From NCBI GenBank assembly GCA_003249935.1, contig QKHT01000060.1:1-35633 (forward strand): DNA of 35,633 bases, written 5' to 3'. Position numbers and translations under genes: made by a program. Under the pieces are notes generated by a model. That model saw only the letters and a list, made by a program, of their open reading frames with translations, ran no database searches and had not been told where the DNA came from. The DNA is from Bacteroidota bacterium (lineage in GTDB: Bacteria > Bacteroidota > Bacteroidia > Bacteroidales > UBA5342). Shown piece after piece: positions 1 to 35,633 of the stretch (its first letter is position 1; every line of letters begins with the position of its first letter).

Positions 1-1007
1 GGATTCTGAGTAACTTCCTTTAACCAATCGGTATTTTGAGCATAGTTGTAATAGTTTACATATGTTTTTTCGTACGCCAATTCGATAGGAAGCTCGTACA
101 AACCAGATGGATTAAATAACTCTTCGAGCTGAAGAGTAACATATTCATCCCCATTAAGCAATGGAATGGCTTTCGGCTGTTTGTCGTAATTTAGTTTATA
201 AGTAAAGTCAAAGATAGGTTTCGACTTTGTACCACGTTTTGTAGTAATAATAAGCACACCATTTGCACCCTGAGAGCCATACATCGCTGTAGCTGATGCA
301 TCTTTCAACACCTGAATATCGGCAATATCCGAAGGTGGAATACTTACAAGAGAGCCAATATCCTCGACATCGGCAGAAGAGAAGTTAAAGTCTGAACCCG
401 CTTTAATATCCTGCGGAATATCATCCACAACAATCAGCGGATTTGCACCACCTAAAGATCCCATACCACGAATTACAAGCGATGAACCACTCCCAGGGTC
501 ACCAGAATTCATGACGATATCGAGACCGGTAACATTACCCTGGAGTAATTCATCGGCAGATGAAGCACCAAGTTCTTGCATATTATCCAGATTCATTACC
601 ACGCGGGAGTCGGTTAAGTCGCGTTTGGCAACCGGAGCAAAACCCTGTCCGGCCGACACACGATTTGCAACAACATCGACCCCACCTAACACTTGTACAT
701 CGGAAGCCATTTTTATGGAAAGGTAATTTTTACCTTTTACATCGACCACCTGTTCTTTATAGCCAATATACTTAAATTTAAGTTTAGCACTGGCACTTCT
801 TACTTCGAGTACGAAGTCTCCATTGAAGTCAGAAATAGTACCATTTAAAAAACGGTCAGATTCATCGACTTCCACCACATTAACGCCGAATAATGGCTGA
901 CCATCAGCGTCTACAACTTTACCTCTTACTGCCACCTTTTGCGCAAAAGCAGATGTAACAGCCAAGAGCATAAATATTATGAAGAAGTTATATATTTTCA
1001 GTTTCAT
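1..1007 (-). CDS. SusC/RagA-family TonB-dependent outer-membrane receptor, N-terminal part
   Basis: This is a partial gene: the start is at 1007 and the coding sequence runs off the left edge after about 335 codons. Translating the minus strand gives a signal peptide ending near TSAFA-QK, then a carboxypeptidase-regulatory-like beta domain (about residues 25-100, VRGKVVDADGQPLFGVNV), then the plug domain with SADELLQGNVTGLDI, VIRGMGSLGGANPLIVVDD and the conserved LKDASATAMYGSQGANGV segment. This order is diagnostic of SusC-like receptors, which import oligomers through the outer membrane with a SusD lipoprotein and TonB energy. No STN signalling domain precedes the beta domain. It lies 21 bp downstream of the fasciclin lipoprotein gene and is probably co-transcribed. 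A SusD partner would be expected beyond the left edge. The substrate cannot be told from this part. Confidence 0.93.
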   Translation of the reverse strand, partial: MKLKIYNFFIIFMLLAVTSAFAQKVAVRGKVVDADGQPLFGVNVVEVDESDRFLNGTISDFNGDFVLEVRSASAKLKFKYIGYKEQVVDVKGKNYLSIKMASDVQVLGGVDVVANRVSAGQGFAPVAKRDLTDSRVVMNLDNMQELGASSADELLQGNVTGLDIVMNSGDPGSGSSLVIRGMGSLGGANPLIVVDDIPQDIKAGSDFNFSSADVEDIGSLVSIPPSDIADIQVLKDASATAMYGSQGANGVLIITTKRGTKSKPIFDFTYKLNYDKQPKAIPLLNGDEYVTLQLEELFNPSGLYELPIELAYEKTYVNYYNYAQNTDWLKEVTQN

Positions 1008-1028
1008 ATTTATATTAGTTACGATTAA

Positions 1029-3464
1029 CTATTCTTTATACTCTAATACCTGATCTATAGAATGTACCACACCGGTTGTATACGAATAGCTTGTTGTTTG
1101 CCCGCTAATTGTTTCGGTGATGGTATTAAATGTCTGAATATTGCTTTTTGTACTGTTAGGTACAATTGAAACATAAGGTGAACCTGCATTATCCAGTATC
1201 TCAATTTTATCAGGAGAGGTACGAATGTTCAGTTTCGAATACAAAGCAATCTGTGAAGTCGAATTTTTATCCAGACGCATTGTTTCATACTGACCACTTG
1301 GTTGCTTACCATCGGTAAAAATATGGGGACCTCTAACAAAATGGTATTTCAAAAAGCTAGTCAGTTTATCAATTGGCCAGGTGTCTAATTTTGTATTATT
1401 GTCGGCTTCATATTTTGCGATGGCAGCATCTGAAGGCACAAAAACAGTAAAGAACTCCTGCGAAGAGATGAATTTAAGATTTGAATTATCGGCAAGACCA
1501 GCCTTAATAAGGTATCCCGAGAATCGGTTCGTAATAGATGTAGAACGACCTAATTCTTTCACAACGCCCCACATGGGTACATTCGATTTGAAATTCAATA
1601 GGGCTTTCACAGCAAATGTTTGGCCGTTATCCACAACTTTATCCACAGACTCCCTAAATTCGGTAAATGTATTCTGTATAATTGAATCGCCATTAAAACC
1701 ATAAGTCGAAGCATCGGTTCCCTGTACCGTTTTGTTAACATTGTCCACCTGAATGTAGTTACCACCCAGGGTGCGCAAATATTCAACATTTGCCCGATCT
1801 TCTATTTGTTGATCGGAAATCATATTGAGCATAACATTTTTAATTACCGGATCTTTTGTAGTGCTCCAGTTTGTCTTTTTTGCAGGCGCATAAGCTCTGT
1901 CGTAATACGATAATGTTTTACGTTTTAAAGTTGCCCCATTGGAAAGATATTCAGTAATATCAATAATCATCGAGGAGTCACCTTCCATACCAACTGAAGC
2001 ATTATCTAATGCAAAAAGCGTATACTTTCTATCAGCGCGCTGAACTTCATCAAGTAATTTGCTTTGATTCAGGGCAAGTGCAGTTACTTCAAATCGGGGG
2101 TTAAGAATTACCGGTCCTAAAACACTTTTAAATGCACGCGGAACGATTGGTCGATTGATGCCAATAAGAAATCCATTAGAACAGTATGTTTTAAGAATGA
2201 TGTCATCTGGTTTTAGTTTCACACTATCACCTGCTTCATTTTTAAACCCTGCGGCAATGTCCTTGCCATAAAGTGGTAATCTCGAAACATATGCACTTGA
2301 AATAAGCTGACGCACATAATCCGGAACATCAGTAAATGAACCATAATGCTCATAACCGCTTGCAGAAGTCACCCACTTATTAATTAACTCATTGAAAGCT
2401 GCGTCGGTAGGTGCAATCATTGTCGGATGATAGTTCATATTGTAATCGAAATTTCCTCTTTTTGGGGCAAAAGCAGCTTGTTCGTTATCAATATCAATGG
2501 CACTCTGACCAACAATACCACTCGAATATGCACTGGTAAAGTCCACATCGAACAACAAGTTGTAAGGTTTTCCCTCTAAATAAGCTGATTGAAGTTTTGT
2601 TGCCGTTTCATTATACTGTACACGGGGCAAAAAGTAGAATAAATCAAGAAACGATTTGAAATAAGTATTCGTTTTATTTTGTCCCTTCAATACCTGCTCA
2701 AGATTTGGAATTGGTTCAACAATTTTATCGACAATATAAACAAATCCATTTTCTGCTGGTTTTGGTTGTTCAATGACCTTAGCACCGGCATAATACATCG
2801 AATTATCATCAAATGTCCGATCGAAATAGTAACTATATTCACTTGTAGAATATCCCAATATATCGAAGTATTCTTTAAAGAACACAGGCACATATTTATA
2901 TGAACCCGGAGCTCTTTTCAACACCTCATTTGTAGGGGTCGTAGACATTCTAAACAGGTTGGCATAATAAATATCTTTATAAATGTAAAAATCTTCAACA
3001 GGATTAAAATACCTTGTAACCCTTTTAAAGGCGATGGCATTTTTCAGAAAATCTGTTTCGGTAATGTCTTCGGGACGATATGACCCAACAATAGTCATAT
3101 GTTTTAGTTGTTCCGGACTCCAACCGTCCTGAATAAGGTGATACCGGATAATGGCATCCCACGATTCACGGGACAAATCGGTGACTTTACTCTTGCCTTT
3201 TGATGCCAGATAGGCATTTACAGCTTCATCATTAGGGCAAAACAGTGTAAACAAACCTGTTCTGCCAATTATACTGTCCCAGCCTGAATACTTTATTGCC
3301 TCGGCAAAAAGCTTACAATCGGAACGTGAATTTACAACTTCCACTATTTTTCCCGGCAGCCAACTAGGCCGCGAATAGTCCGTTTTCGCCGAAAACTCAT
3401 CGCATCCGGTGGCAAAGAACAATAATGAAAGGAAACCCAAAATCGGTCGAATTACCTTATTCAT
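1029..3464 (-). CDS. Fasciclin (FAS1) repeat lipoprotein
   Basis: An 811-residue exported protein. The N-terminus is a lipoprotein signal with a lipobox ending FFATGC (Cys21), so it is likely anchored to the outer membrane. FAS1-type repeats can be read at about residues 45-125 (SGWDSIIGRTGLFTLFCPND), around 270-400 (a diverged copy with MIAPTDAAFNELINKW), around 455-560 and about 650-800 (FFTVFVPSDAAIAKYEAD, ending TGVVHSIDQVLEYKE). FAS1 domains are extracellular adhesion or binding modules. In Bacteroidota such multi-repeat lipoproteins are common members of SusC/SusD loci, where they are thought to help bind the substrate at the surface. The gene is first in a minus-strand pair with the SusC-like gene. 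ATG at 3464 is chosen because it places the lipobox correctly. The ligand is unknown. Confidence 0.88.
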   Translation of the reverse strand: MNKVIRPILGFLSLLFFATGCDEFSAKTDYSRPSWLPGKIVEVVNSRSDCKLFAEAIKYSGWDSIIGRTGLFTLFCPNDEAVNAYLASKGKSKVTDLSRESWDAIIRYHLIQDGWSPEQLKHMTIVGSYRPEDITETDFLKNAIAFKRVTRYFNPVEDFYIYKDIYYANLFRMSTTPTNEVLKRAPGSYKYVPVFFKEYFDILGYSTSEYSYYFDRTFDDNSMYYAGAKVIEQPKPAENGFVYIVDKIVEPIPNLEQVLKGQNKTNTYFKSFLDLFYFLPRVQYNETATKLQSAYLEGKPYNLLFDVDFTSAYSSGIVGQSAIDIDNEQAAFAPKRGNFDYNMNYHPTMIAPTDAAFNELINKWVTSASGYEHYGSFTDVPDYVRQLISSAYVSRLPLYGKDIAAGFKNEAGDSVKLKPDDIILKTYCSNGFLIGINRPIVPRAFKSVLGPVILNPRFEVTALALNQSKLLDEVQRADRKYTLFALDNASVGMEGDSSMIIDITEYLSNGATLKRKTLSYYDRAYAPAKKTNWSTTKDPVIKNVMLNMISDQQIEDRANVEYLRTLGGNYIQVDNVNKTVQGTDASTYGFNGDSIIQNTFTEFRESVDKVVDNGQTFAVKALLNFKSNVPMWGVVKELGRSTSITNRFSGYLIKAGLADNSNLKFISSQEFFTVFVPSDAAIAKYEADNNTKLDTWPIDKLTSFLKYHFVRGPHIFTDGKQPSGQYETMRLDKNSTSQIALYSKLNIRTSPDKIEILDNAGSPYVSIVPNSTKSNIQTFNTITETISGQTTSYSYTTGVVHSIDQVLEYKE

Positions 3465-3942
3465 ACTAAAAATGGTTAGATATCTAATTAAACGTTATTA
3501 TTAATTTCTCAAAAACATTCGACTCTCGAAAAATTAGAAAGCCGAATTCGGACCATTAAAAAAGAAAGCTGTTATTAAAAGCGAATCAAATGTTCGGAAC
3601 AATACGATTCAAAAAGCAATTCAAAATATTGCTGTTTCAAAAAAATAAGCAGGATAATTCATGCTTAAAAATGACACAAGCCAATATTTTTGCAATTATT
3701 AATTCTTTAGATCGCACGACATGATACTCCAAAAATAATAAGAGCGTTCTTCAATAACTATTGGTTGCAGACAAAAAGTACTTAAAATCCCTGCAATATT
3801 ACTGTATAAAAAAAAAAGATGCAACCGCTGATCGTGTTTTTAATATAAGGTTTAATAGGGTTCGCCTCGATTTAACTATTATTAACTACCAATGTTAATA
3901 AATCAATGTAACAATTGAGTGATCGGAAAACAAAAAACTTCT
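3465..3942. other. Intergenic region upstream of the fasciclin-SusC locus
   Basis: About 480 AT-rich bases without a supportable gene; the short plus-strand ORF starting here continues antisense into pfp. It should hold the promoter of the fasciclin-SusC operon on the minus strand. One TAnnTTTG match (TATTTTTG, 3737 to 3730, minus) is present but has no TTG at the usual distance upstream, so I do not call it a promoter. No repeat, tRNA or structured RNA is recognised. Confidence 0.5.
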
Positions 3943-3981
3943 AAAAATAAAAAACGGCCGAAACTAAAGGTAACGGCCGTT
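3943..3981 (-). terminator. Rho-independent terminator of pfp
   Basis: On the minus strand an 8-bp stem (AACGGCCG at 3981-3974 pairing with CGGCCGTT at 3960-3953) with a 13-nt loop is followed by a T-rich tract. It begins 20 bases after the pfp stop codon. Confidence 0.85.
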
Positions 3982-4000
3982 AATATATTTCTAATAAATA

Positions 4001-5647
4001 TTAAGCTTTTTGCTCATAAAAGAGTGTACGTGTTGGTTGATCACAAACTTCAGTCGGACCGAAATACTGAATCGGACCGGGATAAACGTACAATGTTTCA
4101 ACAGCCCATTTATCGCGGTTTGCCACAAACTGTTTGTATGGTTTACCGTCTAATTCCACGAGAGCTTTTTGAATTACAGGTTTCATTTCACCATGACGAC
4201 GTTCCATATTCATCATCATGGTTACAGGCACGCCTCCTGCAATCCATTGTTCGGCTGGGGCAGTGGTATTGCGAACAGACGACATATAGCCTGTTTTACC
4301 ATTACCAATTAAAACGGCTGCATTGTACCCGAGTGAATAACAGTAATCGGCATCGAAGTTAGAAGGTGCTGCACAACGACCTTCGTAGCCAAAAAAGTGG
4401 GTGATGGTTGAAAATTTGCCATCATATTTACCCTCTGCTTTCATTGATTTTAGTTTAAGTTCAACCATTTCGGCAAGCAATTTTTCGGTTTCGATGCGCG
4501 AAACCTGCACATTACCATGTGGGTCGCGATCGAGGGTAAGTTGCTTGGCAAAACCTGCCGGTAAATTTGCAAATTCTTTAGAAGAATCGGCCGAGAGTTT
4601 ACTAATAACAAAATTACGTTTTTCATCGTCGGATCCCAAAGCATTAAACTCATCGTTATGGGCTAACAAATCGTTCAGTTCACTGATGAGTTTTTTCATT
4701 GAAGGCACAAATTCGACCAAGCCTTCGGGAATAAGCGCAGTACCAAAATTTTCGCCATTAGCGGCACGTTTTGCCACAATTTCGGCAATATAAGCTACAA
4801 TTTCGTCGAGAGTCTGCTCTTTAGCTGCAACTTCTTCGGAAATGATAGTAACATTTGGCTGGCATTGCAAAGCACATTCGAGACCGATATGCGAGGCAGA
4901 ACGCCCCATCAGTTTTATAAAGTGCCAGTATTTTTTTGCCGAATTACAATCGCGTTGTATGTTTCCAATTAGCTCGCTGTAAACTTTCGTAGCTGTATCG
5001 AAACCGAAAGAAGTTTCGATCATTTCATTTTTAAGGTCGCCATCTATTGTTTTTGGGCAACCAATAACCTGTATTCCGGTATTTTTTGCAAGATAGTACT
5101 CGGCAAGTACGCAAGCATTGGTATTTGAATCGTCGCCACCAATTACCACAAGTGCCTTAATACCAAGTTTGTTACAAACTTCGATACCTTTATCAAATTG
5201 TGCGGTTTCTTCGAGTTTGGTTCTGCCCGAACCAATAATATCGAAACCACCGGTGTTACGATAGTTATCGATAAAACCAGCAGTTAATTCAACATAATCG
5301 TGATCGACCAAACCACCGGGACCACCAAGAAAACCATAAAGTTTGCAATCGCTGTTAAGAGCTTTTAACCCATCGAACAAGCCCGAAATTACATTGTGAC
5401 CACCGGGGGCCTGACCACCGGAAAGAATTACACCTACATTTATAGCAGGAAATGCTACTTTTGAATCGGCGGCAGCCATTGTAATAATCGGCATTCCGTA
5501 AGTGTTTGGAAAAAGCTTTGCGATTTCGGCCTGATCGGCAATTGAAGCTGTTTTTTCGCCTTCAACGAGTTTTACCGCTCCTTTGAGTGAAGCCGGGAGC
5601 TTTGGAGAATAAGCTGCCCTTGCAATTTGCAATTGACTTTTAATCAT
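4001..5647 (-). CDS. pfp: Pyrophosphate-dependent 6-phosphofructokinase (PFP, long form)
   Basis: Catalyses the reversible phosphorylation of fructose 6-phosphate with pyrophosphate instead of ATP, in cytoplasmic glycolysis/gluconeogenesis. The 548-residue length matches the long PFP clade shared by Bacteroidota, spirochaetes and the plant beta subunit. Visible motifs are the phosphate-binding loop [14 protein letters not shown] (about residues 72-85), GGDDSN (170-175), where Asp in place of the Gly of ATP enzymes marks PPi specificity, the catalytic PKTIDGDL (198-205) and [11 protein letters not shown] (about 247-257). The gene stands apart: 102 bp separate it from menA upstream and it has its own terminator. 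The upstream gap contains a weak AAACTTTG -7-like box on the minus strand. ATG at 5647 is the only sensible start. Confidence 0.96.
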
Positions 5648-5749
5648 GATCTTTTATTTTTATTGAAATAATTATTTCTTTTGTAAAGCGGTGCAAAGTT
5701 TGTGATTTTTTTCAACTTCTTAAAATATTCAATGTAACTAATTGCGGTG

Positions 5750-6652
5750 TTAATTCAAAAAAAGCATTGCCGCCACCATAAAAATAACCGAAAAAGCAAA
5801 TGTAAACAACGCCAGTTGTTTGAGTCCGCCATCGAGCAATTGACCACTACGGTGATGCACAAATCGTGCATGAGCCCAAAATCCGGGCAGTAATAGGTTC
5901 AGCCAAAATCCCGGTTCAAAACAAAAAACAAAAAAAATATTAATGGCCACCCAACCAAGTAGCAATAAAGCATAGTGATACTGTTTTGCCATTTTTTCGC
6001 CAAATAATACGGCCAAAGTAATTTTATCGTTCTCGCTATCGGGAATCAGATCGCGTACATTATTCAGGTTTAGAACACCTGTCGAAAAACAACCAATACT
6101 TATAGCAGGCAAAAGCACAACCCAATTCCAAACGTTACCGTATAAGAAAAAACTTCCGGCAACGCCGGCTGGTCCAAAGAACAAAAACACAAATAAATCG
6201 CCCATTGCACGGTAGCCATAAGGCCGTTTGCCCACGGTGTATTTAATAGAAGCCCACACCGACGCAAGACCCAACAGACCAAACAATAGAAAATACACCA
6301 ATTTATGGGCCGAAAGCGAAACTGCAAGCAACCAAACACCCGCGAAAACACTCAACGACGCAAAAATCCACATCAGAATTTTTATTTCGGCCACCGACAC
6401 TACGCCCGATTGAACCAAACGTCGAGGCCCCACTCTGTTTTCGCCATCGGCACCTTTCATGGCATCGCCATAATCGTTGGCCAAATTCGACAAAATTTGA
6501 AGAAACAGCGTTGTGAGCATTGCCGGAAAAAAAACGGCCGGACTAAATACTCCGAAAATAACGGCAACTGCTGCGCCGGTAATAATCGACGACATGGCCA
6601 ATGGCAAAGTACGAAGTCTGAAAGCTTCGATGTAATGTAATAATTTACTCAT
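5750..6652 (-). CDS. menA: 1,4-dihydroxy-2-naphthoate polyprenyltransferase
   Basis: An integral-membrane UbiA-superfamily prenyltransferase that attaches the polyprenyl tail to 1,4-dihydroxy-2-naphthoate, the membrane step of menaquinone synthesis. The 300-residue protein has about eight hydrophobic segments and the two Asp-rich substrate motifs: NDYGDAMKGADGENRVGPRR (about residues 59-78, the MenA-type motif with the following R-VQSG) and NNVRDLIPDSENDKITLA (about 196-213). It is the last gene of the priA-phosphatase-kinase-menA run: its ATG overlaps the stop of the kinase gene as ATGA, which suggests translational coupling. No other men gene is in the window. UbiA prenyltransferases of other pathways are the alternative, but the motif set fits MenA best. 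Confidence 0.92.
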   Translation of the reverse strand: MSKLLHYIEAFRLRTLPLAMSSIITGAAVAVIFGVFSPAVFFPAMLTTLFLQILSNLANDYGDAMKGADGENRVGPRRLVQSGVVSVAEIKILMWIFASLSVFAGVWLLAVSLSAHKLVYFLLFGLLGLASVWASIKYTVGKRPYGYRAMGDLFVFLFFGPAGVAGSFFLYGNVWNWVVLLPAISIGCFSTGVLNLNNVRDLIPDSENDKITLAVLFGEKMAKQYHYALLLLGWVAINIFFVFCFEPGFWLNLLLPGFWAHARFVHHRSGQLLDGGLKQLALFTFAFSVIFMVAAMLFLN

Positions 6653-7506
6653 CGTGTATATAAATTCAGAACATTTAAAACTTCGGCATAATAACCTTTA
6701 CCAAACAGATTTAGATGGTTCATTAAATGATACAATTGATACACACCATTTCGATAAGCCCAGCCGGGCAATAATGGCCAAATCTCGTTGTAAATGTCGT
6801 AAAAGCCCGAAGGGAGTCCACCAAAAAGCTTTATCAACCCAAATTCGGCTTCGCGATGTCCGTAATACACCGCTGGATCAATTAAACCAACTTTATTATT
6901 TGCCATACAAATGTAGTTTCCCCGCCATAAATCGCCATGCAAAAGTGCCGGTTTTTCGGTCGAACCGGACAAAATAGTATCCAGCCGATGTTCAAGCACA
7001 GAAAATTTCCTCCGAATCTCATCTGTAACCAATCCGTTTTTCTCTAATAAACGAAACTGAAACAGCAATCGGTTTTGAAACCAAAACTCTGTCCAGTTGT
7101 TTTGGGCTGAACCGCTTGCGATATTCTGCTGCACGGATGCCCCGATGGTATTGTTTTCGAAAAAACCAAAAAATGAATTGCTGACTTGATGTTGCAAAGC
7201 CAAACATTCGGCAAACTTAGTGGCAAAACGACGATCTAACGGAACTTCAGCCAAAAATGTGGTCACAAGTAAATCGTCGCCCGCAAACACAATCTCAGGA
7301 ATCACAAAACCGCCTGCTTTTCGCAACTCATTTAAACCGTTGACTTCGCTGCTCAACACAGCCGGTTCACCACAAAACTTAGCTACAAACGCACGACCGG
7401 TTTCATCCAAAACCTTGTACACTTTAGTAATGCCATCACTTAAAGGTTCAACCGAAGAAACAACCCAGCCGGTAATGGCACGAAAATTTGCAAAATCGAA
7501 GCCCAT
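6649..7506 (-). CDS. Fructosamine/ketosamine-3-kinase family protein
   Basis: A 285-residue protein-kinase-fold enzyme. The family phosphorylates the 3-OH of ketosamines (sugar-protein Amadori adducts); the product is unstable and falls off, restoring the amine. Visible motifs are the catalytic HGDLWRGNYI and the metal-binding IDPAVYYGHREAEFGLIKLF, which are typical of the bacterial YniA/FN3K group. The open frame extends upstream to 7623, but those extra residues lie inside the phosphatase gene in another frame. ATG at 7506 gives MGFDFANFRAITG and shares one base with the phosphatase stop (TAATG), so I start there. Bacterial members tested in the literature mostly prefer ribulosamines and erythrulosamines. 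Coupling to the phosphatase next door fits that role. The exact substrate is inferred. Confidence 0.9.
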   Translation of the reverse strand: MGFDFANFRAITGWVVSSVEPLSDGITKVYKVLDETGRAFVAKFCGEPAVLSSEVNGLNELRKAGGFVIPEIVFAGDDLLVTTFLAEVPLDRRFATKFAECLALQHQVSNSFFGFFENNTIGASVQQNIASGSAQNNWTEFWFQNRLLFQFRLLEKNGLVTDEIRRKFSVLEHRLDTILSGSTEKPALLHGDLWRGNYICMANNKVGLIDPAVYYGHREAEFGLIKLFGGLPSGFYDIYNEIWPLLPGWAYRNGVYQLYHLMNHLNLFGKGYYAEVLNVLNLYTR

Positions 7507-7967
7507 TATCGCCGTGATAAAAGTCCGGCACAAGCATCTTCGAGAATATCGAGCACAAATTCGAAACCCATATCGCCGCCAAAATACGGATCGGGCACTT
7601 CCGAAACACTCATCTTGGTGCAAAAATCGGTCATTATAGCCAATTTCGCCCGGTTTTGGTCTGAACCGGCTAATCGGGTTAACGTTCGCATATTATCGCC
7701 ATCCATACCTATTATAAGATCGAACCGTCCAAAATCGGCCGGAATAAACTGCCGCGAAATACTATCGAGCCGGTAACCACGCCTTATGGCATGTTGTTTC
7801 ATGCGACTGTCGGCCCCATCACCGGCATGAAAAGCAGACAATCCGGCCGAATCGATTTCAAATTCATGTTTCCGACCGGCCTTTTCGACCATGGTTCGAA
7901 ACACTGATTCGGCCGAAGGACTCCGGCAAATATTACCGAGGCACACAAAGAGAATGCGTTGTTTCAT
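7506..7967 (-). CDS. Low-molecular-weight protein-tyrosine-phosphatase family protein
   Basis: A 153-residue cytoplasmic phosphatase of the LMW-PTP fold, of normal family length. The P-loop CLGNICRS gives the nucleophile Cys9 and Arg15 near the N-terminus, and the general acid is in VPDPYF (Asp126). Family members act on phosphotyrosine or, in some bacteria, phosphoarginine. Human LMW-PTP-A is reported to dephosphorylate protein-ribulosamine 5-phosphate. The gene sits 10 bp after priA and overlaps the fructosamine-kinase gene by one base, a pairing that points to protein deglycation more than to capsule control (no tyrosine kinase or capsule gene is near). Substrate inferred from context only. 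Confidence 0.92.
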   Translation of the reverse strand: MKQRILFVCLGNICRSPSAESVFRTMVEKAGRKHEFEIDSAGLSAFHAGDGADSRMKQHAIRRGYRLDSISRQFIPADFGRFDLIIGMDGDNMRTLTRLAGSDQNRAKLAIMTDFCTKMSVSEVPDPYFGGDMGFEFVLDILEDACAGLLSRR

Positions 7968-7977
7968 ATATTAATGT

Positions 7978-10437
7978 TTAATAAGGATCCACATCTGCAA
8001 AAATACGTATAGCTTTGAATGAACCGGATATTTGTGCAATGCTGTTTTGTAGAAGCTCCTTGTATCGTTTTATATTTAAATTACGCGATATTTTTAACGA
8101 AATCTGCCAAAGATAAATACCCTTAACCAGATTAACCGGCGGCTGATAGGGTCCTGCTATATCAATGCCCTCGGCCACAGGCAACAGATTCACCAATTCG
8201 TTGGCCACCGTAGCAGAAACATCGGCAATGCGCGACTCAATTCGCACAATAATGAGCCGGAAATATGGCGGATACTTAAAAAATTGTCTCTCGGCAAACT
8301 GTCCATCCAAAAAGTCATTCCATTCGCCACGGCTCAACATCCCGATCGCTTCACTTTCGGGCATGTAAGTTTGCAGCACCACATGCCCCGCTAAACCACG
8401 CCTACCGGTTCGCCCGGCCACTTGCCACAACATCTGAAAGCCCCGTTCGTAAGCTCTGAAATCGGCCGAAGAGAGCAAATTATCGGCATTCATCACCCCC
8501 ACGAGACCCACATTTTCGAAATCGAGTCCTTTGGTTATCATTTGGGTTCCAACCAGAATATCGATTTTGCCGGCCGCAAAATCGACCATCAGTTCGCTGT
8601 ATTTTTTTCGGGTGGTTAACGTATCGGTATCGGCACGCGCCACTTTAGCATTTGGAAAATATTTTTGAACTTCCTCCACCACCATTTCGGTGCCAAAGCC
8701 TTTCGACTTGAGTGGCTGATGACAATGACTACAATAGTACGAAACCGCCAGATTGAACCCGCAATAATGGCAAACCAACTTTCCGGTAAACTGATGCACG
8801 GTTAGTGCGACATTGCAACGGCGGCATTTTTCCACATGTCCGCACACGGCACATTCGAGATACCGTTCGTAACCTCTGCGGTTCTGCAACAAAATAATCT
8901 GATGTTTTTGTTCGAGATTCACTTCAATGCATTCAATTAACCGGTACGAAAAATGGCCTTTAGCGATTTTTCGTTTGTATGCCGCAGCCATATCTACAAT
9001 TTCGATATGGGTGGGTTCGCTCGCAAAATATTTTTCGCCAAGATAGACGTATCCATATTTTTGAATTGTGCAGTTATACCAACTTTCGAACGATGGTGTG
9101 GCCGAACCCAGTATTACTTTCGCTTTGTGTATTGCGGCTAATACTAAGGCCGCATCGCGTGCATTATACCGCGGTGCCGGTTCGGATTGTTTGTACGAAC
9201 CGTCGTGCTCTTCGTCTACCACGATAAGACCAAGATTCGTAAAAGGCAATAAAAGCGCACTTCGGGTACCCAGAACTAACAACGGCGACTGATCGTTTGC
9301 CACACGATCCCATACTTTTGCCCGTTGATTATCGGTGTAGGCCGAATTATAAACCATTACCCCGGCACCAAAAACTGCACTAATACGGGCCAAAAATTGC
9401 TGTGTCAGCCCGATTTCAGGCAATAAAAACAGCACTTGCCGTCCTTTGGACAACATATCGGCAATTCGATAAAAGTAAAGTTCAGTTTTTCCACTGGCGG
9501 TTACCCCGTGTAAAAGAACAGAATCGAACCTATTCTGGCACACAACCAATTCATCATAAGCTTTTTGCTGAACCGAAGTCAGTACTGCAAGCACCGGTTC
9601 AGCCATAATATTTTGAGAAAATGCTTTTCGCAGCTTTTCCTCAACAAACACACCTTTTTTAATCAGTGCAGAATAGACTGACCCACCAACACCCGATTCG
9701 GCCAAAATCCTGTCTTTTTCTATGCTATCTTTAATATCAAGACCATGTTCATCTAAAAGGTTTAAAAAAGATGCCAATAAACGCTGCTGTTTAGGCGAAC
9801 GGTGCAAAGCCTCAAACAAGGCATTGCAAGCATCGCCGGCTTGTAAAGTGCGGTTTAGCGAAACCATGGTATCTTCCTGATAGACCGACTTTTCCGGCAA
9901 CGATTCGTCGACATTTATAACACCTGCTTCGAGTAGCTTTTTCAAGTAATAAGGTGTTCTGGCTGTACCGCATATTTTTACGATTTCGGCTTCGGAAATT
10001 GAACCTTTCGATTCGAGAACATCCAGAATGGCCTCGGTTTTTACAGAAATGCGTTGATTGAATTTTACGCCTGTTGCCCTTATATTTAGCTTCTTTTCGG
10101 GCCGAAATGTTGCCGGAAGCACCGCTTTGAGCACTTCGGCAGGTGTTGCCATGTAATAATCCGACAACCAAACCATAAATTGCATGGCAATTGACGGAAT
10201 AAGCGGTGTATTGTCGGGTGCTTTAACAATTTCTTTGAGCGACCCGCTATACTCGGGCAACGAAACCAACTGCCATACAACCCCAACCTGTAAACCGATT
10301 TTACCAAAAGGTACAAACACACGACTACCCACATCCACACAACCGGCCATTTCGGCCGGAATGCGGTACGAATAAATCTGAGGAGGCCCTCCGGGAATAA
10401 TTACCCCTGCCGTTAATACACCTGTTTCGGAAGTCAT
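7978..10437 (-). CDS. priA: Primosomal protein N' (replication restart helicase PriA)
   Basis: A 3'-5' superfamily 2 helicase that recognises stalled forks and reloads the replisome. It has an N-terminal 3'-end/DNA-binding domain (GVIIPGGPPQIYSYRIP onward), Walker A GVTASGKTELY around residue 310, the DEEH box VVDEEHDGSYKQ around 405, the zinc module with four CxxC pairs around 530-575 (CAVCGHVEKCRRC ... CHYCGF ... CSHC) and C-terminal helicase motifs (GTQMITKGLDFENV, QVAGRTGRRG). The open frame can start at 10500, but that adds an unrelated hydrophobic stretch. ATG at 10437 (MTSETGVLTAGVI) gives a standard 819-residue PriA. It heads the run priA-phosphatase-kinase-menA and is divergent from rpoD across 179 bp. 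Confidence 0.96.
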   Translation of the reverse strand: MTSETGVLTAGVIIPGGPPQIYSYRIPAEMAGCVDVGSRVFVPFGKIGLQVGVVWQLVSLPEYSGSLKEIVKAPDNTPLIPSIAMQFMVWLSDYYMATPAEVLKAVLPATFRPEKKLNIRATGVKFNQRISVKTEAILDVLESKGSISEAEIVKICGTARTPYYLKKLLEAGVINVDESLPEKSVYQEDTMVSLNRTLQAGDACNALFEALHRSPKQQRLLASFLNLLDEHGLDIKDSIEKDRILAESGVGGSVYSALIKKGVFVEEKLRKAFSQNIMAEPVLAVLTSVQQKAYDELVVCQNRFDSVLLHGVTASGKTELYFYRIADMLSKGRQVLFLLPEIGLTQQFLARISAVFGAGVMVYNSAYTDNQRAKVWDRVANDQSPLLVLGTRSALLLPFTNLGLIVVDEEHDGSYKQSEPAPRYNARDAALVLAAIHKAKVILGSATPSFESWYNCTIQKYGYVYLGEKYFASEPTHIEIVDMAAAYKRKIAKGHFSYRLIECIEVNLEQKHQIILLQNRRGYERYLECAVCGHVEKCRRCNVALTVHQFTGKLVCHYCGFNLAVSYYCSHCHQPLKSKGFGTEMVVEEVQKYFPNAKVARADTDTLTTRKKYSELMVDFAAGKIDILVGTQMITKGLDFENVGLVGVMNADNLLSSADFRAYERGFQMLWQVAGRTGRRGLAGHVVLQTYMPESEAIGMLSRGEWNDFLDGQFAERQFFKYPPYFRLIIVRIESRIADVSATVANELVNLLPVAEGIDIAGPYQPPVNLVKGIYLWQISLKISRNLNIKRYKELLQNSIAQISGSFKAIRIFADVDPY

Positions 10438-10616
10438 GGCCCAAAAATAAGTAAAAGGGATGGCAAACCGAAAAGTACCGGAACGAAAAAAATAAAACAC
10501 CGAATTGCCTTATATACAAAAAATAAATGAATAATAATGAAACAAAGAATAATCGGCTGCGTATAAATGAACACATTTAACAACTTTAGTGTTCCATTTA
10601 CCAAAAGGTCTTAGCT

Positions 10617-11480
10617 ATGAGGCAACTTAAAATAACGCGGCAAATTACAAGTCGCGAAGAAATATCGATTGATAAATACCTTTTAGAGGTATCTAAAATC
10701 GGTCTGTTGACCCCCGACGAGGAGGTTACGTTGATAAAAAAAGTACGACAAAAAGACAAACAGGCTTTCGACAGATTAATTGGTGCAAACCTTCGATTTG
10801 TGGTTTCGGTAGCAAAACAGTACCAAAATCAGGGCCTTTCGTTCCCCGATTTAATTAACGAAGGGAACATCGGTTTAATAAAAGCGGCCGAGCGTTTCGA
10901 CGAAACCCGAGGATTTAAATTTATATCTTATGCCGTTTGGTGGATTCGCCAATCGATTTTACAAGCTTTGGCCGAGCAGGCTCGCATTGTAAGGCTACCG
11001 CTTAACAAAATTGGTTCGATCAATAAAGTAAACGCTACGTACTCGCTCCTTGAGCAGCAGCTCCAGCGCGAACCTTCTGCCGAAGAAATAGCAACCCACC
11101 TCGATTTGCCGGTAAAAGATGTAAAATCGGCATTGAGCGGTTACAAAAGGCATGTTTCGATGGATGCACCACTCAGCAACGACGACGAAAGGGGCACACT
11201 TTACGATATTTATCTCGATAACGACACGGTTTCGCCCGACGAAGGTCTCATGGACGAGTCGTTGCGTAAAGAAGTTGCGGCATCTCTCAATGCACTGCAT
11301 CCGCGTGAAAGGCAGATCATTATTCTGTTTTACGGATTACAGGACACGGTACCTCTTTCGCTCGAAGAGATTGGGAAAATGATTAATCTTACCAAGGAAC
11401 GGGTTCGCCAAATAAGGGAACGGGCACTTAAAAAGCTAAAACAAAAGCACAGAAAACAGCAGTTAAAAAACTTCTTATAA
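10617..11480 (+). CDS. rpoD: Primary RNA polymerase sigma factor (sigma-70/RpoD, short Bacteroidota type)
   Basis: The 287-residue housekeeping sigma factor. Region 1.2 (SIDKYLLEVSKIGLLTPDEE), region 2 (ANLRFVVSVAKQYQNQGLSF; SYAVWWIRQSILQALAEQAR, with the -10-melting aromatics), region 3 (EPSAEEIATHLDLPV) and region 4.2 helix-turn-helix (SLEEIGKMINLTKERVRQIR) are all present. The large acidic region 1.1 of proteobacterial RpoD is absent, as is normal for Bacteroidota, whose primary sigma recognises TTTG / TAnnTTTG promoters. Such boxes occur in this window (for example 18318-18348). A strong terminator follows 15 bp after the stop, so transcription is probably monocistronic. I find no clear -7/-33 pair in the 179 bp upstream. 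Confidence 0.95.
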   Translation: MRQLKITRQITSREEISIDKYLLEVSKIGLLTPDEEVTLIKKVRQKDKQAFDRLIGANLRFVVSVAKQYQNQGLSFPDLINEGNIGLIKAAERFDETRGFKFISYAVWWIRQSILQALAEQARIVRLPLNKIGSINKVNATYSLLEQQLQREPSAEEIATHLDLPVKDVKSALSGYKRHVSMDAPLSNDDERGTLYDIYLDNDTVSPDEGLMDESLRKEVAASLNALHPRERQIIILFYGLQDTVPLSLEEIGKMINLTKERVRQIRERALKKLKQKHRKQQLKNFL

Positions 11481-11495
11481 AAAAATTGTACTTTT

Positions 11496-11526
11496 GCGGT
11501 GTTGTTTATGCAACACCGCTTTTTTT
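11496..11526 (+). terminator. Rho-independent terminator after rpoD
   Basis: A 9-bp perfect stem (GCGGTGTTG / CAACACCGC) with a TTTATG loop is followed by seven T. It lies 15 bases after the rpoD stop and ends 27 bases before the rpe start. The left arm is preceded by TACTTTTG (11489-11496), a -7-like word, so a promoter for rpe may overlap this hairpin. Confidence 0.9.
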
Positions 11527-11553
11527 ATCTCAAAAAATAACAACAGTAATTAA

Positions 11554-12204
11554 ATGAATCATCTTATTGCGCCGTCGCTTCTTGCAGCCGATTTTGCAAA
11601 TCTGGGCAAAGATATCGAAATGGTAAACAACAGTAAGGCCGACTGGTTTCACCTCGACATTATGGACGGAGTTTTTGTGCCAAACATCTCGTTTGGATTT
11701 CCGGTACTCGAAAAAATAGCAGAATTGGCCACAAAACCACTCGATGCACACCTGATGATTGTTGAACCTCAAAAATTTATCGACGAATTTGCAAATTTGG
11801 GTATCTACATGCTTACGGTTCATTACGAAACATGCCCGCATTTACATCGGGTGGTTGAGCAAATAAAAAATAAAGGCATGAGAGCAGGGGTAACATTAAA
11901 CCCTCATACTCCGGTGAGTGCACTCGAAGAGATAATAAATGACATAGACATGGTACTCTTAATGTCTGTAAATCCGGGGTTTGGCGCACAAAAATTTATA
12001 CCTAATACAATCGACAAGATTAAACGAACAAAAGAACTGATAGCGAAACGCAATGCCAATGTATTAATTGAAATTGACGGCGGAGTAAATGGCGAAACAG
12101 CGAAACAACTGGTTGATGCCGGCGCAAACGTCTTAGTTTCGGGCTCATATATATTTGGTGCTGAAACTCCGGCATTGGTTATCGAAAGCCTTAAATCCCT
12201 TTAG
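11554..12204 (+). CDS. rpe: Ribulose-phosphate 3-epimerase
   Basis: Interconverts ribulose 5-phosphate and xylulose 5-phosphate in the pentose phosphate pathway. The 216-residue TIM barrel is of standard length and shows the family signatures IAPSLLAADFANLG, WFHLDIMDGVFVPN (metal-binding His and catalytic Asp), DAHLMI, MSVNPGFGAQKF and the phosphate-binding EIDGGVNGETAKQL with VSGSYIF. It follows the rpoD terminator by 27 bp, so it either depends on readthrough or on a promoter at about 11489. No Shine-Dalgarno is visible; the leader is A-rich as is usual in this phylum. Confidence 0.96.
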   Translation: MNHLIAPSLLAADFANLGKDIEMVNNSKADWFHLDIMDGVFVPNISFGFPVLEKIAELATKPLDAHLMIVEPQKFIDEFANLGIYMLTVHYETCPHLHRVVEQIKNKGMRAGVTLNPHTPVSALEEIINDIDMVLLMSVNPGFGAQKFIPNTIDKIKRTKELIAKRNANVLIEIDGGVNGETAKQLVDAGANVLVSGSYIFGAETPALVIESLKSL

Positions 12205-12276
12205 ATTTATTGGATTCTTATCATTTTTTTAAATCAGAAAAACGTAGCCGGATGACTCTACGATTAATTGAATTGT

Positions 12277-12284
12277 TATCTTTG
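12277..12284 (+). promoter_or_regulatory. -7 promoter box for the dipeptidase gene
   Basis: TATCTTTG matches TAnnTTTG and lies 25 bases before the ATG at 12310, which would give a leader of about 20 nt. No TTG is present at the usual -33 distance, so confidence is moderate. Confidence 0.45.
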
Positions 12285-12309
12285 GGTCGCACAATAAAAA
12301 CACAATTCA

Positions 12310-13956
12310 ATGAAACGCACTTTTAGTTTAATTTTAATGGCTGCTTCGTCGATAGTTTGGCAGGCAGTGGCTTGCACAAACTTTATTGTTACCAAGGGCG
12401 CATCGACCGATGGTTCAACCATGATAAGTTATGCAGCCGATTCGCATACCCTTTATGGCGAAATGTACCATTTTCCCAGGGCAAAATATGCCAAAGGCAC
12501 CATGCTTAAGATAAAAGAATGGGATACCGGCAAACCACTCGGCGAAATACCGCAAGCCTCTGAAACCTATAATGTTATAGGAAATATTAATGAATATGCT
12601 GTATCCATAGGTGAAACCACTTTTACAGGACGTGAAGAATTACAGGACACCAATGGCATTGTGGATTATGGCAGTTTGATTTACATCGCCCTGCAAAGGT
12701 CGAAAACAGCAAGAGAGGCTATTAACATAATGACCTCACTTGTAAAAGATTACGGATATTACAGCACTGGCGAATCGTTTTCTATAGCCGACCCCAATGA
12801 GGCCTGGATTATGGAAATGATTGGTAAAGGCCCCGGCAACAAAGGTGCCTTATGGGTAGCCAAACGCATTCCGGATGGATCTATTTGCTCACATGCCAAT
12901 CAGGCTCGTATTACCACTATCGATTTTAATGATTCCGAAAATTGTTTGTATGCCCCTGATGTAATTGAATTTGCACGTGCAAAAAAATACTTTAGCGGAA
13001 CCGATGCGGAATTTAGCTTTTCGGACACCTATGCACCACTCGATTTTAGTGCCATTCGCTTTTCTGAAGCACGCGTTTGGAGCTTTTTCAACACGTTTAC
13101 CGACCGCGGCAACGAATTTTTGCCATACATTTTATGCCGGAGCAAAACGCGCATGCCATTGTATGTAAAACCAAATCGCAAAATAAGTGCTCAGGACTTA
13201 CAAAACATGATGCGCGACCATTTCGACGGCACACCACTCGACATGACCAAAGACCCCGGTGCCGGCCCCTACAGCCTGCCATACCGCTGGCGTCCGCTAA
13301 CATGGAAAGTAGATTCGAACACCTACTTTAACGAACGTGCGATTGCCACACAACAAACCGGCTTTTCTTTTATCTCTCAACTTCGGCCCGATTTACCAAC
13401 CGCAATTGGTGGAATAATATGGTTCGGCGTTGATGATGCCGCTACATCGGTATATGTACCATTTTATTGTGGAACCACCCAAGTACCTGAATGTTTTAGA
13501 GTTGGCAATGGCGATATGCTTACTTATTCACCTACTTCGGCATTTTGGGTGTTCAATAAAGTATCAAATATGGCTTATACCAGATATTCGGACATATTGC
13601 CGGACATTCTTAAGGTTCAGACAAAATTAGAAAGTGCTTTCGCTGCAAATGCAAAAAGTTACGATATGGATGCATTAAAATTGTACAAGCGAAGCCCGAA
13701 AAAATTTGAGAAATATGCCAATAATTTGAGCAAACAACTTGCACAGAACATGTTTGCCGAATGGAACTCCCTCAGCGAATTTTTACTCATAAAATATATC
13801 GACGGTAACATAAAAGCCGAAAAAGATGGCAAATTCCTGTACAATGGTTACGGTTTGCCCGACCATCCGCACCAACCGGGTTACTCCAATGCGTTTTACC
13901 GTGCAATTATTGAAGCCACAGGCGATCGATTAAAATTCCAAGGGGCGGGTCACTAA
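12310..13956 (+). CDS. Secreted C69-family dipeptidase
   Basis: A 548-residue Ntn-hydrolase of peptidase family C69 (PepD-like), expected to cleave dipeptides. A signal-like N-terminus runs to QAVA, directly followed by Cys22-Thr-Asn-Phe. In this family the exposed N-terminal Cys is the nucleophile, and CTNFIVTKGASTDGSTMI is the typical start of the mature enzyme. Other family-like segments are YAADSHTLYGEMY, VIGNINEYAVSIGETTF, SFSIADPNEAWIMEMIG and CSHANQARIT. Export and processing to the periplasm are inferred from the leader. It is followed at 23 bp by rsmG and may be the first gene of the plus-strand run reaching dgt. A TATCTTTG box precedes it. Confidence 0.9.
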   Translation: MKRTFSLILMAASSIVWQAVACTNFIVTKGASTDGSTMISYAADSHTLYGEMYHFPRAKYAKGTMLKIKEWDTGKPLGEIPQASETYNVIGNINEYAVSIGETTFTGREELQDTNGIVDYGSLIYIALQRSKTAREAINIMTSLVKDYGYYSTGESFSIADPNEAWIMEMIGKGPGNKGALWVAKRIPDGSICSHANQARITTIDFNDSENCLYAPDVIEFARAKKYFSGTDAEFSFSDTYAPLDFSAIRFSEARVWSFFNTFTDRGNEFLPYILCRSKTRMPLYVKPNRKISAQDLQNMMRDHFDGTPLDMTKDPGAGPYSLPYRWRPLTWKVDSNTYFNERAIATQQTGFSFISQLRPDLPTAIGGIIWFGVDDAATSVYVPFYCGTTQVPECFRVGNGDMLTYSPTSAFWVFNKVSNMAYTRYSDILPDILKVQTKLESAFAANAKSYDMDALKLYKRSPKKFEKYANNLSKQLAQNMFAEWNSLSEFLLIKYIDGNIKAEKDGKFLYNGYGLPDHPHQPGYSNAFYRAIIEATGDRLKFQGAGH

Positions 13957-13979
13957 TTCTATAACAATAAAATAAGAAA

Positions 13980-14606
13980 ATGGATTTATTATTGAAATAC
14001 TTTCCCAATCTCACCGAGGAACAAAAAGAACGCTTTTCGGCACTGATTCCGCTGTACCGCGAATGGAATGATAAAATAAATGTGGTGAGCCGCAAAGATA
14101 TCGATAATTTGGTGGAACGGCACATTTTGCATTCGCTGAGCATTGTAAAAATCATCCGCTTTCAGCCGGAAAGCAATATTCTTGATGTAGGTACAGGCGG
14201 TGGATTTCCGGGAATTCCGCTTTCGATAATGTTTCCAAAAAGCAATTTTCACCTTGTTGATGCCATCGGTAAAAAAATTAAGGTGGTAAATGAAATTAGC
14301 AACGCCACCGGCCTCGACAATGTGCAGGCAGAACAAAAGAGGGTTGAAAGCATTACCGCACAGTACGACTTTGTTGTTAGCCGTGCGGTAACAGCTTTCC
14401 CCGAATTTGTAGCAATGACGCGAAAAAACATCTCCACACATCAGCGAAATGGCCTTCCAAACGGCATTATTTACCTCAAAGGCGGCGACATTAAAAGCGA
14501 AATTGAACCATTCAGCCGTGATATTACGGTATTTAAAATCAGCGACTATTTCGAAGAGGAGTTTTACGAGACAAAAAAAATCGTATATCTGGGTATAAGC
14601 AAATAA
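13980..14606 (+). CDS. rsmG: 16S rRNA (guanine-527-N7) methyltransferase RsmG
   Basis: A Rossmann-fold SAM-dependent enzyme that makes m7G527 in 16S rRNA; loss gives low-level streptomycin resistance in other bacteria. The 208-residue length is normal. Visible: the N-terminal helix pair ending YREWNDKINVVSRKD, VERHILHSL, the SAM motif ILDVGTGGGFPGIPL (about residues 61-75), the VDAIGKK acidic loop and DFVVSRAVTAF. It starts 23 bp after the dipeptidase and its stop is 16 bp before the next gene. The short gap contains one copy of the iterated GGTTGAACC word. Confidence 0.95.
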   Translation: MDLLLKYFPNLTEEQKERFSALIPLYREWNDKINVVSRKDIDNLVERHILHSLSIVKIIRFQPESNILDVGTGGGFPGIPLSIMFPKSNFHLVDAIGKKIKVVNEISNATGLDNVQAEQKRVESITAQYDFVVSRAVTAFPEFVAMTRKNISTHQRNGLPNGIIYLKGGDIKSEIEPFSRDITVFKISDYFEEEFYETKKIVYLGISK

Positions 14607-14607
14607 T

Positions 14608-14616
14608 GGTTGAACC
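14608..14616. repeat. Iterated GGTTSAACC word in the rsmG - ygjP-like gap
   Basis: GGTTGAACC fills most of the 16-bp gap between two genes. It is one of 19 copies of GGTTCANCC counted on both strands of the window (see findings). The function is unknown. Confidence 0.5.
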
Positions 14617-14622
14617 GGGATA

Positions 14623-15312
14623 ATGGAGGCGGTACACTTTAAGGAAAACAGCCGTTCGAAACGAATTTCGATAAAAATTCGAACAAACGGACAAATAATC
14701 GTCACCTATCCACCGGGGTTCGAAGCCAAAGCCCATTCTTTTTACAACGAAAAGCGTCCATGGATTGAAAAAGAAAGTCAAAAACTGGCTCAAAACAATC
14801 CTTCGCTACGGCACATTACAACTTTTAAAACACGGTTAACGACCTTACAATTAATTCCATGGGATGAAAAGCGAATAAAGGCTGTAAAGGTAGGAGGCGA
14901 AATCCGGTTTTGGTATCCGGCACAAATTGATGTAACACACGAAAAAATTCAAACACCCCTAAAAAAGGTTCTTGAGGTTGTGCTACGAAACGATGCGAAG
15001 GCCTATTTACCCGAACGATTAATGCAACTTGCACAACAACATGGCTTTACGGTTAACCAAATTGGTATTCGCAACACCCATACACGCTGGGGCAGTTGCA
15101 ACGCACAAAAAAATATTTCGCTCTCGATGCATCTGATGCGATTGCCGGACCATTTAATTGATTTTGTACTACTGCACGAACTCACCCATACCAAACACAT
15201 GAATCACGGACCCGAATTTCACAAATTGCTAAACAAATTGTGCAACGGACGTGAGAGCAGCCTGAACAGTGAACTAAAACGAACGGCTAAAAAACTGACA
15301 TATACATCATGA
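14623..15312 (+). CDS. YgjP-like (DUF45) metallopeptidase-domain protein
   Basis: A 229-residue protein of the YgjP/DUF45 family, related to SprT/WLM zinc metalloproteases. The zinc motif HELTHTKHMNHGPEFH (HExxH plus a distal His) lies at about residues 186-201, preceded by the family signature TRWGSCNAQKNISLSM. The N-terminal half (RSKRISIKIRTNGQIIVTYPPG) is the usual beta-rich region. The cellular substrate is not established for the family, and it is often found near restriction or housekeeping genes. ATG at 14623 is chosen because the earlier ATG at the rsmG stop hits a stop after five codons. Its own stop overlaps the dGTPase start as ATGA. Confidence 0.9.
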   Translation: MEAVHFKENSRSKRISIKIRTNGQIIVTYPPGFEAKAHSFYNEKRPWIEKESQKLAQNNPSLRHITTFKTRLTTLQLIPWDEKRIKAVKVGGEIRFWYPAQIDVTHEKIQTPLKKVLEVVLRNDAKAYLPERLMQLAQQHGFTVNQIGIRNTHTRWGSCNAQKNISLSMHLMRLPDHLIDFVLLHELTHTKHMNHGPEFHKLLNKLCNGRESSLNSELKRTAKKLTYTS

Positions 15313-16649
15313 ACTGGGAACAATTGTTATCCACGAGACGACTCGGACTTGAAGATTACGACAAACCGGGACACCACAATCGAACTGAATTTCAACGCGA
15401 CTACGACCGTGTGATATTCTCGTCGCCCTTTCGCCGCTTGCAAAATAAAACGCAGGTATTCCCCCTTCCCGGCCGCATATTTGTACACAACCGACTCACG
15501 CACAGCCTAGAAGTGGCCAGCGTTGGCCGTAGCATTGGCAACAATATTGCCCGGCAACTCTTCGAAACAGACGACCACATTACCGATTCGGTAATGGAAA
15601 TCGGATCGATTGTATCGGCCGCGTGCCTGGTGCACGACCTTGGCAATCCGCCATTCGGCCATTCGGGCGAAAATGTAATCAGCAGTTTTTTTACCGAAGG
15701 GAACGGCAGGGGAATCAAAAATATGGTGTCGCCGGAAGAATGGAGTGATTTATCTAACTTCGAGGGCAATGCCAATGCATTCCGACTACTTACACACCAA
15801 TTTTATGGCCGGCGCGAAGGTGGATTTGTTCTTACCTATGCCACTTTAGCCTCAACAATCAAATATCCTTATCCATCTAATGTATCGAAAGGAAAAAAAT
15901 ATGGCTTTTTCCGGAGTGAAGCCGAAAATATGCGCAAAATTTGCGACTATTTGGGTATGCGAGACGAAAACAGCACAACACTTCGCTACCACCGCCATCC
16001 ACTGGTTTATATTGTAGAAGCTGCCGACGATATCTGCTACCAAATTATGGACATTGAAGATGCCCACAAACTCGGCATATTGAGTACGACCGAAACAGAA
16101 TCGCTCTTTTATGCCTTTTGGGAAGAAGAAAACCGCACAAAATTAGAACGCATCAAAGCAATTGCCCGCAGGGTTTCGGACACTAACGAACAAATAGCAT
16201 ATCTGCGAGCCACGGTTATTGGCTTACTCATTGGCGAATGCACCAAAGTATTTATCGAAAACAAAGACAAGATTCTTGCAGGCACTTTCGAAGGTTCGCT
16301 CATGAAAAATGTAAAAGGCAATGCAGGCAATGCATACAAAGCATGTAGTAAACTGGCCGTACAGCGGATCTATCGTTCGGCCGAGGTTGTGGAAATTGAA
16401 ATTGCAGGTTATAAAATACTCTCAACCTTGCTCGATGTATTTTGCGAGGCCGTACTTTTTCCGGAAAAAACTTATTCAAAACAACTTTTGCCCCGAATTC
16501 CGCAACAATACGAGGTAGAAACCGGCACGATATACAATAAAATAAGAAATGTACTCGACTTTATTTCGGGTATGACAGATGTGTATGCATTGGATTTATA
16601 CCGCAATATTGCCGGCATTTCAATTCCGGGGGTAGACAAGGGGTATTAA
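15309..16649 (+). CDS. dgt: Deoxyguanosinetriphosphate triphosphohydrolase (dGTPase-like HD protein)
   Basis: Hydrolyses dNTPs, classically dGTP, to the nucleoside and triphosphate, controlling the dNTP pool. This 446-residue member has the HD-domain metal ligands in HNRLTHSLEVA (about residues 61-71) and LVHDLGNPPFGHSGE (about 109-123), with the later His-Asp in IVEAADDICYQIMDIED. The start DRVIFSSPFRRLQNKTQVFPLP is a strong family signature. It is translationally coupled to the YgjP-like gene (ATGA overlap). Its 3' end overlaps the end of the convergent porin gene by four bases, so there is no room for a terminator between them. Substrate preference among dNTPs cannot be read from sequence. 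Confidence 0.94.
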   Translation: MNWEQLLSTRRLGLEDYDKPGHHNRTEFQRDYDRVIFSSPFRRLQNKTQVFPLPGRIFVHNRLTHSLEVASVGRSIGNNIARQLFETDDHITDSVMEIGSIVSAACLVHDLGNPPFGHSGENVISSFFTEGNGRGIKNMVSPEEWSDLSNFEGNANAFRLLTHQFYGRREGGFVLTYATLASTIKYPYPSNVSKGKKYGFFRSEAENMRKICDYLGMRDENSTTLRYHRHPLVYIVEAADDICYQIMDIEDAHKLGILSTTETESLFYAFWEEENRTKLERIKAIARRVSDTNEQIAYLRATVIGLLIGECTKVFIENKDKILAGTFEGSLMKNVKGNAGNAYKACSKLAVQRIYRSAEVVEIEIAGYKILSTLLDVFCEAVLFPEKTYSKQLLPRIPQQYEVETGTIYNKIRNVLDFISGMTDVYALDLYRNIAGISIPGVDKGY

Positions 16650-17794
16650 AATGTTAATCCAAATCTAAAGCTGGCAACCAATGCATTTCGTTGTACTGAA
16701 CCGGTTCCCGAGGGATTGATAATATATTGCAAATCGGGTTGTACATAATAGTGTTTTTTGGCATTATACCGATAAAACATTTCGACAATCGACTCGCTTC
16801 GGGCCTGAGTTTTGAGATGCTCGTGTGCCAATGCAACACCAAAAACATCGGTTCCGTTTTCTAAAAATACACCTTTGAGGTTCAGCCCTAAACCCAGATA
16901 GTAATTATTTGTACTTTGTGCCGACGGACTATAACCTATTTGCAAAAATAAGCCCAATGACCTGCTGTTTTGCTGCCAAACATTCTGATCGAAATAGCCA
17001 TAAAAACCTGTTAAAACACTTTGTAGTGAATCGGGTAAACTTCTTTTTAAAGCATAATCCAACATATGATTATGTGAATAGAAGCCAATTTTATAGTTTC
17101 CTTTCAATCTCGTAATACCATTATGCCATTGCGCCTCGGTAATTGCCAACAAACCATCGCCTTTACCCAAGTGCCATTTTATGTTATACGGATTATAATC
17201 GAAATCGGTGGGACTGCCATCGTAAAGTGCACCCAACAGACTAAACGACTCACTGACTTGCCATTTTGCAGTAACGCCAAAAGTTGTAAGTGGAAAGATT
17301 GGGGCAGAGAAATTATTGGAAATTATGGGCAATATACCAAAGGAGCTATTCATAAAAACAACCGCAAAATCCGAATTTGCAAATTCTACATTTAAATCCT
17401 GTAACCCTGCTGTAAATTCCATTCGGCCAAATGTTTGACTGAGCCACAACTCCTGAAAATAAGTATGGTTTCCGCCATCAATATTCGAGAGCATCTGATG
17501 GTCGCCAACAAGTAAATCCGACGGCGACTTGCCATGAATATTAGCACCATAAATAAAAAATCTGCCACCACGCCAAAGGCTGCACTTTCCCAAATCAACA
17601 TCGATTGTTAACCCGGCCATGCCCAAATACACACTGCCGGTTTTAATACCACCGGACAAATTGCTCACAACATCTCCGGTATATAAAACGCTGGAAAGCA
17701 CGGCCTTTTCCTTGGGTTGAACCCCTTGCGCTCCACATGCAGCCCAAAACTGAACCAAAAAGACGAAAGAAACCAATAATCGGATAAAAAGCAT
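16646..17794 (-). CDS. OprB-like carbohydrate porin family protein
   Basis: A 382-residue outer-membrane beta-barrel. A hydrophobic signal peptide ends around WAACGAQG. The mature part has alternating beta-strand pattern, aromatic girdles, the LFxxxGINIHG-like stretch FFIYGANIHGKSPSDLLVGD, ISNNFSAPIFPLTTFG and the typical C-terminal YYVQPDLQYIINPSGTG, ending in a C-terminal Phe as barrel proteins do. OprB porins let sugars pass the outer membrane, but the substrate here is unknown. Although the leader contains a Cys, the preceding WAA is a poor lipobox. The gene faces dgt tail to tail with a 4-bp overlap and shows no clear promoter box upstream. Confidence 0.82.
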   Translation of the reverse strand: MLFIRLLVSFVFLVQFWAACGAQGVQPKEKAVLSSVLYTGDVVSNLSGGIKTGSVYLGMAGLTIDVDLGKCSLWRGGRFFIYGANIHGKSPSDLLVGDHQMLSNIDGGNHTYFQELWLSQTFGRMEFTAGLQDLNVEFANSDFAVVFMNSSFGILPIISNNFSAPIFPLTTFGVTAKWQVSESFSLLGALYDGSPTDFDYNPYNIKWHLGKGDGLLAITEAQWHNGITRLKGNYKIGFYSHNHMLDYALKRSLPDSLQSVLTGFYGYFDQNVWQQNSRSLGLFLQIGYSPSAQSTNNYYLGLGLNLKGVFLENGTDVFGVALAHEHLKTQARSESIVEMFYRYNAKKHYYVQPDLQYIINPSGTGSVQRNALVASFRFGLTF

Positions 17795-17882
17795 TACATA
17801 ACCAATAAATCAATGGCACAAAGTTAATGCATGCCATTTTTTAAATACATCCCTAAAAATAATGAAACTGAATTATTTAAAC

Positions 17883-17908
17883 AAAAAAAGTCCCGCTTTT
17901 GGCGGGAC
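17883..17908 (-). terminator. Rho-independent terminator of the cold-shock gene
   Basis: On the minus strand GTCCCGC / GCGGGAC forms a 7-bp stem with a 5-nt loop, followed by seven T. It lies 32 bases after the cold-shock stop codon. Confidence 0.92.
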
Positions 17909-17940
17909 CCGAAATCTTTAAATGTTATATAATAGATAAA

Positions 17941-18132
17941 CTAAGCTAGTTTAACATTTACTGCATTTAATCCTTTGTTTCCTTCTTTCAAATCGAAAGT
18001 TACTTCGTCGTTCTCTTTGATAGTATCTACCAAACCGGTTACGTGCACAAAATACTCTTTCGTTGAGTTCGCATCTTTAATGAATCCGAATCCTTTCGAC
18101 TCGTTAAAGAATTTTACTGTTCCGTTGTTCAT
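17941..18132 (-). CDS. Cold-shock protein (CspA family)
   Basis: A single 63-residue cold-shock domain, an OB-fold RNA/ssDNA-binding protein that acts as an RNA chaperone or antiterminator. It starts NNGTVKFFNESKGFGFIKD with RNP1 (KGFGFI), and RNP2 appears as YFVHVTGL, with Val where many have Phe or Ile after the His. It is monocistronic, between its own -7 box (18156-18163) and a strong terminator. The 5' leader is only about 15-20 nt if that box is used, unlike the long thermosensing leader of E. coli cspA, so cold induction by that mechanism is not suggested. Confidence 0.95.
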   Translation of the reverse strand: MNNGTVKFFNESKGFGFIKDANSTKEYFVHVTGLVDTIKENDEVTFDLKEGNKGLNAVNVKLA

Positions 18133-18155
18133 AAAATGAAATTAATTTACTGACA

Positions 18156-18163
18156 CAAAGGTA
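18156..18163 (-). promoter_or_regulatory. -7 promoter box of the cold-shock gene
   Basis: On the minus strand TACCTTTG matches TAnnTTTG, 24 bases before the ATG at 18132. The -33 region is AT-rich (TATT) and lacks a clean TTG. Confidence 0.55.
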
Positions 18164-18317
18164 AACATATTTTGCTATTATAAATAATTTATTTTCAATT
18201 AATTGCAATATTAAAATTAGTTATGGCTTTTGACTGAACCATTTAAGGAATTTTTCATCAGCGGCTATACGGTTAAAGGATTGTTCAGGATAAGCCATTT
18301 TCCACTTTTGAGTGCTA

Positions 18318-18348
18318 TTTGCGTATTGCCGGAAAAGACGTACTTTTG
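18318..18348 (+). promoter_or_regulatory. Bacteroidota-type promoter (TTTG-N19-TACTTTTG) of the rRNA methyltransferase
   Basis: TTTG (18318-18321), a 19-base spacer and TACTTTTG (18341-18348) match both halves of the -33/-7 consensus. Transcription would begin near 18354, downstream of the GTG at 18312, so that codon cannot start the protein and TTG at 18387 is preferred. Confidence 0.75.
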
Positions 18349-18362
18349 ACCCCGAATCCACT

Positions 18363-18371
18363 GGTTCAACC
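18363..18371. repeat. Iterated GGTTSAACC word in a 5' leader
   Basis: GGTTCAACC lies between the -7 box and the TTG start of the methyltransferase, so it should be transcribed in the leader. It is one of 19 GGTTCANCC copies in the window. Confidence 0.5.
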
Positions 18372-18386
18372 ATAAAACAACACACA

Positions 18387-19616
18387 TTGCAAATTTTTAA
18401 AATAGTAGCCACTACCCTTTTCGGACTCGAAGAGGTACTCGCCGAAGAGATTCGAGCTATTGGCGGAACAGAGATAGAGGTTTTAATACGGGCTGTAGCA
18501 TTTAGAGGAAATCAGGCCATTTTATACAAAAGTAATCTGCTACTACGTACGGCCATTAAAGTACTCAAACCCATTGATACCTTTATTGCCAACAACGAAC
18601 AGCAACTCTACGATAATATCAAACTCATCGACTGGTCGCAATATTTCGATTGCACCAAGACTTTTGCCATAGATGGCACCACCAGTGGCGAAATATTTAC
18701 CCATTCGAAATTTGTGGCACTAAAATCGAAAGATGCCATTGCCGATCAGTTTCGCGAGAAATTCAACCAGCGCCCCTCGATCGATGTCGAAGATCCGGAT
18801 GTGCGGATTAACATTCACATCCATCATACCACCGTGGCAGTTTCGCTCGACAGTTCGGGTTCATCACTTGGCAAACGCAACTACAGGCTGGAGCAAACCG
18901 AAGCACCCATTAGCGAAATACTGGCTGCCGGCATGATTCTGCTTTCGGGGTGGAACCGGCAAAGCGATTTTATCGATGCGATGTGCGGCTCCGGCACCAT
19001 ACCTATTGAGGCAGCACTTATTGCCGGCAACATTCCACCGGGCAAAAACAGATTTTTTGGGTTCGAAACATGGTGCGACTTCGACTATGGCCTTTGGAAC
19101 AGCATAAAAACAGAAGCCGAAAATAAGATGATACATTCGACTGCAAGAATTTTTGGTAAAGACATCGACCCCAAAGCAGTAAATATAGCCCAAGCCAATG
19201 CCAAACGAGCCGGGGTCGATGCACAAATCTCGTTCGAACAATGCGACTTTTTTAGTTCGACCCACGAAAGCGGACAAGGCATTGTGATGATGAACCCACC
19301 CTATGGCGAACGGTTGCAAATAGAAGAAATCGGCACCTTTTACAACGAAATAGGCACACGGCTTAAACACTTTTATATGGGTTGCGATGCCTGGATTATC
19401 AGTTCGAGCTACGATGCGTTAAAACATTTCGGACTAAAGCCATCGAAAAAAATCAGACTATTTAACGGCCCTCTCGAATGCAGGCTTATGAAATACGAAC
19501 TATATGCCGGCAGTAAAAAAACAAAAGACACCAACGATGGCGAAAAACCTCAACAACCTCAGCAACCGGTTCACCCCAAAAGAAAACTGTTGATAATAAA
19601 GCCAAAGCGACGATAG
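18387..19616 (+). CDS. THUMP-domain class I RNA methyltransferase (RlmL N-terminal/YpsC type)
   Basis: A 409-residue SAM-dependent RNA methyltransferase. It has an N-terminal ferredoxin-like/THUMP part (FKIVATTLFGLEEVLAEEI, then INIHIHHTTVAVSLDSSG), the fold's DAMCGSGTIPIEAAL SAM motif, DIDPKAVNIAQANAKRAG and the catalytic MMNPPYGERL, where NPPY marks an exocyclic-amine (N2-G or N6-A) target. This matches the RlmL N-terminal half, which makes m2G2445 in 23S rRNA. The start is TTG at 18387: no in-frame ATG fits, IVATTLFG is the normal family start, and the promoter lies between here and the GTG at 18312. A Lys/Pro/Gln-rich tail of about 30 residues (PQQPQQPVHPKRK) is extra. It abuts the convergent next gene with no gap. 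Confidence 0.88.
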   Translation: MQIFKIVATTLFGLEEVLAEEIRAIGGTEIEVLIRAVAFRGNQAILYKSNLLLRTAIKVLKPIDTFIANNEQQLYDNIKLIDWSQYFDCTKTFAIDGTTSGEIFTHSKFVALKSKDAIADQFREKFNQRPSIDVEDPDVRINIHIHHTTVAVSLDSSGSSLGKRNYRLEQTEAPISEILAAGMILLSGWNRQSDFIDAMCGSGTIPIEAALIAGNIPPGKNRFFGFETWCDFDYGLWNSIKTEAENKMIHSTARIFGKDIDPKAVNIAQANAKRAGVDAQISFEQCDFFSSTHESGQGIVMMNPPYGERLQIEEIGTFYNEIGTRLKHFYMGCDAWIISSSYDALKHFGLKPSKKIRLFNGPLECRLMKYELYAGSKKTKDTNDGEKPQQPQQPVHPKRKLLIIKPKRR

Positions 19617-21611
19617 TTATTCGTACGCAACGTTCAGCAACGCTTCTGCATCGGTTATGGTTTGAACCGGTAAAGCACAGGTTCCGAAGCGACATACTTC
19701 AATCTGAGGAATATCGGCCATGCCGGCTCTGAAAACAGCAAATGCCTTTGAGCCCAATGCCATACGATTTTCGGTATAATTATCGCCGCCGGAAAACGTT
19801 ACCACTGTTTCGCCCTGCATCAATGCAAAACCCAGACCGGCCCAATTCGCATAGTAGGGCCCTCCGCCGGCAATTTCGGAAGCAACCACCCCAAACATTT
19901 GTTTGGCTAAGGCCACATCTTCAAATCGATCTTCGATAAGCCCAATGCGATATAATGCCATGGCCAATACCGAGTTGGAGGACGGAATTACATGGTCCGA
20001 AACCTCCTTTTTACGGGCAAAAAGCTCCTCGGCACGGGTAGAAGTATAGTAAAACAGCGGCGAAAACTCATCGGCAAATTCGCGCTTTACAATTTCAATC
20101 AATCTTCGCGCCTCTCCAAGATAACGCGTATCGAAACAAGCCTCATAAACAGCAAGTAACCCTTTGATCAGGCAAGCATAATCGTCGAGAAATGCCGAAG
20201 AAGAAACGGTACCATCCCGAAAACAACGCATTAAACGGCCATCGTCATCAACTAATTGTTCCAATACAAAATCGGCCAATTTTTTGGCTGAACCAAGATA
20301 AGCCGCATTGTTAAATGCCAGATAAGCATCGACATAGGCTGCGATCATTAATCCATTCCAGGCCGTAATGATTTTATCGTCGGTTTCGGGGTGAACCCGC
20401 AAATTGCGTAACGCAAGCATTTTGGAACGGGCTGCGTTGATGGCTTCAACGAAAACATCTGTAGACACATTATATTTTGCAGCCAAAGAAGGCACGTCGA
20501 CTGTTTCGACCAGAATATTTTGCCCAAACTCCCAGTTACCTTCGGCTGAAACATTATAGAAATCGCACACCATTCCCGCAAGTGGTTCACCCAATAAACC
20601 CCACAATTCGGCTTTTGTCCAAACATAGAATTTACCCTCAACGCCTTCGCTGTCAGCATCAATCGATGCATAAAAACCATTTTCGGCATTACTCAATTCG
20701 CGCTCGCAGAAAGCAATAGTTTCTACGGTTTTAAGCCTCAGAAACTCGTTTTTACTAATTGAATAAGTACGGGCATAAAGACTAATGAGTTGGGCATTAT
20801 CGTACAACATTTTTTCGAAATGGGGCACATGCCAGTTGACATCGGTAGAATACCGCGCAAAACCACCGCCAATTTGATCGTACAAACCACCACGAGCCAT
20901 GGCTATTAACGTTGTTTCGACCGATTGCGTGACAGCATCGGGGGCCTGGGGATTGTAGTAATTGAGCAGAAAATTCCAAGCCACCGGCATCATAAACTTA
21001 GGCACTCCGGCAAAACCACCTTTATCGAAATCAACCATCTTCAGCATCTCGTTGGCCAACTGATTGCATACTTTTTTATATTCAAAATCTTTGGATTCGG
21101 GCGATGAAGCTATGAGGCCGGCATTTCTGATGCCCTGGGCAATATTCTCAGAAATTTGTTGAACGCGTTGAAAATCGTTTTGGTATAATGCCACAACCTT
21201 TTGCAGCAAAGCCAACCATTGCGCCGGTTGGAAATAGGTTCCTACAAAAAACGGTTTCCCATCGGGCATGGTTATGGCGTTGAGCGGCCAACCGCCTTGC
21301 CCGCCGGTGAGATGAACCGCATCCATATACACCTGATCGATATCGGGCCGCTCTTCGCGGTCGATTTTTATATTGATAAAATGGGCATTCATATAATCGG
21401 CCACTTCGGTATTGCTGAACGATTCGTGCGCCATGACATGACACCAATGGCAAGCCGCATAGCCAATACTTACGATAAGCGGTTTGTTTTCGAATGTTGC
21501 TCTTTTTAAAGCTTCCGGACCCCACTCGTACCAATTGACCGGATTGGAGGCATGTTGCCGTAGATACGGACTTACGGCATGAGATAACCGGTTTTTATAA
21601 TTGCTGTTCAT
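19617..21611 (-). CDS. DUF255 thioredoxin-like / six-hairpin protein (YyaL/SPATA20 family)
   Basis: A 664-residue protein of the YyaL/SPATA20 family. The N-terminal DUF255 domain is thioredoxin-like: SPYLRQHASNPVNWYEWG (about residues 14-31), IGYAACHWCHVMAHESF with the CHWC active-site-like pair (about 53-59), IKIDREERPDIDQVYM and TGGQGGWPLN. The C-terminal part resembles an alpha/alpha barrel of the six-hairpin glycosidase type (GGGFARYSTDVNWHVPHFEKMLYDNAQL; ITAWNGLMIAAY). The biochemical role of the family is not established. ATG at 21611 is preferred to the TTG three codons upstream. No signal peptide is visible, so it is likely cytoplasmic. Its stop directly abuts the stop of the methyltransferase gene. 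Confidence 0.9.
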   Translation of the reverse strand: MNSNYKNRLSHAVSPYLRQHASNPVNWYEWGPEALKRATFENKPLIVSIGYAACHWCHVMAHESFSNTEVADYMNAHFINIKIDREERPDIDQVYMDAVHLTGGQGGWPLNAITMPDGKPFFVGTYFQPAQWLALLQKVVALYQNDFQRVQQISENIAQGIRNAGLIASSPESKDFEYKKVCNQLANEMLKMVDFDKGGFAGVPKFMMPVAWNFLLNYYNPQAPDAVTQSVETTLIAMARGGLYDQIGGGFARYSTDVNWHVPHFEKMLYDNAQLISLYARTYSISKNEFLRLKTVETIAFCERELSNAENGFYASIDADSEGVEGKFYVWTKAELWGLLGEPLAGMVCDFYNVSAEGNWEFGQNILVETVDVPSLAAKYNVSTDVFVEAINAARSKMLALRNLRVHPETDDKIITAWNGLMIAAYVDAYLAFNNAAYLGSAKKLADFVLEQLVDDDGRLMRCFRDGTVSSSAFLDDYACLIKGLLAVYEACFDTRYLGEARRLIEIVKREFADEFSPLFYYTSTRAEELFARKKEVSDHVIPSSNSVLAMALYRIGLIEDRFEDVALAKQMFGVVASEIAGGGPYYANWAGLGFALMQGETVVTFSGGDNYTENRMALGSKAFAVFRAGMADIPQIEVCRFGTCALPVQTITDAEALLNVAYE

Positions 21612-21681
21612 ACATTGCAAACAAGTAAAACGGCCACAATGTTCGGGTTTTTAATACCAATTGAGCCTCTTGTGTGGTTTC

Positions 21682-21690
21682 GGTTCAGCC
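21682..21690. repeat. Iterated GGTTCAGCC word, intergenic
   Basis: GGTTCAGCC lies between the mdh terminator and the start of the DUF255 gene. It is one of six copies of this variant in the window. Confidence 0.45.
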
Positions 21691-21730
21691 AAAAACAAAA
21701 AAGCCCCCAACCGATTAAGGATGGGGACTT
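21691..21730 (-). terminator. Rho-independent terminator of mdh
   Basis: On the minus strand AGTCCCCA pairs with TGGGGGCT (one G-U wobble), with a further CC/GG pair inside, followed by TTTTTGTTTTT. It begins 22 bases after the mdh stop. Confidence 0.85.
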
Positions 21731-21752
21731 TAATATTGTAATTTTTATTGAA

Positions 21753-22679
21753 TTACATTTTTTCGAGTACGTTCATTACTTCGCGAACATGACCTTCTGA
21801 AGTTTTGAGAAGTGCCATTTCTTCGTCGTTGAGTTGAAGTTCGATTACTTTTTCAACGCCATTTTTGCCAAGAATGACCGGTACACCGAGGTAGCAGTTT
21901 TTGATGCCATATTCGCCATCGAGCTGCATGCAAACCGGGAAAACACGTTTCTGATCTTTAACAATAGCTTCGACCATTTGAGCAGCAGCCGAACCGGGTG
22001 CATACCAGGCCGAAGTACCCATAAGTTTTACCAACTCGCCGCCACCGGTTTTGGTACGTTCAACAATAGCGTTGAGTTTGTCGGCATCGATAAGTTCGGT
22101 TACCGGAATACCAGCTACTGTGGTGTAACGGGGCAGTGGAACCATGGTATCGCCATGACCGCCAAGCAATACAGCCTGAATTTCCTTTACAGAAACGCCG
22201 AGTTCGGCAGCAAGGAAACAACGGTAACGGGCAGTATCCAAAATACCAGCCATACCAATTACCCGAGTACGTGGAAATTTAGACGTAATGTGCGCTTGAT
22301 ACGTCATTACATCCAATGGGTTTGATACAATAATAATAATTGCGTTAGGCGAATATTTTACTACATTTTCGGTTACCGATTTTACGATGTTGGCGTTTGT
22401 ACCAATAAGGTCATCGCGGCTCATGCCCGGTTTGCGTGGCAAACCTGAAGTAATAACCACTACATCTGAATTGGCCGTTTTGCTGTAATCGCCAGTGCTA
22501 CCAACCATTAAGGTATCATAAAGATCGATTGGCGCTTTTTGAGCGATATCCAAAGCTTTACCTTCGGCATAACCTTCTTTAATGTCTACTAATACTACTT
22601 CATTGCAAATTTCTTTGTAAGCCAATACATCTGCGCATGTTGCGCCAACGTTTCCGGCTCCTACAACTGTTACTTTCAT
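21753..22679 (-). CDS. mdh: Malate dehydrogenase (LDH-like type)
   Basis: NAD-dependent oxidation of malate to oxaloacetate, or the reverse on a fermentative reductive branch. The 308-residue protein is of the LDH-like MDH group found in Bacteroidota. It has the nucleotide-binding VVGAGNVGATCADVLA at the N-terminus, Asp at the end of beta-2 (VVLVDIKEG), favouring NAD, and the mobile loop GLPRKPGMSRDDL (about residues 79-91), whose Arg replaces the Gln of lactate dehydrogenases and marks malate specificity. VSNPLDVMTY and the catalytic His in GGHGDTMVPL (about 174) are also present. It has its own terminator; upstream a TATTTTTG -7-like box lies at 22732-22739. Confidence 0.96.
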   Translation of the reverse strand: MKVTVVGAGNVGATCADVLAYKEICNEVVLVDIKEGYAEGKALDIAQKAPIDLYDTLMVGSTGDYSKTANSDVVVITSGLPRKPGMSRDDLIGTNANIVKSVTENVVKYSPNAIIIIVSNPLDVMTYQAHITSKFPRTRVIGMAGILDTARYRCFLAAELGVSVKEIQAVLLGGHGDTMVPLPRYTTVAGIPVTELIDADKLNAIVERTKTGGGELVKLMGTSAWYAPGSAAAQMVEAIVKDQKRVFPVCMQLDGEYGIKNCYLGVPVILGKNGVEKVIELQLNDEEMALLKTSEGHVREVMNVLEKM

Positions 22680-22731
22680 AATCGTACGGATATTATAAAT
22701 TAATTATCTGATCTTTCGATTTTCACAGTTA

Positions 22732-22739
22732 CAAAAATA
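22732..22739 (-). promoter_or_regulatory. Possible -7 box of mdh
   Basis: TATTTTTG on the minus strand matches TAnnTTTG, 53 bases before the ATG. There is no TTG at the usual upstream spacing, and such a word is not rare in AT-rich DNA, so this is weak. Confidence 0.3.
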
Positions 22740-22932
22740 GACAAATTTAAAATACGGAAAAATTTCTTTATATAATTATGAACCGTTTTAGTGATTATTA
22801 AGAAATAAATAACACGTTAATAATCTGATATTTACAAACACAGTACCAACTACACAACAAATTACAGCAACATTAAACCATACAATGATGTTGTTATTAT
22901 CAAAAATGTTTATCAATTAATCGACTACAACA

Positions 22933-23280
22933 ATGAAACCATCGCAAGCAAATATTATTAATGCCGCCACGTTGGTAGGCCTGGGACTGTATGCCTATTT
23001 AACCAGCCATTCGCCATCGCCCACAGCACTCATTCCGGTAGGCATTGGTGCATTACTTTTGGCTATTACACCGTGGTTCAAACCCGGCAGGAAGGTAGCG
23101 GCCCACATTGCAGTCGGGCTTACGCTGATCCTTTTCGTATCGTTGTTTAAACCACTCAGCGGTGCACTATCGCGTGCCGACAATGCCGCAATGATTCGTG
23201 TGGGGATAATGATGGCAACTTCGCTTTTTGCACTCATCGTATTTATTCGAAGCTTTGTGTTAGCCAGAATTAAAAAGTAA
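22933..23280 (+). CDS. Small four-helix membrane protein of unknown function
   Basis: A 115-residue protein with four hydrophobic segments, at about residues 9-24, 34-47, 57-69 and 88-108, and a short basic C-terminus (LARIKK). It is therefore an inner-membrane protein with little outside the bilayer. I do not recognise a named family or catalytic motif. It is flanked by a 250-bp AT-rich gap containing no supportable gene and by a bidirectional terminator, so it is a single-gene unit. Coding-like composition, an ATG and the terminator support it as real. Confidence 0.75.
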   Translation: MKPSQANIINAATLVGLGLYAYLTSHSPSPTALIPVGIGALLLAITPWFKPGRKVAAHIAVGLTLILFVSLFKPLSGALSRADNAAMIRVGIMMATSLFALIVFIRSFVLARIKK

Positions 23281-23289
23281 TCCATTCAC

Positions 23290-23337
23290 AAAAAAAAGTC
23301 CGGTTTAAAATGCGAGCACATTTTAACCGGACTTTTT
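23290..23337. terminator. Bidirectional Rho-independent terminator
   Basis: AGTCCGG-TTTAAAATG pairs with CATTTTAA-CCGGACT with one bulged base, flanked by an A-run on the left and a T-run on the right. It can end both the small membrane-protein gene (plus) and the kdu/DUF4861 operon (minus). Confidence 0.9.
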
Positions 23338-23359
23338 AATTCCTGCTAACGATTTCGTT

Positions 23360-24604
23360 TTACAACTTTACCTTCACAGGATTATCAAACAAAAGCTGTT
23401 CCTTATGAAGGAAAGCAGCCATTTTATCCTTATTTACAAATGCGGTATCTGTCTTTTCCCAACAAGCATAAAACCGGTATTGAACCCCGCCGCCACATGG
23501 CTTGGTTGGTCGTACAATATGCGATTGGGTTACTAAGGCGTTATCGAGTCCAAGTTCATGATTATCGAGGTCGTAAATAGCCGATTTATACTTTTTTGCA
23601 ATCAATACCCCAAAACCCAGCGGTTCATCCGAATACGACTGAATACCATAGGCAAACGAAAAGTCTGATTTTTTGGTCTGGTACAATTCCGCCTTAACCT
23701 TATGCAAATCGGCAAAACCAACCAGAATATCCATTCCTTTTTCGGGTTGAACCGTAATTTGATTATTGTAGTAAAATTTACCAGCTTCGATTGAGATGCG
23801 GTGATTGATATTCAATTGATGCCCGTCTACATCAACCCCCTGAAAGTTTAAATCGAATACCGAACGCAGCGGTCCTTCAATAATTTTTTTATATGTGCTC
23901 TTTCCACCATTTACACGGTAGTATTTACCATTGTAATACAGTGCAATAGCACCGGCACCCAATGAGTTGTTCACTTTAAGAATATCCATTCCCCACCAAC
24001 CCATTACGTGATAAGTACCTTTAATACCAACGACACTATCCATGACCATTTTATCGGTGACCTTACCAAAAATATCCATTCCATTACGTTGGTCGAAATA
24101 GTTACGAAACGCAACTTTGTCGTTTTCCCAGCCCGGCCCTTCGAATTGCATCACCTTTTGCGACACATTAGTATCGAAACCACTAATTCGGTCACCGGCA
24201 TCGGCCTCCGTAACCGTCATTCCGGAACCCTGCCAATGTTTATAGCCTAAGCGTAAATTGGTTCGCACAGTAAAAGAAGGCAGCGTTTTTTTATCGACTT
24301 TTTTAATTTGTACGGTAAGTTTTTCGTTTGCTTGCATATCAACCAAAAAGAAAAGCTCATCGCACACACCATCGCCGTTTAAATCGTCACACTGAAATGG
24401 CAACACAACTCCCGACGAATTAAAGGGCACAAAAACTTCGTTTTGCTTCAATTCGCCATATTTCTTCAACAAATATTTTTGGCTAAGTATCACCGGCTCA
24501 TCGACACGTGCCACATTTACCGGATTAACAACAATAACCCGGGCTGCACCAGTAAATAGTGCAGCACAGGTTAAACCAACTATTAAAAATAGTTTTTTAT
24601 ACAT
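23360..24604 (-). CDS. DUF4861-family exported protein in the kdu operon
   Basis: A 414-residue protein with a signal peptide (cleavage near FTGAARV). The fold is beta-rich throughout, with FVPFNSSGVVLPFQCDDLNGDGVCDELFF near residues 58-88 and the family stretch NYFDQRNGMDIFGK, where the same motif ends in a Trp-rich HVMGWWGMDIL. DUF4861 proteins occur in pectin/uronate utilisation loci of Bacteroidota; I know of no firmly assigned activity. Here the gene follows kduD by 4 bp, so it is the last member of the LacI-kduI-kduD-DUF4861 operon. An extracytoplasmic role on the same sugar, such as a hydrolase or lyase accessory, is an inference from context. Confidence 0.82.
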   Translation of the reverse strand: MYKKLFLIVGLTCAALFTGAARVIVVNPVNVARVDEPVILSQKYLLKKYGELKQNEVFVPFNSSGVVLPFQCDDLNGDGVCDELFFLVDMQANEKLTVQIKKVDKKTLPSFTVRTNLRLGYKHWQGSGMTVTEADAGDRISGFDTNVSQKVMQFEGPGWENDKVAFRNYFDQRNGMDIFGKVTDKMVMDSVVGIKGTYHVMGWWGMDILKVNNSLGAGAIALYYNGKYYRVNGGKSTYKKIIEGPLRSVFDLNFQGVDVDGHQLNINHRISIEAGKFYYNNQITVQPEKGMDILVGFADLHKVKAELYQTKKSDFSFAYGIQSYSDEPLGFGVLIAKKYKSAIYDLDNHELGLDNALVTQSHIVRPTKPCGGGVQYRFYACWEKTDTAFVNKDKMAAFLHKEQLLFDNPVKVKL

Positions 24605-24608
24605 TGTT

Positions 24609-25406
24609 TTAAGCGATTTCGTTTTCGCCTTTTACATAACCGAAGTTAGCCAAAATACCACCATCTACGTATAATACCTGACCGTTTACAAAATCGGCAG
24701 CTTTAGACGCGAGGAAAAGACTTGCATTACCCACATCCTCAGGTTCGCCCCAACGGCCGGCAGGCGTACGGGTCATTACCAAGTCGTTGAAAGGGTGACC
24801 ACCTACGCGGATTGGCGCAGTTTGTTCGGTTGCAATATAACCGGGACCAATACCGTTAATCTGCACATTGTATTTGGCCCACTCGCAGCACATGTTAGCC
24901 GTTAAAAGTTTCAAGCCACCTTTAGCCGAAGCATAAGCCGACACATTCTGACGACCGTAAACGCTCATCATCGAACACATGTTAATAATTTTACCCTGAC
25001 GACGAGCAATCATTCCGGGAGCGATACGCTTAGCTACGATAAGCGGAGCAACAAGGTCAACATCAATGACCTGGCGAAAATCGGACATTGGCATATCCAA
25101 AATAGGAATACGTTTAATAATACCTGCATTGTTTACTAAAATATCGATTGGGCCTACCTCTTTTTCGATAACAGATACACCGCGATCCACATCCTCTTCG
25201 CTGCAAACGTTAAAGTTGATGGTAAAAACATCAATACCATCCTTGGCGTATTCGGCCTTACACGACGCAAGTTTTGCATCGTCGATATCGTTTACACACA
25301 ACTTTGCGCCAGCTTTTGCCAAAGCTTTTCCACAAGCCATACCAATACCATGAGTTCCTCCGGTTACCAGAGCCACTTTACCACTTAAATCAAATAAATC
25401 GTTCAT
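24609..25406 (-). CDS. kduD: 2-dehydro-3-deoxy-D-gluconate 5-dehydrogenase (SDR)
   Basis: Reduces 2,5-diketo-3-deoxygluconate to 2-keto-3-deoxygluconate (KDG) with NAD(P)H, the second step of unsaturated-uronate catabolism. It is a 265-residue classical short-chain dehydrogenase with the cofactor motif VTGGTHGIGMACGKAL, Asp in CVNDIDDAKL favouring NAD, NNAGIIKR, the catalytic Ser of NMCSMMSVYG and the Tyr-Lys pair of YASAKGG. KduD and gluconate 5-dehydrogenase (Gno) are close relatives; linkage to kduI just upstream decides for KduD. It is 54 bp downstream of kduI and 4 bp upstream of the DUF4861 gene. Confidence 0.93.
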   Translation of the reverse strand: MNDLFDLSGKVALVTGGTHGIGMACGKALAKAGAKLCVNDIDDAKLASCKAEYAKDGIDVFTINFNVCSEEDVDRGVSVIEKEVGPIDILVNNAGIIKRIPILDMPMSDFRQVIDVDLVAPLIVAKRIAPGMIARRQGKIINMCSMMSVYGRQNVSAYASAKGGLKLLTANMCCEWAKYNVQINGIGPGYIATEQTAPIRVGGHPFNDLVMTRTPAGRWGEPEDVGNASLFLASKAADFVNGQVLYVDGGILANFGYVKGENEIA

Positions 25407-25460
25407 TTTTACTTAAAAATTTATAATACCAATAATTGAAAAATTCTAATAAAACACACC

Positions 25461-26297
25461 TTATTTCAAGCCATCGGGTTGAACCATATCCATATCGCTG
25501 TAGTCGAGGTTTTCGCCAGCCATACCCCACACAAAAGAGTAATTGGATGTGCCCGCACCACTATGAATACTCCATGATGGCGAAATTACAGCTTCTTCAT
25601 TTTGCATAAAGATATGGCGGGTTTCTTGCGGTTGGCCCATAAAGTGGCACACAGCCTGCCCTTCAGGCACTTCGAAATAGAAGTAAGCTTCCATACGCCG
25701 GTCGTGTGTATGCGACGGCATCGTATTCCATACACTGCCTGTTTTAAGTTCGGTGAGGCCCATTTGCAACTGGCAAGTTTCTACAACCGAGCCTACAATA
25801 AGTTTATTAATAGTACGTGCATTACATGTTTCGACTGAACCTAACTCCGCAATTTCGGCAATGGCTTTAGTTATAAGTTTGTTAGGATATGTTTTATGCG
25901 CCGGTGCCGAATTATAATAAAACTTAGCCGGGCATTTTGCATCGTGGGATTTAAAAACCACCTCTTTAACGCCACGTCCAAGATAAAGTGCTTCTTTGTA
26001 ACTAAGTTCATAGGTTACGCCATCGGCTACCACAGTACCGGTTCCGCCCACATTCACAATGCCCAATTCGCGGCGTTCGAGAAAAAATGTGGCTTTAAGC
26101 TCGTCGATTGTTTCGAGTTTCACTGATTTTGCAACCGGCAATACACCACCAACCATATAACGATCGTAGAATGAGTAGTTGTAGGTAATTTCATTTTCAA
26201 CAAAAATGTGAGATACGAGAAAATTATCGCGTATCCTTTGTGTATTATATCCCGAGAAATCGTCGGGATGTACAGCATACAATGTTTTACAATCCAT
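25461..26297 (-). CDS. kduI: 5-keto-4-deoxyuronate isomerase
   Basis: Converts 5-keto-4-deoxyuronate, which forms from the unsaturated end released by pectate, rhamnogalacturonan or similar lyases, to 2,5-diketo-3-deoxygluconate. It is a 278-residue cupin enzyme of standard length. The zinc ligands can be placed: His196 and His198 in PSHTHDRRMEAYFYF, Glu203, and His245 in SWSIHSGAG. These positions agree with the E. coli enzyme. The start YAVHPDDFSGYNTQRIRDNFL is also typical. It lies 5 bp after the LacI regulator gene. Near its 3' end is one GGTTGAACC word (25477-25485). Confidence 0.96.
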   Translation of the reverse strand: MDCKTLYAVHPDDFSGYNTQRIRDNFLVSHIFVENEITYNYSFYDRYMVGGVLPVAKSVKLETIDELKATFFLERRELGIVNVGGTGTVVADGVTYELSYKEALYLGRGVKEVVFKSHDAKCPAKFYYNSAPAHKTYPNKLITKAIAEIAELGSVETCNARTINKLIVGSVVETCQLQMGLTELKTGSVWNTMPSHTHDRRMEAYFYFEVPEGQAVCHFMGQPQETRHIFMQNEEAVISPSWSIHSGAGTSNYSFVWGMAGENLDYSDMDMVQPDGLK

Positions 26298-26302
26298 TTT
26301 TA

Positions 26303-27325
26303 CTATTTTAAAGAAGAATTTCGTATAAAAAGTTGTGCGGGTATTGTTACAGTTTTATGTATTCTTTCGGCCGAACTATGGTTAATTTCGTCGAGCAACA
26401 TGGTAGCGGCTGCACGCCCCATTTCTACGCTATGTTGCTCCACAGAGGTTAGTGAAGGACAGGTAAATTCGGTAAATGGCTCATTGGCATATCCGGCAAT
26501 TCTTAGGTGCTTTTTTAAGGTCGAACCATATTTATTTACAGCAAGCAGCGCGCCCAAAGCCGACATATCGGAGGCCGAAAACAGGCCATCGGGGCAGCTA
26601 TCGCTTTGAAGAAGGTTAATGGTAAGCGCATAGCCATCCTCCTGTGTAAGTACATTTTCGAAAATCAGAGAATTATCAAAATTTAACCCGCTATCGGCCA
26701 AGGCCTGTTTGTAACCTCTTAAACGTTCGCTGTAAATATTAATTGGAAACATGCCCCCAAAATGGGCAATTCGTCGGCATCCCTGCTCAATAAGGTGCGA
26801 TACAGCACCATAGGAACCATTAAAATTATCGTTTACTACCTTATTTACATCCAAATCGGCCGAAACACGGTCGAATTGAACCAATGGAATACCATAATCC
26901 AGCACCTTTTTTATATGGTTCGACACAAAAGATTCTTTGCTGAGCGACATTACAATGCCTTCGATACGGTTCTGAATAAGGTTTTCGATGACCTCTTTTT
27001 CACGTTGGAGCGATTCGGACGTTTGACAGATCAGTAAATTATAGCCTTCGCGATGGAGTACCTCATCGACTCCGGCAATAACATTGGCAAAAAAATGACG
27101 ATTAATAAGTGGCACAATCATACCAATTGTTTTGGTATTGCCCCGGCGCAAATTTGCAGCCAACACATTGGGCCGGTAGTTAAGTTTACGGGCTGCTTCT
27201 TCTACCTTTTTCTTCATTTCGACACCTATCGACGGATGATTGCTCAATGCCCGCGACACTGTTGATACAGTTGTATTTAAGCTGCGTGCAATATCTGTTA
27301 TAGTTACCTGTTTTTCTCTTGCCAC
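26303..27325 (-). CDS. LacI-family transcriptional regulator of the kdu operon
   Basis: A 340-residue LacI/GalR repressor. The N-terminal helix-turn-helix is VTITDIARSLNTTVSTVSRALS, the hinge YRPNVLAANLRRG, and the periplasmic-binding-protein-like effector domain follows (IGMIVPLINRHFFANVIAGVDEV). The initiator is GTG at 27325, preceded by TAAGGTGG; there is no in-frame ATG near. It is the first gene of the operon, 5 bp ahead of kduI, so a uronate intermediate is the natural inducer (inference). Two sites sharing CAANCGTTTGTT lie upstream at 27368 and 27458. The first sits just upstream of a TATATTTG box, which predicts autoregulation. Confidence 0.93.
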   Translation of the reverse strand: MAREKQVTITDIARSLNTTVSTVSRALSNHPSIGVEMKKKVEEAARKLNYRPNVLAANLRRGNTKTIGMIVPLINRHFFANVIAGVDEVLHREGYNLLICQTSESLQREKEVIENLIQNRIEGIVMSLSKESFVSNHIKKVLDYGIPLVQFDRVSADLDVNKVVNDNFNGSYGAVSHLIEQGCRRIAHFGGMFPINIYSERLRGYKQALADSGLNFDNSLIFENVLTQEDGYALTINLLQSDSCPDGLFSASDMSALGALLAVNKYGSTLKKHLRIAGYANEPFTEFTCPSLTSVEQHSVEMGRAAATMLLDEINHSSAERIHKTVTIPAQLFIRNSSLK

Positions 27326-27348
27326 CTTATTTTATATCTAAAACGATA

Positions 27349-27356
27349 CAAATATA
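27349..27356 (-). promoter_or_regulatory. -7 box of the LacI-kdu operon
   Basis: TATATTTG on the minus strand matches TAnnTTTG, 24 bases upstream of the GTG start. The region where a -33 box would sit is occupied by the operator-like palindrome, and no standard TTG is seen. Confidence 0.5.
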
Positions 27357-27367
27357 CAACATTTACG

Positions 27368-27379
27368 CAAACGTTTGTT
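27368..27379. promoter_or_regulatory. LacI-type operator 1
   Basis: Contains the perfect palindrome CAAACGTTTG (27368-27377) centred on CG, the usual form of LacI/GalR operators. It lies 11 bases upstream of the -7 box, so a bound repressor would block RNA polymerase. Confidence 0.65.
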
Positions 27380-27454
27380 CTTTTATTAAATAATTAGTTA
27401 TCAACCTTCCATATTTAACATTTGGCATCTAATCAGCTAAAATACATACTTTTA

Positions 27455-27470
27455 AAACAATCGTTTGTTT
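27455..27470. promoter_or_regulatory. LacI-type operator 2
   Basis: AAACAA and TTGTTT arms flank TCGT, and the site shares CAANCGTTTGTT with operator 1 exactly 90 bp away. It could support DNA looping or control of the divergent gene at 27589. Confidence 0.5.
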
Positions 27471-27502
27471 AAATACATTATTCATTGAAACAGAATACAA
27501 AC

Positions 27503-27511
27503 GGTTCAACC
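27503..27511. repeat. Iterated GGTTSAACC word between kdu operators and the divergent gene
   Basis: GGTTCAACC in noncoding DNA, part of the longer near-palindrome CGGTTCAACCCG. It is one of 19 GGTTCANCC copies in the window and is unrelated to the LacI operator sequence. Confidence 0.5.
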
Positions 27512-27588
27512 CGAAACAAAAACACTTAAAACACGTATAGTGTACTACAATTAAAAAACACAACACATTGAAAAACAAAGATGCTATT

Positions 27589-29223
27589 ATGAAACAGTTT
27601 AAGAACATTGTAATACTTGCCGTTATCGGGTTTGCGCTTATTTATGCCAACATGCCGGTAATAAATTATGGTTTTATCGGATTTGCAGCTATTATAGTCG
27701 TACTCGCAGCCGGCTGGATGCTTATAAATAGCACTGATGCCATTAAATTCGACCAAAAAACCAACAAAGCCATTATTTCAAAAAAGCTGCCTAAGTTGCC
27801 AATTGCAATAATTATACTACTCCTGATTTACATATTTATAATTCCGGCAGTTACATCCTGGCCACTATTACGAAACCAGGCATACCGTAACTTAATTGGA
27901 AAAATTGAAACCGGCGAAAACTTTTCGCAACAGCTTACCCCAATCTCCATAGAAAAGATACGTGTGGTGGACCGGCCGTTGGCTTACCTATTGGGCGACA
28001 AAGTTCTTGGTGCACAACCCGCATTGGGTAGCCAGGTGGTGTTGGGCGATTTTTCGATACAACGGGTAAAAGACGGCTTGTACTGGGTGGCCCCTTTGGT
28101 TCATTCCGGATTTTTTAAGTGGCAAAAAAACAGCGCGGGCACCAACGGCTATGTGATGGTGAACGCCACTAACGAGCGCGACGTAAAACTCGTACAGGAA
28201 GTACAAGGAAAACCAATTCGTATAAAATACCAACCCGATGCATTTTTTCAGGACAATTTGGAACGCCATGTCTATTTTAATGGCTATATGACCGCCGGGC
28301 TCACCGATTACACATTCGAAATAGATGACCAAGGCATGCCTTACTGGGTTATAACCAAATACAAAAAAAGAGTGGGCTTTAGTGGCGACGATGCAGTGGC
28401 AGTAGTTGTGGTTGAGGCCGGTTCGGGCAAAATTACAGAATACGCCATAAATCAGGCCCCGGCATGGATCGACAGAATTCAACCGGAGCCATTTATTCAA
28501 AAACAGTTAGATGACTGGGGTAAATACGTTAAAGGTTACTGGAATTTTTCGAACGAAGAAAAACTACAAACCACCGAAGGCCTTACCATGGTGTATGGTG
28601 AAGATAACAAAGCATACTGGTACACCGGCCTTACATCGGTAGGTGCCGACGAATCGACTGTGGGATTTGTACTGATAGACACCCGAACCAAAAAGGCCGT
28701 ATGGTACCGACAAAGCGGCGCCACTGAATTTGCAGCGCAAAAATCGGCGGTTGGTAAGGTTCAGGAAAAAGGCTATTCGGCTTCGATGCCCATTCCATAC
28801 AACATCAACAACATTCCCACTTACATTATGACATTAAAGGACAAAGGCGGATTGGTTAAAATGTATGCCATGGTGGCTATCGAAGATTACACCATTGTAG
28901 GCGTTGGAAACTCATTGCAGGAAACCTTAATGGCCTACAAAAATGCATTTAACATGGCCGGAAACAAAATAGACGCCAAAAGTATTGCCGAAAAAACCGT
29001 ACTTAACTCGGTAATTACCCGTATAAACAGCGATATTAAAAACGGCAACAGCTTTTACTATCTTACCGTAAAAGAATCGAAAAACATCTTTATCGGCTCA
29101 ACCCAAATATCTAATGATTTGCCAATTACCAGTGTTGGCGACAGTGTAGAAATTAGTTTCGATAACGAGGTAGGTCAACTAATCGGCATTTCGAGTTTTA
29201 AAAACAAAACAGTAAACAAATAA
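27589..29223 (+). CDS. Membrane-anchored protein with three repeated beta units, function unknown
   Basis: A 544-residue protein that I do not recognise. Three hydrophobic helices lie in the first 100 residues (IVILAVIGFALIYANM, FIGFAAIIVVLAAGWML, PIAIIILLLIYIFIIPAV); the rest is a large soluble, beta-rich domain. The soluble part repeats a pattern of aromatic strand - PYW or AYW - G - acidic/Thr-Gly-Lys - Tyr about three times: around GMPYWVITKYKKRVGF ... GSGKITEY, KAYWYTGLTSVG ... DTRTKKAVWY and PTYIMTLKDKGGLVKMY. This resembles tandem PepSY-like units. ATG at 27589 is chosen over the TTG at 27568. It is divergent from the kdu operon and ends at a strong terminator. Confidence 0.8.
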   Translation: MKQFKNIVILAVIGFALIYANMPVINYGFIGFAAIIVVLAAGWMLINSTDAIKFDQKTNKAIISKKLPKLPIAIIILLLIYIFIIPAVTSWPLLRNQAYRNLIGKIETGENFSQQLTPISIEKIRVVDRPLAYLLGDKVLGAQPALGSQVVLGDFSIQRVKDGLYWVAPLVHSGFFKWQKNSAGTNGYVMVNATNERDVKLVQEVQGKPIRIKYQPDAFFQDNLERHVYFNGYMTAGLTDYTFEIDDQGMPYWVITKYKKRVGFSGDDAVAVVVVEAGSGKITEYAINQAPAWIDRIQPEPFIQKQLDDWGKYVKGYWNFSNEEKLQTTEGLTMVYGEDNKAYWYTGLTSVGADESTVGFVLIDTRTKKAVWYRQSGATEFAAQKSAVGKVQEKGYSASMPIPYNINNIPTYIMTLKDKGGLVKMYAMVAIEDYTIVGVGNSLQETLMAYKNAFNMAGNKIDAKSIAEKTVLNSVITRINSDIKNGNSFYYLTVKESKNIFIGSTQISNDLPITSVGDSVEISFDNEVGQLIGISSFKNKTVNK

Positions 29224-29224
29224 C

Positions 29225-29264
29225 AAAAAGCAGCCGGAAAACAGGATTTTCCGGCTGCTTTTTT
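29225..29264. terminator. Bidirectional Rho-independent terminator
   Basis: AGCAGCCGGAAAA pairs perfectly with TTTTCCGGCTGCT around a 5-nt loop, flanked by A5 and T6. It serves the unknown membrane protein gene (plus) and can end the histidine kinase gene (minus, stop at 29306). Confidence 0.93.
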
Positions 29265-29290
29265 CTCATCTATCTGTGTATTGCATTTTT

Positions 29291-29299
29291 GGCTGAACC
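29291..29299. repeat. Iterated GGCTGAACC word, intergenic
   Basis: GGCTGAACC (reverse complement GGTTCAGCC) lies between the bidirectional terminator and the kinase stop codon, in noncoding DNA. Confidence 0.45.
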
Positions 29300-29305
29300 A
29301 ACGAC

Positions 29306-32182
29306 TTAGGTTTTGTAAGGAATTGAAAAAAAGAAGGTCGAGCCCGCGCCCATTTCACTTTCCACCCACATTGTGCCGCCAAGTAACGCGACATAGGCTT
29401 TCGAAATCGACAATCCAAGTCCGGCCCCTTCATTGTTTCGCATTAGCAAATCGCTACCCTGCCTGAACCGCTCGAAAATCAATTGCTTTTGATCGGCCGG
29501 AATACCTACTCCTGTATCTTTCACAAAAAAATGAACATTACCTTCCTGCATATTTAAGTTACATCCTATTTCGATATACCCCTCCCGGGTAAATTTAAGT
29601 GCGTTTTTTACCAGATTGGTAAGCACAGCATACAGCTTTTCGCGATCGGTAACAATATGCGATAACAGTTCATTTTCACTGCAACTCAACCGGATATCCA
29701 AGCCTAAGTTTATCGCTTCGGGTTTAAAAAATGCGTAAATAAAACTCAGAAGTTCCGGAATATTTGTCTCTTCGGCCAACACATCCATCTGCCCGGCATC
29801 GACTTTAGAAATGCTTATGATATCGTTAATAATATTCAGCATCCGTTCACCGCTCTTTTCAATAATACCAATATAGGTCTGTTGCTCTTCGCCTGTAAGT
29901 TGCGGTTCCTTCAGCAAACTTGCAAACCCCAGAACACCATTCATTGGCGTACGAATTTCGTGACTCATATTAGCCAAAAAAGCCGACTTCAATCGCTCGC
30001 TTTCCTGTGCTTTATCTAATGCCAACAACAAATTTCTATTTGATTTAATTAGCTCCTCGTTTAAAGCTTCATATTCCTCGTTTTTCTTATTCAATGCATG
30101 CTCCGCTTGTTTTTTATCGCTTATATCATTAATACTCGACAAGATATAAGGTTCATGCGACAGATAGAGTATTGTTGCAGAAAAAATGCATATTGCGATG
30201 CCGCCATCTTTCTTTCTGAAATGATATTCCCGACCGATAACTTCTTCGCCTCTTAACAAACATTTTACCACATCATTTCTATCCGATTCATCAACCCAGA
30301 GGTTCAACCCAAAAGATGAACCATTTAAAACCTCTTCTCTTGAGTAGCCGGTAATACGTAAAAAAGCATCATTAAATTCAAGAAATTTACTATCATAAAT
30401 ATTGGTAATAGTAATGGCATAAGGCGAAGTTTTGAACGCCTTAGAGAAACGTTCCTCATTTTCGGCCAAGGCTTCCTCCGCTTTCTTTTTATCTGTAATA
30501 TCTCTGAAATTAATTACAATGGCCCCTACGCTCTCGTCGCCAAGCAAATTACTAAACGTACTTTCAACCCAATAATAATGCCCGTTTTTATGTCTGAACC
30601 GATACTGCAAAGTCGGGGTATAGTCGGCATTAACCATCAATTGGCCCAATGCAACCAAAACCATTTCCAGATCATCGGGATGGGTTAGCGTAGCAGGATC
30701 TACGCCCACTGCTTCGTCGGACGAATAACCAAAAATACGCTGTGCCGACGGGCTTATGTATTTAAAAATTCCGTGTTCGTCTAATAGTACAATACCATCA
30801 GGGGCCTTCTCTATAATAGACTGATAGTGCTTACTTATGCGATTTAATTCTGTTAAACTATTTTTTCTATCGTTAATATCAAAAATAGTGGTAATAAAAT
30901 ATTCAGGTTTCCAATGCTCATCGCGTTGTAAAACCGTGGAGATATCGACCCAAATTATTTCCCCGTTTTTATGAATGTATCTTTTTTCCCATCGGGCCGA
31001 TTCTATCTCGCCCACCAATATTTGCTGCACATATTGTTCGTTCAATGCCACATCGTCGGGGTGCGTTATGGTTCGCCAGTTTAATCCGGTCAGTTCATCT
31101 TCCGAATAACCCAGAATTTCGCAAAACGCCTTATTGGACCGAAGAGAACCGTCTAACCGGGTAATAGAAATGCCTACGGCCGAGTGTTCAAAAATACTAC
31201 GAAAATAGGTTTCACTTCTTTTGAGTTTATCCTTTGCACGTATGCTTTCGGTAATATCGTTAAGAATACAGTTCGCATACAAAAATTCACCATCCTCATT
31301 ATTGGCAACTCGGCCTTCAATAGACATATATACCACTTCACCCGTTTTTTTTACAAGTTGAACCTCGCAATGCGACTCGCCATTTGCCTTTAGTGCCGAA
31401 AAGTAATTCCGGAACTGCAATTGAAACTCCGGCGATACATATTCACCGAACCATTTGCCGGTTACGGCTGCTCTGTTGTACCCCAATAATCGGAGCCACT
31501 CAAAATTCACATCGATAATATTGCCGTTTACATCCAGCGATTGATACCCCACAGGGACAGTGTCGAACAATCCGCTAAAACGTTGTTCACCACTGCGCAG
31601 TAAATGTTGAGTACGCTTTAATTCCGCCTGCTGTTTTTCAAACAACAATTGAGCAGACGCTTTTTCTGATAGTTCATTTACAAAAGCTTTCAGTAATTCT
31701 ACCACTTTTTCGAATGGTTTTGATGGCAACCAATGCACTTCGGACAAAGCATCTGCACATTGTTTTCGATCTACACCTACTTGGTCGGCATTATTCAACA
31801 AGCGCGTTTCGTCTGTCGTTTCGGTTTTTAACTCACCAACAACCCAATTTGCCAGGTGAATGTCGCCCGCTATAATCTTTACACTGTTACACAAAAGGCC
31901 ACAATGCAAACACGGCGGTAATTTATCTTCAGATAATTGCCAATCAACGGCCAAACCCGAGAACAGACAATTTGCCCGTCCAGCTTCGGTTTTTAGAATA
32001 ACTTCTTCAAAAAATCTGCAAGGATTACTCGGTTTTGTTATTGGTTTTCCATCGGGATGAGTGATGATACACGCCACAGCATGTGCGGTTGCAAATAAAT
32101 CTTGCAAACGCTGAAGATGATCTAATTCAAAAAAATCTTCAAAAGCGAAATCCTGTGGATGAAAAAATAGTTCCGGCATCAT
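29306..32182 (-). CDS. PocR-4xPAS sensor histidine kinase
   Basis: A 958-residue sensor kinase with no transmembrane segment, so it should act in the cytoplasm. Order: a PocR-type Cys-rich ligand-binding domain (about residues 10-180, with NPCRFFEEV and LPPCLHCGLLC); four PAS/PAC units (about 200-320, 325-450, 455-575 and 580-695; for example GYSEDELTGLNWRTITHPDD and IFGYSSDEAVG); a coiled linker (KKNEEYEALNEELIKSN); HisKA with the phospho-acceptor in FLANMSHEIRTPMNG (His about 741); and HATPase_c with N box VKNALKFT, G1 DTGVGIP and G2 GAGLGLSI. There is no receiver domain, and no response regulator gene is adjacent, so its partner is elsewhere. Two ATGs lie in a row (32182, 32179). Confidence 0.94.
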   Translation of the reverse strand: MMPELFFHPQDFAFEDFFELDHLQRLQDLFATAHAVACIITHPDGKPITKPSNPCRFFEEVILKTEAGRANCLFSGLAVDWQLSEDKLPPCLHCGLLCNSVKIIAGDIHLANWVVGELKTETTDETRLLNNADQVGVDRKQCADALSEVHWLPSKPFEKVVELLKAFVNELSEKASAQLLFEKQQAELKRTQHLLRSGEQRFSGLFDTVPVGYQSLDVNGNIIDVNFEWLRLLGYNRAAVTGKWFGEYVSPEFQLQFRNYFSALKANGESHCEVQLVKKTGEVVYMSIEGRVANNEDGEFLYANCILNDITESIRAKDKLKRSETYFRSIFEHSAVGISITRLDGSLRSNKAFCEILGYSEDELTGLNWRTITHPDDVALNEQYVQQILVGEIESARWEKRYIHKNGEIIWVDISTVLQRDEHWKPEYFITTIFDINDRKNSLTELNRISKHYQSIIEKAPDGIVLLDEHGIFKYISPSAQRIFGYSSDEAVGVDPATLTHPDDLEMVLVALGQLMVNADYTPTLQYRFRHKNGHYYWVESTFSNLLGDESVGAIVINFRDITDKKKAEEALAENEERFSKAFKTSPYAITITNIYDSKFLEFNDAFLRITGYSREEVLNGSSFGLNLWVDESDRNDVVKCLLRGEEVIGREYHFRKKDGGIAICIFSATILYLSHEPYILSSINDISDKKQAEHALNKKNEEYEALNEELIKSNRNLLLALDKAQESERLKSAFLANMSHEIRTPMNGVLGFASLLKEPQLTGEEQQTYIGIIEKSGERMLNIINDIISISKVDAGQMDVLAEETNIPELLSFIYAFFKPEAINLGLDIRLSCSENELLSHIVTDREKLYAVLTNLVKNALKFTREGYIEIGCNLNMQEGNVHFFVKDTGVGIPADQKQLIFERFRQGSDLLMRNNEGAGLGLSISKAYVALLGGTMWVESEMGAGSTFFFSIPYKT

Positions 32183-32245
32183 TATAAAGTTTGAAATCTT
32201 TTGACTCTGACCGACTTTCTATCGCTTCTAAAAAATCTTCTAACT

Positions 32246-32253
32246 CAAACTTA
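32246..32253 (-). promoter_or_regulatory. Possible -7 box of the histidine kinase gene
   Basis: TAAGTTTG on the minus strand matches TAnnTTTG, 64 bases before the ATG. It has no -33 partner at the usual spacing. The rest of the 164-bp gap shows no other feature. Confidence 0.3.
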
Positions 32254-32346
32254 ACGAATTTTACCCAAAAATTCACTACAAAAGCAATAAAAACCACTCA
32301 TCACAAAACAATTTAAGTTGATTATGAATTACACTATCAGAAATCA

Positions 32347-33213
32347 ATGACAACACATCTTATGTACGCATTCAAAATCTCAAAAAAATCAATTTCAACG
32401 CTTATCGTTGCGGTAATCATTCACATCAACAGCATTGCAGGCGATAGAAATAAACTCATTGCCTACGACTTTGGATTAACAAAAAAAACAGTGATTGAAC
32501 GCCTGCAATACTTAGACAGTTTGGGGTTCGATGGTATTACTTTTGGCATTCGAAAACCGGCACAGATTCCGCTACTGAAGCAGTACGTAGCCAACCGTTC
32601 GGTATTGCCGGTTACAGCGGTATATGTACCCTATTCGTTTTATGCCGACAGCGCAGAACAAAAAGTATGGAAAACCGTCGCCGATTGCATCACCAATAAA
32701 GGGGCCATGCTTTGGATCATCTTCCTCGATTCGGTACCGCGTGAAACCGCAATTCTAAAACTCACCGAAATGGCTCAATACGCCAAAGATAGAAATATTA
32801 CACTGGTGCTTTACCCGCACGACAACACGTACCTTTGCGATGCGGAAAGTTCGGTATTACTGATAAAGGAGGCGGGACTTAAAAACGTATTTACTTCGTT
32901 TCATTTGTGCCACGAACTGCGCGCAGGCCATGGAAACCGACTGACCGAAGCGGCACAAAATACCGCACCATATCTTAAATTAGTATCCATTTCGGGTGCC
33001 GATACCGCAACAAGATATGCCCACAATAAATCCTGGAGCGATGTCATTAAACCTTTAGGTGAAGGCACTTTCGATTTGCACCGGTTCACCAATGCACTTA
33101 AAGCCATAGGTTATACAGGCCCGGTGGCAATTCACACATTTGGCATCGAAAAAAAACCCGGAGAGCATCTTCCCGAATCAATCAAAATCTGGCAAAAACT
33201 CGCAAATGAATAG
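32347..33213 (+). CDS. Exported xylose-isomerase-like TIM-barrel protein
   Basis: A 288-residue protein of the sugar phosphate isomerase/epimerase-like TIM-barrel superfamily. A basic start and a hydrophobic stretch (ISTLIVAVIIHINSIAG) look like a signal peptide. Barrel strands are visible in LDSLGFDGITFGI, ITLVLYPHDNTYL, VFTSFHLCHELRAG, LKLVSISGAD and GYTGPVAIHTFGI. The PLGEGTFDLHRFTNALKAIGYTGPV segment is typical. At the usual metal-ligand positions the protein has YPHD, SFHLCH and AIHTF instead of the Glu/Asp ligands of canonical members. That pattern recurs in an exported subfamily, so the reaction is uncertain. It is convergent with the DUF389 gene, with a 9-bp gap. Confidence 0.82.
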   Translation: MTTHLMYAFKISKKSISTLIVAVIIHINSIAGDRNKLIAYDFGLTKKTVIERLQYLDSLGFDGITFGIRKPAQIPLLKQYVANRSVLPVTAVYVPYSFYADSAEQKVWKTVADCITNKGAMLWIIFLDSVPRETAILKLTEMAQYAKDRNITLVLYPHDNTYLCDAESSVLLIKEAGLKNVFTSFHLCHELRAGHGNRLTEAAQNTAPYLKLVSISGADTATRYAHNKSWSDVIKPLGEGTFDLHRFTNALKAIGYTGPVAIHTFGIEKKPGEHLPESIKIWQKLANE

Positions 33214-33222
33214 CCGGTTGGT

Positions 33223-34566
33223 TCAACTTTGCTTTTCAACAAACACTTTGAGCGATGTGGTTTTGAGCCTCAATTGAAGCCACTTTTGCAATCGGGCCTT
33301 TTCGTCGGCATTAAGGCTTCCGCTCTTAACTTTTATCACAACTACCACCATTCTGTCCACTGATTCACGTTCCGAAGCATAACGAAACCCATCGGCAATG
33401 GTACATCTCATTACATTTGGGAAAAGCCCCTGAATTTCATTGGAAATAAGCTGACCTATAAGTCTGGCACTATTCAGGCTGTCGAGTTCGGCCTGCTTTA
33501 ACAATAATCGGCTGTTTAACTGCCCTATTTCGGCTTTAAGGGTTTCTATTTCAACATTTCTACCCTTCATCGCATCGAAAGAGAGGCCTTGTTTGAATAA
33601 TATTTTAGCATCTTCTATCGAAAAATCGGCAGCTTTTGCCACAATATCCTCTTTTTGACTATCGGATAACGATTCTCCGCCATAAACTAATGTGATAATC
33701 CGTTTGGCAGCATTAATATCGTTTTTAAGTAAAAAATTACCTTCAACCACACTCACATTATCCACGAATTTAGATGCATTTAACGAAAATTTTTCTTGCT
33801 GAACCAGCCGGTAACCAAAATAGATACTGGGCACCAGCGTAAGGGTCATGACCACCGAAATCCAACGGGTAACCTTCGTTTTCTGGTGCTCCTCAACTAT
33901 GGTTCGAATTGGAAAATTGAGCAATTTAGAGATCATTACCGTCGACAAAGCAATAAAAACGGTATTGATGGTAAACAGGTAGAAAGCCCCAAAAAAATAA
34001 TTCAACTGACCGGTTCCCAAACCATAGCCCGCTGTACAAAGTGGCGGCATAAGTGCCGTTGCAATAGCCACTCCGGGTATCACATTGCCTTTTTGTTTGC
34101 TGCTTATGGCCACTATACCGGCCAAACCACCAAACAGGGCTATAAGCACATCGTATATTGTTGGGCTGGTTCGCGCCAAAAGCTCGGAATGCGCGGTAGA
34201 TATTGGTGTAAGGGCAAAATAGAGCGACGAGGCTATTAGACTTGCCCCCACAGCAAAGGCAAAATTTTTAATGGCTTTGCGTAATAATAAAAAATCGTAC
34301 GTCGCCAAGCTATAGCCAATGCCGTTTATTGGTCCCATCAGCGGCGAAATAAGCATGGCACCAATGATTACAGCTGTGGAATTTACATTTAAACCCACCG
34401 AAGCAATAATGATTGCAAACATTAAAATCCATAGGTTCGTACCCTTAAATACCACATCCTTTTCGATGGTATCATGGATTTTATCGAAATTATCGTGCTC
34501 TGCTTCGAGATTAAAATAGTGCAAAACCTTAGTTACGATCTCTATCTGTTTTTGAATCATGCTCAT
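33223..34566 (-). CDS. DUF389 family membrane protein
   Basis: A 447-residue inner-membrane protein of the DUF389 (TIGR00341-like) family, with no established function. The conserved core covers about residues 45-230 with some six hydrophobic helices, including the signatures STAVIIGAMLISPLMGPINGIG and KGNVIPGVAIATALMPPLCTAGYGLG. The C-terminal half (about 250-447) is soluble, with a heptad-like stretch (IETLKAEIGQLNSRLLLKQAELDSLN, about 355-380) that should form a coiled coil. The 3' end shares a partial copy of the iterated word (GGTTCAACT, 33220-33228). It is 72 bp downstream of the VF530 gene and may be co-transcribed with it. Confidence 0.9.
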   Translation of the reverse strand: MSMIQKQIEIVTKVLHYFNLEAEHDNFDKIHDTIEKDVVFKGTNLWILMFAIIIASVGLNVNSTAVIIGAMLISPLMGPINGIGYSLATYDFLLLRKAIKNFAFAVGASLIASSLYFALTPISTAHSELLARTSPTIYDVLIALFGGLAGIVAISSKQKGNVIPGVAIATALMPPLCTAGYGLGTGQLNYFFGAFYLFTINTVFIALSTVMISKLLNFPIRTIVEEHQKTKVTRWISVVMTLTLVPSIYFGYRLVQQEKFSLNASKFVDNVSVVEGNFLLKNDINAAKRIITLVYGGESLSDSQKEDIVAKAADFSIEDAKILFKQGLSFDAMKGRNVEIETLKAEIGQLNSRLLLKQAELDSLNSARLIGQLISNEIQGLFPNVMRCTIADGFRYASERESVDRMVVVVIKVKSGSLNADEKARLQKWLQLRLKTTSLKVFVEKQS

Positions 34567-34638
34567 AAAAGTTCAATTTTATATCAATAACCAACAATTG
34601 TAAATATCATGCGTTCATTGCAAAGCCTGTTTGTAGAG

Positions 34639-34875
34639 CTAATCTTCCTCGCGCAATTGCATTAACGCCACATATAGTGCCTCCACTTTTTCGCGGGCCC
34701 AGGGGGTTTTGCGCAAAAAGGTAAGGCTCGACTTTACCGATGGGTTATCGATAAAACAGTTTATTTTAACTCTGTAAGCCAACTGTTCCCAGCCATAATG
34801 CGCCTGCAAAGTTTCTACAATTACCTGCAACGTTACCCCATGCAGCGGGTTGTTTTTTTGTTTTGGCCGAACCAT
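34639..34875 (-). CDS. VF530-family protein (small putative DNA-binding protein)
   Basis: A 78-residue protein of the VF530 family, known from a Vibrio structure and described as DNA-binding, with an alpha-helical fold. The diagnostic stretches are [39 protein letters not shown] and [14 protein letters not shown]. The open frame reaches 34911 through a TTG codon, but ATG at 34875 ([13 protein letters not shown]) gives the usual length and is preferred. It lies upstream of the DUF389 gene on the same strand. The cellular role of the family is unknown. Confidence 0.9.
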
Positions 34876-35059
34876 GATACCCTTAATTTTTCTTACGGTA
34901 AAAATAAGCAAGAAAAATGGGCCGGCAAAATAGTAAAAAGCTTAACCAAAGCCAAATATTTAACGACCCATTCGGCTAAATATGACAGACTTACAGTTCA
35001 CACGGTCAATTTTACAGTTTCAAAGATTAAAACCTGAAAAAAATTCATCCATGCCAATT

Positions 35060-35074
35060 TGGAACAAAAATTGA
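35060..35074 (+). promoter_or_regulatory. Weak sigma-54-like -24/-12 element upstream of hsp20
   Basis: TGGAAC-N5-TTGA resembles TGGCAC-N5-TTGC with correct GG-to-G(C) spacing and two mismatches, one at the key -12 C. A start near 35086 would leave a 45-nt leader. No TAnnTTTG box is seen in this 255-bp gap, and nothing else in the gap is supportable. Confidence 0.2.
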
Positions 35075-35117
35075 AAGCATTCCATCGAAATTAAAATTAT
35101 TGTTTAACAAAAAAAAT

Positions 35118-35122
35118 GGAGG
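35118..35122 (+). promoter_or_regulatory. Strong Shine-Dalgarno of hsp20
   Basis: GGAGG is followed 8 bases later by the ATG. Clear Shine-Dalgarno sites are otherwise nearly absent from this window, as is usual in Bacteroidota, so this one is unusual and fixes the start. Confidence 0.7.
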
Positions 35123-35130
35123 AATAAATT

Positions 35131-35568
35131 ATGTCACTCGTAAGATTTTCTAACCAGTTTCCCGGTTTGTTCGATCGTTTTTTCGACAACGATATTTTTG
35201 ACTGGGCAAACCGCAATTTTTCGAACACCAACACCACATTACCATCGACCAACATTAAAGAGTCGAACGATGGTTATTCGGTAGAAATGGCTGCACCGGG
35301 TTTTGACAAATCGGACTTTAAGGTGGAGATTCAAAACAACCTGCTCACGATTTCTTCAGAAAAGAAGATTGAAAACGAAACCAAAGATGATGAAACATTT
35401 ACGCGTAAAGAATTCAGCTACCAATCGTTTAGCCGCTCGTTCTCGCTGCCAAACACAGTCGAAAGCAGCAAAATTTCGGCAAAATACGAAAATGGCCTAC
35501 TGAGTATTCACATCCCAAAACGCGAAGAAGCCAAACCACAACCACCAAAGCAAATAGCCATTTCATAA
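35131..35568 (+). CDS. Hsp20 / alpha-crystallin family small heat-shock protein
   Basis: A 145-residue ATP-independent holdase chaperone of the small heat-shock family, forming cytoplasmic oligomers. A variable N-terminus (FSNQFPGLFDRFFDND) leads to the alpha-crystallin beta-sandwich at about residues 40-130: GYSVEMAAPGFDKSDFKVEIQNN, LLTISSEKK, RSFSLPNTVESSKISAKYENGLL. It ends with the C-terminal IxI-type anchor (QIAIS). The gene has its own strong terminator and a strong Shine-Dalgarno, as expected for an abundant stress protein. Confidence 0.95.
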   Translation: MSLVRFSNQFPGLFDRFFDNDIFDWANRNFSNTNTTLPSTNIKESNDGYSVEMAAPGFDKSDFKVEIQNNLLTISSEKKIENETKDDETFTRKEFSYQSFSRSFSLPNTVESSKISAKYENGLLSIHIPKREEAKPQPPKQIAIS

Positions 35569-35581
35569 AGGAATAATGGAG

Positions 35582-35608
35582 GGGGTGCCAATTGGGCACC
35601 CCTTTTTT
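35582..35608 (+). terminator. Rho-independent terminator of hsp20
   Basis: GGGGTGCC pairs with GGCACCCC around a 5-nt loop, followed by six T. It starts 14 bases after the hsp20 stop. The remaining 25 bases to the window edge show nothing. Confidence 0.92.
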
Positions 35609-35633
35609 ATGCCGGGTTCTCACAAGCCGGAAA

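Follow-up and report, generated by a model that had tools for sequence, protein, structure and literature searches.

An LMW-PTP gene and an FN3K-family kinase gene at one Bacteroidota locus: a candidate two-step module for protein deglycation

The locus and its two gene products

The gene pair described here lies on the minus strand of contig QKHT01000060.1 from a Bacteroidota bacterium (GCA_003249935.1), which we analyzed as one stretch of 35,633 nucleotides (the window). An LMW-PTP gene (its product is called PTP below) and an FN3K-family kinase gene sit within a minus-strand run in which priA comes before the pair and menA and a PPi-dependent phosphofructokinase gene come after it. The features are as follows.

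7978-10500, minus strand: priA helicase, directly upstream neighbor, not thought to be part of the mechanism
7506-7967, minus strand: LMW-PTP of 153 aa, proposed ribulosamine 5-phosphatase (open reading frame, Pfam, P-loop, fold)
7504-7508, minus strand: TAATG, the PTP stop and kinase start, one base common to both
6649-7506, minus strand: FN3K-family kinase of 285 aa from its ATG, putative ketosamine (ribulosamine) 3-kinase (open reading frame, Pfam, motifs, fold)
5750-6652, minus strand: menA (1,4-dihydroxy-2-naphthoate polyprenyltransferase), neighbor, not thought to be part of the mechanism
4001-5647, minus strand: PPi-dependent phosphofructokinase, next gene past menA

The overlap is seen directly in the DNA: the PTP stop TAA occupies 7508-7506 and the kinase ATG 7506-7504, base 7506 belonging to both, and the pair is likely to be translationally coupled through this TAATG. 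A first-pass annotation of the same DNA had reported this overlap and the coordinates of the pair, and both were exact. It had not noted that 10 nt separate the end of priA from the PTP start and that the kinase stop overlaps menA by 4 nt. A gap of 102 nt lies between menA and the phosphofructokinase gene. The next long minus-strand ORF past phosphofructokinase (811 aa, 1029-3464) was without an NCBIfam match at 1e-8.

The identities given in that annotation, an LMW-PTP and a fructosamine kinase, were borne out for both proteins by profile matches, predicted folds and a complete set of catalytic residues. The PTP matched Pfam LMWPc (PF01451) at 126.9 bits (cut-off 23.2) over the entire profile (1-144/144). 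Its P-loop is CLGNICRS (C9-LGNI-C-R15) and its acid loop D126-P-Y-F, so that the CX5R(S/T) loop, the DPY acid and, in the predicted model (pLDDT 97.3), the LMW-PTP fold are all present. By sequence, the best solved relative was Synechocystis slr0328 (158 bits). In Foldseek searches with the model the top chains were Entamoeba PTPs (38–46% identity) and a Vibrio PTP (39%), and human LMW-PTP-A ranked behind these (TM 0.92–0.94, 34% identity). T. thermophilus TT1001 gave TM 0.89–0.91 at 35% identity, and Wzb (24–27%) and YwlE (25%) ranked lower than both TT1001 and human LMW-PTP. As the Entamoeba and Vibrio enzymes came out on top, and as the B form of human LMW-PTP had a fold score much like that of the A form, the match of the predicted fold does not single out ribulosamine phosphatases. 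The window PTP resembles human LMW-PTP-A in fold, CX5R loop and DPY acid, but its D-loop reads DPYF, a departure from the DPYY found in 95 of 114 paired relatives.

According to PMC8001253, pArg specificity goes with a Thr at PX5 in the P-loop, and Ile is the pTyr-type letter. Ile was found here in the window PTP and in all 114 paired or linked PTPs. The window PTP therefore shares superfamily and P-loop with the arginine phosphatases YwlE and PtpB but differs at their pArg-marking Thr, and under the rule as given there a role as phosphoarginine phosphatase is unlikely.

The kinase matched Pfam Fructosamin_kin (PF03881) at 193.5 bits (cut-off 22.4; profile 30-282/288) and contains the motifs HGDLWRGN and DPAVYYGH; the kinase Lys/Glu, HGDLWxGN and DPA are all present. 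By predicted fold (model pLDDT 95.7) it sides with the FN3Ks, whose chains took all of the first 12 places among the PDB matches (E ≤ 1.1e-15), far ahead of aminoglycoside kinases (from 2e-10). PMC13223202 describes nine residues that contact a substrate mimic in human FN3K, three of them (I25, D217 and W219) essential, and eight of the nine, including the essential three, are kept in the window kinase. The ninth, H291 in the human enzyme, is replaced by Leu in the window kinase, as in most of the family (169 of 186 rows, counting the window). Human numbering was read off a sequence alignment, with I25 placed by family alignments; the human specificity sites H171 and M179 were left out, M179 being inconsistent with the alignment numbering. 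The window kinase has Tyr at human position 260 and His at 284 (Tyr in 162 and His in 65 of the 186 family rows), the letters of a ribulosamine-restricted human FN3K mutant in PMC13223202. At position 244 it has Ala, to which that paper's Phe/Tyr rule is inapplicable.

The kinase is thus like human FN3K and KT3K (FN3K-RP) in fold, pocket and the two mutant letters, and unlike them in its overall sequence (25–27% identity), its Ala at 244 and an eroded glycine loop, which reads SDGI against GGxI in most of the family (the last Gly and the Ile kept, the preceding one replaced). On the FN3K tree it was the sole row flagged for a long end branch (1.22). One FN3K-family protein, E. coli YniA, is reportedly inactive on all substrates tested.

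Adjacency of the two genes in Bacteroidota and beyond

PF03881 was matched in 141 of the 395 genomes sampled from the phylum and, among 41 relatives, in 11, one of them the window's own genome. We examined 149 FN3K loci, of which 138 came from the phylum sample and 11, counting the window, from relatives; L002, a duplicate of the window, was excluded, and G182 and G194, with weak partial matches only, were not counted as FN3K-bearing. Most loci were covered with 1.5–2 kb per side, some ending at contig ends. A PTP gene was called directly upstream when it lay on the same strand with less than 400 nt separating its stop from the conserved region of the kinase.

By this definition PTP was directly upstream in 84/149 loci, which fall in 20 of 37 family codes, and further upstream, within 2 kb, in another 6. 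PTP preceded FN3K in every linked locus (90/90), and within the stretches examined it was never downstream or on the other strand (0/149). In 35 of these 90 loci the kinase frame has an ATG that overlaps the PTP stop, and in 71 there is an ATG or GTG within 20 nt. By estimate, since each genome carries only one or a few such PTPs and has thousands of genes, far less than one adjacent locus would be expected by chance; the adjacency is more than chance. The first-pass annotation had suggested such a survey and had named adjacency in this genome alone as a result that would refute its reading; the spread over family codes and, as set out below, to named loci of other phyla shows that this is not the case.

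No PTP was seen in the examined flanks of the remaining 59 loci; at least nine of them, all of family code f63, have a same-strand PTP 1.9–3.4 kb upstream. A TetR-type regulator and a beta-ketoacyl synthase separate the two genes in several f63 loci and in named relatives (L123:2857-4092, L182:2153-2704). Broken down by kinship to the window, linked loci numbered 1/1 for its own, 1/2 for the same family, 0/8 for the same order, 5/27 for the same class and 83/111 for the same phylum; within the window's order, pairs were thus seen only in its own family (2/3 vs 0/8 outside), and four family codes of its class (f45, f43, f46, f51) gave no pairs in 20 loci. Separately, two very divergent FN3K homologs (L180 and L181, from G400 and G279; f69) on a common branch of 2.28 still have LMW-PTP directly upstream, so that the link between the genes outlives strong divergence of the kinase.

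An alignment-based scan confirmed at least 583 loci, of which the best 80 are considered here, so that phylum counts among them are not rates; the same scan with the window kinase alone as query gave no matches. Among these best 80, PTP was directly upstream in 25 and further up in 3. By NCBI phylum, and again among the best 80 of 583, it was directly upstream in Bacteroidota (11/54), Balneolota (5/8, with 2 more further up), Chloroflexota (2/2), Sumerlaeota (2/2), Spirochaetota (1/1), Ignavibacteriota (1/1), Bacillota (1/3) and loci of unassigned phylum (2/2), and in none from Rhodothermota (0/1, with one at 2 kb), Pseudomonadota (0/5) or Myxococcota (0/1, only ~290 nt upstream covered). Named-locus and phylum-sample counts are not additive, as some named loci come from the same genomes. 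The pair is also present in the named, culturable Algoriphagus, Belliella and Kroppenstedtia.

Outer neighbors were grouped into clusters, and for 20 large clusters a single representative was scanned against Pfam. These neighbors vary by lineage and include a class I tRNA synthetase, exonuclease VII, RsgA, FBPase and an amino acid kinase, among others; no tyrosine kinase was found among the 20 representatives.

Paired and unpaired phosphatases, and the history of the junction

A canonical LMW-PTP (E < 1e-26) was present in all 139 genomes with a real FN3K (best E ≤ 1.1e-30) and in 134 of 256 without. Because the classes were sorted by eye from tables and kinship was left uncorrected, the Fisher value of 1.4e-29 for this co-occurrence is not to be read as a probability.

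A quick tree was built from 185 PTPs, 114 paired or linked with FN3K and 71 not, omitting L072 for its arsenate-reductase-like loop, L064 for its atypical loop and any fragment shorter than 130 aa, among them the PTP of G002, which is cut by a contig end. The paired label changed 23 times on this tree against 56 in shuffles, at least six changes being forced by well-supported branches. The window PTP was placed in a set with weak support (87%), whose 20 rows include 17 unpaired ones, mostly from its order; two of its five nearest rows were paired, and no well-supported set contained it. No alignment column separated paired from unpaired PTPs, the highest mutual information being 0.245 bits. 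No dedicated subfamily of paired PTPs emerged, and as the paired enzymes form no separate clade, their sequences give no sign of an enzyme reserved for ribulosamines. Enzymes of this type are encoded whether or not a genome also has the kinase; this speaks against strict dedication, and the phosphatase probably has other substrates too.

How the junction arose at this locus was considered from gene order among relatives. In six loci of the same order (L045, L048, L309, L318, L319, L327), priA is followed by PTP on the same strand with no adjoining FN3K; no ORF over 90 codons was called in the priA-PTP interval in four of the six, and another ORF lies there in L319 (= L374) and L048 (= L375). 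FN3K is on another contig in one of these genomes (G032, L045), and the other five gave no match. Within the window's family, G002 has PTP, FN3K, menA and phosphofructokinase in the same order as the window. In G001 (L367:7253-9909) FN3K lies directly before phosphofructokinase with no menA between, and PTP is elsewhere.

Two histories would account for this: an ancestral priA-PTP-FN3K run from which FN3K was repeatedly lost or moved away, or the joining of two native pieces in the window's family. Retention of the pair fits the FN3K tree, where 23 of the 29 rows in the window's well-supported set are paired, and fits the paired rows in the weakly supported PTP set. Re-formation fits the six priA-PTP loci with no adjoining FN3K and the FN3K-phosphofructokinase arrangement of G001. 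As a side observation, FN3K is beside the PPi-dependent phosphofructokinase gene in the window's family, with menA between them in G002 and in the window's own genome; of the other menA loci (30 fetched in total, each with 1.5 kb flanks), none had any of these genes next to menA.

Proposed two-step deglycation and competing readings

Bacterial FN3K homologs are reportedly mostly ribulosamine/erythrulosamine 3-kinases, and Gemayel et al. in 2007 are said to have noted an LMW-PTP gene immediately before the FN3K homolog in 11 genomes and activity of the T. thermophilus PTP on ribulosamine 5-phosphates. In the same year Fortpied et al. reportedly identified human LMW-PTP-A as a protein-ribulosamine 5-phosphatase. 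The window has the same arrangement, with its LMW-PTP gene immediately before FN3K, and shares with those operons (the T. thermophilus pair included) the two families, their order and the proposed substrates; it differs in lying between priA and menA and in having a divergent, putative kinase.

From these relatives we infer the substrates of both enzymes, the order of the steps and co-transcription. Ribose 5-phosphate (and erythrose 4-phosphate) would glycate lysines, giving as Amadori product a protein-bound ribulosamine 5-phosphate. LMW-PTP would then take off the terminal 5-phosphate and the kinase would phosphorylate the 3-hydroxyl (C3), after which the 3-phosphate would leave by beta-elimination and free the amine. 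That the pair is a two-gene repair module within the minus-strand run, in which PTP and then the kinase strip ribose-phosphate damage off proteins, we hold to be moderately probable. Among the readings considered, deglycation is the best supported, because the pair is widespread while its outer neighbors differ between lineages. It is further favored by the co-occurrence of the two families, the conserved pocket residues of the kinase, the P-loop Ile and the predicted folds. Weighing against it are the loci where no PTP was seen near FN3K, the scarcity of pairs in the window's order and class and their absence from the five Pseudomonadota loci, the mixing of paired and unpaired PTPs on the tree, a fold match shared with other PTPs, the long branch and eroded glycine loop of the window kinase, and the reported inactivity of YniA.

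The weightiest competitor would have FN3K repair ribulosamines and LMW-PTP act mainly on phosphotyrosine (for example, for BY-kinases), the operon being shared through co-expression or descent. Such a phosphotyrosine role is possible because the genome encodes two BY-kinase-like proteins over cut-off and the window PTP is its only canonical LMW-PTP found, the other two PF01451 matches being one arsenate-reductase-like protein (TIGR02691 135.8 bits, cut-off 174.3) and a fragment. A CpsB-type phosphatase was not found in this genome by a search that was positive in B. subtilis, and unpaired PTPs of the same kind exist where FN3K is absent. Yet the neighbor conserved across lineages is FN3K, with a tyrosine kinase in 0/20 neighbor-cluster representatives, and the predicted fold is closer to human LMW-PTP and TT1001 than to Wzb; we consider this reading tentative and on balance unlikely. 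Ribulosamine and phosphotyrosine roles may also coexist in the PTP. The deglycation reading of the first-pass annotation is partly supported: of the alternative substrates it named, phosphoarginine is unlikely, and phosphotyrosine is still a possible one.

An antagonist pair, in which the phosphatase serves as a switch or guard by undoing a phosphorylation that the kinase places on some small metabolite or protein sugar, with no two-step repair, would suit the fast evolution of the window kinase, and tight kinase-phosphatase coupling is also typical of switches. However, the pocket residues match those of substrate-binding FN3Ks, and tested bacterial LMW-PTPs reportedly lack ribulosamine 3-phosphatase activity, which makes such a pair very improbable. 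Passive adjacency through vertical inheritance or compact genomes, with no functional link, draws on the frequent separation of FN3K and PTP in the window's class, including the four family codes with no pairs. It is very improbable and is largely refuted by the survey, in which direct adjacency recurred across 20 family codes and further phyla in one fixed order amid varied outer contexts.

For protein deglycation, then, the wide pairing and the fit of residues and folds partly support what the first-pass annotation proposed, but the idea was not new for bacteria: the pair, its order and its proposed role were reportedly already described in kind in 2007. What is new here is the breadth of the pairing, wider than the 11 genomes reportedly covered then, and the finding that paired and unpaired PTPs are not told apart by sequence. 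No comparable survey was found in the open-access literature, a weak negative, as subscription papers fell mostly outside its scope. Should the deglycation reading be true, a very widely annotated 'tyrosine phosphatase' would in many lineages have a housekeeping role in damage repair, tied to ribose 5-phosphate.

Two minor observations were made in passing. In the window's genome, a frame that by inspection resembles an arsenate reductase (L004:1501-1800, G000:C78) is broken shortly past the matched stretch. In G036 (L376:7513-10217), FN3K lies directly before the gene for the alpha subunit of D-lysine 5,6-aminomutase, a lysine-fermentation gene, and a link to glycated free lysine is possible there.
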